Shown here: positions 1 to 64,000 of the stretch, piece after piece
Position numbering within the stretch: the first letter of the stretch is position 1
Layout: each line of letters starts with the position of its first letter
DNA from: Bacteriovoracaceae bacterium
GTDB taxonomy: Bacteria > Bdellovibrionota > Bacteriovoracia > Bacteriovoracales > Bacteriovoracaceae
Assembly: GCA_019752535.1 (NCBI GenBank)
Contig: JAIEMA010000019.1
Coordinates: forward strand, 124,001 to 188,000
Direction: 5' to 3'
Length of the DNA stretch: 64,000 nucleotides
The notes under the pieces: model-generated
The model's database searches: none
What the model was told of the DNA's origin: nothing
What the model saw: the letters and a program-made list of their open reading frames with translations, nothing else
Position numbers and translations under genes: made by a program

Positions 1-1238
1 CCATTGTAGGGACAGGAATGGCCGGAATGTCGGCTGCCTATTTTCTTAAGGATGATTACGATATCAGTCTTTTTGAAAAAAATGACTACATCGGTGGCCA
101 CACGAATACAGTGTATGTGAAGGAAGAAGGTAAAGAGCTTCCGATTGATACTGGATTCATGGTCTTTAACGAGCACACCTATCCGCTCATGTGTAAGCTC
201 TTTAAAAAACTCGCAGTTCCTTATCATGATACGAGCATGTCTTTTTGCGTTTATGATGCGAACAGAAACTTTGAGTACAATGGGGGCTCATTTGCAGATC
301 TCTTCACTCAAAAGAAGAATGCCTTAAGTCCACGTTTCTGGAAGATGCTGATTGATATTGTAAAATTCGGTAAAGGAGTACCCAAGTATCTATCGGATTC
401 AAGCTTCGATGGTATTTCTCTTGGAGATCTCATCAAGCGTGAAAAACTCGGAGAGGGATTTACTCACGACTATCTTCTGCCAATGACAGCTGCAGTCTGG
501 TCGACTCCTCATGATGAAATGCTTCGCTTCCCGGCCAGATCAATGGTGAGGTTTCTTCTCAATCATGGTCTCACGGGTATTGATACTCAACATCAATGGA
601 AAACCGTTGAGAAGGGTTCACAAACTTATAAATTGAAACTTATTGAGTCATTTAAAAATAAAATTCAAATCAATAAGGAAGTGACGGCCGTAGAGCAAAA
701 TGAAAAGAGCGTAGTCATCGAATTCAAAGACAAGACATCTGAGACGTATGACATGGTCATCATGGCTTCTCATGCTGATGAAACCAAGCGCCTTTTAAAG
801 AACCCTACTGCGCTTCAAAGAGAAATCCTCGCCCCTTTTGAATACCAAAAAAACGAGGCGTGGCTCCACACTGATTCAAGCGTGATGCCCAAGATTAAAA
901 GAAACTGGTCATCCTGGAATCAAGTTCACAGAGAAGATGAACGATTTACTATTTATTACATGAATATGCTTCAACCTATATCCAAGAAAGTTGATTACTT
1001 CATCAACATCAACGGAACTCGTTTTGTTGATGAGAAAAAAGTTATAAAAAAAATCACTTACCATCATCCGGTCTTTAGCACACAAACAGAGATGGCCCAA
1101 AAACGAATCGGCGAACTAAATATTGGCAAGACTCCGATCTACTTCTGCGGCGCCTGGCAGCGCTATGGCTTTCACGAAGATGCATTGATGTCGAGTGTTC
1201 AATTGTGTGAGACTTTGCTGGGCAGAAGCGTTCTATGA
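1..1238 (+). CDS. NAD/FAD-binding amine-oxidase-like oxidoreductase (5' partial)
   Basis: Flavoprotein of the COG2907 type (predicted NAD/FAD-binding protein). The reading frame is open to the window edge and reads IVGTGMAGMSAAYF, the FAD-binding GxGxxG loop, so the true start lies just upstream; the ATG at 18 is inside this loop and cannot be the start. A second dinucleotide-fold element, LFEKNDYIGGHTNT, follows, and the C-terminal FAD-closing segment is YFCGAWQRYGFHEDAL. The stop overlaps the next gene by 4 bases (ATGA). Similar proteins sit beside DUF1365 and cyclopropane-fatty-acid-synthase genes in many proteobacteria, so a redox step on membrane lipids is inferred. The substrate is unknown. 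Confidence 0.88.
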   Translation, partial: IVGTGMAGMSAAYFLKDDYDISLFEKNDYIGGHTNTVYVKEEGKELPIDTGFMVFNEHTYPLMCKLFKKLAVPYHDTSMSFCVYDANRNFEYNGGSFADLFTQKKNALSPRFWKMLIDIVKFGKGVPKYLSDSSFDGISLGDLIKREKLGEGFTHDYLLPMTAAVWSTPHDEMLRFPARSMVRFLLNHGLTGIDTQHQWKTVEKGSQTYKLKLIESFKNKIQINKEVTAVEQNEKSVVIEFKDKTSETYDMVIMASHADETKRLLKNPTALQREILAPFEYQKNEAWLHTDSSVMPKIKRNWSSWNQVHREDERFTIYYMNMLQPISKKVDYFININGTRFVDEKKVIKKITYHHPVFSTQTEMAQKRIGELNIGKTPIYFCGAWQRYGFHEDALMSSVQLCETLLGRSVL

Positions 1239-2017
1239 AGTCAGCACTCTATACCGGGACCATAAGCCATGTGAGAAAATCGCTTAGGCCCTACAATTTT
1301 AAGAACACTCTTCCATGGTGGTTAATTGATCTTGATGAGCTTCAAGACTTGGCTGCTTTCAGTGGTTTTTCAAGAAATAATTTTTCTCTTTTTAGTTTTA
1401 GAGATCATGATCATATTTACATGGGTCACGAGACGCTGAAAGAGAACATTCTCACGTGGCTGAAGACTCAGGGTGTAGATGAGAAAATTATCAACATTCG
1501 ACTTTTAACTAATTTAAGAACCTTGGGTTATGTTTTTAATCCGGTTTCGTTTTACTTCATTCAAGGCGAGAGCCAGAGATGGATCATATCTGAAATAGGA
1601 AATACGTTTTGGGAACAAAAGCCCACACTTTTGGGGCCTTTTACGGCTGATGTTATTGAACAGAGGATTGATAAACTTTTTTACATTTCCCCCTTTCTTC
1701 CTCTTGATAATCAACTTCATCTCAAAGTCACCTGGCCTTCTGAAACCTTAATCGTTCACATTAACGATTTATCTCCTGAGGGACGAAGTGATTTGGTGGC
1801 CACTTTCAATGGAAAGCGGGAGGAGATTAATTCTTCTATTTTTATACGAACGGCTTTGAAGTATCCCCTTCTACCGTTTCTCATTACTTTTCTCATTCAT
1901 TGGCATGCACTCAAGTTGTGGCTAATGAAGATACCTTATTTAAAAAAATCTGATAGTCCTGAACTGCAAAAAGGAGTTTTTCAATGGAAATCGCGAAAAT
2001 TCGTGAAGCATTCGTAG
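1235..2017 (+). CDS. DUF1365 family protein
   Basis: A 260-residue protein of the DUF1365 (COG3496) family, recognised by the N-terminal YTGTISHVRKSLRPYNF, the central LRTLGYVFNPVSFYF and the neighbours on both sides. The molecular role is unknown. The family is almost always encoded between a COG2907 flavoprotein and a cyclopropane-fatty-acid-synthase-like methyltransferase, as here, so it probably acts with them on unsaturated phospholipid acyl chains. One hydrophobic stretch near residues 205-222 may anchor it to the membrane. Its ATG overlaps the upstream stop by 4 bases, and its last 34 bases overlap the next gene, which implies coupled translation. Confidence 0.88.
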   Translation: MKSALYTGTISHVRKSLRPYNFKNTLPWWLIDLDELQDLAAFSGFSRNNFSLFSFRDHDHIYMGHETLKENILTWLKTQGVDEKIINIRLLTNLRTLGYVFNPVSFYFIQGESQRWIISEIGNTFWEQKPTLLGPFTADVIEQRIDKLFYISPFLPLDNQLHLKVTWPSETLIVHINDLSPEGRSDLVATFNGKREEINSSIFIRTALKYPLLPFLITFLIHWHALKLWLMKIPYLKKSDSPELQKGVFQWKSRKFVKHS

Positions 2018-3231
2018 CCTTGCCTATCGCTAAACAGATTGTTGAGTCCGTGCTCGCACGAATTAAAAATGGCTCCATACTTCTTAAATCTTCAGATGGA
2101 AGAGAGTTGTTGTTTGGTGATTCAAATTCTATCCCTCTCACAGTTGAAGTAACTGATGAACGCTTCTACATGCACTGCCTATTGTACGGAGATATCGGTT
2201 TTGGTGAGGCTTACACTGAGGGGTGGTGGGATTCAAATGATGTCACAGGGATTATTAAACTTCTGATTAATAATATGCAGGAAATCGGTGGCATGTCTGG
2301 AAGTAACAAGACCGCAGGTAATCTTCTTAAAGTTTTAAACCGTGGTGCCTACCTTCTTCGCTCTAACACTGAAAAAGGGGCAAAGAAAAACATCCAAGAA
2401 CATTACGATCTCTCAAACGATTTCTATAAGCTATGGCTTGATGAAACGATGACGTATTCCTCAGCTTATTGGAAAACACCACAGCTCTCTCTCAAGGAAG
2501 CACAAATCGAAAAGTGGCGCTCTCTAGCAGAGAATCTTGAAATAAAAAAAGAAGATGAAGTTCTTGAAATTGGAACCGGCTGGGGTGGCTTCTCTTGCTT
2601 CCTTGCTAAAGAGTATGGATGCAGAATTACAACTGTCACAATTTCAGAAGAGCAATTTAAATATTCAAAAGATTTATTTGAACGTGAAGGCGTCTCTCAC
2701 CTCATCAATCTTCAACTTCAAGACTACCGAAAGATCACCGGAAAGTTTGATAAAATTGTCTCTATTGAGATGATGGAAGCCATCGGCCATCAGTATCTTC
2801 CCGTGTTTTTTAAAGTCTTAAGTGATCGCTTGAAGAAAGATGGATTAATTAGCTATCAGGTGATTACTTGCGCTGACTCACGCTATGAAGAATATCGATC
2901 AGGAGTGGACTGGATTCAAAAGCATATATTTCCTGGGGCCTTGCTTCCCAGCGTGGGTCACATGACAAAGGTAATGAATGAAGTCAGTGAGCTGCAGTTA
3001 GTGAAATTTAGAGATATGGGTCCTCACTATGCGAAGACTCTTAATATCTGGGATAAAAAATTTATTGAAGTCAAAAATCAAGTTGAAAAGTTAGGGTTTG
3101 ATTCACGCTTTCAGCGAAAGTGGCATTACTATCTAAATTACTGTGAAGCCGCATTTGAGACGAGAAATATATCTGTAGTCCAGATGACACTCACTCGTCC
3201 CAATAATGCTAAATTGGTAAGCGAGGTTTAG
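1984..3231 (+). CDS. Cyclopropane-fatty-acyl-phospholipid synthase family methyltransferase
   Basis: SAM-dependent methyltransferase of the CFA synthase/UfaM family, which adds a methyl or methylene group to double bonds of phospholipid acyl chains at the membrane surface. SAM motif I is VLEIGTGWGGFSCF near residue 195. Family motifs IEMMEAIGHQY and DWIQKHIFPGALLPS follow. At 415 residues it is slightly longer than E. coli Cfa (382). A ribosome binding site AAGGAG lies about 9 bases before the ATG, inside the upstream gene. The 3' end overlaps the convergent DUF1295 gene by 23 bases. Whether the product is a cyclopropane, a 10-methyl or a furan fatty acid cannot be told from sequence. The DUF1365/flavoprotein context favours more than plain cyclopropanation. 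Confidence 0.93.
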   Translation: MEIAKIREAFVALPIAKQIVESVLARIKNGSILLKSSDGRELLFGDSNSIPLTVEVTDERFYMHCLLYGDIGFGEAYTEGWWDSNDVTGIIKLLINNMQEIGGMSGSNKTAGNLLKVLNRGAYLLRSNTEKGAKKNIQEHYDLSNDFYKLWLDETMTYSSAYWKTPQLSLKEAQIEKWRSLAENLEIKKEDEVLEIGTGWGGFSCFLAKEYGCRITTVTISEEQFKYSKDLFEREGVSHLINLQLQDYRKITGKFDKIVSIEMMEAIGHQYLPVFFKVLSDRLKKDGLISYQVITCADSRYEEYRSGVDWIQKHIFPGALLPSVGHMTKVMNEVSELQLVKFRDMGPHYAKTLNIWDKKFIEVKNQVEKLGFDSRFQRKWHYYLNYCEAAFETRNISVVQMTLTRPNNAKLVSEV

Positions 3232-3970
3232 TAAATGGAATCAGCCGTGGCACGCGTAAGGCGTAGTCACGGTATTCCTCTCTCTCTAAATATTTTTTCT
3301 CAATGAGTGGGATTCCAGTAACTTTTAAAAGACTGTAAGTAATGCAGACAGGACCAATGATGGTCCACGCTGTCCAAAATCCAAAAATATAAAAATACAC
3401 TCCCCACCACAGCACCATCTCACCTAGGTAATTAGGGAATCTGACATATTCCCAGGGCCCCGTAGTGCAAAGTTTTCCTTTATTCGAAGGATCGCTTTTA
3501 AATTTTGTGAGATGCCAATCAGACCAAGCCTCTAAGGCAAATCCTGAAAGCCACAAAATAAGCCCAATGGCCTGTTTGGCGCCAAAGCGCTCTAGCTCAC
3601 TAGTCATTCCAAGTTGAACAGGCAGAGAAATTATAAACATCATTCCTCCCTGGGCGAGGAATACTTTTTTGTAACCTTCTTTCAAATAATTCGTACCCCA
3701 TTGTATGCGATACGCCATATATCTTGGGTCTTCGCCGTGGCCTTTGCTTCGTGAATAAATATGCCAAGCTAAACGAAGTCCCCAAGCTGAGACCATAATT
3801 AGTAGAATAAGTTTAGGTATGCTGTGATAATTTTGCATGTAACCCAAGAGAGCAACCATGACAAACCCTAGTCCCCAGCAAATATCCATGACTGAAAATT
3901 TGTCGTACTTCCATGCAATCCAAAAGAAGACATGGACCAGAACTAAAATACTCAAGATAATTAAACTCAT
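3209..3970 (-). CDS. DUF1295 membrane protein (steroid 5-alpha-reductase-like fold)
   Basis: A 253-residue multi-spanning membrane protein with about six hydrophobic segments. It carries the DUF1295/COG3752 landmarks: RSKGHGEDPRY near residue 75, NYLGEMVLWWGVY in the C-terminal half, and a terminal YRDYALRVPRLIPF. The family is related to 3-oxo-5-alpha-steroid 4-dehydrogenases and ICMT methyltransferases, so it may be an NAD(P)H-dependent reductase of a lipid double bond. It converges on the CFA-type gene with a 23-base overlap, and its start lies 22 bases from the divergent SnoaL-like gene. Its place in this cluster suggests a step in the same lipid modification. Confidence 0.87.
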   Translation of the reverse strand: MSLIILSILVLVHVFFWIAWKYDKFSVMDICWGLGFVMVALLGYMQNYHSIPKLILLIMVSAWGLRLAWHIYSRSKGHGEDPRYMAYRIQWGTNYLKEGYKKVFLAQGGMMFIISLPVQLGMTSELERFGAKQAIGLILWLSGFALEAWSDWHLTKFKSDPSNKGKLCTTGPWEYVRFPNYLGEMVLWWGVYFYIFGFWTAWTIIGPVCITYSLLKVTGIPLIEKKYLEREEYRDYALRVPRLIPFTKPRLPI

Positions 3971-3992
3971 CTCATTAGCCTCGGAGAATATT

Positions 3993-4490
3993 ATGTCTTT
4001 TATCTTAGCATTGCTTTTAGTCCTTGCTACAAATTTTGCTCATGCCCAGGAGAAAGTTATGAATTATGCTGAACGTGCAAGAGATGCATTTACTCGCCTG
4101 GATGCGACCCATCTGAATGTGGTTGAAGAATTTTACGACAAGAACATTGAATTTCATGACCCTATTGGAACAATTCGAGGAAGAGATAAAATCAGGGCCT
4201 ATTACGAAAAGATGTACAAGGATCTTAAATCCATCAAATTCGAATACCATGAGGCCATTAGTCACGATAAAACCGTTGTTCTCGTTTGGAAGATGACCTA
4301 TGCCACAACTAAACTCAATGGAGGAGAACCCATCAGTATTGAGGGCAATTCTGTAATCAAGTTTGGTGGAGCTGAGGACAAAGTTGTCTATCATAGAGAT
4401 TACTTTGATATTGGTGCGATGGTTTATGAATATATCCCCGTTTTAGGATGGGGCGTGAAAACGATAAGGGAAAAGCTCGGTGAACATTGA
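3993..4490 (+). CDS. Secreted SnoaL/NTF2-like protein
   Basis: A 165-residue protein with a Sec signal peptide (MSFILALLLVLATNFAHA, cleavage after about residue 18) followed by an NTF2/SnoaL-like fold: an N-terminal helix ending YDKNIEFHDPIG, then RDKIRAYYEKMY and a beta-sheet ending in YHRDYFDIG. The start at 3993 is preferred to upstream in-frame ATGs because it begins the signal peptide and follows CGGAG. Proteins of this fold often sit in CFA/DUF1365 clusters. No catalytic assignment is possible. The stop codon overlaps the next gene by 11 bases, so the HD-domain gene is likely co-translated. Confidence 0.8.
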   Translation: MSFILALLLVLATNFAHAQEKVMNYAERARDAFTRLDATHLNVVEEFYDKNIEFHDPIGTIRGRDKIRAYYEKMYKDLKSIKFEYHEAISHDKTVVLVWKMTYATTKLNGGEPISIEGNSVIKFGGAEDKVVYHRDYFDIGAMVYEYIPVLGWGVKTIREKLGEH

Positions 4491-5100
4491 AGCCTTAGAA
4501 AATAGAATACGTCCCTACTATGAGGCTCAAGACTCTGGGCATGATTGGGCCCATATAAAAAGAGTTGTCAGAACGGCCACTCAGTTGGCCATTGCAACCA
4601 ATGCTGATATCAATATCGTCCAACCCGCAGCTTACCTGCATGACATAGTGAATATTCCCAAAGATCATCCTGATCGCTCGCGCGCCTCGGAATTAGCTGG
4701 AGAGAAAGCGATTAAAATTTTGCGTGAACTTCAATTTGAAGAGAAATATTTTTCTCAAATTCAACAGGCGATAATTGAACACTCTTACTCTAAGGGGCTA
4801 AAACCCTCATCCCTAGAGGCGGCATGTGTACAAGATGCTGACCGGCTGGATGCTTTGGGCGCTATTGGAATCCTCAGATGCTGCTCCGTCAATACGATGC
4901 TCAAGAGCCAGTTCTATGATCCGGAAGATCCCTTCGCCTCAAAGAGAGAGCTGAATGATAAGAAATGGATGCTTGATCATTATGAAGTGAAGCTTTTCAA
5001 ATTGGCAGACACACTTGTCACGGAGCCGGCCAAGAAGGAAGCCCAAAGTCGGGTAGCTTTTATGAGAAATTTTCTCTCTCAGCTTAAAAGTGAAATTTAG
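4480..5100 (+). CDS. HD-domain phosphohydrolase (YedJ-like)
   Basis: A 206-residue HD-superfamily metal-dependent phosphohydrolase. Metal ligands are visible as HDWAHIKRV near residue 20, the HD pair in AAYLHDIVN near residue 50, IEHSYSKG near residue 95 and QDADRLDALG near residue 115. This spacing matches the YedJ/YpgQ group, for which nucleotide or pyrophosphate hydrolysis has been described in some members. The substrate here is not known. The start is GTG at 4480, overlapping the upstream stop by 11 bases. Its stop overlaps the end of the convergent gene by 4 bases. Confidence 0.9.
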   Translation: MNIEALENRIRPYYEAQDSGHDWAHIKRVVRTATQLAIATNADINIVQPAAYLHDIVNIPKDHPDRSRASELAGEKAIKILRELQFEEKYFSQIQQAIIEHSYSKGLKPSSLEAACVQDADRLDALGAIGILRCCSVNTMLKSQFYDPEDPFASKRELNDKKWMLDHYEVKLFKLADTLVTEPAKKEAQSRVAFMRNFLSQLKSEI

Positions 5101-6200
5101 AACAAGATTTGGCAGTCAACTTTAACTGGTGCAGCGTTCACAGTTTGATAGCAAGCCATGTCAGATTGTCCCGGCTCTAAAACCATCGTGTCACCATTTT
5201 TAAATTGAAGCAGCTCAGACTCACCATCTAAATCCAAACCGGCGAAACTTGTTCTCATGCCAATACCAGCCTCGCTTGGACCAAAATTAAAACTGTAAAA
5301 ATAAGACTTCTCATTCATGACTCGAGAGATAAATTTCTCTTGAACCAATATTGGAAGCGCGAGGATTTTCTGAAGAAAGGAGAAGGGCTCTCTCTCTAAA
5401 CGATAGCCGCGATTTGTGAGAACAAACCAAGCCTCTTTAGGCATAGGTATTAATTCAGTGAAAGCTTCACTTGAATAGAATGCACCATACTTACTCGTAT
5501 AGGGAGTTCCATCTACGAGTTTTACTTGCTGTGAGATCACTTCTCTGACCGTCTCAACCAAAACTTCCACTCGCGCTCTTAAAGCACTGGCCGAGTGAGT
5601 GAGACTGGCCAGCAAAGAGGTCGTCGCACGCCCCTCTAAATAACTCATCTCCATTTGTGTCACAAACATTCCACGTCTTGGGCTTAGTTGATCTTTAATA
5701 TTATTTCCCTCATCAATCACTACAGGCGTGACCGGAAAATCGAGAGGCCAAGGTCTAGCAAAAGGATACTGATGAAAAAAACCGGAATAGGTCAGAGCAT
5801 TTGAATTACTTTTCCAAATGCATTTTTGAAAATCGGTTCGACCTGGACCATTGCCAAGAAAAATTAAACTCTCTTCTGCTTTAGACATGATCCATTGGCC
5901 TTGTTCTGCTTCAAGAAAATGGCCAATTTTTTCAGCACAAAAGGTAAAACTATTTCTGACTTGATCAATATAAAGTTTGGCAAATTCAAAATTCACCTGA
6001 GTAGCCGTTTGATCTTCAAGATGGGATTCACCTAGCGAGAGATAATTTCCTTGAACTTGACCCCATAGAGAAATATTTTGCATCACCGCCTCACGTGGAG
6101 TGGTTTTAGAGGCAAGTAAACTCTCAAGGAAACTGACTTGACCATTGGCCATCGCCAGAGGAGCTGCAAGGAAGCTGAGTAACAGAAGTGTTTTTTTCAT
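5097..6200 (-). CDS. Secreted protein with a GESH motif, function unknown
   Basis: A 367-residue protein starting at the ATG that begins a clear signal peptide (MKKTLLLLSFLAAPLAMA). The mature N-terminus carries NYLSLGESHLEDQT, which resembles the LGExH motif of the EreA/ChaN/Tiki (DUF399-like) superfamily of metal-dependent hydrolases and haem-binding proteins. The rest gives no recognisable family, although cysteines are present near residues 88, 129 and in the C-terminal part (about 347 and 362). The earlier in-frame ATG at 6218 would put a charged extension before the signal peptide and is rejected. A role in periplasmic hydrolysis or metal binding is only a suggestion. Confidence 0.72.
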   Translation of the reverse strand: MKKTLLLLSFLAAPLAMANGQVSFLESLLASKTTPREAVMQNISLWGQVQGNYLSLGESHLEDQTATQVNFEFAKLYIDQVRNSFTFCAEKIGHFLEAEQGQWIMSKAEESLIFLGNGPGRTDFQKCIWKSNSNALTYSGFFHQYPFARPWPLDFPVTPVVIDEGNNIKDQLSPRRGMFVTQMEMSYLEGRATTSLLASLTHSASALRARVEVLVETVREVISQQVKLVDGTPYTSKYGAFYSSEAFTELIPMPKEAWFVLTNRGYRLEREPFSFLQKILALPILVQEKFISRVMNEKSYFYSFNFGPSEAGIGMRTSFAGLDLDGESELLQFKNGDTMVLEPGQSDMACYQTVNAAPVKVDCQILF

Positions 6201-6255
6201 GTGCCGCTGGTGTAGCACAGAAAATCATTATCGGATAAAAGACTGTAAAATTTGC

Positions 6256-6663
6256 TTACCCCTGACGGTTTTGTTCTGAGATCATCTCGTTTAAGTGCCA
6301 GAGATCCCATCCCCACCCTAGAGTAAGAAGTCCTCCAGTAAAAAACCAAAGGATGCCAGTCCAAATGCGACCCATGTAGAAGCGATGCAAACCAAAAAAT
6401 CCACCAAACGTGAGAAGGAGCCAAGCGATGTTATAATTCCATTTTCCTGCTACATACTTGATGTCAGCATCTTCTTCCATCCCGGGAATAAGAAAAGCAT
6501 CAATCAGCCAGCCCACTCCAAACATACCAAATGTGCTGAACCATAAAAGACCGGTCCACTTCTTGCCGTAGTAAAAACGGTGCGCTCCTGTGAATCCAAA
6601 GACCCAAAAGAGATAACCGGCAACGAGACTATGATCCGCAGGTGGAAAGGCTTCTTTTTTCAT
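6256..6663 (-). CDS. TM2-domain membrane protein (two TM2 units)
   Basis: A 135-residue protein with a duplicated TM2-type unit: GAHRFYYGKKWTGLLW near residue 30 and GLHRFYMGRIWTGILW near residue 95, each followed by a hydrophobic segment. Four membrane spans are likely. TM2 proteins are small membrane proteins of unknown biochemical role. The internal duplication is visible directly because both copies keep the HRFYxGxxWTGxLW core. It is divergent from the msrC gene with about 44 bases between starts, so the two promoters overlap. Confidence 0.85.
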   Translation of the reverse strand: MKKEAFPPADHSLVAGYLFWVFGFTGAHRFYYGKKWTGLLWFSTFGMFGVGWLIDAFLIPGMEEDADIKYVAGKWNYNIAWLLLTFGGFFGLHRFYMGRIWTGILWFFTGGLLTLGWGWDLWHLNEMISEQNRQG

Positions 6664-6707
6664 GCTATCACTCTGTGATCTTTCACACTTTTTGGCAAGG
6701 ATCTCCT

Positions 6708-7178
6708 ATGTGGCTACCTGATCCGGATCTTCGTCGCAGCGCTCTGGGGTTAATCACTGGAGAGAAAAATCTCAATGCTAATCTCGCAAATTTAGCGGCA
6801 GTCTTTTTTCACACTCTCCCCGATTTAAACTGGGCCGGCTTTTATATGTGGGATGTAAAAAATCAAGAACTCGTCTTGGGCCCCTTTCAGGGTAAGCCGG
6901 CCTGTTTAAGGATCAAAAGTGGACGAGGCGTTTGCGGGCAGGCCCACCTCACAAAATCTGTTCAGCGCGTGGATGATGTTCATCAGTTTGCTGGTCACAT
7001 CGCTTGTGATGCTGCCTCACGATCAGAATTAGTCGTTCCCCTTATTTGGAATAGCGAGTGCGTGGGTGTACTTGATCTTGACTCTCCTCTTGTCGCTCGC
7101 TTTAACAAAGAGGAAGCACTGTTTGTTGAAAATCTCATGAATGAATGCATGGCCGTAATTTGGCCATCAAGGGAATAA
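6708..7178 (+). CDS. msrC: Free methionine-(R)-sulfoxide reductase
   Basis: A 156-residue GAF-domain enzyme that reduces free methionine-R-sulfoxide in the cytoplasm. The diagnostic segments are present with all three redox cysteines: GKPACLRIKSGRGVCGQA and DVHQFAGHIACDAAS, followed by SELVVPL. Length matches the family (about 160). The start at 6708 (MWLPDPDL) follows AAGGAT; the longer frame beginning at 6642 would overlap the divergent TM2 gene. The next gene begins 2 bases after this stop, so the SDR gene is likely in the same transcript. Confidence 0.92.
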   Translation: MWLPDPDLRRSALGLITGEKNLNANLANLAAVFFHTLPDLNWAGFYMWDVKNQELVLGPFQGKPACLRIKSGRGVCGQAHLTKSVQRVDDVHQFAGHIACDAASRSELVVPLIWNSECVGVLDLDSPLVARFNKEEALFVENLMNECMAVIWPSRE

Positions 7179-7179
7179 A

Positions 7180-7842
7180 ATGAAAACGATTGTCATTACT
7201 GGTGCGGCCAGTGGAATTGGCCTAGAGCTCACGAAACAACTCCTTAAACGCGGAGATAAAGTCATCGCCCTTTGTCGTGCTGTCTCACCTGAACTTAAAC
7301 AAAGTGGAGCTGCGATCCTTGAGGGAATCGATCTCACAAGCACAAAAATGGAAGAGAAGGTTTTCTCATTACTAAAGAATGAAAAGATTGATTGGCTTCT
7401 CAACAATGCAGGCATATTTGAAAATGATGAGTGGGGAGCAATAGATCCTCAAAATATTTTGAAGCAATTTGAAATTAATACATTGGCCCCGATAAAACTC
7501 ACCCAAGCGCTCTTGCCTTTAATGAGCCTTGGTTCAAAAATTGGTATCACCACCAGCAGAATGGGCTCTATTGAAGACAATAACTCTGGCGGTTATTACG
7601 GTTATAGAATTTCAAAAGCTGCGGTCAATATGTTTGGCAAAGGTCTCTCCATCGATCTTGCACCTCAAAGTATTGCAGTCGCCCTGATGCATCCTGGTTA
7701 TGTAAAAACAAAAATGACTGGATTTAATGGAGAAATTACTCCTGAAGTTTCTGCGAAAGGGTTGATTGCGATAATGGATAAACTAGATATGAAAAAGACA
7801 GGCGGATTCTGGCATACCAATGGTGAAGAATTAAGTTGGTAA
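7180..7842 (+). CDS. Short-chain dehydrogenase/reductase
   Basis: A 220-residue classical SDR. The cofactor loop is TGAASGIGLEL (TGxxxGxG) at residues 6-16, NNAG is near residue 75, and the catalytic serine-tyrosine-lysine set is in TTSRMGS and YRISK. C-family members with this tail (MHPGYVKTKMTG) reduce aldehydes or ketones with NADPH, but the substrate is unpredictable. Placement 2 bases behind msrC suggests shared expression under oxidative stress, which is inference. The stop lies next to the convergent MFS gene. Confidence 0.9.
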   Translation: MKTIVITGAASGIGLELTKQLLKRGDKVIALCRAVSPELKQSGAAILEGIDLTSTKMEEKVFSLLKNEKIDWLLNNAGIFENDEWGAIDPQNILKQFEINTLAPIKLTQALLPLMSLGSKIGITTSRMGSIEDNNSGGYYGYRISKAAVNMFGKGLSIDLAPQSIAVALMHPGYVKTKMTGFNGEITPEVSAKGLIAIMDKLDMKKTGGFWHTNGEELSW

Positions 7843-7843
7843 A

Positions 7844-9094
7844 TCAAGCCGCTAATTTTTCTTGCGCAATCACTTCAGAAGCCACTTGTATCTTGCGAGC
7901 TCTAAAAAACATCCAATAGCAGCAAACAGCTAGAAAATAAAATGAAGCCGCAATCATGAATGAATATTGAAATCCATAACTTTCTATCACCCATCCTCCC
8001 AGTTGGCTTGAGAGCGTCCAGGAAGAGTTGTAACAAAAAATAAGCATGGAGGAGACAAAGAGACAGTCCGTTTCTTTAACCCTCTCCATCTCAAACAGCG
8101 AAGTCATCGGTCCACTCATATTCATGAGCATTCCACGCATAAAGAAACTTCCCATCACGAGGGACACACTAGAAGCGAAGGCCATTGTCAGCATAAAGGG
8201 AACAGAGAGCAATGAGGTTATCATCATGAAACGCAAACGATCGACTCGCTTAACAATCACTGGGGAGAGAAAAATGCCAGCAAAGGTAAACAATTGAAGT
8301 GCTCCAAAATAGCCACCAATCGTCGCGCTTCCTAAATTAAATTTCTTAGAGAGATACACATTCATAAACGGAATGATCATTCCGGCCCCAAGTGCCAATG
8401 AGACTTTTGGAGCAATGAGTTTCCCTAGCAATCTCCAATCCTTCTCTTTAATTTGGCCTAGAATTTTTCGAGAGTTTCTAGGAATCGGTGCTTTTAAAAT
8501 TCGAGAATAGGGAATGAGAGAGACTAAAGTCACAATCAGAGCAGCTGACATGGAATAGCGAAATGAATCAAGAGTTGAAAGATTGATAAATATTTTTTGC
8601 ATTAACCCCGGCAACTCTCCGCCCACGAGATACCCTACCAACTGAGATCCCATGACAACCGCAGCATTTATTGTAAAGGCGTAAACTCTTTGCTCTGGTT
8701 GAGTGTGTCGAAAAATAAACGGCGCGATAGAAATATTAAATATCGCCAATCCCATCGCTCCGATTAAACCAAACATGGTGTAGAGGTCTACAGAGGGCGA
8801 GAGGACTTGAAAAATATAACTTGAAGTAGAAACCACAAGACCCAGCATCAAAAGAGGCTTCACAGGAAATTTTTCTAAAATAAAGGCAGCTGGAAAGGCC
8901 ATCAAAGCTGTACCAAGTGAAGTCGTCGACGCGAGACTTCCCATCACACCTTCTTTAAGACCAGCTTCTCTTAAAAATAAATTAAACAGTAATCCATGAA
9001 CGGAATTACCAAACGCCATGAGCGCATGCCCAAGAAGAAAAAGCTTCAAATTAGTAGGGAGTTGAGAGAAATGTAATTTGTAATGACGAACCAT
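7844..9094 (-). CDS. MFS transporter
   Basis: A 416-residue major facilitator superfamily protein with about twelve hydrophobic segments, typical length for the family. The start at 9094 (MVRHYKLHF) is preferred to the upstream ATG at 9166, which would add 24 mostly basic residues and overlap the divergent gene's leader. No substrate-specific motif is recognised. Features include FLREAGLKEGVMGSLAST after the first span and a large cytoplasmic loop near residues 195-215. The lack of an adjacent pathway gene leaves the substrate open; drug or sugar efflux are equally possible. Confidence 0.85.
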   Translation of the reverse strand: MVRHYKLHFSQLPTNLKLFLLGHALMAFGNSVHGLLFNLFLREAGLKEGVMGSLASTTSLGTALMAFPAAFILEKFPVKPLLMLGLVVSTSSYIFQVLSPSVDLYTMFGLIGAMGLAIFNISIAPFIFRHTQPEQRVYAFTINAAVVMGSQLVGYLVGGELPGLMQKIFINLSTLDSFRYSMSAALIVTLVSLIPYSRILKAPIPRNSRKILGQIKEKDWRLLGKLIAPKVSLALGAGMIIPFMNVYLSKKFNLGSATIGGYFGALQLFTFAGIFLSPVIVKRVDRLRFMMITSLLSVPFMLTMAFASSVSLVMGSFFMRGMLMNMSGPMTSLFEMERVKETDCLFVSSMLIFCYNSSWTLSSQLGGWVIESYGFQYSFMIAASFYFLAVCCYWMFFRARKIQVASEVIAQEKLAA

Positions 9095-9238
9095 AAGCCT
9101 TCCTGGCTTAAAAATAATACGCCGTTTTTTTGGCCTAAGCCATCCGCAAAATTGTTCCATTTTCACTCAATAAACCAACTTGAGTTTGACACATCAAACC
9201 GCCATTCTTATGATGGCGCCATCTCAAGGAGCTTCCCT

Positions 9239-11083
9239 ATGAAATTGATCGTTTTACTCTGTTTTTGGGCCTTGCCTGCATTCGCTCTCACTCCCGTGGT
9301 TTTTATGCGCGAAAATGCTCAGGGGAAACAGATCATAATGAAGTCAGGTGAGGTTGAAACTCAACTCACTCAAGACAAAAACTGGCATCTCTATCCTGAC
9401 ATTTCAGCCGACGGAAAATGGATTGTATGGGTTGAAGGAGTAAATGATAAAAATCTCTCTGTTGTTCTCTACAACGTTGAGAAGCAAACTCGAGAAAAAT
9501 TTGAAACAAGTAAAACAGGGATGACTCTCCAACCTCGCCTCTCAAAAAATGGCGAATTTATTTTCTTCTCTGCTCCTGCTACTTTGGGAAATAAAATTGT
9601 TTTCTTTAATCCTCAGCATTCACGCCAGCGTGTCGACCGAAGAGAGAGAGATGGCACAAGAGTTTTCCGTCTTCAAACTCAATCCATCGCTCATGATGGT
9701 GCAGGCTATTTTCCTAGACCTTCTTCAGATGGCTCATTTGTGGTGTTTCAAAGAAACACTCTTACAAAAAAAGAAATCGTAGAATTTAACAGAATGACTA
9801 ATGAGACAAAGGTATTAGCTGAAGGAATGGCCCCAGCACTTTCTGCTGATGAAAAATGGGTTCTCTATACTTCTAAAGTTAATGGCTCTTGGGATATCTG
9901 GATCACAAACAGAAGCACGGGAGATAAGGTCGCTCTGACTAATGATCCAAAAGATGAAATGGCCCCAACTTTTATGCCCAATAACACTGTGGCCTTTGCT
10001 TCAAACAAAACTGGAAAATTCCAAATCTATAAGATTTCAAATGGTGACTGGATCCAAATCGTAGAGAGTGACTCTGATGACTACGCGCCGATGTTTGCGG
10101 GGGATGTCTCTATCGAGCAAACACTCAAGACCCCTTTCCCTGCTCCTATGCGCTCTTCACTAGGCGCTCTTAATCATGAAGGTAAGATCTATCTTTGCGG
10201 CGGCCATCAAGGCGCCGAGCATACTTACCCTCCTGAATCATTCACAGATACGATGCAGGTATATGATCCCGCTACTGGCTCTTGGAAAGTTTTAGCTCCA
10301 AGACCACACAAAGCGCATGGGTTTCAAATGGCCGGTATTGGTCGCTATATCTATGCCTTTGGCGGGTTTGCTTATGATGAAAACAATTCTCCTAAGTGGA
10401 AATCCATTGCGGCCATTGACCGCTATGATATTGAGTCAGATACATGGACAACTGTTGGCCTCTTGCCTCGTCGTCGCTCTTCAAACGTTTCAATTACTGT
10501 TGATAACAAAGTCTATTTGATAGGTGGATGGGACTCTACACCAAAATTTAATGGTGATTTAGATGGTACATTCCAGCAAGCTGTTGATGTCTTTGATCTT
10601 AAAACAGAAAAAGTTTCAGTCGCTCGCTGGCAGATGCCACTCCCTCTTAGAAGAGCTTTCTCAGCTGTTGAGTACGGTGGAAATATCATTCTTGTCGGAG
10701 GCCTTGGCGTTGGGGCTTCACATTTTGAACTTCTCAACAACATCACCATGATTGAACCAGTTTCTGGCTATTCACGCGAATTGAGTCCGCTTCCATTTGC
10801 GACTTTTGCCCCAGCTTCAGGAGTGATGGGCGATGAGCTTTTTGTCTTTGGTGGCATGTTTAAAACTGGGGCCATGGACTATGAATACGTCTCTCATATC
10901 TATGCCATGGATTTAAAGAAAGAAACCTGGAGACACACTGGAAGATTTCTTTCAGAAAACAAAGGTTTCTCTCAGGTCGTTCCGTTTGAAGAGGGACTCG
11001 CTGTTATTGGCGGCCATCACTATCTTCAAGATAGAGATGAACCTTTGGCCACATTTGAATTTTTTAAAAAAGTTGTTAAGTAA
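9239..11083 (+). CDS. Secreted double beta-propeller protein (TolB-like plus kelch repeats)
   Basis: A 614-residue exported protein. A signal peptide (MKLIVLLCFWALPAFA) starts at 9239 behind AAGGAG; the longer frame from 9083 is rejected. Residues about 30-320 hold PD40/TolB-like blades seen as SADGKWIVWV, SKNGEFIFFS, SSDGSFVVF and SADEKWVLYTS. Residues about 340-610 hold six kelch-like blades recognisable by GG pairs after hydrophobic strands: IYLCGGHQG, IYAFGGFA, VYLIGGWDS, IILVGGLG, LFVFGGMF and LAVIGGHH. Two tandem propellers point to a periplasmic or surface protein-binding or carbohydrate-binding role. It ends at a strong bidirectional terminator. Confidence 0.88.
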   Translation: MKLIVLLCFWALPAFALTPVVFMRENAQGKQIIMKSGEVETQLTQDKNWHLYPDISADGKWIVWVEGVNDKNLSVVLYNVEKQTREKFETSKTGMTLQPRLSKNGEFIFFSAPATLGNKIVFFNPQHSRQRVDRRERDGTRVFRLQTQSIAHDGAGYFPRPSSDGSFVVFQRNTLTKKEIVEFNRMTNETKVLAEGMAPALSADEKWVLYTSKVNGSWDIWITNRSTGDKVALTNDPKDEMAPTFMPNNTVAFASNKTGKFQIYKISNGDWIQIVESDSDDYAPMFAGDVSIEQTLKTPFPAPMRSSLGALNHEGKIYLCGGHQGAEHTYPPESFTDTMQVYDPATGSWKVLAPRPHKAHGFQMAGIGRYIYAFGGFAYDENNSPKWKSIAAIDRYDIESDTWTTVGLLPRRRSSNVSITVDNKVYLIGGWDSTPKFNGDLDGTFQQAVDVFDLKTEKVSVARWQMPLPLRRAFSAVEYGGNIILVGGLGVGASHFELLNNITMIEPVSGYSRELSPLPFATFAPASGVMGDELFVFGGMFKTGAMDYEYVSHIYAMDLKKETWRHTGRFLSENKGFSQVVPFEEGLAVIGGHHYLQDRDEPLATFEFFKKVVK

Positions 11084-11111
11084 AAAAAAAGGGCCCGAGG
11101 GCCCTTTTTTT
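11082..11111. terminator. Bidirectional intrinsic terminator
   Basis: An A9 run, stem GGGCC, loop CGAG, stem GGCCC and a T8 run. Because both flanks are homopolymeric, it can terminate the propeller gene on + and the 103-residue secreted-protein gene on -, whose stop codon lies inside the T run. Confidence 0.9.
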
Positions 11112-11421
11112 ATTTCACAAAAGATTGAGTTCTGGCCGATTCACCAAAAACAGAAGCCTCAGCCGTTCCTCTCCAAGTAATAACAGAGAGACAAAAGCGT
11201 CCATCTGCTCCTGCAATTGTGTTGTAGATCGCTGGACGAGCGGTCTTATGATCGACTGCTACACGTACGTAAGATGGAGTTGAAGTCGCATTGCTAACTT
11301 CGCCACAAAGTTCAGCGGCTGGCTCGCCAGATCTCACAAAATTAAAAGATGTAATTTTGATATCAGCAGCAAAGGCTGAAGTCATAAGAGTGAGGGCCGC
11401 AATAGTCATGATACTTTTCAT
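11110..11421 (-). CDS. Small secreted protein, function unknown
   Basis: A 103-residue protein with a signal peptide (MKSIMTIAALTLMTSAFA) and an 84-residue mature part that looks like a single beta-sandwich domain. Two cysteines (in ELCGEVS and GRFCLSV) could form a disulfide. No family recognised. The ATG follows AAGGAG at a normal distance. It shares a bidirectional terminator with the propeller gene. Confidence 0.75.
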   Translation of the reverse strand: MKSIMTIAALTLMTSAFAADIKITSFNFVRSGEPAAELCGEVSNATSTPSYVRVAVDHKTARPAIYNTIAGADGRFCLSVITWRGTAEASVFGESARTQSFVK

Positions 11422-11525
11422 CTAAATCTCCTTGGATGCATTTACAGAAAGCCTCCCAAAGAATTTATCAGATGACACGCACCAAAGAGGAACACTCAAG
11501 TATCCTCTTCTCACAGCTGTGAAGT

Positions 11526-13124
11526 CTAGACTCCGGATTTACCGTAATTGGATAAGACACGAGCCGAAGGATCACTCACGTTACAACCTTCCCAGGATTT
11601 ATTAGGCATCCAGAAATCTTTAATCAATTCGGCGCGACCTGGGTAAAACTCTTCAAAGATTTCACGATACCAAAGAGATTCTTTAGTGAACGGTGTGCCG
11701 TGAGGGAATCGTGTTTTTGCTTTTGCCATATCCGCGTCAGAATACTTTTGTTCAGCATATGCCTTTAAGGTATCCACCATTGAGTGACCAACAGCATCTG
11801 AGAAAGCGGCTTTCTCACGCCAAAGTATTTCGTCCGGAAGAATATTCATTCCTTCAAAAGCTTTACGTAAAATGTATTTCCCCATGCCAGTCGTATTCAT
11901 TTTCATCACTGGCGGAATCGACATGCAATAACTTACGAAATCCAAATCAGCGAAAGGAACACGAGCTTCTAGCGAGTGAGCTGAAATACAGCGATCGGCC
12001 CTTAAAACATCATAGAGATAAAGTTCATCGATGCGTTTGACGGATTCTTTTTGGAACTCAGCTCCATTGGGTGCGAAGTCCGTGTATTTATAACCAAAAA
12101 TTTCATCACTCACTTCTCCAGTGAGAACAACTTTAATTTTAGTTTTCTCATGGATGTACTTACAAACGAGATACATTCCAATCGAGGCTCTAATGGTGGT
12201 GATATCCCACGTCTCTAAATGCCAAATAACATCTCTCACATTGGCGAGAGTTTCTTCTTCTGTAAAATAGACTTCATGGTGAGTTGAGTGAATGAAGTCC
12301 GCTACTTTTTTAGCATAGGGAAGATCAATGGGATTTTTATTTAATCCCACGGAAAAAGTCACAAGTGGTTTTTTGAGAACATGGGCCGCAATTCCACAAA
12401 CGAGACTTGAATCGAGTCCACCAGACAATAAGTACCCCACTGGAACATCGGCCACTAGTCTTTTTCTCACGCCTTCAATGAGACGATCTCTAATTTCAGT
12501 TAATACTTTTTCTTGAGAATCGGTGACAAACTTCTTCACTTCAGAGATTTGACGATAGCTTTTGAAATTGCCATCCCCATCATAATAATGGCCAGGAGGA
12601 AAAGCCTCGACTTTTTTACAAAGTGGAGATAGCACCTTCACCTCAGAGGCGAACATGATTTTGCCGTCATCTAGTGAGTAGCCATAGAACAAAGGGCGAA
12701 TGCCAATTGGATCACGAGCGGCAAACATTTTATTTTTTTCACCATCCCAGATCACGAGAGCAAATTCAGCATCAAGTCTTTTGGCGGCTTCTTCAATTCC
12801 GTATTGGCGATAAAGAGGAAGAATGGGTTCACAGTCTGAATGTGATTTGAATGCGTAAGTCTCTTTGTATTGATTATAAAGTTCTTGGTAGTTGTAAACT
12901 TCCCCATTACAGATTAACCAAACAGCGCGCTCAACATCTTTGAAAGGCTGATCGCCTGCATGAGTGGGGTCCATAATGGCCAGGCGATGAAACGCTAGTG
13001 TGGCCTCACCATTAGGTTGAACGAACTCAGTATCATCAGGTCCTCGGTGGACAAGGTGATTAAAGACTTCTTTGAACTGAGGAATTTTTAATGCATTCCC
13101 GACTGAACCAAATAAACCGCACAT
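11526..13124 (-). CDS. asnB: Asparagine synthase (glutamine-hydrolysing)
   Basis: A 532-residue class II glutamine amidotransferase that makes asparagine from aspartate, ATP and glutamine. The N-terminal nucleophile is Cys2 in MCGLFGSVG. HRGPDD and CNGEVYNY follow in the glutaminase domain. The synthetase domain has the PP-loop SGGLDSSL near residue 235 and TGEVSDEIFGY. The C-terminus is close in length to E. coli AsnB (554). Its 5' leader contains a 7-base-pair hairpin with AAGGA in the loop (13142-13160). Nothing clear lies in the 104 bases between its stop and the next gene except a TCACAGCTGTGA palindrome at 11511-11522 and an AAGAGGA/TCCTCTT stem that may act as a weak terminator. Confidence 0.95.
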   Translation of the reverse strand: MCGLFGSVGNALKIPQFKEVFNHLVHRGPDDTEFVQPNGEATLAFHRLAIMDPTHAGDQPFKDVERAVWLICNGEVYNYQELYNQYKETYAFKSHSDCEPILPLYRQYGIEEAAKRLDAEFALVIWDGEKNKMFAARDPIGIRPLFYGYSLDDGKIMFASEVKVLSPLCKKVEAFPPGHYYDGDGNFKSYRQISEVKKFVTDSQEKVLTEIRDRLIEGVRKRLVADVPVGYLLSGGLDSSLVCGIAAHVLKKPLVTFSVGLNKNPIDLPYAKKVADFIHSTHHEVYFTEEETLANVRDVIWHLETWDITTIRASIGMYLVCKYIHEKTKIKVVLTGEVSDEIFGYKYTDFAPNGAEFQKESVKRIDELYLYDVLRADRCISAHSLEARVPFADLDFVSYCMSIPPVMKMNTTGMGKYILRKAFEGMNILPDEILWREKAAFSDAVGHSMVDTLKAYAEQKYSDADMAKAKTRFPHGTPFTKESLWYREIFEEFYPGRAELIKDFWMPNKSWEGCNVSDPSARVLSNYGKSGV

Positions 13125-13141
13125 GCCTTATCCCTTAAGCT

Positions 13142-13160
13142 TGAGACCTCCTTGGTCTCA
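13142..13160 (-). promoter_or_regulatory. Hairpin in the asnB leader
   Basis: Seven-base-pair stem TGAGACC/GGTCTCA with loop AAGGA, ending 18 bases upstream of the asnB ATG. The loop looks like a Shine-Dalgarno core, but a second purine stretch (AAGGGATAAGG) is closer to the start and is the more likely binding site. A translational control element is possible. Confidence 0.4.
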
Positions 13161-13252
13161 CAAGCGAAAGCCTATCATAAAGCACCAGTATCATTGGGAA
13201 TAGAAAAAATTGCCTTCACCTTCTTACTTTCATCTCGCGCTATGATCTAAGC

Positions 13253-14203
13253 ATGGTTTCCTATGTCCCAGAACTAGTTGAAGTTGAGCGTCTCGCTGAA
13301 GCGCATAGTAACTCCGTCCAACTGGAAACTCTGGGGAGTGTTCAAACAGGCAACACAAGCTTTCCCTTGTTGGGTTTGGTCATAGGCAGCAAAGACCCCA
13401 AAGCCCCTACTTGTGGTTTATTTGCGGGCGTTCATGGTTTAGAGAGGGTGGGAACCCATGTGCTGATGTCCTTTCTCAAAACATTGTTTGTGAAACGCGT
13501 TTGGGATCGAGAATGGGTCGAGTTTTTTGAAAGAAACAGACTTGTCACTATTCCAATTATTAATCCCACTGGCTTTGCCCTTAATCGAAGATCGAATACT
13601 AACGGTGTTGATCTTATGCGTAATGCACCTGTGGAGGCTCAAGGTAAACTCTTGCCCGGTGTTTCAGGTCATCGCTTCTCGCACAGGCTGCCCTGGTTTC
13701 GTGGGCATGAAAAGCTCGAAACAGAAACTCAGGCGGTCGCTGATTTTGTTGAACGCCATATGTTTCAATCCAAGGTTCTTGTCAGTCTAGATCTCCATTC
13801 AGGATTTGGGATGAAGGATCGTCTGTGGCATCCCTGGGCCCATACTCAAAATGAATTTCCACACTCTCAGCATGTGCAAAGACTCACCAATTTATTTGAA
13901 ACCACCTATCCCTATCACATTTATAAAATCGAACCTCAAAATCAAAGCTATATGACCCATGGAGATCTTTGGGATTGGATTTATATTAACCATCAGAAAA
14001 AACATCCCGGAGTCCCTTTTTTACCACTCACTTTGGAGATGGGATCTTGGATGTGGGTGAAGAAAAACCCCTGGCAACTCCTCATGGCCGATGGTCTGTT
14101 TAATCCAGTAAAGAAACATCGTTACGCACGAACCATGAGACGCCATTTGCATCTGCTTGAGTTTCTGTTGAAGGCCACTGGCTCCTCTGATCAATGGCTA
14201 TGA
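13253..14203 (+). CDS. M14-family zinc carboxypeptidase (DUF2817/AstE-like)
   Basis: A 316-residue cytoplasmic protein of the M14/succinylglutamate desuccinylase superfamily. The first zinc ligands are in GVHGLERVGTH (HxxE) near residue 63, substrate-binding NPTGFALNRRSNTNGVDLMRN near residues 102-123 follows, and the third ligand is the histidine of SLDLHSGFG near residue 180. A catalytic glutamate is plausible in LTLEMGSW. No signal peptide is visible, unlike murein peptidases of this clan. It may trim peptides or N-acyl amino acids; the exact substrate is unknown. The gene stands alone between asnB (divergent) and the protease gene. Confidence 0.85.
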   Translation: MVSYVPELVEVERLAEAHSNSVQLETLGSVQTGNTSFPLLGLVIGSKDPKAPTCGLFAGVHGLERVGTHVLMSFLKTLFVKRVWDREWVEFFERNRLVTIPIINPTGFALNRRSNTNGVDLMRNAPVEAQGKLLPGVSGHRFSHRLPWFRGHEKLETETQAVADFVERHMFQSKVLVSLDLHSGFGMKDRLWHPWAHTQNEFPHSQHVQRLTNLFETTYPYHIYKIEPQNQSYMTHGDLWDWIYINHQKKHPGVPFLPLTLEMGSWMWVKKNPWQLLMADGLFNPVKKHRYARTMRRHLHLLEFLLKATGSSDQWL

Positions 14204-14255
14204 ATAATTTACATCATCATCTTTAGATCTCCTTATTGAAGCTAAGATAGCGAGC

Positions 14256-15104
14256 GTGAGAATTATCTATTTAGGCTTCCTATTTTTGAGTCATTTTTCG
14301 TATTCGCAAGAGCCGATACACGCGGCGACTATTTATGGAAAAGATGACCGCGAGGAAGTGAGTACAGTCAATTTAACCGAACTCTCTCAAGGTACTGTTG
14401 TGGCCCTCAGGGCTCAGTTTAGCTGGCAACTTCCTAGTGTCGCTGCTCCATCTGTCTCCTATCGATTTAAGGTTTGCTCCTCTGATCGTTTTGCTGAGCA
14501 ACCCTCAATTGGAAGCTGCACTGGAATTCATCTCGGCGATGGTGTCGTCCTTACGGCCGCTCATTGCGTGAAAAATGCACTCGACTGCGAATCCTATAAA
14601 TGGGCCTTCAATTATCGCTCTGACGTTGTGGGAGAAACTTCAGGTATTTTAAAAATTCCTGACGCCTACTCATGCGACAAAATACTTGTGACAGATGAAA
14701 CCAAAGATATCACTCTTTTAAGATTAACTCATTCAGCACGCTCACTTCCTGGGACAAAAGTTAAGTTCACTAATCCTGTTACGAATAAAGTTTTTGCCAT
14801 TGGCTCCCCTCTAGGTATGCCCTTAAAATTTTCAGGAATGGGGGATGTCACAAAAGTTGATGATAGTTTGGCTGAAGCGAATCTAGATACATTTCATGGT
14901 AACTCCGGCTCACCAGTCTTTAATGAAAATCAACAATTGATCGGACTTCTTCTCTCGGGTGGCGATGACTTTAAAATGAATAGTCAGGGATGCAGAGAGT
15001 CATTAGTCGTCAGTGAAAAAAAGCATGACGAACAATTCTTAATCCTCAATTCACTACCTGCTCCATTCAAAAACTACATTCGTCGTGCTCAAAGAAAGCT
15101 TTAA
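14256..15104 (+). CDS. Secreted trypsin-like serine protease
   Basis: A 282-residue chymotrypsin-fold (S1) protease. It begins at GTG with a signal peptide (MRIIYLGFLFLSHFSYS). The catalytic triad is visible: His in VLTAAHCVKNA near residue 107, Asp in DETKDITLLRL near 150, and Ser in HGNSGSPVF near 223. Six cysteines suggest disulfides, as in exported members. Such proteases are common in predatory bacteria for prey or host protein digestion, which is inference. The Shine-Dalgarno is weak, so translation may be low or the start may be nearby. The sirtuin gene follows 15 bases after the stop. Confidence 0.92.
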   Translation: MRIIYLGFLFLSHFSYSQEPIHAATIYGKDDREEVSTVNLTELSQGTVVALRAQFSWQLPSVAAPSVSYRFKVCSSDRFAEQPSIGSCTGIHLGDGVVLTAAHCVKNALDCESYKWAFNYRSDVVGETSGILKIPDAYSCDKILVTDETKDITLLRLTHSARSLPGTKVKFTNPVTNKVFAIGSPLGMPLKFSGMGDVTKVDDSLAEANLDTFHGNSGSPVFNENQQLIGLLLSGGDDFKMNSQGCRESLVVSEKKHDEQFLILNSLPAPFKNYIRRAQRKL

Positions 15105-15119
15105 TGCTAAGCTTTTCCC

Positions 15120-15926
15120 ATGTCTCAGATCGATTGGTCTCACGTTAAAAATTTAGTCCTTCTCTCTGGGGCCGGAATCTCAGCCGCCTCTGGTATTGCG
15201 ACATTTCGGGGTTCGGGTGGACTTTGGGAGAATCATCGAATTGAAGATGTCGCGACCCCAGAAGCATTTAATCAAGACCCTCAATTAGTTTGGCGCTTTT
15301 ATTCGATGAGACGCCTTCAAGCTGGCCATGCGAAGCCTAACGAGGCCCACAAGGCCCTTGATGCGTTTGCTGAAAAGTTTAATGGTGAGATCACACTCAT
15401 CACTCAAAATGTCGATGGTCTCCACAGGCGTGCACAGAAGAAGAGTCATTTGGATGCCATTTGCATGCATGGGACTCTTGAAAAATCCCGCTGCACTCAT
15501 TGTCATGAAATTTATCTTGATGACATGGCCTGGCTCCCAAGTGAAGGTATGCCAAGGCAGACAGGCTTACTGAGAACAGATGAGCAAGCGAACAGTGATG
15601 CTCTTTCAAACTATAAAATCAAACTCTCCGATGGATTGCCACTCTCTCCGTGCTGCCAGGAATTACTTCGACCTCACATCGTTTGGTTTGGAGAAGAGCC
15701 TTTATTTATGCCAAAGATTTTTGCAAGCTTAGAGAGATGTGATCTTTTTGCGAGCATTGGAACCAGTGGAGTTGTTTATCCAGCGGCTGCTTTTCTTGAA
15801 ATTGCTAAAAGCCATGGGGCCGAAACAGTCTTATTTAATGTTGAATCCCTGCCCCAACAAGAGCATGTCGATCTCTATATTCAAGGGCCTGCCGAAGAAA
15901 CTGTCCCCCAACAATTCTCTTTATGA
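15120..15926 (+). CDS. cobB: Sir2-family NAD-dependent protein deacylase
   Basis: A 268-residue class III sirtuin that removes acyl groups from lysines using NAD. Motifs: LLSGAGISAASGIATFRG, TQNVDGLHRRA with the catalytic histidine in MHGTLEKSRC. A YxxR pair in FYSMRR matches the Tyr/Arg that give SIRT5/CobB proteins desuccinylase activity. The zinc module is unusual: the first pair is CTHC, but the second reads SPCCQELLRP, so the third ligand has moved to be adjacent to the fourth. Cytoplasmic. Its last 6 bases overlap the end of the convergent gene. Confidence 0.92.
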   Translation: MSQIDWSHVKNLVLLSGAGISAASGIATFRGSGGLWENHRIEDVATPEAFNQDPQLVWRFYSMRRLQAGHAKPNEAHKALDAFAEKFNGEITLITQNVDGLHRRAQKKSHLDAICMHGTLEKSRCTHCHEIYLDDMAWLPSEGMPRQTGLLRTDEQANSDALSNYKIKLSDGLPLSPCCQELLRPHIVWFGEEPLFMPKIFASLERCDLFASIGTSGVVYPAAAFLEIAKSHGAETVLFNVESLPQQEHVDLYIQGPAEETVPQQFSL

Positions 15927-16241
15927 AGAGAGAACGATATTGAATTTTTCTAAATTTTCAGCGGCCAGTTTTTTTACTTTTTCTCTAATTTTATTTAAAT
16001 CTGTTGGTCTCTGAGCCCCTTTCTCAAGCTCTACAACTGGGGCTGCGTATTCATTTTTCCAGACATTTAATAATTTGATGCGTGAGTAATAGGTTTTTAA
16101 ACCTGCATTATAGCCATACTCCTCAATCGCTACATATTGACCCTTTGGTGAGGCGCCAATCGCATTAATCATCTGAATAGGACTCGCCCATACACTTGAT
16201 ATAAACAAAGAATTGAGAATGATTCCTAAGCCTAATTTCAT
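15921..16241 (-). CDS. Short DUF2259-like secreted protein, possibly truncated
   Basis: A 106-residue protein with a signal peptide (MKLGLGIILNSLFISSVWA). The mature N-terminus, GASPKGQYVAIEEYGYNAG followed by SRIKLLNVWKNEY, resembles the start of DUF2259 (predicted secreted) proteins. Those are, to my knowledge, around twice as long, so this copy may be a C-terminal truncation. The stop overlaps the sirtuin stop by a few bases. The start at 16241 is chosen for the signal peptide over the ORF start at 16283. Confidence 0.6.
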   Translation of the reverse strand: MKLGLGIILNSLFISSVWASPIQMINAIGASPKGQYVAIEEYGYNAGLKTYYSRIKLLNVWKNEYAAPVVELEKGAQRPTDLNKIREKVKKLAAENLEKFNIVLSS

Positions 16242-16321
16242 AAAATCCCTTTGATAGAGATTTAAAAGCAAGCGAGGGGCCAAAAGGGGTGACCATATCT
16301 TAAGCGTTTAGGGTTTTAAGA

Positions 16322-16340
16322 GTGTCTAAACTTTAGACAC
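16322..16340. promoter_or_regulatory. 19-base perfect palindrome, candidate operator
   Basis: GTGTCTAAA, central C, TTTAGACAC. It lies in the divergent intergenic region between the DUF2259-like gene and the small secreted-protein gene, 48 bases before the latter's ATG. There is no T run after it, so it looks like a dimeric-repressor site more than a terminator. Confidence 0.55.
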
Positions 16341-16387
16341 CTGATTTTTTGAGTCAATTCATTGAGGAAAATACCGATAAAGTCTCC

Positions 16388-16660
16388 ATGAAATTGGTTG
16401 TTTCCATTCTCCTCTTCTCCCTCTCATCATCGCTCTTTGCCAATGACGAACAACTCAAAAAGCTAGAGCTCATGGTTAAGTCTGGTGTCATCACCCAAGA
16501 AGCTGCCGGTGATGAGTATCAACGCATGATGGATCCAAGAAAACATTCGATTACTGCTCGCGGTGAGGCCCAACGTGACCTTGCAAGCGTGAGTCCCTCT
16601 CTGAAGCCACTTAAAATAAAACGTGTTCAGCTCTCGCCTCTTATTCTTTATATCGATTGA
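16388..16660 (+). CDS. Small secreted protein with a SHOCT-like helix
   Basis: A 90-residue protein with a signal peptide (MKLVVSILLFSLSSSLFA). The segment LKKLELMVKSGVITQEAAGDEYQRM resembles the short helical SHOCT-type motif. The remainder is basic and ends in LSPLILYID. The start at 16388 is chosen for the signal peptide; the upstream in-frame ATG at 16349 gives an acidic extension. Function unknown. It is 40 bases upstream of apt and may share its transcript. Confidence 0.6.
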   Translation: MKLVVSILLFSLSSSLFANDEQLKKLELMVKSGVITQEAAGDEYQRMMDPRKHSITARGEAQRDLASVSPSLKPLKIKRVQLSPLILYID

Positions 16661-16699
16661 TTCGTTGCCGAATCCAAAATCCCAAGGTAGAAAAAAAGC

Positions 16700-17200
16700 A
16701 TGCATCCATTAGAAAAATATATTCGTAGTGTTCAAGATTTCCCTAAGCCAGGCATAGGTTTTAAAGACATTATGCCAATCATGAAAGATCATTTGCCTGA
16801 AATGATCGCGGCGATGTCCGAAGGGATTAATTGGAATGAAATTGATTACGTCATCGGGATTGAATCTCGCGGATTTATTCTTGGCAGTGCTTTGGCCCTC
16901 ATGAACAAAAAGGGATTCATTCCTGTTCGTAAAAAAGGCAAATTGCCCCCACCACTTCTCTCTCAAGAGTATGCTCTGGAATACGGGACAGACACTTTAG
17001 AGATGGCGGTGAATGATAAGCCAGCTCGAGTTTTGTTAGTCGATGATGTACTTGCAACGGGTGGCACTCTCAATGCGACGAAAGCTTTGTGTGAGCGCAA
17101 TCAATTCAAAGTCTCGGCCATGGTTGTTTTTATTAACTTGAGTTTCTTAAACAACTTTAAGTCATCGGGGCAGCCAATTCATAGCGTTTTGACTTATTAA
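16700..17200 (+). CDS. apt: Adenine phosphoribosyltransferase
   Basis: A 166-residue enzyme converting adenine and PRPP to AMP in purine salvage. The N-terminal DFPKPGIGFKDI, the VIGIESRGFILG segment and the PRPP-binding loop LLVDDVLATGGTL near residue 112 are diagnostic, and RKKGKLPP is the flexible loop. It is slightly shorter than E. coli Apt (183). The ATG at 16700 follows AAGGTAG. No partner gene is evident. Confidence 0.95.
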   Translation: MHPLEKYIRSVQDFPKPGIGFKDIMPIMKDHLPEMIAAMSEGINWNEIDYVIGIESRGFILGSALALMNKKGFIPVRKKGKLPPPLLSQEYALEYGTDTLEMAVNDKPARVLLVDDVLATGGTLNATKALCERNQFKVSAMVVFINLSFLNNFKSSGQPIHSVLTY

Positions 17201-17237
17201 ATCACCCATAAAAGTTTTTTCGGGCTAAAATAGATCT

Positions 17238-18536
17238 ATGCCTTTAAAGACTCTGCCATGGATGGTTTTTGTCGCGGGCTTGCTCTCCCTTGCAGCAAGC
17301 GCCTTCGCACTTGATATCAACGAAGAACTCCCCAATATCCGCCTTCTCGCTGTCTACCCTGGGAACATCGTCGTTCTTAATCGTGGCGTTGAAGATGGTG
17401 TGGCCGTGGGTACACATGCGAAACTAAGGGCCAGCGAGGGTTATGCCTCAAGAGCTTTGTGTGTAAAGGTGGGGATGCTCACTTCGCACTGGAGACTCTA
17501 TCGCATCGTTGAGTCTCAACTCATATCAAAAGATCTTACCTACTCCCTTATTGGTATGGATGCTTCTGAAGCTCCAACGCGTGTTGAAGAATGGCAGAGG
17601 ATCAATCACGACAAGATAGTTCCTTCATTTGATGAAAAGAAACTTCTTCCAGAAGAAAAGAAAGAAGTCACTGAAATCAAAAGTGATCTGCCTGAGGAGC
17701 TATCAAAGGATGAAGCTTTTCTCGACTCTCAAAAATCAGCGGCTCGCCTCTTAGTAGAAAGAAATTATGACCCTGAAAGACTCAAGAGAGATTTCCAAAA
17801 AATAAATGGAAATATCTATGCTTCACCGTGGAGTACTCAAAAAGGTGGTAACACTGATATTGAAAATGTTCGCTATGGAGCAAAGCTTGCTAACGAAGGG
17901 ACAAAATATATTTTTGCCGCGGGCCTTGATCGTCGCGTTTTAAGGGCCAAAGAATCAAAGACCAATGAGAAAGTCATTAATGAAGGTACAGAGGCTAATA
18001 TTCGCCTGACTGTTAAAGAGCTCTCTCCTGGGTGGGACGCTTACAGTGATATCACTTATCGTCAGGCCCGCTTTGGTGAAGTTTCCACCCCTAAGAGTCA
18101 TTATCTGTTCGCTCCTCTAGGGTTTACTCATCATTACGCTGAAGGGAAAACGCTAAAAAAGATCTCCCTCTCCTATGCTCCGACTTACGACTCGAGGGTA
18201 CATGAAGGGTATAATGATAGCGGAAAGCGAAAAGAGTTTTCAAAAAGTGGTCTACGCCATGCACTCCGCTTGTACATGTTGATGCAATTTACTGAAGATT
18301 TTAGTATCACCAGTGATTTCTCGTGGCGTCCGATGCAGGATTTAAGCTCCTGGAGAATTGATCTCGCTGATAATCTTGCCCAAGAAAAACTCACGGCTTC
18401 AATGAGATTAGTGAAATCACTTTTTGTTGATTATGAACTTCAATGGCTTGATGATGCTCAACTTCACCGCATCAATCATTTACCACGAGTCGTGACAACG
18501 AATTCTCTTAATATCAGATACAATTTTGATTTTTAA
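17238..18536 (+). CDS. Exported protein with a probable C-terminal beta-barrel
   Basis: A 432-residue protein with a signal peptide ending ASAFA near residue 25. Residues about 33-110 form a small beta domain (LAVYPGNIVVLNRGVEDGVAVG) reminiscent of the SH3-like C-terminal domain of FlgT-type proteins. Residues about 125-190 are charged and helical. From about 200 the sequence alternates aromatic and polar residues and ends NIRYNFDF, with a terminal phenylalanine as in outer-membrane proteins. An outer-membrane location is likely. No family recognised. Its 3' end overlaps the convergent tlyA by 23 bases. Confidence 0.72.
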   Translation: MPLKTLPWMVFVAGLLSLAASAFALDINEELPNIRLLAVYPGNIVVLNRGVEDGVAVGTHAKLRASEGYASRALCVKVGMLTSHWRLYRIVESQLISKDLTYSLIGMDASEAPTRVEEWQRINHDKIVPSFDEKKLLPEEKKEVTEIKSDLPEELSKDEAFLDSQKSAARLLVERNYDPERLKRDFQKINGNIYASPWSTQKGGNTDIENVRYGAKLANEGTKYIFAAGLDRRVLRAKESKTNEKVINEGTEANIRLTVKELSPGWDAYSDITYRQARFGEVSTPKSHYLFAPLGFTHHYAEGKTLKKISLSYAPTYDSRVHEGYNDSGKRKEFSKSGLRHALRLYMLMQFTEDFSITSDFSWRPMQDLSSWRIDLADNLAQEKLTASMRLVKSLFVDYELQWLDDAQLHRINHLPRVVTTNSLNIRYNFDF

Positions 18537-19242
18537 TTAAGTGAGCGAGATACTCTCGATTGCCCGTTTTTCCTTCAATCGGACAATCAATCACTTTTCT
18601 AACCTCTAAACCGATCTCTCTAAAATGAGAGAGAGTTTCATTCAGAATTTCATCGCGAATTTTATCATCCTTAATCACACCGTCTTTGGGCAATCTTTTT
18701 GTTCCAGCTTCGAACTGAGGCTTAATAAGCGCAATGATCCATCCGCCTTCTTCAATTAAAGTCTTCACGTGAGTCATGATTTTTGTCAGAGAGATAAAAG
18801 AGACATCAATAACTGCGCCCTGAACAGGGACCAAGAAATTCACATCGAGAATGTGAGTGGATTCCATATTTTCAACGCGAGGATCTGATTTGAGTTTATC
18901 TGCGAGCTGATCTCTCCCCACATCCACTGCGAAAACTTTCTTCGCGCCTTCTCTCAGCAGAATTTCGGTGAATCCCCCCGTACTCGCACCGACATCGATA
19001 AATGTTTTATCTTGAATTGAAACTTGAAATTCTTTGAGCGCGCCTTCAAGTTTGAAAGCTCCTCTGCCCACAAAGCCTGGAGAATCGACTTCAAAAATGG
19101 AGTCACTCTCAACAAGTTCGCCTGCTTTAGTGATTAATTTATTATTGGCTTTGACTCTCCCCATCTCGATCAGGGATTTGGCTTGTGCGCGAGTGGGTGC
19201 GAGATTTTTTTCGACTAGAATTTTATCGATGCGCTCTTTCAG
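18514..19242 (-). CDS. tlyA: TlyA-family rRNA 2'-O-methyltransferase, CTG start
   Basis: A 242-residue protein: an N-terminal S4 RNA-binding domain (KERIDKILVEKNLAPTRAQA, then GRVKANNKL) and an RrmJ-type methyltransferase with SAM motif FIDVGASTGGFTEIL. TlyA methylates 16S/23S rRNA. The first ATG in the frame (19164) would delete most of the S4 domain. The frame stays open to a stop at 19273-19275, and the only start-like codon before the S4 domain is CTG at 19242, overlapping the dapF stop as CTGA. It is preceded by GGAGAG at a 5-base spacing. I therefore place the start at CTG. The neighbours and full S4 domain support this strongly, though translation initiation is inferred. Confidence 0.85.
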   Translation of the reverse strand: MKERIDKILVEKNLAPTRAQAKSLIEMGRVKANNKLITKAGELVESDSIFEVDSPGFVGRGAFKLEGALKEFQVSIQDKTFIDVGASTGGFTEILLREGAKKVFAVDVGRDQLADKLKSDPRVENMESTHILDVNFLVPVQGAVIDVSFISLTKIMTHVKTLIEEGGWIIALIKPQFEAGTKRLPKDGVIKDDKIRDEILNETLSHFREIGLEVRKVIDCPIEGKTGNREYLAHLIKNQNCI

Positions 19243-20024
19243 GAAATCTCTCCGGTAAAGACTTTTTTGATCTCACCGCTATACCAAAGATGTCCCTTGG
19301 GATCAAAACGGACTTGATGCTCTCCCCCTTTGGTGACGACAGAGATGTCATCCTTCCATCCATAAAAGGCACGTGTCGCCCATGCAACGGCCGCCACTCC
19401 TGTCCCGCATGACCAAGTCTCGCCTTCAACCCCTCTTTCAAACACGCGAAGATTCACTCTGGCTTGAGAGGCATCAGGGACTGAGATAAAATCAACGTTA
19501 GTGCCTTTAGGAAACAGACGATGACGTCTCAGTTTTGGGGCCACCAAATCAAATTCAATTTTCTGAGTATCAGGCACTTCTAAAACAAGATGAGGCACAC
19601 CTGTGTTCACATAGTACCAGCGCGAGTAAGCGGGAAAACTATCGGGTGGAAGATTTAAGTCTTGATTCTGCTCACTCATTTGAATCCATAAACGCTCACG
19701 CTCAAGTGAGGCAGTATAAACTGCATTCATGGTTTTAAAGGTCACTTCATTTTTGGATTGATGATTTTTGATAAAGTGCCAAGCGGCCGCACGTGCGGCG
19801 TTTCCGCACATCTCGGCCTCGCCTCCGTCCGCGTTCCAGAGGCGAAAGGTGAAAGCGTACTCACTGTGAGGAGTGATTTGGGCCACACCGTCGGCCCCAA
19901 TACCAAAGGCTGTGTCGCAGAGGGATATAATGAGTTCCTTCGTTAAATCGAATGATTCATGCATATGGTCGAACAGAATGAAGTGATTTCCGTTCGCTGA
20001 ATACTTGGTGAAGGCCTGTTTCAT
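19239..20024 (-). CDS. dapF: Diaminopimelate epimerase
   Basis: A 261-residue enzyme interconverting LL- and meso-diaminopimelate for peptidoglycan and lysine. The first catalytic cysteine is in EMCGNAARA near residue 74, and the second in ETWSCGTGVAA near 208. The N-terminus KYSANGNHFILFD is typical. The start at 20024 is chosen because the longer frame (20060) would run into the divergent tRNA gene, whose 5' end is at 20046. Its stop overlaps the CTG start of tlyA. Confidence 0.94.
   Translation of the reverse strand: MKQAFTKYSANGNHFILFDHMHESFDLTKELIISLCDTAFGIGADGVAQITPHSEYAFTFRLWNADGGEAEMCGNAARAAAWHFIKNHQSKNEVTFKTMNAVYTASLERERLWIQMSEQNQDLNLPPDSFPAYSRWYYVNTGVPHLVLEVPDTQKIEFDLVAPKLRRHRLFPKGTNVDFISVPDASQARVNLRVFERGVEGETWSCGTGVAAVAWATRAFYGWKDDISVVTKGGEHQVRFDPKGHLWYSGEIKKVFTGEIS
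19240..19253 (-). promoter_or_regulatory. Shine-Dalgarno and CTG start of tlyA
   Basis: On the minus strand, GGAGAG (19253-19248), ATTTC, then CTG (19242-19240), overlapping the dapF TGA stop. The strong Shine-Dalgarno and the overlap suggest re-initiation from dapF at a rare CTG codon. Confidence 0.65.
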
Positions 20025-20045
20025 GAGGTAGAGTGTAAACCCTGT

Positions 20046-20122
20046 GGGACAATAGCTCAATTGGTTAGAGCCCCCGGCTCATAACCGGGTGGTTACAGGT
20101 TCAAGTCCTGTCTGTCCCACCA
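20046..20122 (+). tRNA. tRNA with CAT anticodon (Met elongator or Ile2)
   Basis: A 77-base cloverleaf with encoded CCA. D-stem GCTC/GAGC, anticodon stem CCCGG/CCGGG around loop CTCATAA (anticodon CAT), T-stem ACAGG/CCTGT around TTCAAGT, and acceptor GGGACAA against CTGTCCC with one A-C mismatch at the seventh pair. Without the identity elements in hand I cannot separate elongator tRNA-Met from the lysidine-modified tRNA-Ile2. The discriminator is A. A strong terminator follows. Confidence 0.92.
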
Positions 20123-20133
20123 TTTTAAATATC

Positions 20134-20161
20134 AAAAGGCTGCCGCAAGGTAGCCTTTTTT
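20134..20161. terminator. Intrinsic terminator after the CAT tRNA
   Basis: AAAA, stem GGCTGCC with GNRA tetraloop GCAA and GGTAGCC (one G-T pair), then T6. The T run overlaps the end of the convergent secreted-protein gene, so it can serve both directions. Confidence 0.88.
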
Positions 20162-20654
20162 ATTTGGTAGTGGCTCGAATAATTTCTGCTGGAGTGGGTA
20201 AATTCATGTAGTTTGGATCTTTACCTAGACTACGATCACTTCCGATAACGCTTGTTCCATTACAATCACTTGTTAACGATTCATTTTGAATTTGCTTAAT
20301 GAGCTTCGCGCGGATTTCCTGACATTTCTCTAGTGTCATACCTGGAAGTTGATCGTCTGAGTGTCTATCACTCTTGATACTGACATCCTTCACATTTGTA
20401 TTTGCATAAAAAAGTGAGCCCACATAATGCATTATTGAATCAGGCGTCTCTCTTTCTGAACTCATAGACGTTTTAATATATTTAAGATTAAGAACGTAAT
20501 CCTTCTTATCATCCACAAGACCATTCAAAAGACCTTTCTTCTCCGATCTTTTTTTACACTCACTCACATCTGTTAATCTTTGGCTTAAAAGAAAACTTTC
20601 AGCAAAAGAATTAAGGCAGCTAAGAGTTAGTAGAATGGTAAAGAGTGTTTTCAT
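20160..20654 (-). CDS. Secreted protein, function unknown
   Basis: A 164-residue protein with a signal peptide (MKTLFTILLTLSCLNSFA). The mature part is charged, with three cysteines (SECKKRSEK, EKCQEIRAK and LTSDCNGTS) and a beta-rich middle with LNLKYIKTSM. No family recognised. It stands alone, facing the tRNA terminator. Confidence 0.68.
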   Translation of the reverse strand: MKTLFTILLTLSCLNSFAESFLLSQRLTDVSECKKRSEKKGLLNGLVDDKKDYVLNLKYIKTSMSSERETPDSIMHYVGSLFYANTNVKDVSIKSDRHSDDQLPGMTLEKCQEIRAKLIKQIQNESLTSDCNGTSVIGSDRSLGKDPNYMNLPTPAEIIRATTK

Positions 20655-20717
20655 CGTGATAAGTCCTTTTAAAACTTATCGCCATCTTGGTGAAAAACAT
20701 AAGTCCGACAAAATGAA

Positions 20718-21782
20718 TCAAACAAGAAAGACTTTCGCTTGGGGTATACCATTAAAACTATGATTCCAAGAGAGAGCATAACCGGCGACATGGCCCCATA
20801 AAATGACATCTCCCACACCAGCACTAAAACCATTTTTACTCAGGTGCAGGACATCATCCTCCCAGCAGGTGCTTGAGCCCCACCAGACCTCTCCGTTTAG
20901 CTCGACACGTTCGCCCTCGGCCAGTGGAATCAATGTCCACTGATGTGAGCGCACCCACCTGAGATGAGCTCCAGGAGATAACTCCCCTTCCACAAACCAT
21001 CTCTCCCCTCTCTTCTCTACACTGAGCACACGGCTAAAGGCATAACCCGCTTCTTGAGTCACGGCCCTTCCTGGCTCCATCACAAAAATAAGATCTGAAG
21101 GCATCATGGCAGCAAGTTCAGAGATGAGAGGGTCCGACATTTTAGCCCATCCGCCGCCGAGATTAATTTTCTTCAAATGGGGAAACTCTTCTCTTAACTT
21201 TAGCAACTCAGATAAAAGAGTTTTGAATGTTTCATCTGTACTCTTCTCTCCTCCATGATGGCAGTGGAGAGCATAGACTTTGTCTCTATCGGCTTTTGAA
21301 TAATTTGAAATATTTTTTCTATCAAAGCCAAAGCGCGAAGCCACAAAAGCCGGATCATCTTTTTTTAATAAACTCGATGAAGAGATTCTTAGGGCCACAT
21401 GAACATTCAATTTTTTTGCTTCTTGCCAATCCCTTTCACTTCCAACGTTCCAAATAATTTTTCGCTTTTCACATATATCTTGAATCGATTGAGCATCTAT
21501 AACCTGACCATTGGTCAGCCAGATCTCTGCCTCCGGTTTAAGATAGGGCATTACTAATTTGGCTTCCGTTAGGTTAGAGACATCGACGGCATCAAGACGT
21601 GAGGCAAAAACTTGAAGACCTTCAGACCAAGGAAAAGCCTTCACTGCGAAACTTAACTCGTGCTTTCCAAGTTTATTTTTTGTTTTTTCAACCCAATCAA
21701 GAAGAGCTTTCTTGCGAAAAATCAACCCACAGCCAGAATCTGTTTGAAGGATAAAAGCGAGTACATCTGCTGGTTTATTCAT
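20718..21782 (-). CDS. PLP-dependent fold-III decarboxylase (carboxynorspermidine/DAP decarboxylase-like)
   Basis: A 354-residue alanine-racemase-fold decarboxylase. The PLP lysine is in LSFAVKAFPW near residue 48. The substrate and phosphate sites are HCHHGGE, INLGGGW and VMEPGRAV. The active-site cysteine is in SSTCWEDDVL near residue 305. The C-terminal SFNGIP ending resembles carboxynorspermidine decarboxylase (NspC) more than LysA, which has a tyrosine at this place. This would put it in polyamine synthesis, but the fit is partial and the lysine-type reaction is not excluded. The start at 21782 overlaps the upstream stop by 8 bases, so translation is coupled to the secreted protein gene. 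Confidence 0.8.
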   Translation of the reverse strand: MNKPADVLAFILQTDSGCGLIFRKKALLDWVEKTKNKLGKHELSFAVKAFPWSEGLQVFASRLDAVDVSNLTEAKLVMPYLKPEAEIWLTNGQVIDAQSIQDICEKRKIIWNVGSERDWQEAKKLNVHVALRISSSSLLKKDDPAFVASRFGFDRKNISNYSKADRDKVYALHCHHGGEKSTDETFKTLLSELLKLREEFPHLKKINLGGGWAKMSDPLISELAAMMPSDLIFVMEPGRAVTQEAGYAFSRVLSVEKRGERWFVEGELSPGAHLRWVRSHQWTLIPLAEGERVELNGEVWWGSSTCWEDDVLHLSKNGFSAGVGDVILWGHVAGYALSWNHSFNGIPQAKVFLV

Positions 21783-23355
21783 CATTCTTTTCAACCGTTT
21801 TAAACTTGATGAAATTATCATAGCGAGCCGCTTTTACCCATTCAGAAAATGGCGGCTTCTTATCCATTCTCATGGATTGATCAATTAGACCTAACACCAG
21901 AGTGGCCCCATGAGAAGATCCATCGGCTAGTGTTGATATTGAGTGAACATAGTCACGACGATATTTTGAAGTGCTTGGCTTAGCAAAATATTCTTCTGGA
22001 TAATATAAATTTGAAGCACATGAGAATAGAGCCACGAATTGATAGGCCGGTACATTTTTTTCGATAACCATATTTTCTCGTAAGGCCCTTAAACTGCTTC
22101 CTAAATAGCTTCCGAATCCTGCATGGCCTGTGTAAATAACCACATCATCATTGGATAAGGCATTCGTCATCGCGACTTTAAAGTCTTGATGGCCCGGGTG
22201 GTCTGGCTGATTAGGCGAGATGAACAATTTGAGTTCATAACTCTTAGAGCTTAATTTTAAAATGCCTCGAATGATTATCTCAATTTTATTGTCATTGATA
22301 TTAATGACATATTTCTTAAAGATACTATTTCTTTTCACATTCCAAAGTAGCATCATCCCAGCGGTAAGAGCGGGATCATACTCTTTAAGCGAGGCTTGCA
22401 ATTGCCCCATTGAGAGCTGATCATTTTTTGAAATAATCAGATCTCTCATCACACCATTGATCTTATTTTTATCGTTTTCACTGTAAGGCTTAAAATCATG
22501 ATATTGAAAAGCACTGTAAATAAAACTTAATTTGAGAGGGCGCTTTAACTCTTTGAGTGCAGTAAAGTCGGGCTCAGCATGATCGCTTGGTAGCAAATCC
22601 ATTTTGGGCTTTGGGTCTTCCCACTGAACGCCTTCAGAAAGAATATTGGTGCAATTAAATGGCTTTTTATTGGCGTCGATTCCAATCTCTTGAGGAGACC
22701 AAAAAAACCAATAGCTCCACGGATCTATTAATCCCTTGCTGCCAATTTGATTGATCGTTGCGCAGGGATTTGTGACTGCTCTTTCTTCCAGCTTATTTTT
22801 TAGATCCAGTCTCTTATGAATGGGCACAAGAAAATACGCAAGATAGGGCTCTTTAGGGATGGGCCAATTGATCTCTTTGTAAGTCTCGTCTTTGTTTTGA
22901 CACAGATCTAATTTTATTTTGGCTTTATAAGAAACTCGCAGCGCACTTTCACCCTGAGCAATCTTTTTGCGCTCAGCTATTTTATTCAAATAGGTTTTAA
23001 CAGAATCAGGATAGTGACGCGGAATCGTTGCATCGATCTCTAAGGAATATGGGAGTTTGACTTCTTCCGTCTTAGTCACACTAAAATCGATATCTTTCTT
23101 TTCAAATCCTCCCCAGCGAATCATGTCTTTATTGGCCTGGAGGTTTGGAAGCTCAGGATAGACATAGAGATTTTGAAATATAATTGAAGAAGCGATGAGT
23201 TCGTTTTGAGTCGCTGGCTCAACGGCGGATTTCACTAAAAGAACTTCTGAATTAAAAGAAATTGAATAGCTTTTCGGGAAGCCAGAGCAGCTTAAATTTG
23301 TCCCAGAATAAGCAAAGGGTGAGATCAGTAATAAAAAGAGAGTTATGATAAACAT
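21775..23355 (-). CDS. Large secreted protein with clan-CD cysteine peptidase-like motifs
   Basis: A 526-residue protein with a signal peptide (MFIITLFLLLISPFAYS). The C-terminal third contains a hydrophobic strand ending in histidine-glycine-like DDVVIYTGHAGFGS near residue 422, and about 40 residues later a second strand ending YQFVALFSCASN. A His after one hydrophobic block and Cys after the next ([AS]-C) is the signature arrangement of clan CD (caspase, gingipain, clostripain, legumain). The N-terminal 300 residues are unrecognised and have several cysteines. Proteolytic activity is inference. It is followed by the PLP decarboxylase in an overlapping operon, a pairing I cannot explain. 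Confidence 0.65.
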   Translation of the reverse strand: MFIITLFLLLISPFAYSGTNLSCSGFPKSYSISFNSEVLLVKSAVEPATQNELIASSIIFQNLYVYPELPNLQANKDMIRWGGFEKKDIDFSVTKTEEVKLPYSLEIDATIPRHYPDSVKTYLNKIAERKKIAQGESALRVSYKAKIKLDLCQNKDETYKEINWPIPKEPYLAYFLVPIHKRLDLKNKLEERAVTNPCATINQIGSKGLIDPWSYWFFWSPQEIGIDANKKPFNCTNILSEGVQWEDPKPKMDLLPSDHAEPDFTALKELKRPLKLSFIYSAFQYHDFKPYSENDKNKINGVMRDLIISKNDQLSMGQLQASLKEYDPALTAGMMLLWNVKRNSIFKKYVININDNKIEIIIRGILKLSSKSYELKLFISPNQPDHPGHQDFKVAMTNALSNDDVVIYTGHAGFGSYLGSSLRALRENMVIEKNVPAYQFVALFSCASNLYYPEEYFAKPSTSKYRRDYVHSISTLADGSSHGATLVLGLIDQSMRMDKKPPFSEWVKAARYDNFIKFKTVEKNDE

Positions 23356-23389
23356 GACATTTATTATAACTCTCTTCTCAATTTTTAGT

Positions 23390-23545
23390 TCAGTATAATG
23401 CCACTAAAGCATGACTTGAGGAGATCTCAAGACCCATACTCCAAGAAGAAACCAAGGCTCCCTCTTCATTCATCTTCAATTGCTGATCAATTGTGACTGT
23501 CGTTACAAAGAGAGCCACGGCAAGAGCAAACTTTATCATTTTCAT
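23390..23545 (-). CDS. Small secreted or membrane peptide (51 residues)
   Basis: An open frame of 51 codons behind AAGGAG at good spacing, beginning MKMIKFALAVALFVTTVTID. The hydrophobic N-terminus is a signal peptide or single span; the remainder (LVSSWSMGLEISSSHAL) is short. It lies between the large secreted protein gene and the divergent DUF481 gene and explains most of that 346-base gap. The strong ribosome site supports real translation. Function unknown. Confidence 0.6.
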   Translation of the reverse strand: MKMIKFALAVALFVTTVTIDQQLKMNEEGALVSSWSMGLEISSSHALVALY

Positions 23546-23701
23546 ACAGAACTCCTTAGTGGAACAAGTATAACCTCGATCAAGACGAGACGAGATTTCA
23601 TGGACTTAACACGGCTTAGACCTTTTTCATTAACTTCTTGATTTCATTCATTTATCCTCACCTTTTTCCATTTCACTGCCTATTTTCGGAGGTTATTCGT
23701 C

Positions 23702-24400
23702 ATGAAGTTACTTGCTCTGCTTATTTTTGCACTCTCTCTTCCGGCCTATGCCGCTCTCACTCATGAATCTGAAGTCTCAATGGTCAATACCGGAGGAAAC
23801 TCAGAGCTTCAGGCTTATAACACCACGACAAAAAATAAATACCAGTTCACGAAAGATGCCCTCTATTTTGGTGGCCATTACACCTATGGTGAAGCGGCTA
23901 ACACACTTTCCGCTCGCAACTGGGATGTGAACACAAAGTATGAACAGTTATTGAGTGAACACTTCTCTGCTGTCTATGGAGAGATTTTAGAAGGAAACAG
24001 ATTTCAAGATGTGAAAATACGATATAACACAGATGCAGGTTTAAAATACTACGCCGTTAAATCAGACGCACAAAGCTGGTTCTTTGAAGGAGCTTACCGT
24101 TATACCATTGAAGATCGCTACGTTGCTGAGAACGTGTATCAGCATAAAGCTCGCACCTATACTGAATGGAACAAAAAATATTCAGAAACTCTTCAGTGGA
24201 AACTTTGGTTGGAGTACATTCCAAACTTTTCAAACGGACATGACTGGATGATGACGGGTGAAGCTTCTGCAACTGCGATTCTCACTTCCATGTTCTCACT
24301 TAAGGTGGCTTACAAGGGTCTCTACGATAATCTTCCAGCAAGCTCTAACTTAAAAAATTATGACTACATCACGACTACAAGTTTAGTCGCCAAGTTTTAA
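23702..24400 (+). CDS. DUF481 outer-membrane beta-barrel
   Basis: A 232-residue protein with a signal peptide (MKLLALLIFALSLPAYA) and repeated amphipathic strands. The family signature is visible as EVSMVNTGGNSELQAYN at the mature start and the terminal TTTSLVAKF, with phenylalanine last for BAM recognition. DUF481 (COG3137, YdiY) proteins form small outer-membrane barrels of unknown, perhaps acid- or salt-stress-related function. The ATG follows GGAGG. A 12-base-pair hairpin follows the stop. Confidence 0.9.
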   Translation: MKLLALLIFALSLPAYAALTHESEVSMVNTGGNSELQAYNTTTKNKYQFTKDALYFGGHYTYGEAANTLSARNWDVNTKYEQLLSEHFSAVYGEILEGNRFQDVKIRYNTDAGLKYYAVKSDAQSWFFEGAYRYTIEDRYVAENVYQHKARTYTEWNKKYSETLQWKLWLEYIPNFSNGHDWMMTGEASATAILTSMFSLKVAYKGLYDNLPASSNLKNYDYITTTSLVAKF

Positions 24401-24406
24401 ACACTT

Positions 24407-24433
24407 TGAGGAGTGTAAATCTTACACTCCTCA
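24407..24433 (+). terminator. Hairpin terminator after the DUF481 gene
   Basis: Twelve-base-pair stem TGAGGAGTGTAA/TTACACTCCTCA with loop ATC. It is followed by CCCCC then TTTT, so the U run is delayed; termination or 3'-end protection is probable. Confidence 0.7.
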
Positions 24434-24470
24434 CCCCCTTTTCATTGAATCAAAGACATAATCTTGCACG

Positions 24471-25694
24471 ATGAAAACGGCACTTCTCTTCACACTTCTT
24501 CTCTCTTTTAAGGCTTGGTCCGGGCCGGTTGAGCTATTTAAGTCGCAATTTCCTTCATCCCTGGGCCCAATCACTAATCAAGCCTTTTGTTGGGAGAATA
24601 ATCAGGGCGAAGCTGGCGGTTATCGCAATGAAGCCAAACAGAGACTGGCCTCACTTACAAAACTTTTTACAACATTATCCTCACTTGAATCCTTAGGACC
24701 CGAGAAAACCTGGACCACCACTGTGTGGATCAACAATGACAGAGTTCATATCGCTGGGGACTTTGACCCATGGTTTGAAGAAGAAAAGATCTTTTCACTC
24801 ATTGAGAATTTGAAGGCCTTGGGTTTGACTAAAATCAAAGAACTTACCTTTGATAGTCGCTTCGTCTTTACTGATATGCCTCAAGGACAACACACCCCTG
24901 TGAGCTCAACTCTAGTAAGTAATGCTCTTATTCACTATTTTAACCCAACTGGAAAATTTGGAGCGATTGCTAAAGAGAGACTTCTTTCTGTCAAAAAATT
25001 CCAGGAAGAAGAAGGCATCAACTACTCTCTTCCTGCGGCAGGTATCCCAACAAGCAATGTAAAGTTTGTGAATGTTAATCCCTTGATGAACCTGGCCGGC
25101 TCATCCCTTCATACCCACCAATCAAAGCCTCTTGTGACTATTTTAAAAGCTATGAATATGATGTCTAAAAACATGGTGGCCAATGTGCTTTGGGAAGAAT
25201 CAAAAAAAGTCACTGATCCACTCAAGGTCTTTGCGAAATATGGCATTCTTCCCACTGAGATCACTCTCAATAATGGATCAGGTCTTCCAGTGATAAGTGG
25301 GCAAACTCGTCTTGATAATTTGGCCAGCTGCCAGTCTATCCTTAAACTTCTTAGGGCCCTTGAGATAAAGGCATCGAATCTCAAACTCAACATTGATGAG
25401 TTTGTGGCCGTAGGGACGGATCTGGGCTCATTAAAAGAGCGATTTTTAAATGATCTGCCGCTTAAAGAGTCAATCGCGGCAAAGACGGGAACTCTCAAAA
25501 ACAGCTCTACTCTCGCAGGATGGATTGAAAGTGCTAAGCCTCTACGTTTTGTGATTTTAAATCATGTCACGGAGACACTTAAAGCGAGAGATTGGCAGGA
25601 CCAGTTTCTCTCAAAGTGGATCTCTCAAACAGCGAGACCAAGAAATTATAGCTCTGAAATGATTTATCCCGTTGATTCAAATTTCTTTAATTAG
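24471..25694 (+). CDS. dacB: D-alanyl-D-alanine carboxypeptidase/endopeptidase (PBP4, S13)
   Basis: A 407-residue periplasmic penicillin-binding protein of family S13. The signal peptide ends near KAWS. The SxxK nucleophile is in ASLTKLFT near residue 61, the SxN motif in MSKNMVAN, and the KTG triad in AAKTGTLKNSST near residue 340. It cleaves the terminal D-Ala and cross-bridges of peptidoglycan. In E. coli DacB is 477 residues with two inserted domains; this shorter form has a reduced insert. Its last 8 bases overlap the convergent O-methyltransferase. Confidence 0.92.
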   Translation: MKTALLFTLLLSFKAWSGPVELFKSQFPSSLGPITNQAFCWENNQGEAGGYRNEAKQRLASLTKLFTTLSSLESLGPEKTWTTTVWINNDRVHIAGDFDPWFEEEKIFSLIENLKALGLTKIKELTFDSRFVFTDMPQGQHTPVSSTLVSNALIHYFNPTGKFGAIAKERLLSVKKFQEEEGINYSLPAAGIPTSNVKFVNVNPLMNLAGSSLHTHQSKPLVTILKAMNMMSKNMVANVLWEESKKVTDPLKVFAKYGILPTEITLNNGSGLPVISGQTRLDNLASCQSILKLLRALEIKASNLKLNIDEFVAVGTDLGSLKERFLNDLPLKESIAAKTGTLKNSSTLAGWIESAKPLRFVILNHVTETLKARDWQDQFLSKWISQTARPRNYSSEMIYPVDSNFFN

Positions 25695-26319
25695 TTTTTC
25701 TCTTAATAAGCAACATACCATCTCGAATAGGCAAGAGTGTGGTCACAAACCCCTCCCAACTTGAAGCCAACTGTGTGGCTTTCATAATTGATTGTGTCTG
25801 CTCATCTGGACTTATCTCCAACACTTTTTGGCTCCAAAGAGTATTATCCACAATGATTATGCCCTTTTCCGTTAAGTGGTCTTTCGCCCATTCGACATAA
25901 TAGGGATAACTATTTTTATCCGCATCAATAAAGATGAGATCAAACTTTTCATTGAGTGATTCAAGATACTCTCTCCCCTTTGAGAGGATCGCCGTGATCT
26001 TTTTTCCATGAGGACTTTTATCCCAAAATCCCTGAGCAATACCGGTAGTCCATTTATTAACGTCCACTGTTGTAATACGACCGTCTTCGGGTAACTGTTC
26101 GGCCATACATAAAGAGGAGTAGCCGGTGAAGGTCCCAAGCTCAAGTACACTCTTAATGCCTAATGAATGAATCAAGAAGGTCAAAAGGGAAGCTTCAAGC
26201 TCTCCAATCAGCATCCTTGCCCCAGGGACGTGAAGTTTAGTGTATTCAGCCATTTCACGGGTTAGAGCCGAAGGTTGTGTTGAGTGCTCAAGGCAATACT
26301 GTTCAATAGTCTTTTCCAT
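25687..26319 (-). CDS. Class I SAM O-methyltransferase (caffeoyl-CoA OMT family)
   Basis: A 210-residue cytoplasmic methyltransferase of the COG4122/methyltransf_3 family. SAM motif I is VLELGTFTGYSSLCMAEQL near residue 60, the catechol-site metal ligands fit DLIFIDADKNSY near 140 and IIVDNTLW near 160. It methylates catechol-like hydroxyls using a divalent metal. I chose the second in-frame ATG because AGGA lies 8 bases before it. No pathway partner is adjacent. Confidence 0.88.
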   Translation of the reverse strand: MEKTIEQYCLEHSTQPSALTREMAEYTKLHVPGARMLIGELEASLLTFLIHSLGIKSVLELGTFTGYSSLCMAEQLPEDGRITTVDVNKWTTGIAQGFWDKSPHGKKITAILSKGREYLESLNEKFDLIFIDADKNSYPYYVEWAKDHLTEKGIIIVDNTLWSQKVLEISPDEQTQSIMKATQLASSWEGFVTTLLPIRDGMLLIKRKTN

Positions 26320-26419
26320 AAGTTGCATCCTACAGGCTCACGAGTAAAAAATACAAGCCTTCACCCTATTTTTTTCAGTTTCACTAGAATAACCAAGAAA
26401 TCATTTTCAAAGGATACCC

Positions 26420-28132
26420 ATGAAAGTTGTCCCAGCTTTGGCCATCACTAGCCTATTAATGACTATGAGTCCGAAGCTCCTGGCCGCCATAAACGTCCAG
26501 GCCATCACTCGCTATGCTGATGCAGGCAACGCCGATGTCTGGAAAGGTGTAAAGACCGATGATGTGCCATTGAGTCTCGTGAGCACTCTTAAACTCAATG
26601 ATCCTTCAAATCCCTATAGCCGTCTTTTCCCCAAAGCATTTTTCCAAGAAAATGATTTCGTGGTCTGTTACAAGAACTGTGATTTAACCGACGCCAAAAA
26701 TGGCAAAGATGCTCTGGAGCAACAGAACGTTTTCTACTGGGTGACTAATCTTTATAAAATGGCTAAAGAGAGATTTGATCTTAGTCCTTCTACGCGCATG
26801 AAGGTCATGGTCAACCGTGAAGTCAGAGACCCTGGCTCATCTAAAGTCATGCGCAATAATGCATTCTTTAATCCAGCTGACGGAACACTCTCCTTTCTCC
26901 CAGCAAGTGCCAATCCATTGGCAGCTCTTCTTGGAGCAGAGAAATTAAACCGCTCCGGTTTTGATCCCTCGGTTGTGGCTCACGAAGCAGGGCACTCTCT
27001 TTTTCATCGATTATTTCCTAATGCCATTAACTCTGAAATTGATGGCTTTAATGAAGGTTTTGCCGATTATATGGCAAACATTCTCATGGACCGCTCAGAA
27101 GTTGGTCTTGTGATGATGAGAGGAAAATCTCTTCGCGATTCTGGATCTCTGACAGATGCTTCTGGAAAAATGAAACTCTACGCCGCAGGCCTTGAAGCCC
27201 ATGATATGGGTGAGAGATTTGCCACAGGTCTTTGGCTTTCAAGAGCTGAAGTCACAGATAAACTCGAATTTGATCGAATGGTGATTGATGCTGTAAGTGA
27301 TGTTTCAAAATCACCGTTTGCAACTGGACATGGATTTAAAGAAGCACTCTTGGCCCGCGTACAGCATACTTATGAATCCCAAGTGACCAATAAGATCACT
27401 GCGATCTGGGAGCTCTTGGTTTCAGGGAGTGATCGCCGAGTTGAAGATACAAGTTTTCTTCAGTCAAAAGTTCCAGCTGCAACGACTTGGGGCCTAAGAG
27501 TTCAGAGTAAATTCCCAGAGAGCGTTTCAAGGGAATTGGGAATCAAGAATGAAATTTCAAGATTCACTTATATTAAATCTGTTGCTACTGCCGATAATTT
27601 CATCGCTCATTTGGTAGCTGCTAGTACTGATGATCTCATGACTCCTTATTGGATCTTGGTAGATCCCACGAGACAAAACGCATTAGGAGCCTGGAACCTC
27701 GATGGATCTCCAGTTGAAGAGGAAAATCTTCAAGAGGTGGCCCAGCTCACAAAACAGCTGATGAGCATGAAGGAAACACTTTCAGATTTCATCTCAAAAG
27801 CGACAATGTTCACCGAACTTGCTCAAGGCAAGGGTGATCTCTCAGGTGCTTATAAAGTGACCAATCGTCAGGTCACCAATCAGTCAATGATCTTTGCCGG
27901 AAGAAATGTGTCTACGGTTGTTCACAAATTGAGTCTTAAGAGAAAGCTTCTCGCGAGATTACTCTTTGGAATACCTAACATCAAAAGTGTGACGGTGATT
28001 ACACTCCCTGGCGCAGGAACTGATGCAAGTTGGCCATCTCTCGATGGAGCAACCGTTATTGGAATATCAATGGAATTAGAAGATGGAACCCAAACAGAAA
28101 CAGTATTTGAAAGAGTAAAAAAACTCAAATAA
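26420..28132 (+). CDS. Secreted HEAGH zinc metallopeptidase
   Basis: A 570-residue exported protein with a signal peptide ending PKLLA. The active site is DPSVVAHEAGHSLFH near residue 194, a HExxH helix, and a downstream ligand glutamate is in GFNEGFADYMANI about 20 residues later; together these are the gluzincin pattern (HExxH...E). The C-terminal 250 residues are beta-rich and unrecognised. It may digest proteins in the periplasm or outside. The next gene, an L,D-transpeptidase, starts 9 bases after the stop. Confidence 0.8.
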   Translation: MKVVPALAITSLLMTMSPKLLAAINVQAITRYADAGNADVWKGVKTDDVPLSLVSTLKLNDPSNPYSRLFPKAFFQENDFVVCYKNCDLTDAKNGKDALEQQNVFYWVTNLYKMAKERFDLSPSTRMKVMVNREVRDPGSSKVMRNNAFFNPADGTLSFLPASANPLAALLGAEKLNRSGFDPSVVAHEAGHSLFHRLFPNAINSEIDGFNEGFADYMANILMDRSEVGLVMMRGKSLRDSGSLTDASGKMKLYAAGLEAHDMGERFATGLWLSRAEVTDKLEFDRMVIDAVSDVSKSPFATGHGFKEALLARVQHTYESQVTNKITAIWELLVSGSDRRVEDTSFLQSKVPAATTWGLRVQSKFPESVSRELGIKNEISRFTYIKSVATADNFIAHLVAASTDDLMTPYWILVDPTRQNALGAWNLDGSPVEEENLQEVAQLTKQLMSMKETLSDFISKATMFTELAQGKGDLSGAYKVTNRQVTNQSMIFAGRNVSTVVHKLSLKRKLLARLLFGIPNIKSVTVITLPGAGTDASWPSLDGATVIGISMELEDGTQTETVFERVKKLK

Positions 28133-28141
28133 AGGAATTTT

Positions 28142-28906
28142 ATGAAAAACATTATGAGTAAAGCATTGTTATTAACCCTTTTAATCACGTCAGTCTCAAA
28201 TGCTAAAGCAGCTCTTGATGACAGTGATATCCTTCAGCCATTTACTGAAGAGATGGCCGAAGCTCAAGGTATGACTCCAGTTGATGAAATTTCAACTGAG
28301 AAAGCAGGAGCCTTGAAATTGTCATCTGAAACTCTTGAGCGCCTCAAGAGAGAAAATCGCGTGGTTATTACTGTCGATAAGCGCCCTCACACAGCTGGTG
28401 AGTCAGCTCAGAAACTTGTTATGTATAAAGACGGTATCGAAGTTTTCAAAACAAAAATTTCAACAGGCCTTGAGACAGCAGTGACTGCGACTTCAGGAAG
28501 AACTTATGTAAGAACAACTCCTACAGGATTCTTTAGACCTGCAAACATCTACACGATGTATTTTTCAAATACATGGAAGTCCGATATGCCAAATGCAGTC
28601 TTCTTAGTTGGCGGTATTGCGATTCATGCCACTCCAAGAGATGCCAATCATGAAGGTAAGCTTGGCCAGAGAGCTTCTGGTGGATGTGTCAGAACGAAAC
28701 TTGAAGATTCTAAATTTATTCGTGAGACAGTGATGGATACAGGAATGGGATCAGCTGAAGGTCAATTCAAAACTGTGACTGAGAGCTACCGTCGCTTTAA
28801 AGTGACTGATTCAAACCGCGTAACTGTTCCTTCTATTAATAGAAACAATGGTGTTCAGGGTGCTCCAATTAAGTCTTGGGACACTGTGATCGTCATTCAC
28901 GAGTAG
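28142..28906 (+). CDS. L,D-transpeptidase (YkuD domain)
   Basis: A 254-residue exported protein. The signal peptide ends SNAKA, a linker follows, and the YkuD catalytic domain spans about residues 75-250. The catalytic cysteine is in the motif HATPRD...RASGGCVRTKL near residue 181 (HxTx then SGGCxR). It makes 3-3 cross-links or attaches lipoprotein or other amines to peptidoglycan. In Bdellovibrio-like bacteria such enzymes modify prey or self wall, which is inference. It shares a transcript with the metallopeptidase. Confidence 0.9.
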   Translation: MKNIMSKALLLTLLITSVSNAKAALDDSDILQPFTEEMAEAQGMTPVDEISTEKAGALKLSSETLERLKRENRVVITVDKRPHTAGESAQKLVMYKDGIEVFKTKISTGLETAVTATSGRTYVRTTPTGFFRPANIYTMYFSNTWKSDMPNAVFLVGGIAIHATPRDANHEGKLGQRASGGCVRTKLEDSKFIRETVMDTGMGSAEGQFKTVTESYRRFKVTDSNRVTVPSINRNNGVQGAPIKSWDTVIVIHE

Positions 28907-28907
28907 A

Positions 28908-30086
28908 TTATTTAAAGATTTTAAAAAATTCTGGGAACGATTTTTTCACTGCTTCTGGGTGAGAGATCGTTCCCCCTTGATGGGCCCTGCAAAGAAGAGC
29001 TGCCATCATAACCATACGATGATCTTTTGCGACATTAAAATCCCAGGGACCTTGATTCAATCCCCCCTGAATTCTTAAGCAATCCGCTTCTTGATCATAG
29101 ACATTTTTAACTCCGCAAACATTGAGAACGGCCTGTATTTCTTCTAATCGATCACTCTCCTTGTGTCTTAAGACAGAGACCCCTCTCAGGCGAGATTCTC
29201 CATCGAAGTGCGCCGCCAAGAGGGCAAGACAAGGCGAGAGATCTGGAAATTCACTTATATCGAGATCAAAAGATGATCGATCACCGAAGTCTTTAATATT
29301 CACTTCTCCTGAATTGAATTGAGCGAAACCTCTCTTTTCTAAAAATTGAAAAATAAAGCTATCCGCTTGATCATCAGGAATAAGTTCTTTGAGCTTTAAA
29401 GACTTCTGTTTCATCACGGCCAACACAATCGGGTAGGCAGCTGAGCTCCAGTCATAAGGAATATTGATTTCACCTGAGATTGATTCCTCAATCAATTTTA
29501 AAGTCATCTTCCAGTATGCAGAAGAGGAAACCATGTTCTGAGGTTCAATCTTTATTCTATTTTTTGCTAAAACTAACTGCAGTGCCGTTGCAAACTGCGT
29601 GCTACGGTTTGAGTTAATAGAAGTTTTAATCTTGCTCACATTGACTGGCCCTTGGATCGTAATGGATTGATCCGATTTCTTTATACGGGCCCCTGCGAAC
29701 TCAAGCGCTTCTATGAGTTCTTCCCATGGTCTTTCAGCGAGTCTTCCTTCTAGGTTTAATTTATATTTTCTTTTTCCCAAGGAGAGAAGAGCTAAGAGAA
29801 AGCGAGCGGTTGTTCCTCCTTCCCCCACATCTAAAAATAATTCTTCATCACCAGCTTCACATTCAGGAAAGCTATTATGAAATTCAACACTTTCATTTCC
29901 TGTTATCTGAAGTCCAACTTTGATCAAAGCCTCACGAAGATATTTAACATCTAAACTGTCCGAGAGATGAGAAATCTTCATTTTCCCTGAACGAGCGGCT
30001 AGTATGAGTGCACGATTTGAATGAGATTTAGAACGAGGAAGAACTATTTCGCTTCGGATTTCTCCAGGCTCAACCTTTAAAGTCAC
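28908..30086 (-). CDS. aroA: 3-phosphoshikimate 1-carboxyvinyltransferase
   Basis: A 392-residue EPSP synthase for the shikimate pathway, forming EPSP from shikimate-3-phosphate and PEP. Motifs: LPRSKSHSNRALI near residue 18 (SKSxSNR), GEGGTTARFLLALL near 90, and LRHKESDRLEEI (KESDR) near residue 308. It is shorter than E. coli AroA (427), as in several delta-type bacteria. Its start overlaps aroB by 17 bases, so the two enzymes are co-translated. Stop codon is 2 bases from the end of the L,D-transpeptidase gene. Confidence 0.95.
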   Translation of the reverse strand: MTLKVEPGEIRSEIVLPRSKSHSNRALILAARSGKMKISHLSDSLDVKYLREALIKVGLQITGNESVEFHNSFPECEAGDEELFLDVGEGGTTARFLLALLSLGKRKYKLNLEGRLAERPWEELIEALEFAGARIKKSDQSITIQGPVNVSKIKTSINSNRSTQFATALQLVLAKNRIKIEPQNMVSSSAYWKMTLKLIEESISGEINIPYDWSSAAYPIVLAVMKQKSLKLKELIPDDQADSFIFQFLEKRGFAQFNSGEVNIKDFGDRSSFDLDISEFPDLSPCLALLAAHFDGESRLRGVSVLRHKESDRLEEIQAVLNVCGVKNVYDQEADCLRIQGGLNQGPWDFNVAKDHRMVMMAALLCRAHQGGTISHPEAVKKSFPEFFKIFK

Positions 30087-31068
30087 TCAAGGCCTCCAGG
30101 CGACTCTTAAGCATAGGAAGATTTGTTGGACTGATTTTAGGAGCGCCAATTTTATCTAACAAAACAAGGTTCACGCCATCACTGGTGCGCTTTTTATCAT
30201 GAGAGAGGGCCTGCCAGAAATCTTTTTTATTAAATCGTGAATACTGTGAAAGATCCGTTTTATCCTCATCAAGGTCAAGCTTCTTAAAAAGCTTATCAAA
30301 AGCTTGGAGACCTTCTTTTTGATCATAGGCTTTAAATAAGTATTTTATACCCATTGTGATCGCTATCCCGTGTGGAATTCTTAAGACATGCTCAAACGCG
30401 TGCCCAAGCGTATGTCCAAGATTAAAGAACACTCTTTGAGATTGGTCTCTTAGATCATTCATCACTACAGATTGTTTATAATTGGCACACTTAAGAATTA
30501 ACTCTTCCATTTCAAAGGTTGGAGTCATTATTAAATCATAGATCTCTTGATTTAAGAGTCCATACTTTAAAATCTCTCCCTTACCAGAGAGCACATCGTG
30601 ACTGGAGAGAGTTCTGAGATAATCGGTGCATATCCAAACTTCCTCTGGCTCATGAAAAGCGCCAATGAGGTTTTTTCCAAGTGGCATATTTAATGCTGTT
30701 TTTCCACCAATCGCCGCATCCACCATACCCATCAATGTTGTAGGCACTGCTATCCAATGAATTCCCCGATGGATCGTAGCCGCTACAAATCCAGCGAAGT
30801 CGGTAGTCGCTCCACCACCTACAGCAATAATATAATCCCCTCTCTGAATTCCTTGCTTAAGAAAAAACTCGCAAGCCTCAGCAAATGTTTCAAGATTTTT
30901 TTGATCTTCAGGGGTTTGCATCCAAAAAACATCTGGTGAAAACTGGAGCCACTGAGGAAGCATGTTTTTAATTTTCGAATCTAGAATGGCAAAAATACGT
31001 TTCTCACGCTTTCTCTCTAAAGCATTGGCCAGTTCAAGTTGTTTGTAGGATAGAATTTTTGATGTCAT
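30070..31068 (-). CDS. aroB: 3-dehydroquinate synthase
   Basis: A 332-residue NAD- and zinc-dependent enzyme turning DAHP into 3-dehydroquinate. The NAD-binding GGGATTDFAGFVAAT and the following VPTTLMGMVDAAIGGKTALN segment are diagnostic, as is the zinc-binding NLGHTLGHAFE near residue 220. Length is a little below the usual 350-360. It is divergent from the zinc-ribbon gene with 36 bases between starts. It leads the aroB-aroA operon. Confidence 0.95.
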   Translation of the reverse strand: MTSKILSYKQLELANALERKREKRIFAILDSKIKNMLPQWLQFSPDVFWMQTPEDQKNLETFAEACEFFLKQGIQRGDYIIAVGGGATTDFAGFVAATIHRGIHWIAVPTTLMGMVDAAIGGKTALNMPLGKNLIGAFHEPEEVWICTDYLRTLSSHDVLSGKGEILKYGLLNQEIYDLIMTPTFEMEELILKCANYKQSVVMNDLRDQSQRVFFNLGHTLGHAFEHVLRIPHGIAITMGIKYLFKAYDQKEGLQAFDKLFKKLDLDEDKTDLSQYSRFNKKDFWQALSHDKKRTSDGVNLVLLDKIGAPKISPTNLPMLKSRLEALSDFKG

Positions 31069-31104
31069 ATATAATTACTTATCGGTTCAATCTTAGGAGA
31101 AACT

Positions 31105-31746
31105 GTGGCAGAAGTTGATGATTTTTTTCTACTTCGTGAATTCGATTCTCTTAACCGAGAAAACGAGTCTACTCAACAAAAAATTCGAGATGAAGAAGAG
31201 CGAATAAAGAGACGCGCGAATGAATTAGCTCAACGCAAAGAGCAACTCAGTGCTCGAGAGCAGAGCTATAAAGAGATGACTCACCAAATCGCTGAGCTTG
31301 ATCGTCGGCTTTTGCAACATCTCTCCCCTGAGATGAAGGCTCAACTGGAGGAGCAAGGTCTTGAGCTTATGACTCAACAAGATCAAATCGATGAGCTCAT
31401 CAAAGAAGATAAGACTTTTATAGTTGGTTATCAGAAAACACTGCTTGAACTTACTTCTGAGATTGAGAGTGAGATACAAATTTTAAAAAATAAAATTCTT
31501 ACTCATCAAAAACGTCTCGACTCTCTGCTGCCTACAATCAACCCCGAATGGATGGAAAAATATCAAAAGATTAGGGCCAAAAAACTTTCTCACGGCTCTT
31601 TTTCTACTCTAGAGGGTCTCCATTGCAAATTTTGTCGGCATACCGTCTCTAAGGAATTTCAGTCAGATGTGGATGTTAAGCTCCAACTTAAGTCCTGTCC
31701 TGGCTGCTCTCGCCTCATACTCCCCTATAAGGCCGTTGCCGGTTAG
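31105..31746 (+). CDS. Coiled-coil protein with C4 zinc ribbon
   Basis: A 213-residue protein: about 150 residues of charged helical coiled coil (heptads through RIKRRANELAQRKEQLSAREQ), then a C4 zinc ribbon with CKFC near residue 173 and CPGC near residue 198. It matches the COG1579 architecture (zinc-ribbon plus coiled coil), members of which bind nucleic acids or act in transcription. The start is GTG behind AGGAG. The -35 element of the rnpB promoter overlaps its last codons. Confidence 0.88.
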   Translation: MAEVDDFFLLREFDSLNRENESTQQKIRDEEERIKRRANELAQRKEQLSAREQSYKEMTHQIAELDRRLLQHLSPEMKAQLEEQGLELMTQQDQIDELIKEDKTFIVGYQKTLLELTSEIESEIQILKNKILTHQKRLDSLLPTINPEWMEKYQKIRAKKLSHGSFSTLEGLHCKFCRHTVSKEFQSDVDVKLQLKSCPGCSRLILPYKAVAG

Positions 31747-31764
31747 CGCCAAGCATTCTATAAC
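31736..31764 (+). promoter_or_regulatory. rnpB promoter
   Basis: TTGCCG, 17-base spacer, TATAAC, placed 7 bases before the first base of the RNase P RNA. The -35 box overlaps the end of the upstream coding region. Confidence 0.75.
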
Positions 31765-31770
31765 CCCAAA

Positions 31771-32077
31771 GCCGAGAAAAGGGGATCATCGCTGGGGGGC
31801 AACCCCGGGAGGAAAGTCCGGACACCAAAGAGCATCGTAGCGGGTAATGCCCGCCCATCGTGAGGTGAGGACAAGTGCAACAGAAAGTATGTATGGCTTC
31901 GAAAGAAGTGCGTAGTGAAACCAGGTAAACTCTACGAGGTGCAAGCTCACATAGGTAAACGCTTGAGGCCCGCTTGGCCGATGTTTACGGGTAGAGTGCT
32001 TGAGCTGATAGGTAACTATTGGCCTAGAGGAATGATGATCGAAAACAGAATCCGGCTTATCCCTTTTCTCGGCTTTT
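31771..32077 (+). ncRNA. rnpB: RNase P RNA, bacterial class A type
   Basis: The catalytic RNA that processes tRNA 5' ends. It has conserved elements GAGGAAAGTCCGGACACC near the 5' end, GCAACAGAAAGTA after it, and ACAGAATCCGGCTTAT near the 3' end. The P1 stem is GCCGAGAAAAGGG (31771-31783) with a perfect 13-base complement at 32061-32073, and is followed by TTTTT, so P1 also works as the terminator. Length about 305 bases is short for class A (commonly 330-400), suggesting reduced peripheral helices. The 3' end overlaps the coding end of the convergent response regulator. Confidence 0.95.
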
Positions 32078-32458
32078 TAAAGCAAAACACTTTTCGATTT
32101 CTTTTGATAAATCATCCATCTTAAAGGGCTTAGCAAAAACGGCATTGGCACCGGCCACAATCGCTTCTTCTGAAGTGGTATGAGAGTAACCAGTAACGAT
32201 CAATATGATTGGAGACGTTGGTGATTCATGACGAATTCTACGCACAAGAGTTATGCCATCTGCTTTTGGCCCAGGCATACTAACATCGGTCACAATGACT
32301 TCAACTTCAGGATGTTTTTTCCATACTTCAAAAGCCTCATTTCCATTTGAAGCAGAAATGACTTTTGCTCCGGCCATCTCTAAAATCGTCGACATCAGTT
32401 CAACAATCTCTGGCTCATCATCAACCACTAAAACGGTCTTATTCGTTAAATCTATCAT
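32057..32458 (-). CDS. Single-domain response regulator (CheY-like)
   Basis: A 133-residue receiver domain: acidic pair in VLVVDDEPEIVEL, phosphoacceptor aspartate in VIVTDVSMPG near residue 57, switch threonine in ILIVTGYSH near 87, and the lysine in FAKPFKMDD near 109. It has no output domain. It is the partner of the histidine kinase encoded just upstream (4-base ATGA overlap). Its C-terminal codons (KSREKG) are the antisense of the rnpB P1 stem, an unusual coding constraint. Confidence 0.93.
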   Translation of the reverse strand: MIDLTNKTVLVVDDEPEIVELMSTILEMAGAKVISASNGNEAFEVWKKHPEVEVIVTDVSMPGPKADGITLVRRIRHESPTSPIILIVTGYSHTTSEEAIVAGANAVFAKPFKMDDLSKEIEKCFALKSREKG

Positions 32459-34596
32459 ACGGGTAATTCTATAATGAATTGAGTATTAGGGGAATTTTTA
32501 TTGTAGTAGAATGCTCCTGAATGCGCCTCGATGATTCCCTTGGATATACTTAAACCCAAGCCAGTTCCCTTGCCTACTTCTTTTGTCGTGAAAAAAGGGT
32601 TCATCATCCCAAGGACTGTTTTCTCATCAATACCAGTGCCAGAATCAGTCACTCGAATTTTGAGAAATCCATCATGAGATTCAACATTGATATTCACCCA
32701 TTTAGATTCTTTATCCAGAATCGCATCATAAGAATTACTCAGAAGATTCATCAAGACTTGAGAAATCTGAACCGAGCGACATTTAACCCGAGCTAACATG
32801 TCTCCTTCAAGACGAATCTCTACATTGTTCTTGTTAAATTTTTCCCGACATAAATCAAGCGTATCTGAGATGACTTGCTGAATGGATATCTCTTGCATGG
32901 GATCACTTGAACTCTCGCGAGAAAATGTCCGAAGACCTTTAATAATTTTTCCGATCCTAAAGACGGTGTTATCAATTTTGTTTAAGTCTTCAATCAGCTG
33001 TGTTTTCGGGATATCACCCTTTTCGATTTTGATAAGCAGCATAGCCACTCGAGAGGCGATGATCGCGAGCGGATTATTAATTTCATGGGCCACACCTCCG
33101 GCCATCTCACCTAAGGCAGACATCTTAGCAGAATGGACAATCGTCATTCTTTGCGATTCGACGAGTGTTGAGAGTTTCTTAATTTCAGATATATCCTCAG
33201 CAACCCCTAAATACCCAAGGATTTCTCCCTCAGGATTGCGAATTCCCGTCACACTCAATCTTACAGGAAAGCGAGAGCCATCTTTTCTAATGTAGGTCCA
33301 TTCATTGGTATCAGGCAGATTAGTCGCATTGGTTTTTGCAACAAAAGTTTCAAATCCGGGTGTGAGCTCACGACCAAGCTCGAAGCTCACAGATTTAGTA
33401 TGTTCAACGACTTCATTCAAATCATGAAAAACGGCAGGTGTCAGTTTATCAATCATCTCTTCTTTTTTATAACCAAGCATCTGCTCAGCCGCTTTATTAA
33501 AGATAGTGATCACTCCATCAGGCTTGGTTGCAATCATTGAATAGTTCGTTCCATTTAAGACTGCTGTTTGCCAAGATTCAATTTTATCGATTCTTTCTTT
33601 GGCAGAGTTATTTTTCATCTGCAGACGATAAGAGTATCGAAGGAAGGCCCCAAAGAAAATGATTCCTAAAAACTGCGAAACAAAAGTCATCGTATTGATT
33701 AAAAGCGGTGAGGTTTGATTATTAACAAGCCCGACTAGTCTCCACACTCTTCCACCGATAAGAATATCTTTTTTATGAATCGTCTTATTTTCATCATCAT
33801 GAGCAATCATTTCAAGGATGGGAGTGACCTTATTTTGATCAGAGACGTCATCGAGATTAAATGAGAGGCGAAGATCAGTTCTCTCTTTTAGATAATCCAT
33901 CACAATTGAAGACAGGATCGGGGCATACGACCAACCCACAAAATGCTTCCTCTTTTCTTCTAAAGTCTCGGGAACATGAGGGACATCATAGATGGGTAGG
34001 AAATAAAGAAATCCAAACCCTTTGCCTGAGGCTTGAACAAGTTCAATGGGCGCAGTTAAAACGGGCTTTCCTGTATCTCTTGCAGCGAGGGCTGCCGCTA
34101 ATCGTCTGGGCTCTGTCGCCACATCTAATCCTTGAGCGGTCGAATTGTTTTCTATCGGCTCAATAATTTCAATGACAAAACTTTCCTCATGAGAGCCATT
34201 CAGCTTGCGATAATTAAAACTTGGCTTCTGCTTTTTAATCTCGGATAAATAGAAATTTAATTTTTCACTTTTAACCGGTCTAATAAAACCATATCCAAGG
34301 GCACCGGGAAAGTTAGTAAAGAAATGTCTGAATTCGGCATAATTGCGCGCACTTTTTAAACTTGGGTGATACTGAGAGGCCATCATAAATCCCCCCATGC
34401 CTTGAAGTCCATGGACGTATGATTCTACTTTTTCTTGTAAGATGAGTGTGGCGTTTTCAAATGATTTTCTCTCCACTGCGTGGAGCTGCTCATTAATAGT
34501 ATTGCGCATTTTCAAAACGATAATGGACCAAAGAGCCGAACCCAAAACAAAGATGAAAAACATGAGAACGAAATTCGAGGAGATTTTTTTTTGCAT
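32455..34596 (-). CDS. CHASE-PAS hybrid-less sensor histidine kinase
   Basis: A 713-residue membrane sensor. The first membrane segment is near residues 8-28, a CHASE-type extracytoplasmic domain (GALGYGFIRPV and the LPIYDVP segment) spans about 60-290, and a second membrane segment (TFVSQFLGIIFFGAFL) lies near 305. A PAS domain follows (about 340-470), then HisKA with the phosphorylated histidine in GGVAHEINNPLA near 505 and a HATPase with DSGTGIDE and GKGTGLGLSI near residues 645-680. It senses a small extracellular ligand, identity unknown, and probably phosphorylates the adjoining response regulator. Confidence 0.93.
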   Translation of the reverse strand: MQKKISSNFVLMFFIFVLGSALWSIIVLKMRNTINEQLHAVERKSFENATLILQEKVESYVHGLQGMGGFMMASQYHPSLKSARNYAEFRHFFTNFPGALGYGFIRPVKSEKLNFYLSEIKKQKPSFNYRKLNGSHEESFVIEIIEPIENNSTAQGLDVATEPRRLAAALAARDTGKPVLTAPIELVQASGKGFGFLYFLPIYDVPHVPETLEEKRKHFVGWSYAPILSSIVMDYLKERTDLRLSFNLDDVSDQNKVTPILEMIAHDDENKTIHKKDILIGGRVWRLVGLVNNQTSPLLINTMTFVSQFLGIIFFGAFLRYSYRLQMKNNSAKERIDKIESWQTAVLNGTNYSMIATKPDGVITIFNKAAEQMLGYKKEEMIDKLTPAVFHDLNEVVEHTKSVSFELGRELTPGFETFVAKTNATNLPDTNEWTYIRKDGSRFPVRLSVTGIRNPEGEILGYLGVAEDISEIKKLSTLVESQRMTIVHSAKMSALGEMAGGVAHEINNPLAIIASRVAMLLIKIEKGDIPKTQLIEDLNKIDNTVFRIGKIIKGLRTFSRESSSDPMQEISIQQVISDTLDLCREKFNKNNVEIRLEGDMLARVKCRSVQISQVLMNLLSNSYDAILDKESKWVNINVESHDGFLKIRVTDSGTGIDEKTVLGMMNPFFTTKEVGKGTGLGLSISKGIIEAHSGAFYYNKNSPNTQFIIELPV

Positions 34597-34624
34597 TTAA
34601 AGATTATAACTGAGGACCAATAAA

Positions 34625-35659
34625 TTACTTTATTTTTTCAAGGCATTTAAGACTCGAAGTCGATAGATGATTAATCTCCTCGCCTTTGAGCCACTCATAC
34701 TCCCCATTAATTGCGAATGATTTCCACTGCTTTACGGAGAGAGTCAAAATGTAATTTTCAATGGAGTATTTTGTGATTCCCGTTTTGATAAATGGCAACT
34801 TATTAAAATCAATTTCATCTTTTGCTTTTGGGTATTGTTTAAAGTTTTTATCATCGCAAGAAATGACAAATGTTGGAATCTCCCATTGTCCTTCCAGCCA
34901 TTGCCCCTGGCCCTTTTTATAGGCCATGACTCCTTCAGATGTTTTCACAACAATACGAAGCAACTTTAACTCATGAGAAACCTTCTTGCTGGCTTCTTCT
35001 GAGATGACTGGAATCTGCTTCACTTTATTCGTTTTAAAGGCCTGACACTCTTTTTTGAGGGGACAAATCTCACAAGCTGCCTTTTTTGACTGACAAATTG
35101 TTCGCCCTAAATCCATCAACGCTTCATTGAGTTCACGGAATGATAAATGTCGTTGAGGAATAATTTTTTTCTCCAAAAAAAGCTGAAGAATTTGCTTTTG
35201 AAGTCTTGGGCCTTTAGGAGTTTCTATCCCATAAATACGGGCCAGCACTCTCTCAAGATTTGCATCGACGGCCAGAGCAGGTTTGTCGTAGCCGATACCT
35301 ACAATTGCATTCGCTGTATAGGGGCCAATTCCATTGATCTTGAGGAGTAGATCGAGGTCACAGGGTATTTCATCCTCGTAATCGCTCACGATGATCTCTG
35401 CAATCTTTTTTAAATTTTTAGCTCTTCTGTAATAGCCCAGGCCTTTCCACGCCAGCAGCATTTCCTCATCGCTCATCCGTGCAATTGCACTGAGAGTAGG
35501 ATATTTTGTGATAAATCTCTCAAAGTGATTGATGACTGTTGAAACGGTAGTCTGTTGGAGCATGATTTCTGAAACGAGGGTTCCATAAACAGAGCGTTTT
35601 CTTCTCCAAGGAAGATCACTGAATTCTTTTTTTGACCAGGAAATGAGATTTGCCCACAT
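34625..35659 (-). CDS. mutY: A/G-specific adenine DNA glycosylase
   Basis: A 344-residue base-excision repair enzyme that removes adenine opposite 8-oxoguanine. Motifs: VSEIMLQQTTVSTVINHF, the helix-hairpin-helix LKINGIGPYTANAI followed by the catalytic aspartate in LAVDANLERVLAR, and an iron-sulfur cluster C-x6-C-x2-C-x5-C in CQSKKAACEICPLKKEC near residues 190-206. The C-terminal NUDIX-like 8-oxoG-recognition domain is present from about 225. It is in a run of minus-strand genes but has no close functional partner. Confidence 0.95.
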   Translation of the reverse strand: MWANLISWSKKEFSDLPWRRKRSVYGTLVSEIMLQQTTVSTVINHFERFITKYPTLSAIARMSDEEMLLAWKGLGYYRRAKNLKKIAEIIVSDYEDEIPCDLDLLLKINGIGPYTANAIVGIGYDKPALAVDANLERVLARIYGIETPKGPRLQKQILQLFLEKKIIPQRHLSFRELNEALMDLGRTICQSKKAACEICPLKKECQAFKTNKVKQIPVISEEASKKVSHELKLLRIVVKTSEGVMAYKKGQGQWLEGQWEIPTFVISCDDKNFKQYPKAKDEIDFNKLPFIKTGITKYSIENYILTLSVKQWKSFAINGEYEWLKGEEINHLSTSSLKCLEKIK

Positions 35660-35676
35660 AGCCTTTGATGCTATTT

Positions 35677-36441
35677 TTAGTTACACGCCTTGGCCAGCTC
35701 TGGAGTGAGGTCTAGCATTTGTGTAGCTGGAAAAGTTCCTCGATCACCTCGAATCTTGGCATGTTTTGACTCGAAGTACTTCGCAAGCTCGGCCTGATAC
35801 TCATATACATCCGTAATAATCACAATTTTCTTGGCCGTGGACTCCTCCATCCATTCAACCATCTTTTTTTCGTCATTGAGTCCCTGATTCACACAGGCTT
35901 CCTGAGGCGAATTGATTCCACGCAATTGTGTATTAAACCCCTTAATCAAGGGGGGATTTTTCTCGCAAAGGCTAAGAAGTTTTTTAACCATCTCCCCCCT
36001 CTGGCAAAGAGCGGAGCCTAAGGCAGGGTCGATCGCACGCAGTGAGGAGCTGGTATCAATCCAAATCTCAAAATCACTTCCATTTGAAGATTGTTTATTG
36101 ACTTGAGCTTTTCCACAAAAAATATCAAAAGCATATTTGGCATCACAGTTAACCAAACTGCGATCCACGCTGGTTGATGTGGGAAGCTGTGGCAAGCCGG
36201 AATCAATCTTAAAGACTTCTTCTTCTCTTTTCTTTGGGACATTTTTTTCGTACAAGCCCACTTCCGGATCAAAACAAAAATCGCCAATCTGCTCACAGGC
36301 AGCCGCCAGCTTTACTCCCTCAAGAGCAGGCCGAGAGAAATGATTAAGAAAACTTGAAGCAGGTGGTGTCAGAAACCACACCTCAATTTCACCTGGAGAG
36401 GCATGCGTAAGAAATGAAAAAAATAAAACAACGAGGAACAT
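35677..36441 (-). CDS. Secreted VWA-like protein with a MIDAS-type motif
   Basis: A 254-residue protein with a signal peptide (MFLVVLFFSFLTHA). Near residue 128 it has FEIWIDTSSSLRAID, a DxSxS MIDAS-type metal site after a hydrophobic strand, and near residue 213 KKIVIITDVYEY, which is where the VWA fold places its third aspartate. Several cysteines are present. Family assignment to the VWA fold is an inference from these two motifs only. Its ATG overlaps the stop of the upstream XRE regulator (TAATG), so the two are coupled. Confidence 0.6.
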   Translation of the reverse strand: MFLVVLFFSFLTHASPGEIEVWFLTPPASSFLNHFSRPALEGVKLAAACEQIGDFCFDPEVGLYEKNVPKKREEEVFKIDSGLPQLPTSTSVDRSLVNCDAKYAFDIFCGKAQVNKQSSNGSDFEIWIDTSSSLRAIDPALGSALCQRGEMVKKLLSLCEKNPPLIKGFNTQLRGINSPQEACVNQGLNDEKKMVEWMEESTAKKIVIITDVYEYQAELAKYFESKHAKIRGDRGTFPATQMLDLTPELAKACN

Positions 36442-37040
36442 TAAAAATCCACATTCCGTTGTCTGACATATCTAAAGATGGCATCTCCTAAATCCACAAT
36501 GAGATCTCTGTCCGCAATTCCAAGATCAAGGAAGTCTGTGATGTAGGCTTTCTGTCTAGGAGAGAGTGTTTGAAGTTTCTCTCTGATACTCAGCTCGGCA
36601 GGTCTTGAGGGCTTTGGAGTTGTTTGCTCACCAAAAGAGATGTTTTGCTTCTTTCCACCAATATTGATTGAAGCTGTCGTTTTGGTTTTTGTTCTCTCAT
36701 CATCAAGGCCTGAAGCGAGCTCCTCTTCAGGAAGAGTGGCCTCAGCTTTATTATTCATTTGCTCTTTATAAAAAAGGACCAACCTTTTAAAAGTATCGGT
36801 TGAGTCTTCAGCAATTCCATCTATCACTTCATGAAGCGGAATATTTAATGTCGCCATGATGTTAGCGACGAGCTGCTCGTCAACATTCGCCGTTTTGAGA
36901 TTAAGAAATCGCGACATCGTTGAGATACCAACGCCTGTCATCTCTGAGAGATCCTTTTGAGTGAGACCGCCTCTCAGTTGCATATACTTTCGTACGACTG
37001 CGAGAAAGTTTTCTAAGAAATCAGCGCTAAAGTTAATCAT
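36441..37040 (-). CDS. XRE-family HTH transcriptional regulator
   Basis: A 199-residue regulator. An HTH_3 domain spans about residues 8-75 (LRGGLTQKDLSEMTGVGISTMSRFLN, positions about 19-44), with a second conserved region near the C-terminus (IREKLQTLSPRQKAYITDF) and a charged linker with KTKTTASINIGG. The start at 37040 follows GGAGGG; the longer frame from 37169 is unsupported. Divergent from the pentapeptide-like gene, with an inverted repeat and a sigma70 promoter in the gap, so autoregulation or mutual regulation is likely. Confidence 0.86.
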   Translation of the reverse strand: MINFSADFLENFLAVVRKYMQLRGGLTQKDLSEMTGVGISTMSRFLNLKTANVDEQLVANIMATLNIPLHEVIDGIAEDSTDTFKRLVLFYKEQMNNKAEATLPEEELASGLDDERTKTKTTASINIGGKKQNISFGEQTTPKPSRPAELSIREKLQTLSPRQKAYITDFLDLGIADRDLIVDLGDAIFRYVRQRNVDF

Positions 37041-37099
37041 AAGGCCCTCCAGGCCAAGGTATCCGTTGCAACCCCTCGCATTCCTTATCGGAATGAAAG

Positions 37100-37120
37100 A
37101 AAATTGCATTAAGCAATTTT
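37100..37120. promoter_or_regulatory. Inverted repeat between XRE and pentapeptide genes
   Basis: AAAATTGC, ATTAA, GCAATTTT. It ends 5 bases before the -35 box of the pentapeptide-gene promoter and could be an operator for the adjacent XRE regulator. Confidence 0.5.
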
Positions 37121-37125
37121 TTGCA

Positions 37126-37154
37126 TTGACGCGGCACCCAAAATGACATACGAT
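37126..37154 (+). promoter_or_regulatory. Sigma70-type promoter of the pentapeptide-like gene
   Basis: TTGACG, exact 17-base spacer, TACGAT. Expected transcription start near 37161, giving a leader of about 38 bases before the ATG at 37199. Confidence 0.7.
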
Positions 37155-37198
37155 TGCAGTCAGGAACACGCAAGACCCAATAAACGGGGGAGAAAGTT

Positions 37199-37645
37199 AT
37201 GCGCACCGTGATCAAAAGACTTGAAATCACTCACTTTGAGCAGCTTCAGTTGATCCAGGACGAACAATTGAGCTCTCTCACTATCGCCAATCAAAGCCTT
37301 GCAGGCTCCACTGTACAATCAAGTACTTACACCTCAGTGGCTTTCTCCTCTTGTGTGTTTTACGGTTGCACGTTTAAGTCAGTTACGTTCAAAAATTGCA
37401 CATTCAATGGATGCAATTTCGAATTCTCTCATATGTATGACTGCCATTTTGAAAATTGCAGCTTTATCGATTGCCACTGGATGGCTTCAACGACTCGCCA
37501 ATCTCATTTTGTAGACTGCGAGCTCGATCACACTTTGTCTTCAATGACTGAAGCTCATAATAATGTTTTGCATTTCACATTCGCTGAAACTGAAAGAGCG
37601 AAAGAAGTTCACTCCATGCTCGCGGCCGCTTTTGTGGCAGCCTAA
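37199..37645 (+). CDS. Pentapeptide-repeat-like protein
   Basis: A 148-residue protein whose middle is a right-handed beta-helix-like repeat rich in [FS]xxCxF: VTFKNCTFNGCNFEF, then CHFENCSFIDCHW near residues 60-100. Cysteines occupy the repeated polar positions, giving about ten in 60 residues, which is unusual for cytosolic proteins of this type. There is no signal peptide. The C-terminal part (AEAHNNVLHFTFAETERAKEVH-like region) is helical. A pentapeptide function (for example gyrase protection) is not assignable. RBS GGGGGAGAAAG precedes the ATG. Confidence 0.78.
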   Translation: MRTVIKRLEITHFEQLQLIQDEQLSSLTIANQSLAGSTVQSSTYTSVAFSSCVFYGCTFKSVTFKNCTFNGCNFEFSHMYDCHFENCSFIDCHWMASTTRQSHFVDCELDHTLSSMTEAHNNVLHFTFAETERAKEVHSMLAAAFVAA

Positions 37646-37705
37646 AAGATCTCGTACTGAGGGAAGCCACCCAAACCCAATATACCCAATGGCTTTCCTT
37701 TCACG

Positions 37706-37742
37706 CCTCGAAGAAGAATTTCTCTCCCCATCTTCTTCGAGG
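37706..37742 (+). ncRNA. Strong hairpin in the 3' UTR of the pentapeptide gene
   Basis: Perfect 12-base-pair stem CCTCGAAGAAGA/TCTTCTTCGAGG with a 13-base C/T-rich loop, 60 bases after the stop. With the terminator at 37803-37836 it forms a 190-base structured RNA segment, which could be a 3'-UTR-derived small RNA. A GTCTATATAGAC palindrome (37743-37754) directly follows it. Whether it is independently transcribed cannot be seen. Confidence 0.45.
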
Positions 37743-37802
37743 TGTCTATATAGACCCTAATCTTGTGAAGTCGCACTCCCCTCGACGACACAAGTCTAAA
37801 CC

Positions 37803-37836
37803 CCTCCGGGTGGGTTGAATCACCCGGAGGTTTTTT
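37803..37836 (+). terminator. Intrinsic terminator
   Basis: Ten-base-pair stem CCTCCGGGTG/CACCCGGAGG with loop GGTTGAAT and T6. It ends the pentapeptide transcript 8 bases before the ribosome site of the next small ORF. Confidence 0.92.
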
Positions 37837-37850
37837 AAAAAGGAGATTGT

Positions 37851-37931
37851 ATGGGACTCGGTGCACTTGTAACTTACACCTTGGCCATGATCGCTACATT
37901 TGGACTGATAATTTCGATGTATTCTCACTAA
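37851..37931 (+). CDS. 26-residue membrane peptide
   Basis: An open frame of 26 codons behind AAGGAG, coding for MGLGALVTYTLAMIATFGLI and a short SMYSH tail. It is a single hydrophobic span. A terminator lies between it and the upstream gene, so it would be translated only from read-through or its own promoter. The very good ribosome site argues for expression. Function unknown; small membrane peptides often regulate a membrane complex. Confidence 0.5.
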   Translation: MGLGALVTYTLAMIATFGLIISMYSH

Positions 37932-37964
37932 AGGCAGGGAGGCTTTCAAAACCCAAGGATGGGT

Positions 37965-38996
37965 TTATCTTTTGACTAGCTGATACTTCCCCTGACTGAC
38001 CTCTTTCAACCGAGTCGCACTCCAACTCTCACTCATCGTTCTCATTGACCATTTTTTCTCTTTCACAAGCTCCGGCGCATGGGAGCGAATAGACTCTGTG
38101 GCCGCTTTTAGGTGATACCAAGGAATAGAAGGAATCACATGATGAGGTAGGTGAATGTTAATATCAAGCCACATCCACTCCATCCAACGAGGAAAACGCA
38201 CGTTAAATGTTCCATCGACTTGAGCGGCAAAAGGCTCGTAAGAATTTTTATCAAATACAGGCGACCCCTCATGTGAGTGATGCATAAATGTCAGAAGCGC
38301 TCCGAAAGTGGTACCGACAATAGCAGGCAGCACATACATAATCACAAACTTCTGAGGTCCTAGGACTGAATAATAAGAACTCAAAAGATAAATCACCGCA
38401 CTGATAGAAAGTATCGAGTGCAGATAAACTTTAAACTTATCCCCAGCTTTCAAATCCATTTGGGGAATTAAGAATCCAAAAAAACCACGTTTGAGCATAC
38501 CCACCCAAAACCCCACGAAAAGTCCTATCGGTGAGCCTGGGCCAATTCGAACTGCTAACTTTTCATACCAAGGAGGATTTTCATTTTCGCGATAAAGAAG
38601 CTCCGGCCAATCTGGATCCATCTTTCTTATTTGTGTCTGACGGTGATGAAAATCATGAGCGGCACGCCAAGCATAAAATCCATTCATAATCGGAAGGTGA
38701 CAAAGAGTTCCTACGACATCATTGACCCATCTCTTTTTTGAGAAAGCATAATGACCACAATCATGACCTAAAACAAAGATTCCAACGAAAGCCAAACCGG
38801 CCATAAATATCAATGGAATTTTCACAATCCACCACAAAGCCCCCTCTGGCACAATCCAAAGGGCAAATTGCGTTATAATCACCATCGAGATCACTCTTAT
38901 AAAAGTTAACCAGGCCATCGTCGGTACCTGAACTCTTTGAGAGGCGGGAATCGTTTTAGCGACTTCAGAAATTGTCTTCAAAGCTTTGTTCCCCAC
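37965..38996 (-). CDS. Membrane fatty acid desaturase
   Basis: A 343-residue acyl-lipid desaturase (FA_desaturase family) with the three histidine boxes that bind the di-iron centre: HDCGHYAF near residue 80, HDFHHRQT near 115, and NIHLPHHV near 285. About six hydrophobic segments place it in the inner membrane. It introduces a double bond or hydroxyl in an acyl chain using oxygen. GTG start at 38996 overlaps the stop of the upstream hydroxylase gene by 19 bases. Last gene of a four-gene minus-strand operon of lipid-modifying enzymes. Confidence 0.92.
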   Translation of the reverse strand: MGNKALKTISEVAKTIPASQRVQVPTMAWLTFIRVISMVIITQFALWIVPEGALWWIVKIPLIFMAGLAFVGIFVLGHDCGHYAFSKKRWVNDVVGTLCHLPIMNGFYAWRAAHDFHHRQTQIRKMDPDWPELLYRENENPPWYEKLAVRIGPGSPIGLFVGFWVGMLKRGFFGFLIPQMDLKAGDKFKVYLHSILSISAVIYLLSSYYSVLGPQKFVIMYVLPAIVGTTFGALLTFMHHSHEGSPVFDKNSYEPFAAQVDGTFNVRFPRWMEWMWLDINIHLPHHVIPSIPWYHLKAATESIRSHAPELVKEKKWSMRTMSESWSATRLKEVSQGKYQLVKR

Positions 38997-39613
38997 AGAT
39001 AATCTTGCGTCGGTTCAACTATACCAAAGTTTCTCGCATCTTTGAATTTTGGATGATGATGACCTCTATGATGCCTCTTCATTTTGCGAGCCCAACCAAA
39101 CGTCATAACCATGTGCTTATCTGAAAGATGCTCAATCCAATGGATCAGTTCATAGAGTCCATACCAGACGGTAAGAGCAAAAATGAAATGAGGAACAAAG
39201 ACTGGAGGGAAGAGATGAGAGAGAGCCCATGTGATGAAAGGGAGATACAGTACAAAATAAATAAGCTGAATCCATGGTGGCATCAAGAGCATGTATACAT
39301 CATTTAATTCATCGTACTCCATGTTCTCTGATTGATAAAAGGTATGGTGCCAATGATGCATTTTATGCGCCCATGCAAAACCAGGAACAATTCTGTGAAG
39401 CATAAAACGATGAAGAAAATAAAGAAAAGTGCTGGCCCAAAATATAGAAAGAAATATCCACAATGGAGAGAGCCAACTCCACTCAATATATTTAGCAGAA
39501 ATAGAAATAGAGGCAACTTCAAAAGCAGAGAATATCAAAAGATGAATTTTAGCTGAATAATACTTCGGTATCACTTTTTGTCTAAAGTTTTTTCGGTAGC
39601 GTTCTAAATTCAT
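38978..39613 (-). CDS. Sterol-desaturase/fatty-acid-hydroxylase family protein (beta-carotene-hydroxylase-like)
   Basis: A 211-residue membrane oxidase of the FA_hydroxylase family. Histidine boxes: HRFMLHR near residue 68, HKMHHWHHTFYQS near 83, HWIEHLSDKH near 155, and KRHHRGHHHPKF near 177, eight or more ligands for a di-iron site. Two to four hydrophobic spans. Its size and box spacing resemble bacterial fatty acid or carotenoid hydroxylases. It overlaps the desaturase by 19 bases and lies 2 bases after the hydrolase gene's start side, suggesting one transcript. Confidence 0.88.
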   Translation of the reverse strand: MNLERYRKNFRQKVIPKYYSAKIHLLIFSAFEVASISISAKYIEWSWLSPLWIFLSIFWASTFLYFLHRFMLHRIVPGFAWAHKMHHWHHTFYQSENMEYDELNDVYMLLMPPWIQLIYFVLYLPFITWALSHLFPPVFVPHFIFALTVWYGLYELIHWIEHLSDKHMVMTFGWARKMKRHHRGHHHPKFKDARNFGIVEPTQDYLWGTKL

Positions 39614-39615
39614 AC

Positions 39616-40392
39616 TTAAGCCAAAGTCATGAGTTGCTCAAGAACATTAGCCTTAAACAGATAGCTTTCATTTGAAATTTGCTTTGAGGTAAAGAGATCC
39701 GAGTGATCCATGGGAATTGTCACTTCTTTTACTTTAAAGCCTGGCATCTCTTGATCTCTTAAGGCGAGAAGACCATCGGTATGATCTCCCCCTTGCCATA
39801 AAATTTGATGAGAGAGCTTGAGAATCCATGCGACTTTATCAATTTCAAACTTTGCGGCTTTAACTGTCACAATTTTCTCTTCAATTAAGTGCCGCAGATC
39901 TACTCTGGTTTCAGCTAAATTTTCAAAATGAGAAGTGTAAGCATCTTTTTTTAATGACCTAAGTCCTGGCCACACAAGGCTTCCGGCCCTAAATGCACGA
40001 TTGAGTACCTTACTCATTTTCACACCAGGACGCTTTTCAGTTATAGTGGCGCCTTTAAAGGGTGGCTGGACACAAAAAACTCTCTGAACAGACTGTGAAA
40101 ACAGAGCCGGATTTTCAATGAGTCCTAAAACCGCTTCGATGCATCCCTTACTATGGCAAAACAGAATAATAGGCTTATTATTTGTGTTCCATAATTTTTC
40201 AATTTTTGAATTCAACTCGGCGACATTAGCCTCAGCTGTTTTAAATGAGTGAGGAAAAAAGATTTTAACATGATTAGCTCCTTGATCTTTAAGAAGCTTT
40301 TCAGTCTCTTTGAAATAGGAAGCCACAAAAGGAAGGGACAGGAATTCACCCAGAATGCCGCCCACAAAGAGATATTGGTATTGATCAAGCAT
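39616..40392 (-). CDS. Alpha/beta-hydrolase-like protein
   Basis: A 258-residue protein. PIILFCHSKGCIEAVLG near residues 80-97 is a nucleophile-elbow-like motif (xHSKG in place of GxSxG), and further segments FFPHSFKT and PMDHSDLF fit an alpha/beta-hydrolase fold with a late histidine. No signal peptide is visible. The start at 40392 overlaps the previous stop by 8 bases. In context it may be a lipase, thioesterase or acyltransferase acting on the hydroxylated lipid. Family identity uncertain. Confidence 0.65.
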   Translation of the reverse strand: MLDQYQYLFVGGILGEFLSLPFVASYFKETEKLLKDQGANHVKIFFPHSFKTAEANVAELNSKIEKLWNTNNKPIILFCHSKGCIEAVLGLIENPALFSQSVQRVFCVQPPFKGATITEKRPGVKMSKVLNRAFRAGSLVWPGLRSLKKDAYTSHFENLAETRVDLRHLIEEKIVTVKAAKFEIDKVAWILKLSHQILWQGGDHTDGLLALRDQEMPGFKVKEVTIPMDHSDLFTSKQISNESYLFKANVLEQLMTLA

Positions 40393-41062
40393 GTTCGATG
40401 TCAATTCTCTCATCCTTGGCCGTGATCATTGTTGCTTGAGCTTTTAAACTCATCGAGTATTTTTTGTACCCTTCATCATAGGTCCCAAGAAGAATATCCC
40501 AAAGAGCATTTGAGTTTCCAAAATTTTTGTCTGGACGCTTTTCATGATGAAAAAAGTGATACTGCTGAATCCAACCTAAATAACCCCCATCAAAAACTTT
40601 ATAATGAAGCAAGAAATGAACCCATTCATAAAAATAATATGTACCAATCGTGCCAAGACCAAACTGAGCGGTCATGGAAAGACTTTGAGTCATAAGCCAC
40701 ATCGGAAAAAGCACTACTGGTGCAATCAAATACACCATGAAAAACCCGGCATTATAGACTCTTCGATCTGACATATCGATGTGATGATAAAGATGAAATG
40801 ATCCAAAAAAATCATGCATCCACTTAAAAGGATATTTACTGTGATAGCCCCAACGGTGAATAGCGTACTCAAGAAAGGTCCACCACAAAACACCAAGAGA
40901 GACAAAAATGGATGTACTTAATATTGTCGAAGATCCAAAATTTGAGATTGAAACCAAATACCAAACTAAAGGAAGTATCATCACAAGAAGATGAACTGGG
41001 TTTCTAGAAGCAAAGTACTTAATAAGCCACGGGTGCTTTTCGACAGTAAATTGAGATTTCAT
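40385..41062 (-). CDS. Sterol-desaturase/fatty-acid-hydroxylase family protein
   Basis: A 225-residue membrane di-iron oxidase. Histidine boxes: EYAIHRWGYHSKYPF near residue 66, HDFFGSFHLYHHIDM near 85, HFLLHYKVF near 150 and HFFHHEKRPDKNFG near 170. The arrangement resembles fatty acid 2-hydroxylases (Scs7-like), which hydroxylate the alpha carbon of acyl chains. It is the promoter-proximal gene of the operon. Divergent promoter region with the + strand hydroxylase gene. Confidence 0.9.
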   Translation of the reverse strand: MKSQFTVEKHPWLIKYFASRNPVHLLVMILPLVWYLVSISNFGSSTILSTSIFVSLGVLWWTFLEYAIHRWGYHSKYPFKWMHDFFGSFHLYHHIDMSDRRVYNAGFFMVYLIAPVVLFPMWLMTQSLSMTAQFGLGTIGTYYFYEWVHFLLHYKVFDGGYLGWIQQYHFFHHEKRPDKNFGNSNALWDILLGTYDEGYKKYSMSLKAQATMITAKDERIDIEHA

Positions 41063-41106
41063 CCTTAAATGATAGCCAGGAATACATTCTCCATGGGGAT
41101 AAGTGT

Positions 41107-41121
41107 AATATTTTCAATATT
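41107..41121. promoter_or_regulatory. AATATT-TTC-AATATT palindrome
   Basis: Fifteen-base inverted repeat in the 95-base divergent region between the two hydroxylase operons. It is flanked by AAGTGTAA and TTACACT, another inverted pair 40 bases apart. Candidate operator controlling both directions. Confidence 0.4.
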
Positions 41122-41157
41122 AAGGAGATCTAGGGCCTTCTCCCTTACACTCATTCT

Positions 41158-41955
41158 ATGGACTTAAGCCTTTTTACCGCTCTATTAGTGATTTTTTTAA
41201 TCTCTAATTTCCTGCTCTTTGCCCTTGGCGGGTGGTGGTTTTTCTATCACTTTTTAGGCCCTCGAATTCCGCACAGAGCGATCCACGAGAAGAGTCCACA
41301 AAAAGCTCAAATAATCAGAGAGATCAAAAACTCTATTTCTACTCAAATTATTTTCTTTATCATGGCCCTGGGTCTCTATTTCTTGTGGAAAGCAGGAGTC
41401 ACTCAGATCTATACCAAGTGGGATGAGCGAGGTATTTTTTATTTTCTCATCACTTTTTTTCTAATCCAAATGGCGCACGATGCTTGGTTTTATTGGACTC
41501 ATCGCTGGATGCATGAGTGGAAGTGGCTTAGAAAATACCATCTTGCTCATCATGAATCTCAGCAACCCACTCCCTTCGCCTCACTTTCATTTCATCCCGT
41601 TGAGGCCATCTGTCATGGATTATTCTGGTATATCATTGCCTTTCTTATTCCCTCGCACGCTCTCTGGCTTTGGGTGTTTTATAGCTTTATGTTTTATATC
41701 AATATGTGGGGACACACTGGTTTTGAGTTTTGGCATAAAGATCTTTTAGTAAAGCCCATTCAGAAGTTTTTGAACACTCCCACTCACCATAACCTTCATC
41801 ATAAATACCATAATAAAAACTACGGCATTTATTATAATTTATGGGATAAAGTGTGTGGGACCAATCACGCTAAATACGAAGAAGAATACCGCGCGATTAA
41901 AGCTAAAACAGAAGCTCATAAGACTTCTCGAATTATGAAAGCGCTAGGACTTTAA
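41158..41955 (+). CDS. Sterol-desaturase family membrane oxidase
   Basis: A 265-residue sterol desaturase (COG3000) family member with the histidine boxes HDAWFYWTHRWMHE near residue 104, HLAHHESQQPTPF near 127, and THHNLHHKYHNKNYG near 205. Hydrophobic segments near 5-30, 65-85, 150-180. Such enzymes hydroxylate or desaturate sterols, sphingoid bases or alkylglycerols. The next gene begins at the base after its stop, so it is in an operon with the acyltransferase. Confidence 0.9.
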   Translation: MDLSLFTALLVIFLISNFLLFALGGWWFFYHFLGPRIPHRAIHEKSPQKAQIIREIKNSISTQIIFFIMALGLYFLWKAGVTQIYTKWDERGIFYFLITFFLIQMAHDAWFYWTHRWMHEWKWLRKYHLAHHESQQPTPFASLSFHPVEAICHGLFWYIIAFLIPSHALWLWVFYSFMFYINMWGHTGFEFWHKDLLVKPIQKFLNTPTHHNLHHKYHNKNYGIYYNLWDKVCGTNHAKYEEEYRAIKAKTEAHKTSRIMKALGL

Positions 41956-42771
41956 ATGTTTAAAAAGAACGTCAACTTATTACCCTCAATGAGAATGACT
42001 CCATGGAGAAAAATCTCAGTGGGATCATGGAAGCCCGTAGGTGATTCACAAGTTTACTGTGAACTGGATCTTGATGCCGAGCCAGCGCTCTTATGGCTTG
42101 ATCAAGCGAACTCTGGATCAGAAGAGAAAATTACGATCACTCATTTGGCAGGAAAAGTCTTAGGTCAAGTTTTAAGAGATGTCCCCGATCTTAACAGTAT
42201 TGTTCGTTTTGGAAAAATCTATCCACGGCGTGATGTGGATATTTTCTTCCACGTGGTGCAACCCGATAAAGATCTCTCGGGTCACGTGGTAAGAAGCATT
42301 GATCTTAAATCCTTAAGTGATGTAGCTCGAGAGTTAAATCGTGGCGCCAAAACAATCAAAGAAGGAAAAGATGAGAGCTTCAAGAAAATAAAAAATAGCT
42401 GGAAGTACATTCCTTCGTTTCTGGCGATGACCGTTCTCAATACCATTGGATTTATTTTTTATTCTTGCAACTTCTACATTAAAGGCGCCGGTGTTCCTCG
42501 CGATGCCTTTGGTTCAATGATGCTCACCAATATTGGAAGCCTTGGCTTTGAAAGTGCTTTTGTTCCACTTCCTCCCTACTCAAAAGTTCCATTTGTGGTG
42601 GCCTTGGGAAAAGTGGTTGAGCGTGTATGTGTGGTCGATGGGAAGCCCGCCGTAAAAAAGCGAGTGAGTTTTTGCTGCACCTTTGATCACCGAATTATCG
42701 ATGGAGCTCATGGGGCAGAAATGGCAAAACTGATCGAACGCTATTTCACTAACCCTTTGGAATTGCGCTAA
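41956..42771 (+). CDS. Stand-alone 2-oxoacid dehydrogenase (E2) acyltransferase-type domain protein
   Basis: A 271-residue protein made only of the trimeric CAT-like E2 catalytic domain. Signature: FDHRIIDGAHGAEM near residue 241 (HxxxDG active site), with LTNIGSLGFESAFVPL before it. There is no lipoyl domain and no E1 or E3 gene nearby, unlike PDH or OGDH. A central hydrophobic segment (SFLAMTVLNTIGFIFYS) is unusual for E2. It may transfer an acyl group to an amine or hydroxyl of a lipid. The gene starts at the first base after the hydroxylase stop. Confidence 0.82.
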   Translation: MFKKNVNLLPSMRMTPWRKISVGSWKPVGDSQVYCELDLDAEPALLWLDQANSGSEEKITITHLAGKVLGQVLRDVPDLNSIVRFGKIYPRRDVDIFFHVVQPDKDLSGHVVRSIDLKSLSDVARELNRGAKTIKEGKDESFKKIKNSWKYIPSFLAMTVLNTIGFIFYSCNFYIKGAGVPRDAFGSMMLTNIGSLGFESAFVPLPPYSKVPFVVALGKVVERVCVVDGKPAVKKRVSFCCTFDHRIIDGAHGAEMAKLIERYFTNPLELR

Positions 42772-42809
42772 ATACTCAAGAATTCAGCGAAATTCACCGA
42801 TATCTTCTC

Positions 42810-44021
42810 ATGGTCATACTCTCTGCCCTCTTACTCGTCTTTTCATTCTCAGCTCAAGCGGCAGAGCCAGATATTTACGATGCTTATAACGCCATTTTTG
42901 GTGTTTCAAGCGAGAGTGGAAATATCGCCGTTCAATCTGTCCCCAGTGACCCAGAACTTCTGCAACTCACTGATGGAATTGATGGTCAACTAGAGGCAAC
43001 AGATACTCAAAGCGATTGCTTTAATGGAGTCCCTTCCCCGCTTTCAGATCTCGTGAAGCAACTCGTTCAAGATGTGAAAGATATTGTGACTGATGATCTT
43101 ATGGAAGAAGTGGATGCGCCCCAGTCTGTGGTGAATAAGGCCATTGCTAAAAGCAAGGAGCTTGCTTGTGCAGAGATTATGCTCTTTGTTCAAGTGAATA
43201 AGATCAATGCTGATGTCAACTGCATTAAACGTCCACAGGTTATTCCACCGATACACATGCAAGCCATCAAGTTCCCTGGATTAGCAGAATATAAATCTCA
43301 GATTGAAGAACAAATTGAGAGTTATAAAAAACAATTGGAACAGAATCCTCAAAACTTTACAGCTGACAGTAAAATCAGAAGCCTCACGAAAGATCTTAAC
43401 TGCCTAGTTAATGCCGACTTTGCGAATTTTAATTGTCGCTACATGCATGAAAAAATGTTTTCTCGTGGGAAGTCATCAGTACAAATTGAAATACAGGATC
43501 GAAGTGGCAAATGGTACGAATACAAAAAACTTCAAACTGATTTCTTTAGTGGAAAGCCGGGGCCAAAAACTCAAAAAGGGGATCTTCAAACCCCTGAGGC
43601 CCGCTTCAAACTCAACAGTGTAAATCCCACAAGCAACTATTTCTCCGCTGTTCATATCAACTATGAAGCCTGGAATGAGCGAAACGAACTTCTCGGAGAT
43701 CTCAATCCGACTGGAGTGAACAAAGGTGGAGACATCATGCTCCACGGCCACGCCGGAAGTGTGGGATGTCTTGATATGGGTAATCGTGGTGCACCTTATG
43801 TCACTGCCCTTGTCGATCTGAGCCTCAAGGGTGGCAAGGTTCCAGAAATAGATATTTTTCCCACCGACATGGATTCCGGTGTTGATGAAATCTCGACCTG
43901 GCCTGGGTATCAACAAAATGCCAAGTTTTGGGCAGAACTGAAAAAGCGCTACTGGGAAAAACACGGAGCTAAAGTGAATCGAAGCTTAAAGAGCGTTGAT
44001 GAGATGATTGAGGAAGAATAA
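42810..44021 (+). CDS. L,D-transpeptidase-family protein (YafK-like)
   Basis: A 403-residue exported protein. Signal peptide (MVILSALLLVFSFSAQAA). An N-terminal half without family, followed by a YkuD/YafK-type catalytic domain: DLQTPEARFKLNSV, then GGDIMLHGHAGSVGCLDMGN near residues 310-330 with the catalytic cysteine in SVGCLD. It probably forms or removes cross-links in peptidoglycan. It is the second such enzyme in the window and is much longer than the first at 28.1 kb. Confidence 0.85.
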   Translation: MVILSALLLVFSFSAQAAEPDIYDAYNAIFGVSSESGNIAVQSVPSDPELLQLTDGIDGQLEATDTQSDCFNGVPSPLSDLVKQLVQDVKDIVTDDLMEEVDAPQSVVNKAIAKSKELACAEIMLFVQVNKINADVNCIKRPQVIPPIHMQAIKFPGLAEYKSQIEEQIESYKKQLEQNPQNFTADSKIRSLTKDLNCLVNADFANFNCRYMHEKMFSRGKSSVQIEIQDRSGKWYEYKKLQTDFFSGKPGPKTQKGDLQTPEARFKLNSVNPTSNYFSAVHINYEAWNERNELLGDLNPTGVNKGGDIMLHGHAGSVGCLDMGNRGAPYVTALVDLSLKGGKVPEIDIFPTDMDSGVDEISTWPGYQQNAKFWAELKKRYWEKHGAKVNRSLKSVDEMIEEE

Positions 44022-44025
44022 AGCT

Positions 44026-44643
44026 CTAGTTGGTTTTGTTTTGTTTGGTATGAGGCGGGATTTTAAATTCAAAATGATTTACGGCATGACTCACATTTGA
44101 CTTGAAATTGCTAAACTTGAAATTTAGTTTTTTTCCATCCAGATGAACCAATTCCAACTGATTAAATCCTGCCAACGTAGTGACCTTACTCGCCTCTGAA
44201 GTTTGAGAGGTGAGAGTCGCTTCTTGAAGTTGGAGTTGTTTTTTAGTTTTCTCTGCAAATTTTAGAAACAATTTATCGGCTTTCATCGTTACAGAAAATG
44301 CCTCGTTCCCCTTTAATCCCTTCTTCAGGGAGTCTAGGAACTTTGTCAGCGCTAAATCCTTAGATGACTGAATGACAACTTGACCTTCTTCACCCTCAAT
44401 AAAGGGAGCAGTGTAATACCAGCTCGTCTTGGCATTCGCGACAAAAGTTGAGGGATCTGGATTTAAAACTTCAAGGCGTATTTGTTTTGGATATTTGTAA
44501 TCAATTTTCCCAAAACTTTTTTTTATTTTTCCAGAAGCTGCACTCTTAAAACTCTCCTCATAATCTGTAGAAAATGAAGTGGGCAAAAAATCTTCTGCGA
44601 ATAGCGAGAAAGAAATTAAATAAAAAAATATAAAAAGTTTCAA
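44026..44643 (-). CDS. lolA: Outer-membrane lipoprotein carrier protein LolA
   Basis: A 205-residue periplasmic chaperone that carries lipoproteins to the outer membrane. Signal peptide MKLFIFFYLISFSLFA; the mature protein has the LolA pattern SGKIKKSFGKIDYKYPKQIRLEV then TSWYYTAPFIEGEEGQVV. The start codon is assigned as TTG at 44643: the longer GTG-started frame (44673) begins inside the smc terminator and would put ten residues before the signal peptide. AAGGCGA lies at a suitable distance. It follows smc on the same strand. Confidence 0.78.
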   Translation of the reverse strand: MKLFIFFYLISFSLFAEDFLPTSFSTDYEESFKSAASGKIKKSFGKIDYKYPKQIRLEVLNPDPSTFVANAKTSWYYTAPFIEGEEGQVVIQSSKDLALTKFLDSLKKGLKGNEAFSVTMKADKLFLKFAEKTKKQLQLQEATLTSQTSEASKVTTLAGFNQLELVHLDGKKLNFKFSNFKSNVSHAVNHFEFKIPPHTKQNKTN

Positions 44644-44654
44644 ATCGATCGCCT

Positions 44655-44697
44655 TAAAAAAGGAGGGGAACACTTACTCTTCCTGAGAGTATTCCCC
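44655..44697 (-). terminator. Intrinsic terminator after smc
   Basis: On the minus strand, GGGGAA-TACTCT / AGAGTA-TTCCCC with a CAGGA loop and an AGTG bulge, then a T6 run. It sits between the smc stop and the lolA start, so lolA would need read-through or its own promoter. Confidence 0.82.
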
Positions 44698-44706
44698 AAC
44701 CAACCA

Positions 44707-47700
44707 TTAGTGGAGTTGAACAGATACAGCTTTTGAGACTCCAGGCTCTTGCATAGTGACACCATAAAGCGTGTCATTAAGCTCCATTGTTTTTTTATTG
44801 TGCGTAATGAGAATAAATTGTGTTTCACCACTCATCTCTCTCAAGAGTTCATTGAAGCGACCCACGTTCGCATCATCCAGAGGAGCGTCCACCTCATCCA
44901 ATAAACAGAACGGTGAAGGCTTCACAAGGAAGATTGAGAAGATCAAAGACACGGCCGTCATGGCTTTTTCACCACCCGACATCAATGTAATGGACTGCAT
45001 CTTCTTCCCTGGAGGCTGAGCAATAATATCGACACCTGCTTCAGGAGAATCGATATCACCCGTCATATCAAGGCGAGCTGAACCACCACCGAAGATGATT
45101 GGGAACACTTTGCTAAAGCGCTCATTCACCTCATGGAAAGCTTCCTTGAAACGTTCACGGGACTTCTCATCAATGTGCATAATCGCCGTTTGCAGGTCGG
45201 CGAGGCTCCGCTTGAGCTCTTCTTCTTGGGTCTTTAAGAAATCGTGGCGTAATTTTTGGCGGTCGTAATCCTCGATCGCCTGCCAGTTGATTTCTCCTAA
45301 TCTGTTAAATTCAGTACGACACTCTTTAAGTTTTTCGCGATAATCACGAACTTCAGCAGGGTATCTCTTTGTGAACTCCCACTCTTCACGTGTCACAGTC
45401 ACAGGGCCCTCTTCACCTTCCATCAAATACATCGCCGAGAGATCCGCCAGACCAGAGAGCTTCTCTGTCGTGAGTTCCAAGTGATTCATGATCACAAAAC
45501 GTAAATCTACGCGGTGTTTTTCAAACGCGTTTTTAACGAGAATTTCTTCTTCGGTAAGAATCTGTTGTTGACGCAGTTCAAGTTCAACATTTTCTTTCTC
45601 AAGCTTATTGAGTTTAGCCGTCGCATCCTTGAGCTCAGTTTCCTTATCCTGCATACCAAGTAGGATCTGAGACAATTGATCTTTAAGAAGACTTAAGAAT
45701 TGCTCTTTATCGGCCAATTGCTCAGCGAGAACGAGATTCTCTTCCTCACCTTGCTCAACCTCAGTTTCTGCTTGCTGCATTTCTTCTTCAGCGAGTGCTA
45801 ACTGAAGCTTATTCTGCTCAGCTTTTTGATTGAGGCGTTCAAGCTGGCCTTCAGTATCAGAAATTTGAGAGCGAAGAGACTTAAGTTGTTGCTCATAAGA
45901 TTGAGCTTTCACTTTAAGCTCTAAGAGCTCATCTCTCTCATTTTCATAGCTGATCTTAAGGTCGATATGGCGAGACTCAATCTCTTCCATATGAGCCGCA
46001 CTGTTTTGATGACGCTCATCAATGGCTTTCTTTTCACGAGCAATTTTCTCTTCTGACTCTAAAAGAGCTAGTCGAAGTGAGGACGTCTCAGATTTGCGAT
46101 TTTGCAGAATTTCTAGGCGAGATGAACTCGTCCCAAAAGTTTTCTCTTTTGAATCTAGACTTGCCTTAACCGAAGCGTGAACAGTGGCGGCTTCTTGTTG
46201 GCCAGAAAGAAGAGCTTCGAGTTTAGCTTTTTCTGCAATGAGCATTTCTTCTTTAGCCATTAACTTAGATTCAAGATCTGCAAATACGACTTTTTTCTCC
46301 TCAAGATCAATTGAGAGTTTTTCAATCAATCCATTTCTCTCCACAACGCCCATACCCTGCTCAGACTCTGGCAGACGGCGAAGACCATAGGTGATGGTAT
46401 TGAGAGATTTCTTAATTAACGTTTTGCCATCAAGGCTTACTATGCCTTTAAAACCAATGGCCGGATTCACAAGAGCAGCAGTCTCTTCATTTAAGTTACT
46501 TGCAATGAAGTAGCCTGAAAGGAGTTTGTTTAATGAAGTCTTGAAAGATTCATCAGTGCACTTAACCACTTCCGCTAGTGGTCGCACACCTGTAAGTGCC
46601 AATGAGAGTCTCTCCGAAGTTTCTGCAGAGATCACATCTTCTGTAGTGAAAATGATATCAGCTACTTGATGAAAATTATTTCCAAGATCAGCAATGATCT
46701 CTTTTCCTGAAGCAATAAGAACACTATCAAGGGCGTCAGAGAGAAGTTCTTCAACGGCTGCCGCATAACCTTCTTCACATTGAATCAGTCGACCCAAGAC
46801 TTCGATTCCACCTTGAGGATGAGCAGCAACTAAGTTTTGTGCACCTAATTTCTTTCCTTCGGCTTGCTGATTTACTTCTATAAGGGAGTCACGTTTACTT
46901 TCAGTTTGAATAATCTCACGCTGAAGATTACGGATTTCACCATCAAGCACTTTCACTTCAGAATTAAGAGTTTCAACTAAAGTCTTAAGTTCTGGGATTT
47001 TGACTTGAATCTCTTCCAATGCTGCTTTAGCGAGATTGAAACGCTCTCTCTCTTTGATTAAATCATCACGTGAAGTTGAGTCTTGCTTCTCAAGAACTTC
47101 AATCTCAGCTGCAATATCTTGGAGAAGTCGAGAGTACTCCTCAATCTTAGATGTGTTTCTAAATTGTTGTTGATCTAGGGCCGACAGCTCATCTTTCGCT
47201 GAAGTTGCATTTTTACGTGCTGCCTGAAGCTCTTCTTCAAGATCAATCAGTTGTTGCTTTAAAAGCTCTGAGCGCTCTTCACGTTCAGAAAAATCCATGG
47301 CGCCGTAGTCGGTTCCTTCCAACTCAGAAAGCTGTGTGCTGAGCTCTTCTGCGCGCCTAGTCCTATTTTCAGTGTCTACTTCTAATTCTTCATTTTCTTT
47401 TATACGAGTCGCAATGAGCTTCTCTTTCTCTGCAATCGCACGCTTCAGATGCTTCATTTTTTCTTCTGAAGCGGCCAATTGGCGTGAATGCGTGTTGAAA
47501 TCTTCTTGCGCATCGTTGATCTTATCCATCGCATCGGCTTTCTGCACTCGCTCATCTTCTAAGAGAAGATCAAGTTGCTGACGACGAAGCGTGAGTTGTT
47601 CTATTTCAATGGCTCTCTCTTCTAAAATTCTGTCTGCATTCGTCCAGTCTTGAAGGAATTCAAATTCCTTATGAGCATCCGTAATCAGTTCGTAGCGCTT

Positions 47701-48384
47701 GATACGCTCTCTTAAACTTCTCGCTCTCTCAGCTTTCTCGGCCTGCTTCTCAAGATTTTTTAAATTTTTATAAATTTCTGCTTGAAGATCTTCAAGGCGA
47801 GCCAGGTTTTGCTGAGTGAGTTCAATCTTCTTAAGCGAGTCACGTTTTCTGAGTTTAAACTTTGTGATCCCTGCCACTTCTTCAATCATTGTCCGGCGCT
47901 CTTCAGGTTTAGCCTGAACGAGTTTATTGATTTCACCTTGAGCAATAATTGAATAAGACTTTGCGCCTGCTCCAGTGTCCATGAAAACTTCATGAATATC
48001 TTTTAAACGAGCGGGCTCACCGTTAATACGATATTCCGTTTCACCGTTACGATACAATTTTCTTGTGAGTTGAATCTCAGCTGGCTTGGCCACAGTTCCG
48101 CTAATATGAATGTGTTTGCCATTGGTATTTTCAAGAACAAGTGTGACTTCAGCAAAACTGGCCGGAGAATATTTTGACGATCCAGCGAAGATCAAATCCT
48201 TCATGTTCGTGCCACGCAAATGCTTAGCCGATTGTTCTCCCATCACCCAGAAGAGAGCATCCACGATATTTGATTTGCCACAACCATTGGGACCGACGAT
48301 GCCTGTGATGCCATCATCAAACTCAATAGTGGTGCGATCTTTAAAAGATTTGAATCCCTGAATGTATAAACGAACGAGTTTCAT
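44707..48384 (-). CDS. smc: Chromosome segregation protein SMC
   Basis: A 1225-residue ATPase of the condensin complex. Walker A is GPNGCGKSNIVDALFW near residue 32. The first long coiled coil runs about 165-500, the hinge (GGIEVLGRLIQCEEGYAAAVEEL) about 520-640, the second coil about 680-1010, and the C-terminal head has the ABC signature LMSGGEKAMTAVSL and Walker B FCLLDEVDAPLDDAN. It compacts and segregates the chromosome with ScpA/ScpB, which are not in this window. Usual length for bacteria is 1150-1200. Confidence 0.98.
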   Translation of the reverse strand: MKLVRLYIQGFKSFKDRTTIEFDDGITGIVGPNGCGKSNIVDALFWVMGEQSAKHLRGTNMKDLIFAGSSKYSPASFAEVTLVLENTNGKHIHISGTVAKPAEIQLTRKLYRNGETEYRINGEPARLKDIHEVFMDTGAGAKSYSIIAQGEINKLVQAKPEERRTMIEEVAGITKFKLRKRDSLKKIELTQQNLARLEDLQAEIYKNLKNLEKQAEKAERARSLRERIKRYELITDAHKEFEFLQDWTNADRILEERAIEIEQLTLRRQQLDLLLEDERVQKADAMDKINDAQEDFNTHSRQLAASEEKMKHLKRAIAEKEKLIATRIKENEELEVDTENRTRRAEELSTQLSELEGTDYGAMDFSEREERSELLKQQLIDLEEELQAARKNATSAKDELSALDQQQFRNTSKIEEYSRLLQDIAAEIEVLEKQDSTSRDDLIKERERFNLAKAALEEIQVKIPELKTLVETLNSEVKVLDGEIRNLQREIIQTESKRDSLIEVNQQAEGKKLGAQNLVAAHPQGGIEVLGRLIQCEEGYAAAVEELLSDALDSVLIASGKEIIADLGNNFHQVADIIFTTEDVISAETSERLSLALTGVRPLAEVVKCTDESFKTSLNKLLSGYFIASNLNEETAALVNPAIGFKGIVSLDGKTLIKKSLNTITYGLRRLPESEQGMGVVERNGLIEKLSIDLEEKKVVFADLESKLMAKEEMLIAEKAKLEALLSGQQEAATVHASVKASLDSKEKTFGTSSSRLEILQNRKSETSSLRLALLESEEKIAREKKAIDERHQNSAAHMEEIESRHIDLKISYENERDELLELKVKAQSYEQQLKSLRSQISDTEGQLERLNQKAEQNKLQLALAEEEMQQAETEVEQGEEENLVLAEQLADKEQFLSLLKDQLSQILLGMQDKETELKDATAKLNKLEKENVELELRQQQILTEEEILVKNAFEKHRVDLRFVIMNHLELTTEKLSGLADLSAMYLMEGEEGPVTVTREEWEFTKRYPAEVRDYREKLKECRTEFNRLGEINWQAIEDYDRQKLRHDFLKTQEEELKRSLADLQTAIMHIDEKSRERFKEAFHEVNERFSKVFPIIFGGGSARLDMTGDIDSPEAGVDIIAQPPGKKMQSITLMSGGEKAMTAVSLIFSIFLVKPSPFCLLDEVDAPLDDANVGRFNELLREMSGETQFILITHNKKTMELNDTLYGVTMQEPGVSKAVSVQLH

Positions 48385-48705
48385 TTATGTCTTCCTCTCA
48401 ATGGTCGGTGTGTGCAATCAAACTTAACGGCGTCCTGCTTTGGATTTGAATGTGAGGATAGTCTCGCCTGAGCTGTTTCATCTTGTCTAGCATTTCATCG
48501 GGGCGGCCTGTTGGCCTAAATTACATTGCGCGCAATAGAGTGAGACACTGTAAGCTCTTGTGCCTAACTTTTGACACCTATTAAATAGATCTCCTTGCTA
48601 AGCTTTAGTTATTTAATACTAATCACACGTCGCATTATAAATTTATAATATAAAATAGCATTATTATCTTATTTTATTAGATTTTTTATGGTGAATATTT
48701 AACCA
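48385..48705. other. Intergenic region between smc and lrp-like genes
   Basis: Holds the divergent promoters and possibly a decayed small minus-strand gene. On the minus strand one frame reads CQKLGTRAYSVSLYCAQCNLG (a zinc-ribbon-like CxxC) and stops; the adjacent frame continues as RPDEMLDKMKQLRRDYPHIQ and stops 19 bases before smc. The last 110 bases before the regulator gene are about 80% A+T, which fits a strong or H-NS-like-bound promoter. No complete gene. Confidence 0.4.
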
Positions 48706-49179
48706 ATGGATTCTCTTGATCTCACCCTCTTGGGTGAACTGATGAAAAAAGGCAGATCTTCCTGGGCCGACTTGGCCCACAAAGTGGGTTTATCCTCACC
48801 AGGACTTCTTGACCGAATTCGCCGCCTAGAAGAGAAAAAAATTATTCTTGGTTATCGCGCTATCGTGTCCCCTGAGGCTCTTGGTCTAAACACCACGGCC
48901 TTTGTCAGCGTCTCGCTCGATAAACCCAGCCATCGAAGTGCTTTTCTAAAAAAGATAAAATCATTTCCCGAGATCCAAGAATGTCATCGTATTACCGGAG
49001 ATTTTGATTTCTTGCTTAAGATTAGATGCTTTCAAACTAGAGATCTTGATCAGCTGGTCAATTTAGGGATTAAGTCCTTAAGTGGCGTGAGCAAAACACA
49101 AACGATCATTGTCATGGGAACTGAGAAAGAAACGAGTGAGCTTCCTATTCCAAATATTGAAGAAAGCGAGACTGCTTAA
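48706..49179 (+). CDS. Lrp/AsnC-family transcriptional regulator
   Basis: A 157-residue regulator: winged HTH at residues 5-60 (MKKGRSSWADLAHKVGLSSPGLLDRIRRLE, about 13-42) and a RAM/AsnC ligand-binding domain from about 67 (TTAFVSVSLDKPS then CHRITGDFDFLLKIRC). It senses an amino acid and commonly controls an adjacent exporter; the LysE-type gene follows 3 bases after its stop, which matches. Confidence 0.94.
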   Translation: MDSLDLTLLGELMKKGRSSWADLAHKVGLSSPGLLDRIRRLEEKKIILGYRAIVSPEALGLNTTAFVSVSLDKPSHRSAFLKKIKSFPEIQECHRITGDFDFLLKIRCFQTRDLDQLVNLGIKSLSGVSKTQTIIVMGTEKETSELPIPNIEESETA

Positions 49180-49181
49180 AA

Positions 49182-49811
49182 ATGGATCTAGAATTATTTC
49201 TCAAAGGGATGGTTTTAGGGATTGCTGTAGCCGCTCCAGTTGGCCCCATAGGCCTTCTCTGTATGGATCGCTCCCTTCGTCATGGAAAACTCTCTGGATT
49301 TGTGACTGGCATGGGGGCCGCCTTAGCTGACACTCTTTACGGGGCTATAGCCACCATTGGTATTTCTGGAGTGTTGGTTTTCTTAAAAGGACATGAAAGA
49401 GAGTTGCGCTTCATTGGAGGTCTGCTTCTCGTTTTTGTTTCTTGGAGAATGTATCGAACTCCACCCCCAAAACTTGAGGCAAGGCAGCCGGGACAAAAAA
49501 GACCGTTAGCCAGATTATTCTCAGAATCTTTTTTTCTTACTCTTTCAAATCCTATGACTATATTAGGTTTTATGGCCGTCTATGCAGGCTTGGGACTGAG
49601 AGCTGAAGGAGCACATGAGGTGTCTACTATTTTAGGTGGAGTCTTCTTTGGATCGTCGCTGTGGTGGCTTTCACTGAGCAGTATGACAGTGGTGATGAAA
49701 CATAAGCTATCACCCAATTTTGTGAGTTTATTTACCAAGCGAGCTGCCATTGCCATTTGTTTATTTGGCCTAGCAGCTCTGGCTCAATCACTATTTCAAT
49801 TTAAAATCTAG
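49182..49811 (+). CDS. LysE-family amino acid exporter
   Basis: A 209-residue translocator with six hydrophobic segments. The N-terminus GIAVAAPVGPIGLLCMDRSLRHG is diagnostic for LysE/RhtB, and SFFLTLSNPMTILGF in the middle is the family's conserved NP segment. It exports amino acids or derivatives, substrate not predicted. Coupled to the Lrp-type regulator. Its last 21 bases overlap the convergent hydrolase gene. Confidence 0.93.
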   Translation: MDLELFLKGMVLGIAVAAPVGPIGLLCMDRSLRHGKLSGFVTGMGAALADTLYGAIATIGISGVLVFLKGHERELRFIGGLLLVFVSWRMYRTPPPKLEARQPGQKRPLARLFSESFFLTLSNPMTILGFMAVYAGLGLRAEGAHEVSTILGGVFFGSSLWWLSLSSMTVVMKHKLSPNFVSLFTKRAAIAICLFGLAALAQSLFQFKI

Positions 49812-50744
49812 AAAGTCTTTTATTTTATCAAAATCAATTGTCGCTAAACGAATAAGACCATCGATATGAGTTCCAGGTGAGAACAAATGATACTCTGGAG
49901 AACCAAAAGCTTTATAAGTTTGCAGTTGATACTCGTAGGGAACACTTCTATCCCACGCGGCCATCACGAAATAAAGTCTCTCCGGCTTCACTCTGCTAGC
50001 AAAGAAGAGAGGGTCATACTTCACAACTTTTCTTAATTGAGCTTCATAATCATCAGAAGAAATATCTTTAAGTGCTGCAAATCTTCTCCAACGTAGAAGG
50101 GCCACACGAGGATAAATACTATTCGTCAGAATTCCCGGCATATTCCCTGCGCCCACAGCAACAATAACTGCTTTAAGTCTCTGTGCTTCTACTGAAGCCA
50201 TCAATGAAGCCGTGATGCCACCAAGGCTGTGACCAAAGAGAGCAAGCTTCGTTTTATAAACTCTTGCATCCGATTGCGCCCAATCCATAATTGTTCTGAT
50301 GGTTAAAATCGTATGCCTTAAAACTTTATCCTCATGACCCCAACCTGGCAGATCACTTGGTTGAGAGTTATCATTGGCATCAATCACCGCCACCGCGTAA
50401 TCGGCCTTACACAGCTGGTAAGCAATCGTCGGCTCAAGCGGCGTGATTCTTTCAATCGTTGGAAGCACCATCACTAAAGGGTGCTTCTTTTCTGCATTTG
50501 GAGTGACTAGGGTGAAAGAAAAATTCCAATTCTTCCCTTCAGCTGATCTCACTTTCAAAGTAAGTTCAGAAACGAGGCAGCCAAAAGCTTCATAAGATTT
50601 TGACTCTTTTACTTTTCCATCCCAGGCCAGTGGCGTGAGCTCCGCAAACCTTTGCTTTATTTCAGCTTCACTGATTTTATTCCACGGCGCAGCATAGAGA
50701 GGAAGACTTAAAAAAACGAGAAGATACAAAATATGTTTATTCAT
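49791..50744 (-). CDS. Secreted alpha/beta hydrolase
   Basis: A 317-residue exported hydrolase. Signal peptide (MNKHILYLLVFLSLPLYA). The nucleophile elbow is LALFGHSLGGITASL near residue 170 (GxSxG), the acid is likely in MAAWDRSVPYEY near 270, and the histidine is likely in FSPGTHIDG near 297. It resembles dienelactone-hydrolase or acetyl-xylan-type esterases; substrate unknown. It faces the LysE gene and lies upstream, divergently, of the sulfation island. Confidence 0.82.
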   Translation of the reverse strand: MNKHILYLLVFLSLPLYAAPWNKISEAEIKQRFAELTPLAWDGKVKESKSYEAFGCLVSELTLKVRSAEGKNWNFSFTLVTPNAEKKHPLVMVLPTIERITPLEPTIAYQLCKADYAVAVIDANDNSQPSDLPGWGHEDKVLRHTILTIRTIMDWAQSDARVYKTKLALFGHSLGGITASLMASVEAQRLKAVIVAVGAGNMPGILTNSIYPRVALLRWRRFAALKDISSDDYEAQLRKVVKYDPLFFASRVKPERLYFVMAAWDRSVPYEYQLQTYKAFGSPEYHLFSPGTHIDGLIRLATIDFDKIKDFLDFKLK

Positions 50745-50839
50745 GAATCTGAGAAGACCATAGCTCTAATCTAATTGTCCATCTCTGGCTTCTTTTCTGA
50801 TCTAAGATACAATAAAGATAAAGAATATTAGGGGTTTAG

Positions 50840-51664
50840 TTGAACAAGCCAGAATTTCTCCATTTAGGACCCGCTAGGTGCGCCACTACGTGGCAAGCTA
50901 GAGTCTATAGAGAGCATCCGCAACTTTTTATCCCCGCTTCAAAAGATACAGAATACTTTTCGCACCAATACCAAAGAGGCGAAAGCTGGTACCTGGCGCA
51001 GTTCAAAAGTAATAAGAAAAATCTTATCGCTGGTGAAATTTGTCATCGCTATTTCTGGCACCCCGACGCACCCAAGAGAGCCTATCAGTTTAATAAAAAA
51101 TTCAAACTCATCTTTACTCTGAGAGATCCTTTTAAAAGAATTCTCTCGTCTTATCTCTACGATCGAACTTTATATTTAAAAAGAGATGTAACCATTTTCC
51201 AATATTTGAACTTACCAGTCATCAAGCAAACGATACAATACAGTGAAAATATTTTGAGATGGAAAAGTCTTTTTCCCAATGATCAAATTCTTATTACGTA
51301 TTTTGAAAATTTATATCAAGATCCAAAGAGTTGGTTGATGCCAGTTTGGAAACATTTAAACGTAGAGCCCCATTGGAATGAAGAGTGGATGAAACACACA
51401 TGGGAAGGAAGACAGGTGAGAAGTGAGACTTTTGCTCACTTCGCTTTTCAAGTGAGTCAGCTTCTACGCAAGCAAGGATTTTATCAAATCGTGGGAAAAA
51501 CCAAAGACAACGGGTTGATTGAAAAAATGCTCTATCGTCCGGGTAAAGAGGAAGCCCTCTTTGACGAGAAAGACCTAAAAAATTGCTGGGACATTCTCTC
51601 CCCTATTTATGACAAGTGGGAAAAAGAGATGGGTCCGCTGCCTTTGGGGTGGAGCAAAGCATGA
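50840..51664 (+). CDS. Sulfotransferase (heparan-type fold)
   Basis: A 274-residue PAPS-dependent sulfotransferase. The 5'-phosphosulfate-binding loop is LHLGPARCATTWQ at residues 6-18, and the 3'-phosphate-binding motif is FTLRDPFKRILSSYLY near residue 95. Cytosolic, no signal. It transfers sulfate from PAPS to a hydroxyl or amine of an unknown acceptor. The start is TTG at 50840 behind AGGGG. Its stop overlaps the cysD start (ATGA), a direct link between PAPS supply and use. Confidence 0.88.
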   Translation: MNKPEFLHLGPARCATTWQARVYREHPQLFIPASKDTEYFSHQYQRGESWYLAQFKSNKKNLIAGEICHRYFWHPDAPKRAYQFNKKFKLIFTLRDPFKRILSSYLYDRTLYLKRDVTIFQYLNLPVIKQTIQYSENILRWKSLFPNDQILITYFENLYQDPKSWLMPVWKHLNVEPHWNEEWMKHTWEGRQVRSETFAHFAFQVSQLLRKQGFYQIVGKTKDNGLIEKMLYRPGKEEALFDEKDLKNCWDILSPIYDKWEKEMGPLPLGWSKA

Positions 51665-52554
51665 AAAGATTAAATCAACTTGAAGCTGAAGCGATCTATG
51701 TTTTAAGAGAAGTGGCAGCGAACTTTAAAAATCCGGTTTTACTTTTTTCCGGGGGAAAAGATTCTCTCTGCCTGCTTCTTCTCTCTGTCAAAGCCTTTAG
51801 GCCCGATCGCTTCCCCTATCCTGTTCTGCACATTGATACAGGACATAATTTTCCTGAGGCTTTGCACTTCAGAGATAAAGTCATGGAGGATCTTCAAGAG
51901 AAACTCATCATTAGAAAAGTTGAAGACACCATTAAAGCGGGACGAGCCAAAGAAGATGATGGTCCCTATGCGAGTCGAAATCGACAGCAGGCCAAAACTC
52001 TTCTGGATGCCCTTGATGAATTTAACTTCGATGCGGCCATTGGTGGGGCAAGAAGAGATGAAGAAAAGGCTCGCGCCAAGGAGAGATTTTTCTCTCCCCG
52101 CTTTAAGGGAGGAGGGTGGAATCCCAATCAGCAAAGAGCAGAGCTTTGGAATTTATACAACACCGACCTCACCTCTGGTGGAAACATGCGAGTTTTTCCA
52201 CTTAACAACTGGAGCGAATTAGATGTGTGGCAATGGCTCAAGAAAGAGAGTGCAACGCTACCTAGTTTATATTTTTCACATAAAAGAAAGATAGTCACTC
52301 GATCAAATGGAATCATTTTACCTCTCTCCGAATATATAAAACCAACAGCTGATGATGTTATTTCGGAAGAGATTGTCCGCTTTCGTACAGTGGGCGACAT
52401 GACATGCACTTCACCGGTTCTCTCTCAAGCTTCCACAATAGACGACGTGATCCAAGAAATTATCTCCTCAGATCTAAGTGAGCGAGGCTCAAGGGCCGAT
52501 GACAAAACCAGTGATGCCGCGATGGAAGACAGAAAACGCGAGGGGTATTTCTAG
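51661..52554 (+). CDS. cysD: Sulfate adenylyltransferase subunit 2 (CysD-like)
   Basis: A 297-residue member of the PAPS-reductase/ATP-sulfurylase PP-loop family; E. coli CysD is 302. PP-loop LLFSGGKDSLCLL near residue 25, then VLHIDTGHNFPEAL and GGARRDEEKARAKER near residue 122, with the tail TSDAAMEDRKREGYF characteristic of CysD. It makes APS from sulfate and ATP with CysN. ATG overlaps the sulfotransferase stop; its TAG overlaps the GTG of cysN by one base. Confidence 0.94.
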   Translation: MKRLNQLEAEAIYVLREVAANFKNPVLLFSGGKDSLCLLLLSVKAFRPDRFPYPVLHIDTGHNFPEALHFRDKVMEDLQEKLIIRKVEDTIKAGRAKEDDGPYASRNRQQAKTLLDALDEFNFDAAIGGARRDEEKARAKERFFSPRFKGGGWNPNQQRAELWNLYNTDLTSGGNMRVFPLNNWSELDVWQWLKKESATLPSLYFSHKRKIVTRSNGIILPLSEYIKPTADDVISEEIVRFRTVGDMTCTSPVLSQASTIDDVIQEIISSDLSERGSRADDKTSDAAMEDRKREGYF

Positions 52555-53699
52555 TGGAAATCAGACGCTTTATTACAGCTGGTGAAGTGGATGATGGGAA
52601 AAGTACTCTCATTGGAAGACTCTTTAGCGACGCAGGTCACATCAAAAAAGACCAACTGGCTTCTATTCAGAATAATCTGGCCCATTTTACTGACGGACTG
52701 AGAGAAGAGCGAGCTCAGGGTATTACAATGGATGTGGCCTATCGTTACTACTCAACGGAGATGAGAAAGTACATTGTCGCCGATTCCCCAGGCCATCTAC
52801 AGTACATTCATCACATGGTCACTGCGGCTTCCCTTGCAGACGCTGCAGTTATACTTGTGGATGCCTCAAGAGGTGTCAGTGTGCAAACAAGAAGACATGC
52901 CTGGTTGGCCAGCTGGCTAGGAGTTCCCTCGATTATTTTTGTGATCAATAAAATGGATTCTGTCGCTTACTCTCAAGAGGTTTTTGACGGTATTAAAAGA
53001 GATTTGAGCGAATTTAAAAAGGCTACATTCCTTCCGGCCTCAGCTCTCTTAGGTGAGAACATTGTTCACTCCTCAAAAAATATGGATTGGTATAAGGGGG
53101 CTACACTTCTCAAATGGCTTGAGCATATTCCCTCTAAAATAGTTCAGAATTCAACTGCACTCAGGCTTCCCATACAACTCATCCAGCCCAATGGCGATGC
53201 TATGGGCATGATCATCTCAGGAGCAATTCAAAAGGGACAAACTCTCTTCTGCGGTCAAGATCGTATTACGGTAGAGAATATATTTGAATATCCAAATCAG
53301 ATTGATTCAGCTTCACAGGGAGAAGCCGTAAGAATAAAAACGGATAAAAAAATGAAAAGAGGAGATCTACTTTCTAGTAATCCAATGAATTCAAGCAAGA
53401 ATTGGAAGGCAGAGTGGGTCCTTTTTAAAGAAATGGGCCAACGGACGAAAGTTAAATCTCACACTTGGTCTAGTGAGCTCGAACAGATGAATATCAAGAG
53501 CGAGTGGAATTGGAAAAACCAAACTTGGCAGAATCCAACAGAGAGCGCTTATCCAAAACTGTATCAAGGGGAATTAAGTTTCAGGGACGAACTCTTGAGT
53601 GATCGTTTTAATTCAGGCACGAATCTGGGTCAAATGATTTGGATCGATGATGAGACGAAGGAAACAATCGCTGCTGTTTTACTTAAAGAAATTCTCTAG
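52554..53699 (+). CDS. cysN: Sulfate adenylyltransferase subunit 1 (CysN-like GTPase)
   Basis: A 381-residue EF-Tu-like GTPase that drives CysD. G1 is GEVDDGKSTLIGRLFS near residue 12, the switch region is AQGITMDVAYRYY, G3 is DSPGHLQYIHHM, G4 is FVINKMDS. It ends after the second beta-barrel region at 381 residues, while E. coli CysN has 475, so the C-terminal part is shortened or divergent. There is no fused APS kinase; a separate cysC is convergent. GTG start. Last 21 bases overlap cysC on the other strand. Confidence 0.92.
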   Translation: MEIRRFITAGEVDDGKSTLIGRLFSDAGHIKKDQLASIQNNLAHFTDGLREERAQGITMDVAYRYYSTEMRKYIVADSPGHLQYIHHMVTAASLADAAVILVDASRGVSVQTRRHAWLASWLGVPSIIFVINKMDSVAYSQEVFDGIKRDLSEFKKATFLPASALLGENIVHSSKNMDWYKGATLLKWLEHIPSKIVQNSTALRLPIQLIQPNGDAMGMIISGAIQKGQTLFCGQDRITVENIFEYPNQIDSASQGEAVRIKTDKKMKRGDLLSSNPMNSSKNWKAEWVLFKEMGQRTKVKSHTWSSELEQMNIKSEWNWKNQTWQNPTESAYPKLYQGELSFRDELLSDRFNSGTNLGQMIWIDDETKETIAAVLLKEIL

Positions 53700-54191
53700 C
53701 TTTTCAATTAGCTCCTTAAGACTCTCATTTTCGGTTTTATTTTTCGTGACTAAATGAATGTCTGAATTGAGGGGACTCTCAAACACATCAGAGATACCAG
53801 TGAAATTTTTGATCTCGCCAGATCTAGCTTTCGCATAAAGACCTTTAACGTCTCTTTTTTCGCAATCTTCGAGCTCTGAATCCACCCAGACTTCAATATA
53901 CTTCTGGCATTTTTGTCTTAAATTGTTTCGGGCTTCTTGATAGGGCGTGATAAATGAACCCACAACTAAAAGACCGCTTCTCTCTTTATCCGCTGCTATA
54001 ATGGCCACTTCATTTAAATGCTCAAGTCTCTCAATGCGACTAAATCCTCTTGGACGTGTACTTCTCACGATGTCACCATCCAGATGCTCGGCCATTACAT
54101 TATGCTGTCTCAGGTATTCGACTAGCCTCTTGGCGAGTGAACTTTTACCAGCACCTGATAATCCAATTAACCAAATTACTGCTGGACCCAA
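53679..54191 (-). CDS. cysC: Adenylylsulfate kinase
   Basis: A 170-residue APS kinase that phosphorylates APS to PAPS. Walker A is WLIGLSGAGKSSLAKRL near residue 10, HLDGDIVRSTRPRGF near 37 (DGDxxR), and the lid and helix region is KCQKYIEVWVDS. Length close to family (about 200). TTG start at 54191 behind AAGGAGG at a good spacing. It overlaps the upstream membrane protein gene by 16 bases and converges on cysN, so all three activation genes are within 2.5 kb though on two strands. Confidence 0.92.
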   Translation of the reverse strand: MGPAVIWLIGLSGAGKSSLAKRLVEYLRQHNVMAEHLDGDIVRSTRPRGFSRIERLEHLNEVAIIAADKERSGLLVVGSFITPYQEARNNLRQKCQKYIEVWVDSELEDCEKRDVKGLYAKARSGEIKNFTGISDVFESPLNSDIHLVTKNKTENESLKELIEKLENFFK

Positions 54192-55672
54192 GGGTGAGCC
54201 TCCTTTTTAGGAAAGGGCATGCTCATACTCAACTCTCTATCCACTAATGGTTTAGGAAGTTCTAAAAGTTGTGTGTGCTGAAACTGATCAAGAGTATAAA
54301 CCGTCTTCCTCTCCGGGAAGATTTTTCTGATTCTATACTTAACGCCATCACGAACGTAGTGGCGATAATCAAGATTGAATCCACGCCCGTCATAAAACTC
54401 TAGAATCAAATGAACACTGGGATCTTGATGAGCGATTTCACCGGCAAACAGCATGAAATTGAGCCACTCATCTTCTAGATCATTAGAAGTGAGTTTAATC
54501 AGTACAAACTCGTCTTTGGCGGGGTTAATTTTTTTTATAAAATCCTGGGCCTTCATTGGTATGTTGGCCATTAAATTCATATACGATACATTATTGGGCC
54601 AGTGTGACTTAAGAGAGATCAGTGATCCTCCAAGAAATAAAATCATAATCAGAAGAGACCATCTTTTGGAATATTGTACGACCCATGCAGCAATAACTCC
54701 AATACACGCCAGTCCCCAGTAGCCTCGATCATAACCAATATGATTAATCAACACAGAATAGGGAGCCACCAGACAAAAGGTAAATCCCAGAAAAAGAAGT
54801 GGCACCCACTGCTTTTTATAGAGAGCAAAAACCGAGACTCCCAAGATGATCACAATAGAGCTAAGCCATACACCTTGAAAGCTCCCATTGTAATTTGCTC
54901 CATAGTCATAAATACCAAAAGGAGAAGAGAAGATTTTATGCAAATAATAACTCAATCCCACAGGGAGATGCTTCCAGGAAACTTCCATGAACCCCGCTCT
55001 CGGGACATCAAAGAATATTGTTCTGGCGATGAGATAGATGGCTACATATGAGAAAAGAACGCAATGGGGCCACTTAAGTTTTTTATTCCAATAAAAATCC
55101 CACACCAACCAGATAAATGGGAAAACGATTGTTCCCTCTTGGGATAGACCGCAGAGGAGACTGAGAAATAAAAAAAAGATCCATTTCGATTTGGAATTAG
55201 TTTGAGTGAAAAGATTGAGTCCCATTAAGAAGACGGCAAGAGTAAATTGATATTTTATCGCAAAAGACTGATCCAGAATATTTCCCATCACAGGATGGAA
55301 AACCATGACGACCAAAGAGGTGACAAAGGCTTTCGATCCCCATTGGAAGCGCTTAAACAACTTACCTAACTCTATAAAACTCCAGAACAACAACCCATAT
55401 GAAACCATCGCCAATGACCAAAGTGAGGCATTAAAAAAGTAGCCCATGAGCCAAAAGTAGGTGAAGAAGCCCACAGGTCGGTATTGAGGGCCGTGATTTT
55501 GGTGAGAAAAGACATCCAGCCAGTAAGCAAAAGTGTTTGAACCTGGAATTCTAATGGAGTCTCTCATGATGTAGGTGTCGGCCACAGCGACATTCCAAAA
55601 ATTGAAGACATAGAGAAGTGCCACTGCAAGCGTTGCAGCAAAAGAGGTAAGGATAATCATTTTTTTGGTCAT
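54176..55672 (-). CDS. Multispanning GT-C-like membrane protein
   Basis: A 498-residue protein with about ten hydrophobic segments from residue 6 to about 365 and a cytoplasmic or periplasmic C-terminal domain of 130 residues. An aspartate after the first span (NVAVADTYIMRDS) and a charged first loop are in the position of the catalytic aspartate of GT-C glycosyltransferases. No close family is recognised. Its coupling to cysC suggests it acts on, or makes, the sulfated glycan or lipid. Function inferred only. Confidence 0.65.
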   Translation of the reverse strand: MTKKMIILTSFAATLAVALLYVFNFWNVAVADTYIMRDSIRIPGSNTFAYWLDVFSHQNHGPQYRPVGFFTYFWLMGYFFNASLWSLAMVSYGLLFWSFIELGKLFKRFQWGSKAFVTSLVVMVFHPVMGNILDQSFAIKYQFTLAVFLMGLNLFTQTNSKSKWIFFLFLSLLCGLSQEGTIVFPFIWLVWDFYWNKKLKWPHCVLFSYVAIYLIARTIFFDVPRAGFMEVSWKHLPVGLSYYLHKIFSSPFGIYDYGANYNGSFQGVWLSSIVIILGVSVFALYKKQWVPLLFLGFTFCLVAPYSVLINHIGYDRGYWGLACIGVIAAWVVQYSKRWSLLIMILFLGGSLISLKSHWPNNVSYMNLMANIPMKAQDFIKKINPAKDEFVLIKLTSNDLEDEWLNFMLFAGEIAHQDPSVHLILEFYDGRGFNLDYRHYVRDGVKYRIRKIFPERKTVYTLDQFQHTQLLELPKPLVDRELSMSMPFPKKEAHPWVQQ

Positions 55673-55748
55673 AATTTATTCTACCCCTTCTCTAATGGAG
55701 TTCGACAAGCAGTGAGCTTGACCATTCGGTCTCTTTTAGGTGAAATTC

Positions 55749-55805
55749 GGCAGGTAATCGGAGTGAAGGGCGAAAACCCGTTCCGGCGACCAGCCGCGGC
55801 CTGTC
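55749..55805 (+). promoter_or_regulatory. Possible structured leader upstream of the DHS-like operon
   Basis: GGCAGG (55749-55754) can pair with CCTGTC (55800-55805, one G-T). Inside are a CGGA/TCCG plus GGG/CCC hairpin (55759-55785) and a GCG/CGC hairpin (55786-55797), forming a three-way-junction-like fold. The segment is G+C-richer than its surroundings and lies 24 bases before the start codon. It does not fit a riboswitch class I can name. Unverified. Confidence 0.35.
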
Positions 55806-55829
55806 AGCTGCTTTGCCATGAGGTCTTTC

Positions 55830-56819
55830 ATGAGCACTACGAAATCTAACGGTCCTATTTCAACATTTATGAACCACCACTACCGCCACTTCAATGCGGC
55901 AGCGATGATGGATGCGGTGAAAGGCTATGAAGCTCACCTCGCCACTGGTGGAAAGATGATGGTCACTCTCGCAGGAGCGATGAGTACGGCCGAGCTTGGG
56001 CTCTCACTTGCTGAGATGATTCGCCAAGGTAAAGTCCACGCGATCTCTTGCACAGGCGCCAATCTTGAAGAAGATATCTACAATCTTGTGGCCCATAATC
56101 ATTATGAGCGTCTTCCTCAATGGAGAGATCTCACAAGAGAAGATGAGCAAAAACTTTACGACAAACATTTGAACCGAGTCACAGATACCTGTATCCCTGA
56201 AGAAGCGGCGATGAGAAAGATTTGGTCAATCATGGCCGATGAATGGTCTCTAGCTGAAAAAAATAACGAGCGCTGTTTTCCACATGAATTCTTCTTTCGC
56301 GCTTTAAAGAAAGGGAAATTTGCTCCTCACTATCAGATTGATCCAAAAAACTCATGGATGCTTGCTGCTGCAGAGATGAACATCCCAATGGTCGTTCCAG
56401 GCTGGGAAGATTCCACACTAGGCAACATGTACGCTTCGTTCTGCATGAAAGGTGAAGTCAAGAACGTTCACACTGTTCGCACAGGAATTGAATACATGAT
56501 GAGCCTCGCTGACTGGTATATGGAGACGGCTAAGTCGACTTCAATCGGTTTCTTTCAGATCGGCGGCGGTATCGCTGGAGACTTCCCTATCTGTGTTGTT
56601 CCAATGATTCGCCAAGACCTTGAAAAAGATGACATCCGTCTTTGGGGCTACTTCTGTCAGATCTCTGATTCGACAACTTCATATGGCTCATATTCAGGAG
56701 CAGTACCAAATGAGAAAATCACTTGGGGTAAACTCTCAGTCAACACTCCAAGTTATATTGTGGAAAGTGACGCGACGATTGTTGCACCACTTATGTTTGC
56801 CCATATCCTTGGTTGGTAA
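55830..56819 (+). CDS. Deoxyhypusine synthase-like protein
   Basis: A 329-residue member of the deoxyhypusine/homospermidine synthase superfamily. It has MVTLAGAMSTAELG and CTGANLEEDIYNL, the family's NAD-binding core, and the catalytic lysine in TWGKLS near residue 301 (the WGK of human DHS). In eukaryotes the enzyme moves an aminobutyl group from spermidine to eIF5A. Bacteria lack that target, and related bacterial enzymes make homospermidine or are uncharacterised. The start at 55830 (GAGG seven bases before) is preferred to 55818. First gene of a four-gene overlapping operon. Confidence 0.9.
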   Translation: MSTTKSNGPISTFMNHHYRHFNAAAMMDAVKGYEAHLATGGKMMVTLAGAMSTAELGLSLAEMIRQGKVHAISCTGANLEEDIYNLVAHNHYERLPQWRDLTREDEQKLYDKHLNRVTDTCIPEEAAMRKIWSIMADEWSLAEKNNERCFPHEFFFRALKKGKFAPHYQIDPKNSWMLAAAEMNIPMVVPGWEDSTLGNMYASFCMKGEVKNVHTVRTGIEYMMSLADWYMETAKSTSIGFFQIGGGIAGDFPICVVPMIRQDLEKDDIRLWGYFCQISDSTTSYGSYSGAVPNEKITWGKLSVNTPSYIVESDATIVAPLMFAHILGW

Positions 56820-57211
56820 TGAATAACAATAAAGCTATTTTGCCTTTAATTATTTGGGGAGGCTTGGTTTCAAGCCTCTTCACTTATTTAGTAGCTTTGA
56901 AATTTGTTGGAAAACTGGATTCGATCTATTTCCCCTCTCAAAACTTACAGCCACTTGAAATTTTTTCTTTGTGTGCACCGGCCTTTCTCTTCACGAACTA
57001 TTTAATGTTTAAGAAGTTCATGAGTGATGCCAAAACATTTGAGCAAAAACTTAAGAAGCAGATCGTTTGCTGGGCTCTCAATGAAAGTATGGCCCTCATT
57101 GGTTTTGTCACAACCATGCTCTCTCTTGAAAGCAACGGCTATTTTGCCATCTCTAATATCGCTGTTTCATTTGTAGGCTATATCCTCATGATGCCTAAGA
57201 TATCAAAATGA
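56819..57211 (+). CDS. Small four-span membrane protein
   Basis: A 130-residue protein with four predicted spans (ILPLIIWGGLVSSLFTYL, IFSLCAPAFLFTNYLMF, ESMALIGFVTTMLSL and ISNIAVSFVGYILMM). No family recognised. Its ATG overlaps the DHS-like stop (TAATG), and its TGA overlaps the sulfotransferase ATG. Placement inside this operon suggests membrane anchoring or export of the product. Confidence 0.7.
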   Translation: MNNNKAILPLIIWGGLVSSLFTYLVALKFVGKLDSIYFPSQNLQPLEIFSLCAPAFLFTNYLMFKKFMSDAKTFEQKLKKQIVCWALNESMALIGFVTTMLSLESNGYFAISNIAVSFVGYILMMPKISK

Positions 57212-58098
57212 GCAAGACCCTCTGGATGATTGAAGATGTCATTAGAGGTGAAAAAATTTCAATTCATTGGTTTGAGCGTGCGAATATTCAATTTGCTCAT
57301 CCTTTCTATATAGATACCGTTTCTTCTCTTCCTGACACCACTTCAAGAAGAATCTCCGACGCTCAAGAACTTCTTGAGATACTAAAAGAAGAGAACATCC
57401 CTGATCCCAGCGGATTTATTTTTCACATGACTCGATGTGGGTCAACCCTACTGACTCAGATGCTTAAAGAAGATCCTGCAAATCTTGTAATTTCAGAGCC
57501 AGCCCCAATAGAAATTCTTCTCAATACGCAAACCCTTTCTCAAACCATACGACTTTTCTATTTCTCCGGCGCCATTAAAAGTTTCGGTAAATGCATGGTC
57601 TCCCCAGAGAAGAGATATTTTTTAAAATTTTCTTATAATGCGAAATGGATCAAATCACTAAAAGAAATATTTCCCAACACTCCCATTATTTTTGTCTATC
57701 GTGATTTGAAAGAAATAGTCGCTTCAAACCTAAAGAATCCACCTCACTGGCTCATGGACTATACGTCAAAAGACAATTACGAACAGGTTCTGATCGATCT
57801 CTTTAAAGTTCAAATTGACCAGATCTCGATAGATCATGAATCTATTGATTTGTTTATAGATTACAAAGACATCTCTCCAACTCTCCCTATTCAAGTTCTT
57901 AACTGCTTCGGTTTAGATAACAGCGACCAAAAACTTATAGAGAGAATGAAAAACTCTATGAACCTTTACTCTAAAAAATCTCAACTGCCCTGGAATGAAC
58001 AAAAAAGTAAAAGCCTTGATCTCAATTTAAATTTAAAGCACAAAAAAGTGTTAGATGAGCTTTACCAAAAGCTGCAAAGTGCTAGTATTAAGGAATGA
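57208..58098 (+). CDS. Sulfotransferase-family protein (second)
   Basis: A 296-residue sulfotransferase-type P-loop protein. The 5'-phosphosulfate loop is FIFHMTRCGSTLLTQML near residue 75, and the 3'-phosphate-binding region is FVYRDLKEIVASNL near residue 170. It has an N-terminal 65-residue extension of unknown role. It is only distantly similar to the one at 50.8 kb, so the two probably have different acceptors. Coupled by 4-base overlaps to genes on both sides. Confidence 0.83.
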   Translation: MSKTLWMIEDVIRGEKISIHWFERANIQFAHPFYIDTVSSLPDTTSRRISDAQELLEILKEENIPDPSGFIFHMTRCGSTLLTQMLKEDPANLVISEPAPIEILLNTQTLSQTIRLFYFSGAIKSFGKCMVSPEKRYFLKFSYNAKWIKSLKEIFPNTPIIFVYRDLKEIVASNLKNPPHWLMDYTSKDNYEQVLIDLFKVQIDQISIDHESIDLFIDYKDISPTLPIQVLNCFGLDNSDQKLIERMKNSMNLYSKKSQLPWNEQKSKSLDLNLNLKHKKVLDELYQKLQSASIKE

Positions 58099-59231
58099 AA
58101 TATTCCGTCCCTGCTAATATTGCCCTGAACGATATTCTTCCCAATCCAGAAATATTACTCATGGGAGCGGGCCCAGTTCCAACGACTCCTGAAGTAAAGG
58201 CTGCCTCGGCGATCATTTTTAGTCATCTCGGTTCAACAATGAGAACAATTGTTGAACGTGTCCAAACGATGAGCCGTTACATTTTTCAAACCGAAACCAC
58301 ACGTATCCTCGGCATCGCAGGCCCCGCTTCGGCCGCAATGGAGATGGCGATGGTTTCATTAGTCTGGCCTGGACGAAAAGTGCTCGTATTAAATTTGGGT
58401 ACTTTTAGTAATCGTTTTGGAGAAATGGCCCGAGGTCTCGGAGGAGAGGTGAAAGATCTCTATCCGCAGCCTTTGAGCTGCTTTAAAGCTCAAGATGTTA
58501 AGGATGCTTTAGATAAAGAGCATTTTGATGTCATCACACTCACTCACGGTGAAACATCTTGTGGGATCATGAATGTAGAGCTGCAGGAAATAGCCAAAAT
58601 CGCTAAGTCCAAAGGCGTGAGAGTGGTTTTGGATGCCGTGGTCACTTTATCATGTTTACCTGTTCCCATGGATGAATGGGGAATTGACGTCATGTTCACA
58701 GGTGGACAGAAAGGTGTTTCGGCCATTCCTGGAATTTCCTTAATCGCTTTTGGGGAAGATGTTTTCACCGAAATTCTTTCTCGAAAAGAAATCATCTCCC
58801 ATTGGTGTCTAGACGTTCGACGGGCCTGGAAATTTTGGGGTAACGGTGAGTATCACTATACCGCTCCTGTCACAGGCATTCTTGCTCTCCATGAGGGATT
58901 AAGACTTATTTGCCTGGAAACTTTAGAAAAGAGATTTGAGCGCCACTTAGACAGCTCTCTCAATTTTCAAACACAAATTGAAAAGAAGGGGCTTGAACTT
59001 TACGCTCCAAAGAATTGCCGCTTAAATTCAGTTGTTGCGATCAAAACACCTCAGGGCGTTGTCGCAAAAGATCTCATTCAAACAATGATTAAAAATCATC
59101 ATGTTGAAATTTCTGGAGCGTTTGGTTTAGATATTATCCGCGTGGGTCAAATGGGAGAGCAGTGTCGCCCAGTCAACACCCAAAGAGTCCTACATGCACT
59201 GAGTGACTCTATTGAGCGTCTTCGCAAGTAA
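58095..59231 (+). CDS. Class V aminotransferase (alanine/serine-glyoxylate type)
   Basis: A 378-residue PLP enzyme. GAGPVPTTPEVKAAS opens the fold, LTHGETSCGIMN near residue 155 is the family motif, and the PLP lysine is in FTGGQKGVSAIPG near residue 198. Related members transaminate glyoxylate with alanine or serine, or aminoethylphosphonate with pyruvate. The motif HGETSCG favours the glyoxylate group. It ends the operon and could oxidise or load the amine released or used by the DHS-like enzyme. Its 3' end overlaps the convergent gene by 23 bases. Confidence 0.88.
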   Translation: MKYSVPANIALNDILPNPEILLMGAGPVPTTPEVKAASAIIFSHLGSTMRTIVERVQTMSRYIFQTETTRILGIAGPASAAMEMAMVSLVWPGRKVLVLNLGTFSNRFGEMARGLGGEVKDLYPQPLSCFKAQDVKDALDKEHFDVITLTHGETSCGIMNVELQEIAKIAKSKGVRVVLDAVVTLSCLPVPMDEWGIDVMFTGGQKGVSAIPGISLIAFGEDVFTEILSRKEIISHWCLDVRRAWKFWGNGEYHYTAPVTGILALHEGLRLICLETLEKRFERHLDSSLNFQTQIEKKGLELYAPKNCRLNSVVAIKTPQGVVAKDLIQTMIKNHHVEISGAFGLDIIRVGQMGEQCRPVNTQRVLHALSDSIERLRK

Positions 59232-59598
59232 TATTGATAACAGGATTATGCTGAATATTTGAAAGTTGGGCCGTCCCCACATACTTTCCATCATCTTTCA
59301 CAGATTTCGCAGTGATTTGGCCGACAACGAAATCTCTCTCTATGAAAGTTCCGCCAATATTTGGTCCTTCAAAATTTCCCGAAGCATAAACGACTTTCCT
59401 CAATCCCACTGCTGGCGTAACGCCAACGATGTTATTTCTCCAAGTTCTGCCAGAAGTATCCACATAGTCTCTCTCACCGTTGATTTTAATTTTGACGAGA
59501 GGAACACCCATCACTTTTTCTGTCGAATAACAGGTAATAGGGAGAGCAAAAGTATTGAAGCTAAAACTTAAAATAGAGAGCAATAAAAGTGTTTTCAT
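59209..59598 (-). CDS. Small secreted protein, function unknown
   Basis: A 129-residue protein with a signal peptide (MKTLLLLSILSFSFNTFA). The mature protein is a beta-rich domain with two cysteines, at PITCYST and NITCEDA, which could be a disulfide joining its ends. No family recognised. Stands alone, convergent with the aminotransferase gene. Confidence 0.68.
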   Translation of the reverse strand: MKTLLLLSILSFSFNTFALPITCYSTEKVMGVPLVKIKINGERDYVDTSGRTWRNNIVGVTPAVGLRKVVYASGNFEGPNIGGTFIERDFVVGQITAKSVKDDGKYVGTAQLSNIQHNPVINITCEDAQ

Positions 59599-59716
59599 GA
59601 CCCTATTTTATGACTTTTTTAGGTCCATAGTTTAGAGAGTGAACTTTTTACAATCTTGATAGTCATTTCAAGATTTTAGACTATTATCCGCCTCAACTCA
59701 GAGATTAATTTTATAT

Positions 59717-60391
59717 ATGATTCATTACTTCATAAAAGCCCTTTGGCTGCTTAGAACCCGCCCTGTTCATTTCAAGAATGTCATTCGCTCACTGTATTTA
59801 TTTAGAAGAACCAAGCTTTTACAGCCATTTTTCTTTGGAAAATCAAGCGGAGTGCTTCTCGAGACGAATGTTCGTATTCAAAGAATCAGAACTCTCTGTG
59901 CTGAAAGACCAGAGGCTTCAATAAAAATTGGTGCTGATAGTATCGTTTATGAAAACGCCAGAATCGAAGCCTATGGGCAGGGTCAAATTCATATTGGAAA
60001 AACCTGTGTGATTGGTGATGCCCGAATTTACTCTAGGGGAAAAATTACTATTGGAAGTCGAGTGATCACAAGCTGGAACGTGTTTATTCAGGACTTTGAT
60101 CCTCATCCGACTGACCCTGAACTGCGCTCAATTCAAATGCAGCAAATCTGTGACAACTTTAAACCTTCCTATAAAGAGCACGCAGAACCAAAGAAGCTCA
60201 ATTGGACGTTCCCATCAGACGCAATAGTCATCGGCGACGATGTCTGGATTGGGGCGAATGCCACTATTTTAAAAGGGGCGAAAATTGGAGCAGGTTGTGT
60301 GATTGCTACTGGCTCTGTCGTTACTGCCGGTGATTACCCTGCAAGATCAATCTTGGCCGGAGTGCCAGCAAAAGTTATTAAAGTGATTTAA
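59717..60391 (+). CDS. Left-handed beta-helix acyltransferase (hexapeptide repeat)
   Basis: A 224-residue O-acetyltransferase-type protein. Hexapeptide turns: [32 protein letters not shown], then [22 protein letters not shown] near residues 174-195 and the closing AGVPAKVI. The catalytic histidine may be in DFDPHPTD. Similar proteins acetylate lipopolysaccharide, capsule or colanic acid sugars (WcaF/NodL family). The N-terminal 50 basic residues may contact the membrane. Context with envelope genes suggests polysaccharide modification. Confidence 0.88.
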
Positions 60392-60406
60392 GTGGTTTAA
60401 AAAAGA

Positions 60407-60483
60407 TGGTCGGGGTGATTGGATTCGAACCAACGACCACCTGCTCCCAAAGCAGATACGCTACCAGACTGCGCTACACCCCG
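60407..60483 (-). tRNA. tRNA-Pro (TGG anticodon)
   Basis: A 77-base cloverleaf with encoded CCA. Anticodon stem CTGC/GCAG around TTTGGGA (anticodon TGG), D-arm with GCGC ... GCGT, T-arm GTTCGAATC. Acceptor CGGGGTG pairs with CACCCCG. The promoter TCGACA-17-CATACT lies just upstream. Confidence 0.95.
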
Positions 60484-60493
60484 ACGTCGAACG

Positions 60494-60522
60494 AGTATGG
60501 ACGACTGGCCGGGATTTGTCGA
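60494..60522 (-). promoter_or_regulatory. Promoter of tRNA-Pro
   Basis: Minus strand TCGACA, exact 17-base spacer, CATACT, with the tRNA beginning 11 bases downstream of the -10 box. Confidence 0.6.
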
Positions 60523-60616
60523 GACTTAAGCCTTGGAATCTTTTCCTGGTCTATGGCGAAAAACCAGTTTCAGTGTAGATTGCACTGCATACAAATCCTT
60601 TTCCCATGGAGTCTCT

Positions 60617-60967
60617 ATGAAACATCTTCTTTTTGCCTCTCTCATTTCAGTTTTCTCACTCTCAAATGCTTTTGCCGCAACGCTTAATTGTGGAGGCACA
60701 GAGCCTTTCTGGGGCCTTAAGGTCACGGACAAGATGATGACTTTTTCAAGCCCAGAACTTGAGAAGCCTGTGTCTCTTAAAGTCATTTCTAAAACTGAAG
60801 CGGCAGGTTTTACGGCCGGATTCGCCTTTGTCGTGAAATCAAAATTCTCAAGCCTTTCAGTCATTGCTGGAGAATGCAACGATGGAATGTCGGATGAAGT
60901 TTATAGCCACCATGCCATTTATGAAAATGGTGGCGCGGTTCTCGCTGGATGTTGCAATTTAAAATAA
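60617..60967 (+). CDS. Secreted TEPFW-motif protein (COG3650-like)
   Basis: A 116-residue protein with a signal peptide (MKHLLFASLISVFSLSNAFA). The mature start LNCGGTEPFWGLKV matches the conserved GTEPFW of COG3650-type proteins; CNDGMSDEVYSH near the end is the second conserved region. The family is a small beta-barrel-like, periplasmic or lipoprotein domain of unknown function. The start at 60617 is chosen for the signal peptide. Confidence 0.78.
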   Translation: MKHLLFASLISVFSLSNAFAATLNCGGTEPFWGLKVTDKMMTFSSPELEKPVSLKVISKTEAAGFTAGFAFVVKSKFSSLSVIAGECNDGMSDEVYSHHAIYENGGAVLAGCCNLK

Positions 60968-61546
60968 TTAACGAGAAATAAAAAAGTCTAAAGCCGCAAG
61001 TGATGCTTTTGCCCGATGGGAATTTAAATTTTTCCATTCGGGCAATTCAGCTAATGTTTTTCCGTCGTTTTCTGCTCTCTGAGGAATAAAGATCGGATCA
61101 TATCCAAATCCTTTATCTCCCCTATATTCATTTCCAATTTCTCCGTGTACTCGGCCTTCAAAGAAATAAATTTCACTTGGAGAAATATAAAAACACAAAA
61201 CACAGGTGAAATAGGCTCTCTTATTCTCATGAGTTTGAAGTAATCGAATAATCTCAAGACACTTCTCTTTATAGTCAGCTCTCTCAGGTAGAAAGCGAGC
61301 GCTCTGGACCCCTAAAATTTGAGGCAGAGATTCAACTGTGAGACCAGAATCATCCGCTAGAGAGGGAAGCTGGAACTCATCATAATAGGCTTTGGCTTTA
61401 ATGAGTGCGTTTGCAGTAAAAGTCTCGCCAGTTTCATCCGGAGAGAGCCCCCTTGGAGCAGCCTTTACAACTATCTTGTCTTTAAAAAGTTCAGAAAATT
61501 CCTCAGCTTTATGAGCATTTCCTGAAGCAAGAATGAAACTAAGCAT
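60968..61546 (-). CDS. rdgB: dITP/XTP pyrophosphatase
   Basis: A 192-residue HAM1/RdgB enzyme that cleans non-canonical purine triphosphates. FILASGNAHKAEEF at the N-terminus, LADDSGLTVESL near residue 65 (catalytic Asp) and GFGYDPIFIP near residue 145 are diagnostic. E. coli RdgB is 197. Start overlaps the rph stop by 8 bases, the standard rph-rdgB pair. Confidence 0.95.
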   Translation of the reverse strand: MLSFILASGNAHKAEEFSELFKDKIVVKAAPRGLSPDETGETFTANALIKAKAYYDEFQLPSLADDSGLTVESLPQILGVQSARFLPERADYKEKCLEIIRLLQTHENKRAYFTCVLCFYISPSEIYFFEGRVHGEIGNEYRGDKGFGYDPIFIPQRAENDGKTLAELPEWKNLNSHRAKASLAALDFFISR

Positions 61547-62246
61547 TCAATGCAGCTCGCTGAGCTTCCACAACTTTTCCAATCGCAGATTTTGCGCAAG
61601 TAATGAGCGCCTGAAGTTGCTCTTCAGAGAACGGGTCACCTTCGGCAGTTCCTTGAAGTTCGACAAATTTACCTGAAGCAGTCATCACTACATTAACATC
61701 AGCTTCACAGGTTGAATCTTCTTGGTAATTTAAATCAGCAATGGCCATTCCCTCTTTATCAAGACCCACACTGACAGCAGCAAGAGCTTCTTTGAGTGGA
61801 TGCTGCTTTAAAAGACCTTCATTTTGAAGACGGCGAATGGCCAACTCTAAAGCAACATAAGCTCCCGAAATAGCCGTAGTACGAGTGCCTCCATCTGCAA
61901 CCATAACATCACAATCAATCATGAGTGTTCTTTCACCCAATTTGCTCATATCGGTAATGGCTCTAAGCGCTCTACCAATTAATCTTTGAATCTCTTGAGT
62001 TCTGCCAGAAGCCCCTTTTCTTTCACGATCCCCACGAGTGTGAGTGGCCGAAGGTAACATCGCGTACTCCGCAGTCAGCCAGCCCTGCGATTTGCCTTTC
62101 AAAAATGGAGGAACACTCTCTTGCACATTCACTGTCACTTGAACTTTAGTATTTCCAAATTCAGCGAGCACACTTCCATAAGCGTAAGGATTGACGTTAG
62201 TCGTAAACTTAATGGGACGAGGAGTATTGCGTTTAATAAGAGACAT
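61539..62246 (-). CDS. rph: Ribonuclease PH
   Basis: A 235-residue phosphorolytic 3' exoribonuclease that trims tRNA 3' ends. The motif SATHTRGDRERKGASGRTQE near residue 72 and LMIDCDVMVADGGTRTTAI near residue 110 are diagnostic. E. coli RNase PH is 238. Start at 62246 (MSLIKRNTPRPIK) is preferred to 62273. Divergent from birA with 18 bases between starts. Confidence 0.96.
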   Translation of the reverse strand: MSLIKRNTPRPIKFTTNVNPYAYGSVLAEFGNTKVQVTVNVQESVPPFLKGKSQGWLTAEYAMLPSATHTRGDRERKGASGRTQEIQRLIGRALRAITDMSKLGERTLMIDCDVMVADGGTRTTAISGAYVALELAIRRLQNEGLLKQHPLKEALAAVSVGLDKEGMAIADLNYQEDSTCEADVNVVMTASGKFVELQGTAEGDPFSEEQLQALITCAKSAIGKVVEAQRAALNA

Positions 62247-62264
62247 GTTAACCTCACGATCATA

Positions 62265-62909
62265 ATGAAACATTTAAAATTGAATGAATGTAATTCTACT
62301 CAAGAAGAAATCAAACGCCACGTCGATGTGTATCAATTGGTTTCAACGGAAAAACAGCTGCTTGGTAGAGGTAGAGGTGAGAATTCGTGGTCTCATGAAG
62401 AGGGATCTTTAGCCTTTTCATTTTCTTCCCCAGTTCACCCCCATTTAACTTGGCAGTCATTAGAAGTCGCAGTCTCTCTTGCCAAGACGATTGAAGAGCT
62501 TTGGGGAATTAAAATTGGTCTTAAATGGCCTAACGATCTTTATAACCACGATAAGAAATGTGGCGGCATTCTTTTAAAATTAGAACAGCCCCATATGTTT
62601 ATTGGTGTGGGAATTAATCTGCAACCAAGTACTCATTGGGGATCTGTTTTTGATAAAAAAAAATCTCTCAATCAAAACTGGGCCCATGATCTTGCTTATC
62701 AATTCGCTCTTAACTATCTGGAGAGCTTCCCTTCTCCTCTTAAAAAAATTGAGGAAGCCTGGACTCAGAGATGTGTTCATTTAAATAAAATGGTAACCAT
62801 TCAGGATGGAGAAGAAATTCATTCAGGATTGTTTAATGGATTAGGTGTTAATGGTGAAGCGATTGTAGGGGGCAAATCAATTTATAATGGAACACTACGC
62901 TGGACCTAA
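62265..62909 (+). CDS. birA: Biotin--[acetyl-CoA-carboxylase] ligase
   Basis: A 214-residue biotin protein ligase that attaches biotin to the AccB carrier. STQEEIK near residue 12, the biotinoyl-AMP loop GRGRGENSWSHEE, LKWPNDLYNHDKKCGGIL and FIGVGINLQPS are all present. The DNA-binding N-terminal domain of E. coli BirA is missing, so it is a monofunctional (group I) ligase. Its stop overlaps the last bases of the convergent gene. Confidence 0.93.
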   Translation: MKHLKLNECNSTQEEIKRHVDVYQLVSTEKQLLGRGRGENSWSHEEGSLAFSFSSPVHPHLTWQSLEVAVSLAKTIEELWGIKIGLKWPNDLYNHDKKCGGILLKLEQPHMFIGVGINLQPSTHWGSVFDKKKSLNQNWAHDLAYQFALNYLESFPSPLKKIEEAWTQRCVHLNKMVTIQDGEEIHSGLFNGLGVNGEAIVGGKSIYNGTLRWT

Positions 62910-64000
62910 AGATCTCGGCTGACCTTATCACTAATTTTACGTAGTTCATTTTTAATAAGATTTTCGGCCAAATCAGGAATAACTTCCCAGGCGACTTTCT
63001 CAACACTTTGACGACAATATTCAGCCACTGCTTCTTTGACCATCTGCTCGATTAATGGCTTAAGATTCTGAAGATCAATAGGCATAGATTGCGACTCTGG
63101 TGAAGATTTCTTGCTAGGGAGACTAGAGCTGTAAGTAGGCTGTTTATCTTGTTTATCTAGTGGCTCAAAGAGATCATCGTCAAATGCTCTGTGGCCATCA
63201 TTTACGATTGCAAATTCTTGTGAATGAGCAGAGAAAGAAGGAGATTCTTCTTCAGTCTCTTCAACTACTGATAGCTTAGGTGACTCGGATTCAAAGGTAT
63301 CCACAGTCCAAAGATCTTCTTCAACTTCATCACGAATTTGATCTTCAATGAGCTTCACACCTTCATCTTCCATTCCACTCAATTCGAGTAAGACAGAAGA
63401 ATTGGGTGAATCATCCTCAAGAGGGGCTAACTCATTCAGTGGAACAAGCTTAGATTTTGCTTCAGGTACTGAAGCCTTTGGCATTTCCCAATCAAGACTT
63501 GATGAGCCTGAACTCATATCCGGATATTCTAGATCATCATCAGATGGAAGATTGTAATCGGAAGAACTGCTTTTCACTTCAACAGGTTTCTCAATGGCTT
63601 TTTGAACAGGTTTCGCCTCAACAGCTTCAGGTTTAGAGTCAATCACCGGCGGAAAATCCGGTGACCCAGCAGATTTTCCAATTATGCCCGGAACCATCAT
63701 TCCCCAATCATTGAGATCATCATCAAGGCTAGGCACAGTTTCATTTGTCATACGTTCGATGTTTGGTGATTTTCTTTCTACTGTCTCTCTTATACTCCAA
63801 CCCTCTTCGATTGGATCAGGCATTTTCTTTGCGGCGACGGGGCTCGAAATTCCATCTGCTAAGTTTCTTACTTGAACAATAAATTTCGAAGTATCAAACG
63901 GCTTCACAACATGTTGAGTGACTCCGACTTCTCGAAGTGCTGATTCATCAACAGTATCAAAAGTTCCATACATGACTAAAATTTTGGCCGCAGGATTTTG
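62906..64000 (-). CDS. Response regulator with long acidic linker (5' partial)
   Basis: At least 364 residues, open to the window edge. The upstream-edge part is the C-terminal half of a receiver domain: KILVMYGTF, then QHVVKPFDTSKF (conserved lysine-proline). A long acidic, serine- and proline-rich region follows (about residues 50-300), then a C-terminal helix of about 60 residues with VEKVAWEVIPDLAENLI, which resembles the C-terminal oligomerisation helix of PopZ-like or delta-proteobacterial polar regulators. It may act at a cell pole. The 5' part is outside the window. Confidence 0.78.
   Translation of the reverse strand, partial: QNPAAKILVMYGTFDTVDESALREVGVTQHVVKPFDTSKFIVQVRNLADGISSPVAAKKMPDPIEEGWSIRETVERKSPNIERMTNETVPSLDDDLNDWGMMVPGIIGKSAGSPDFPPVIDSKPEAVEAKPVQKAIEKPVEVKSSSSDYNLPSDDDLEYPDMSSGSSSLDWEMPKASVPEAKSKLVPLNELAPLEDDSPNSSVLLELSGMEDEGVKLIEDQIRDEVEEDLWTVDTFESESPKLSVVEETEEESPSFSAHSQEFAIVNDGHRAFDDDLFEPLDKQDKQPTYSSSLPSKKSSPESQSMPIDLQNLKPLIEQMVKEAVAEYCRQSVEKVAWEVIPDLAENLIKNELRKISDKVSRDL

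Follow-up and report, generated by a model that had tools for sequence, protein, structure and literature searches.

Among the peptidase families of clan CD, separase (family C50) is a eukaryotic chromosome-segregation enzyme and the gingipain-type C25 proteins are exported bacterial cysteine proteases; some clan CD enzymes ligate, as do legumain and PorU of family C25. In PMC4357240, the clan is defined by a dyad of His and Cys in that order, with a six-stranded sheet of which strands 3 and 4 bear the dyad at their ends, and the clostripain PmC11 has extra strands after strand 2. A second source lists eight families in the clan and places a Gly before the catalytic His (PMC12445089), and a third gives the Asp two residues before the Cys as the likely S1 residue of family C11 (PMC4850288).

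Here, a gene is compared with these families that lies in a 64,000-nucleotide stretch of DNA, the window, from the genome of a Bacteriovoracaceae bacterium. The gene is likely to encode a cysteine endopeptidase that is exported and represents a new clan CD family, with an activity and a substrate that we infer.

The gene, its dyad and its family

The gene is an open reading frame on the minus strand (window positions 21775–23355), with an ATG start and no internal stop, that encodes a protein of 526 aa of the exported type. It belongs to a long-branch subfamily of an unannotated family of putative clan CD cysteine peptidases. The N-terminus is the hydrophobic run MFIITLFLLLISPFAYS, and residues 1–17 (23305–23355, minus strand) form a putative signal sequence, the cleavage site of which was set by eye. 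An N-terminal domain follows (residues ~18–255; 22591–23304, minus strand) that carries the conserved Cys198 and Cys235 and the subfamily pair Cys23/Cys152. The C-terminal caspase-like domain (residues 255–526; 21778–22593, minus strand), which was also modelled alone, contains both putative catalytic residues on the same strand: the general base His411 (22123–22125) within the motif TGHAG (residues 409–413; 22117–22131) and, 35 residues farther on, the nucleophile Cys446 (22018–22020) within FSCAS (residues 444–448; 22012–22026). A hydrophobic strand precedes each motif, DVVIY in the case of TGHAG and QFVALF in that of FSCAS.

An earlier, sequence-only reading had described TGHAG and FSCAS as following hydrophobic strands in a His-then-Cys order, and this is confirmed by the 526-aa frame and by the motif strands of the AlphaFold2 full-length model (E405–409 and E438–444). 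The same reading had the protein exported, in agreement with the hydrophobic N-terminal run from which export is predicted, and its N-terminal half unrecognised, as it remains, since nothing consistent was matched in Pfam or in PDB sequences. The length of 500 residues that it gave has to be corrected to 526, and the strand, which it did not name, is the minus strand.

Of 59 related genomes searched with the protein, 14 yielded matches, the window genome included, some of them only at E near 1e-3, and an HMM built from 16 aligned members (alignment A1) matched in 127 of 368 searched genomes of the phylum. These HMM matches far outnumber the loci used, and the family counts given below rest on loci L001–L183, which provide 137 non-identical family ORFs (L014 is devoid of a family ORF, and L170, L180 and L182 contribute none). 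A motif-seeded scan of named genomes found 75 loci, mostly titled as Bdellovibrio/Bacteriovorax-type bacteria or Deltaproteobacteria; 24 of the 75, counted from titles, are Elusimicrobia. By sequence comparison, the family is a large one, unannotated and unnamed, and mainly resident in the phylum of the predatory Bdellovibrio-type bacteria. It is also frequent in Elusimicrobia MAGs (L073 and others), a distribution shared with Bdellovibrionota that is unusual. On contig C18, the window genome has another member of the family, which is shorter, and the orthologue in the related genome G001 is divergent, being ~30% identical to the window protein. No relatives were found in phage and plasmid records with the shorter paralogue as the sole query. 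In a tree of 91 rows, built by a quick method and with several weak forks, the window protein is placed within a long-branch subfamily of six rows.

Two of the 137 ORFs are fragments short of the catalytic region. The remaining 135 all keep both His411 and Cys446, and hence the His-then-Cys order that defines the clan. Conservation of the two residues in homologues had been set beforehand as a refuting test, and both are invariant in each part of the sample: in 85/85 sequences from whole-genome searches, which used no motif seed (86 rows with one fragment), and in 50/50 from the motif-seeded scan (51 rows with one fragment), where the seed pattern includes the His motif and so biases the count for His. 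Besides the dyad, Gln439 is fully conserved (1.00), followed by Gly410 (0.99) and Gly415 (0.98), and a Gly directly precedes the putative catalytic His in 133 of 135 sequences, including the window protein. Elsewhere in the motifs the letters change. The G001 orthologue has lost GHAG (THSVFG) and retained His and Cys, and the position two residues before the Cys is occupied by Asn in 59 members, Gln in 30, Asp in 26 and other residues in 20 (n = 135), with Phe in the window protein. The motifs are therefore more than chance, as every sequence that reaches the two sites keeps both residues while the adjoining letters vary. Two departures from described families are apparent: the usual His-Gly of clan CD is replaced by His-Ser/Ala-Gly, and where C11 enzymes carry an Asp two residues before the Cys, 89 of the 135 members have Asn or Gln.

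Cysteines are found at aligned positions 198, 235 and 446 in 130, 130 and 135 of the 135 sequences, respectively. Exactly three cysteines lie after residue 22 in 108 of 132 full-length members, and an odd number in 116. The window protein has five, comprising the candidate pairs Cys198/Cys235 and Cys23/Cys152, the latter of which occurs in its subfamily, plus Cys446. By a hydrophobicity heuristic rather than by SignalP, 119 of 125 full-length members have a hydrophobic run at the N-terminus, compared with 17 of 660 interior control windows. Paired cysteines and hydrophobic N-termini together suggest, at the level of sequence, that family members reside where conditions are oxidising and keep a single thiol free and reactive.

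Neighbouring protease genes

The survey of downstream neighbours began with the 133 distinct members that are 300 aa or longer and covered the 131 whose loci extend 500 nt past the end of the gene. In 56 of the 131 cases, an ORF of 150 aa or more begins within 100 nt on the same strand, and 54 of these neighbours were scanned with Pfam (A6), L075 and L177 being omitted by hand. The commonest family was PF03415, the C11 clostripains (9), followed by RDD and exo/endonuclease-phosphatase (5 each). The C11 gene directly downstream of these nine members, out of the 131 surveyed, overlaps the family gene by 1–80 nt in eight cases. Genes for trypsin-like proteases (PF00089), which are exported, lie 33–44 nt downstream in two of the 54 (L066:6446-7597 and L111:6348-7454). 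Neighbour clusters 0, 2 and 5 were set aside as apparent overlapping or shadow ORFs.

C11 genes were detected in 82 of 191 genomes. They lie directly downstream of a family gene and on the same strand in G048, G061, G063, G294, G304, G305, G306 and G367, which span five taxonomic families (f1, f3, f4, f7 and f10); the eight genomes were picked for apparent adjacency, and five of them represent approximately the same loci as are among the nine. The C11-neighbour label requires four changes on the family tree, the starred branches of which still permit a single origin. The window gene has no C11 neighbour; its genome carries C11 once, on contig C59. Several C11 matches are split in two within one open frame, as if they bore an insertion (examples are G059:C66 and G086:C251; paired genes, L116:6205-7722 and L082:2285-3841).

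These neighbours bear on the chemistry of the enzyme. With the fold of clan CD and a reactive pair of Cys and His, the protein might instead be a transpeptidase, ligase or sortase that joins proteins to the envelope, and an exported location together with such a pair suits either chemistry, between which clan membership cannot separate. The C11 and trypsin-like protease genes that adjoin members of the family nevertheless suggest proteolysis, no partner with a sorting signal was noticed, and a joining enzyme is improbable in our estimate.

Relation to recognised families and predicted fold

The window protein matches no Pfam or NCBIfam model at E ≤ 1 and no PDB sequence at E ≤ 10, and the defence-system models of PADLOC do not match any of four family members. 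When the window protein and other members were scanned singly, none reached the curated cut-off of any clan CD profile. A Pfam scan of 82 C-terminal domains, in which 25 families were listed, gave Peptidase_C25 in 12 (best E 0.0046) and Peptidase_C50 in 6 (best E 6.6e-4), both below the cut-off, while the other families were matched by two members at most; with 54 N-terminal halves, no family was matched by more than one member. The window protein is without a match at E ≤ 1 to C25 (PF01364), C14 (PF00656), C11 (PF03415) or CHAT (PF12770), and its domain scores 11.7 bits (E 0.14) against C50 (PF03568), where the cut-off is 27.8. C14 was likewise absent from the search of the window genome, and the CHAT profile was found in 0 of 59 genomes of the phylum and in 1 of 14 controls. 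The C50 profile gave no signal in any genome, and its genome search therefore carries no weight. Of 97 genomes, 35 contain true C25 genes, and the two places at which the window genome matches C25 (E ≤ 0.001) both lie elsewhere than the gene described here. By the profile tests made, the protein falls outside C14, C25, C50, C11 and CHAT.

The C25 searches also revealed a gingipain-type domain within a 2475-aa open frame of the window genome, outside the window (G000:C1:85550-86629, L186), and giant C25 open frames of up to 3539 aa in several relatives.

Comparison by hhalign of the alignment of C-terminal domains (A3) with nine C14 sequences of the phylum (A5) gave a probability of 60.4 and an E-value of 8.4e-5 over a span of 50 columns only, in which GH is paired with GH and SC with SC. 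A null set of 57 unrelated neighbour families reached a probability of 1.3 at most, and the values of the family against local C25 (0.5) and local C11 (0.14) are at noise level. Such low values are compatible with kinship, since recognised clan CD families also score weakly among themselves (C11–C14, 17.5; C14–C25, 0.8; C11–C25, 0.2). Profile searches of the PDB with A1, A3 and A7 returned nothing useful; a match of A3 to a heme-binding protein (E 0.0013) covers a stretch that stops at the GH motif, short of the Cys, and was rejected as chance.

AlphaFold2 models were obtained for the full-length protein (16 sequences; pLDDT 77.3, pTM 0.80) and for the C-terminal domain alone (82 sequences, A3; pLDDT 88.3, pTM 0.89). 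In the domain model, a first strand (20–27) and three helices are followed by strands 90–99, 104–112 and 118–126 and a helix (135–148). The second half continues with strand 151–155, His157, helix 158–174, strand 184–191 and Cys192, and the domain ends with strand 211–219, two helices and strand 261–269. His157 and Cys192 (domain numbering) are thus located at the ends of successive strands. The predicted order of elements and the position of the dyad fit the sheet described for clan CD; Foldseek nevertheless prefers GTPases.

The top solved match of the domain model in VIA is the SAVED-CHAT structure 8tl0 (Z 9.0, 172 aligned, 3.8 Å), followed by caspase-4 (Z 7.1, 164 aligned, 3.9 Å), a metacaspase (Z 6.7, 176 aligned, 4.3 Å), caspase-7 (Z 6.7, 180 aligned, 4.2 Å) and caspase-6 (Z 6.5, 179 aligned, 4.2 Å). 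With the full-length model, the top five rows are SAVED-CHAT (8tl0; Z 8.8, 174 aligned, 3.8 Å), separase (9hn0; Z 7.8, 167 aligned, 3.6 Å), caspase-4 (Z 7.3, 169 aligned, 4.0 Å), metacaspase and caspase-1. Neither C25 nor C13 appears among the VIA rows listed, an absence from which nothing follows.

These matches leave room for a Rossmann-like or G-domain-like protein akin to MglA or Arf, in which the His and Cys would serve metal binding or structure. Foldseek puts MglA-type small GTPases first in the PDB with both models (domain model, E 2.4e-4, TM-scores 0.33 and 0.41), and in VIA, Arf1 (Z 6.5) and MglA (Z 6.4) are level with the caspases (6.5–7.1), so that SAVED-CHAT alone stands clear of the small GTPases. 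However, no P-loop GKS/T follows the first strand in the family consensus, and an exported protein, as this one seems to be, would reach a place where GTP is not expected. The GTPase rows listed mostly end near model residue 246, whereas the caspase rows reach 270, and one conserved His and one conserved Cys beside paired cysteines better fit an enzyme. An identity as an MglA-type GTPase was set aside on the absence of the P-loop and the exported appearance, and the wider G-domain explanation is very unlikely. Just as unlikely is a pseudoenzyme without catalysis of its own that binds or chaperones secreted proteases, C11 among them, an idea to which the head-to-tail C11 pairing in part of the family lends itself, but pseudoenzymes tend to lose their catalytic residues, which none of the 135 sequences has done, and most members, the window gene included, have no C11 neighbour.

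With the C14 caspases and metacaspases, the family shares the alignment of the GH and xC motifs, the order of the dyad, its location at strand ends and the VIA scores of caspases 4, 6 and 7 and the metacaspase (Z 6.5–7.1). It differs from C14 in being exported, in its candidate disulphide-bonded N-terminal domain, in the absence of a Pfam C14 match, and in the strands that the model adds between strand 2 and helix 2. Such added strands, which PmC11 also has after its strand 2, are instead a likeness to C11, and a VIA row for a clostripain is found with 6mzo (Z 5.9, 164 aligned, 3.9 Å). SAVED-CHAT heads the VIA rows with both models, yet the CHAT and PADLOC profiles are unmatched, and export argues against an intracellular defence role. 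The likeness to separase consists of the weak Pfam matches at the His motif and of the 9hn0 row; those matches are below the Pfam cut-off, and separase is not exported. The likeness to C25 lies in the weak Pfam matches of 12 of the 82 domains, with profile comparison at noise.

The caspase-like fold proposed by the sequence-only reading holds for the order of elements and for the top VIA rows, which are clan CD structures, and is weakened by the GTPases that lie within one Z of the caspases. The models therefore point to clan CD without settling the matter. That reading's suggestion of a new peptidase family is consistent with the lack of any above-threshold match to Pfam, NCBIfam or PADLOC models. 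Kinship of the family with clan CD is probable, and a new family-level branch of the clan is the best reading of the sequence comparisons and predicted models.

Proposed mode of action and the window locus

As a clan CD peptidase, the protein would be exported by Sec into the periplasm or beyond, as its N-terminus and paired cysteines imply. The N-terminal domain, putatively disulphide-bonded, may be a pro-domain or a substrate-recognition module, and the C-terminal caspase-like domain would cleave a peptide bond, with Cys446 attacking the scissile carbonyl and His411 acting as general base. These roles are assigned from the invariance of the two residues, their position in the model and the fold. 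In some lineages, the enzyme may be made together with a C11 clostripain-family protease, for which a partner or mutual activator would be the simplest role. Prey or self envelope proteins are a guess at the substrates, and a part in predation can only be presumed.

Predatory bacteria must digest or remodel the envelope of another cell without harming their own, and the proteases that serve this purpose are poorly known. An exported and, judging from the sequences, probably catalytic caspase-fold family that is unnamed in Pfam and NCBIfam and present in about one-third of the searched genomes of the phylum offers itself directly to experiment. Clan CD, with eight families listed, would gain one more if the family is active, and the clostripain pairing of some lineages would then provide a bacterial two-protease system. 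The family is undescribed in the profile libraries searched and in the titles and abstract openings that the literature searches listed, outside subscription papers and MEROPS.

The gene preceding that of the peptidase is a small ORF of 51 aa of the exported type (23390–23545, minus strand), with AAGGAG upstream of its ATG and a hydrophobic start; 34 nt separate its end from the start of the peptidase gene. Homologues were found in two of the other 58 genomes, G001 (55% identity) and G003 (51%), and each closely precedes the peptidase orthologue. The 51-aa ORF is missing from two further genomes of the genus, G002 and G004, where the family member is of the shorter type only. The linkage, present in three genomes, suggests that in the window lineage the small protein may inhibit or activate the enzyme or be its substrate. 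One may speculate further that the additional clan CD family, mainly of Bdellovibrionota and Elusimicrobiota, works outside the cytoplasm and in several lineages forms a two-protease relay together with C11, and that in the window genus, where C11 is absent from the locus, the enzyme is under the trans control of the 51-aa exported peptide encoded next to it; as a whole, this scheme is rather doubtful.

At the start of the peptidase gene, a hairpin is predicted (23336–23376, minus strand), the 3' arm of which holds the start codon of the peptidase and is followed by a U run. Its folding energy is -24.6 kcal/mol (MFE of a 100-nt stretch; z -3.96). A terminator, an attenuator or a start-site lock are possible functions; visual inspection of G001 and G003 showed no evident hairpin at the corresponding position.

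Downstream of the peptidase gene is a gene with a PLP-dependent decarboxylase fold (20718–21821, minus strand; PF02784), the best NCBIfam models of which, nspC and lysA, are below the cut-off. It overlaps the peptidase gene by 8–11 nt if it starts at the methionines of MMNKPAD, and is followed farther downstream by a short exported-type ORF and then by dapF. Upstream, in divergent orientation, lies a DUF481 gene whose synteny is shared by G001 and G003.

Follow-up and report, generated by a model that had tools for sequence, protein, structure and literature searches.

Four membrane oxidases, a hydrolase and an acyltransferase encoded side by side raise the question of whether they act in one pathway and, if so, on which lipid. 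The six genes occupy positions 37965–42771 of the window, the 64,000-nucleotide stretch of DNA analysed here, and belong to a 3.49-Mb genome (G000, 97.5% complete) of a bacterium from a family that includes predators. Sequence comparison assigns the genes to enzyme families with their catalytic motifs, places them in tight operons and finds their company again across genera and in a flavobacterium. Together, the products of the six adjacent genes probably introduce hydroxyl groups and unsaturation into a membrane lipid and acylate it anew. With good confidence the locus is a real lipid-tailoring unit; the order of chemistry proposed below is less certain. Each part is of a known family, and the novelty lies in the combination; within the part of the literature covered, no title or abstract describes a cluster of this kind or the lipid chemistry it would serve.

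Two divergent operons and their enzyme families

The sequence-only reading had placed six open reading frames in two divergent operons, and all six are found where it put them, tightly packed. Transcription on the minus strand runs from H2 through ABH and H1 to DESAT. H2 (40385–41062, 225 aa), a fatty-acid hydroxylase related to Scs7/FA2H, overlaps by 29 bp the lipase-like alpha/beta hydrolase ABH (39616–40413, 265 aa). A gap of 2 bp separates ABH from H1 (38978–39613, 211 aa), a divergent protein of the fatty-acid-hydroxylase superfamily, which in turn overlaps by 19 bp the GTG start of DESAT (37965–38996), an acyl-lipid fatty acid desaturase of 343 aa from this GTG or 317 aa from an ATG at 38918. 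On the plus strand H3 (41158–41955, 265 aa), a sterol-desaturase-type fatty-acid hydroxylase, precedes E2 (41956–42771, 271 aa), a stand-alone E2-type acyltransferase whose start directly abuts the H3 stop at the next base. The 95 bp between both operons (41063–41157) contain no listed sigma-70-like site, and such sites overall barely exceed those in shuffled sequence. The same divergent H2/H3 arrangement is present in G001, G002, G146, G147, G151, G152, G155 and G161. The cluster is flanked by a gene for a pentapeptide-repeat protein (37199–37645), which has counterparts of about 60% identity at the corresponding position in G001 and G003. At 42810–44021, 38 bp past E2, lies a gene for a 403-aa protein with weak likeness to the peptidoglycan enzymes YafK/DpaA (43 bits, cut-off 365), which also stands behind E2 in G002 and not in G001.

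The description of DESAT, H1, H2 and H3 as four membrane di-iron oxidases is correct by family, and the histidine boxes are complete in each. DESAT scores 122.5 bits against FA_desaturase (PF00487, cut-off 29.7), and 84 and 74 bits, far below the 500-bit cut-offs, against the NCBIfam DesA and DesB models. Against PF04116 (cut-off 31 bits) H3 reaches 99.2 and H2 55.2 bits, both with four complete histidine boxes, and H1 barely passes with 33.6 bits, keeping all four boxes and 50–69% identity with its orthologs. At E<=0.001 PF04116 matches eight places in G000, of which H2 and H3 are the two in the cluster; H1 was detected with hmmscan. H2 matches yeast Scs7 (4zr1) with E=5.4e-8 across residues 28–195. 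Scs7 is also the only structural lead for H1, and a weak one, the structure model of H1 being too poor for use. In a tree of 66 hydroxylases, whose deeper joins are limited by long branches, H2 forms a single clade of 19 rows (support 100/99), H1 a clade of its own with 7 rows (100/99) and H3 is near-monophyletic; H1 is present in 7 cluster-bearing genomes. ABH stays under the Hydrolase_4 cut-off (17.6 against 27 bits) and has an invariant HSK nucleophile motif (S88), D213 and H237 (DHS237); its ortholog in G039 matches LCAT (PF02450) with 23.2 bits, cut-off 21.

The E2-type protein scores 76.7 bits against 2-oxoacid_dh (PF00198, cut-off 23), and its Pfam and PDB matches are confined to the catalytic domain that dehydrogenase E2 subunits carry. 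Its AlphaFold model (mean pLDDT 94) matches E2 catalytic cores with E down to 4e-17. Lipoyl and subunit-binding domains are absent, the 271 aa holding the catalytic domain only, and the equivalog models for E2 of the complexes give scores far below their cut-offs. The DHRIIDG motif is retained, and T191, DHR (244–246, including H245) and D249–G250 are invariant across 42 homologs, T191 aligning with the catalytic Ser on the active-site strand of fungal E2p. Residues 140–170 form extra helices, of which the second (154–170) is mostly hydrophobic; they may help with membrane contact.

Gene company in relatives

A search with H2 through 369 genomes of the phylum, in a comparison set made up mostly of draft or metagenome assemblies, gave two classes of match, about 20 at E of 1e-48 to 1e-115 and about 50 at 1e-26 to 1e-33. 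Neighbourhoods were read for the first, stronger class, and the loci of the H2 clade number 21 including that of Polaribacter porphyrae. In 17 of these 21 loci H2 has an intact E2-type gene no further than 10 kb away (G000, G001, G002, G039, G151, C30 of G155, G147, G161, G146, G152, G111, G130, G162, G163, G249, G114 and Polaribacter). The remaining four comprise an E2 fragment (C10 of G155), contig ends (G003 and G135) and a set divided between two contigs (G057, with H2–H3 on one and E2–ABH on the other). H3 adjoins in 15 of the 21 loci and ABH is nearby in 16; in the flavobacterium P. porphyrae E2 and H2 are adjacent. All 17 H2-linked E2 proteins fall within one group of 27 of the 114 rows of the E2 tree (SH-aLRT 90). 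Many E2-type homologs have no linked hydroxylase and may therefore have a chemistry in which none takes part, and the neighbours of E2 in relatives include much trpS-type housekeeping or unrelated material. No H2 gene was found on a plasmid. Bins titled Klebsiella pneumoniae (L164) and Bacteriovorax stolpii (L100) carry these genes, labels that may be wrong.

DESAT adjoins the set in G001–G003 and lies 3' of E2 elsewhere (G151/L100 and G155/L244); in these last two genomes H1 sits outside the operon and faces it, whereas in the window both genes are left of ABH. That H1 and DESAT rejoin the set in changed order argues for a functional tie. A random gene pair would fall within 10 kb of each other in a 3.5-Mb genome at a rate well under 1%, and with a linkage recurrent in so many other genomes accident can be set aside, even when common descent within genera is taken into account. 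As H2, E2, H3 and ABH occur together in many relatives, a lipid product of the cluster probably exists. The proposal that a pathway here is dedicated to an unusual hydroxylated lipid is thus supported by a gene company conserved across genera and two phyla, while the link it drew to Bacteriovorax-type phosphonosphingolipids does not hold, as set out below.

The window's cluster is of a type that includes H1 and DESAT. A second type, represented by G039/L062, G057, C10 of G155/L245 and G162/L253, has instead a P450, an unassigned 260-aa protein of methyltransferase-like appearance, an exporter and CATx, a protein with an invariant HxxxDG that was not seen near the G057 genes. L062 and L064 have an exporter of MMPL type, L245 and L253 a pair of MacB/FtsX-type permeases; the cluster in the window has no exporter gene. 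In G130 (L252) a desaturase, E2, MMPL and H2 stand in a row, and in G163 one 557-aa frame (L254:7664–9337) fuses H3 to the acyltransferase-like CATx. Profile comparison detected no kinship of CATx with E2 and CATx has no PDB match, so its label as an acyltransferase derives from the motif. At the second H2 locus of G155 (C10) the E2-type gene (L245:13498–13947) appears shortened, with two permease genes directly behind.

Candidate substrates and alternative readings

Among the alternatives, ornithine lipids come first. G000 has an OlsB-family gene with an OlsA-like gene downstream (L271), a similar pair occurs in related loci and in G162 and G002 an arginase adjoins it (L272 and L273). Such a pair could make ornithine lipids for H2, H3 and H1 to hydroxylate and for E2 to furnish with a further acyl group, and H3 has a distant match in OlsE, which hydroxylates ornithine lipids. 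However, H3 scores 19.1 bits against the NCBIfam OlsE equivalog (cut-off 475), the OlsB/OlsA-like pair falls far under its own equivalog cut-offs, and of 19 genomes with the cluster only 10 have a member of the OlsB family, which is found in 205 of 369 across the phylum. We consider this reading rather unlikely, and ornithine lipid as an obligatory substrate is rejected on the count of 10 in 19. Between the two genes in G000 lies a 463-aa frame for a PLP decarboxylase (L271:3528–6526 for the whole arrangement).

A catabolic role is a little less probable still. The family includes predators, ABH is lipase-like, and P450, SDR and hydroxylase genes are found in catabolic sets too, so that the enzymes might degrade or remodel prey or environmental lipids rather than build a lipid of the cell's own envelope. 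Against this, the surroundings of the window cluster showed no recognisable beta-oxidation gene, and the acyltransferase together with the MMPL/MacB-type exporters of relatives points to assembly and export.

Sphingolipids were the guess of the sequence-only reading, which had in mind the phosphonosphingolipids of Bacteriovorax stolpii. This species has SPT and phosphonate sphingolipids, as reported in PMC6148460; H2 resembles the ceramide hydroxylase Scs7, and 13 members of the family have a BioF/Kbl/SPT-type gene with a distant H2 paralog about 7 kb or less away. The one such gene read fully, that of G006, scores 482 bits against the serine palmitoyltransferase model (cut-off 640). A likely sphingolipid locus of a relative (L260:5420–12923) contains SPT-like, SDR, phosphatase-like and H2-paralog genes. 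The guess nevertheless fails for G000, in which no SPT/AOS gene was detected, and in the tree the SPT-linked H2 paralogs fall outside the H2 clade. At E<=1e-30 neither G000 nor any of four congeners has a BioF/Kbl/SPT-family gene, whereas 23 of the 32 further members of the family that were sampled do, and the SPT of G006 used as a query likewise finds no match in these five genomes at E<=1e-15. At that threshold it has none in 15 of the 19 cluster-bearing genomes, the other four matching at only 28–40% identity. Cluster and SPT locus thus appear largely exclusive, a suggestive pattern from a comparison uncorrected for ancestry. That the cluster hydroxylates sphingolipids is contradicted as far as de novo synthesis is concerned and is highly improbable.

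Slightly more improbable again is that H1 and H3 are carotenoid or sterol enzymes. H3 is of sterol-desaturase type and H1 is far from both H2 and H3, yet none of H1, H2 and H3 has a CrtZ- or sterol-type NCBIfam match, and G000 has neither a match to the phytoene/squalene synthase family nor a squalene/hopene or oxidosqualene cyclase. Sphingolipids, carotenoids and sterols or hopanoids made by the cell are rejected as substrates, their backbone genes not being found in G000. The notion of unrelated genes that are neighbours by chance is contradicted by co-location repeated over many genera with changed gene orders, and its probability is negligible. With SPT, phytoene synthase and cyclase not found in G000 and OlsB confined to 10 of the 19 cluster genomes, the acyl chains of ordinary phospholipids remain the default substrate.

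A tentative pathway and known systems

The reading we prefer, at somewhat less than even confidence, is that H2 and E2 form the core of a module dedicated to membrane-lipid tailoring, usually with H3 and ABH, in which hydroxylation would precede acylation. H2, which is FA2H/Scs7-like, and H3, joined in some clusters by H1 and DESAT as optional further oxidases, would place hydroxyl groups and a double bond on acyl chains of a membrane lipid. The E2-fold enzyme would then acylate a new hydroxyl, an amine being another possible acceptor, from a thioester donor that is probably acyl-CoA; chloramphenicol acetyltransferase, which belongs to the same superfamily, acts on its own substrate in this way. 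ABH may trim or swap acyl chains. In relatives the product would probably be exported through MMPL/RND or MacB/FtsX-type transporters. Such a module would be independent of sphingolipid, carotenoid and hopanoid/sterol backbones made by the cell. The steady pairing of H2 with E2 and the fusion of H3 to CATx fit this hydroxylate-then-acylate scheme. An extension that we regard as unlikely is that the H2–E2 module makes an undescribed, exported lipid of acyloxyacyl type that replaces sphingolipids in lineages lacking SPT, with the E2 fold serving as an O-acyltransferase of membrane lipids. Were the preferred reading right, it would supply gene handles for an envelope lipid in bacteria of a predator family and in some flavobacteria, would mean that the E2 fold of central metabolism has been reused in lipid acylation, and would make the H2 and E2 pair a marker for finding producers in genomes.

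Several known systems offer partial parallels. H2 resembles the Scs7/FA2H fatty-acid 2-hydroxylases in sequence and histidine boxes, but at 225 aa it has no cytochrome b5 domain and its genome has no sphingolipid backbone genes. H3 is a distant relative of OlsE, at the weak score given above. The bacterial sphingolipid locus of relatives (L260) likewise has genes of lipid synthesis together with one for an H2-like hydroxylase, although H2 sits on a different hydroxylase branch and SPT is absent from G000. Mycobacterial lipid loci combine a PapA acyltransferase with an MmpL exporter, and some relatives similarly join an HxxxDG protein and an MMPL transporter to lipid oxidases; here, in contrast, no polyketide synthase was recognised, the window cluster is without an MMPL gene and the constant partner is the E2-fold enzyme. 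With the catalytic domain of 2-oxoacid dehydrogenase E2 (PF00198) this enzyme shares the fold and DHRxxDG, with Thr in place of the E2p Ser; unlike the dehydrogenase subunits, it does without lipoyl and subunit-binding domains, carries a helical insert and is encoded beside lipid hydroxylases.
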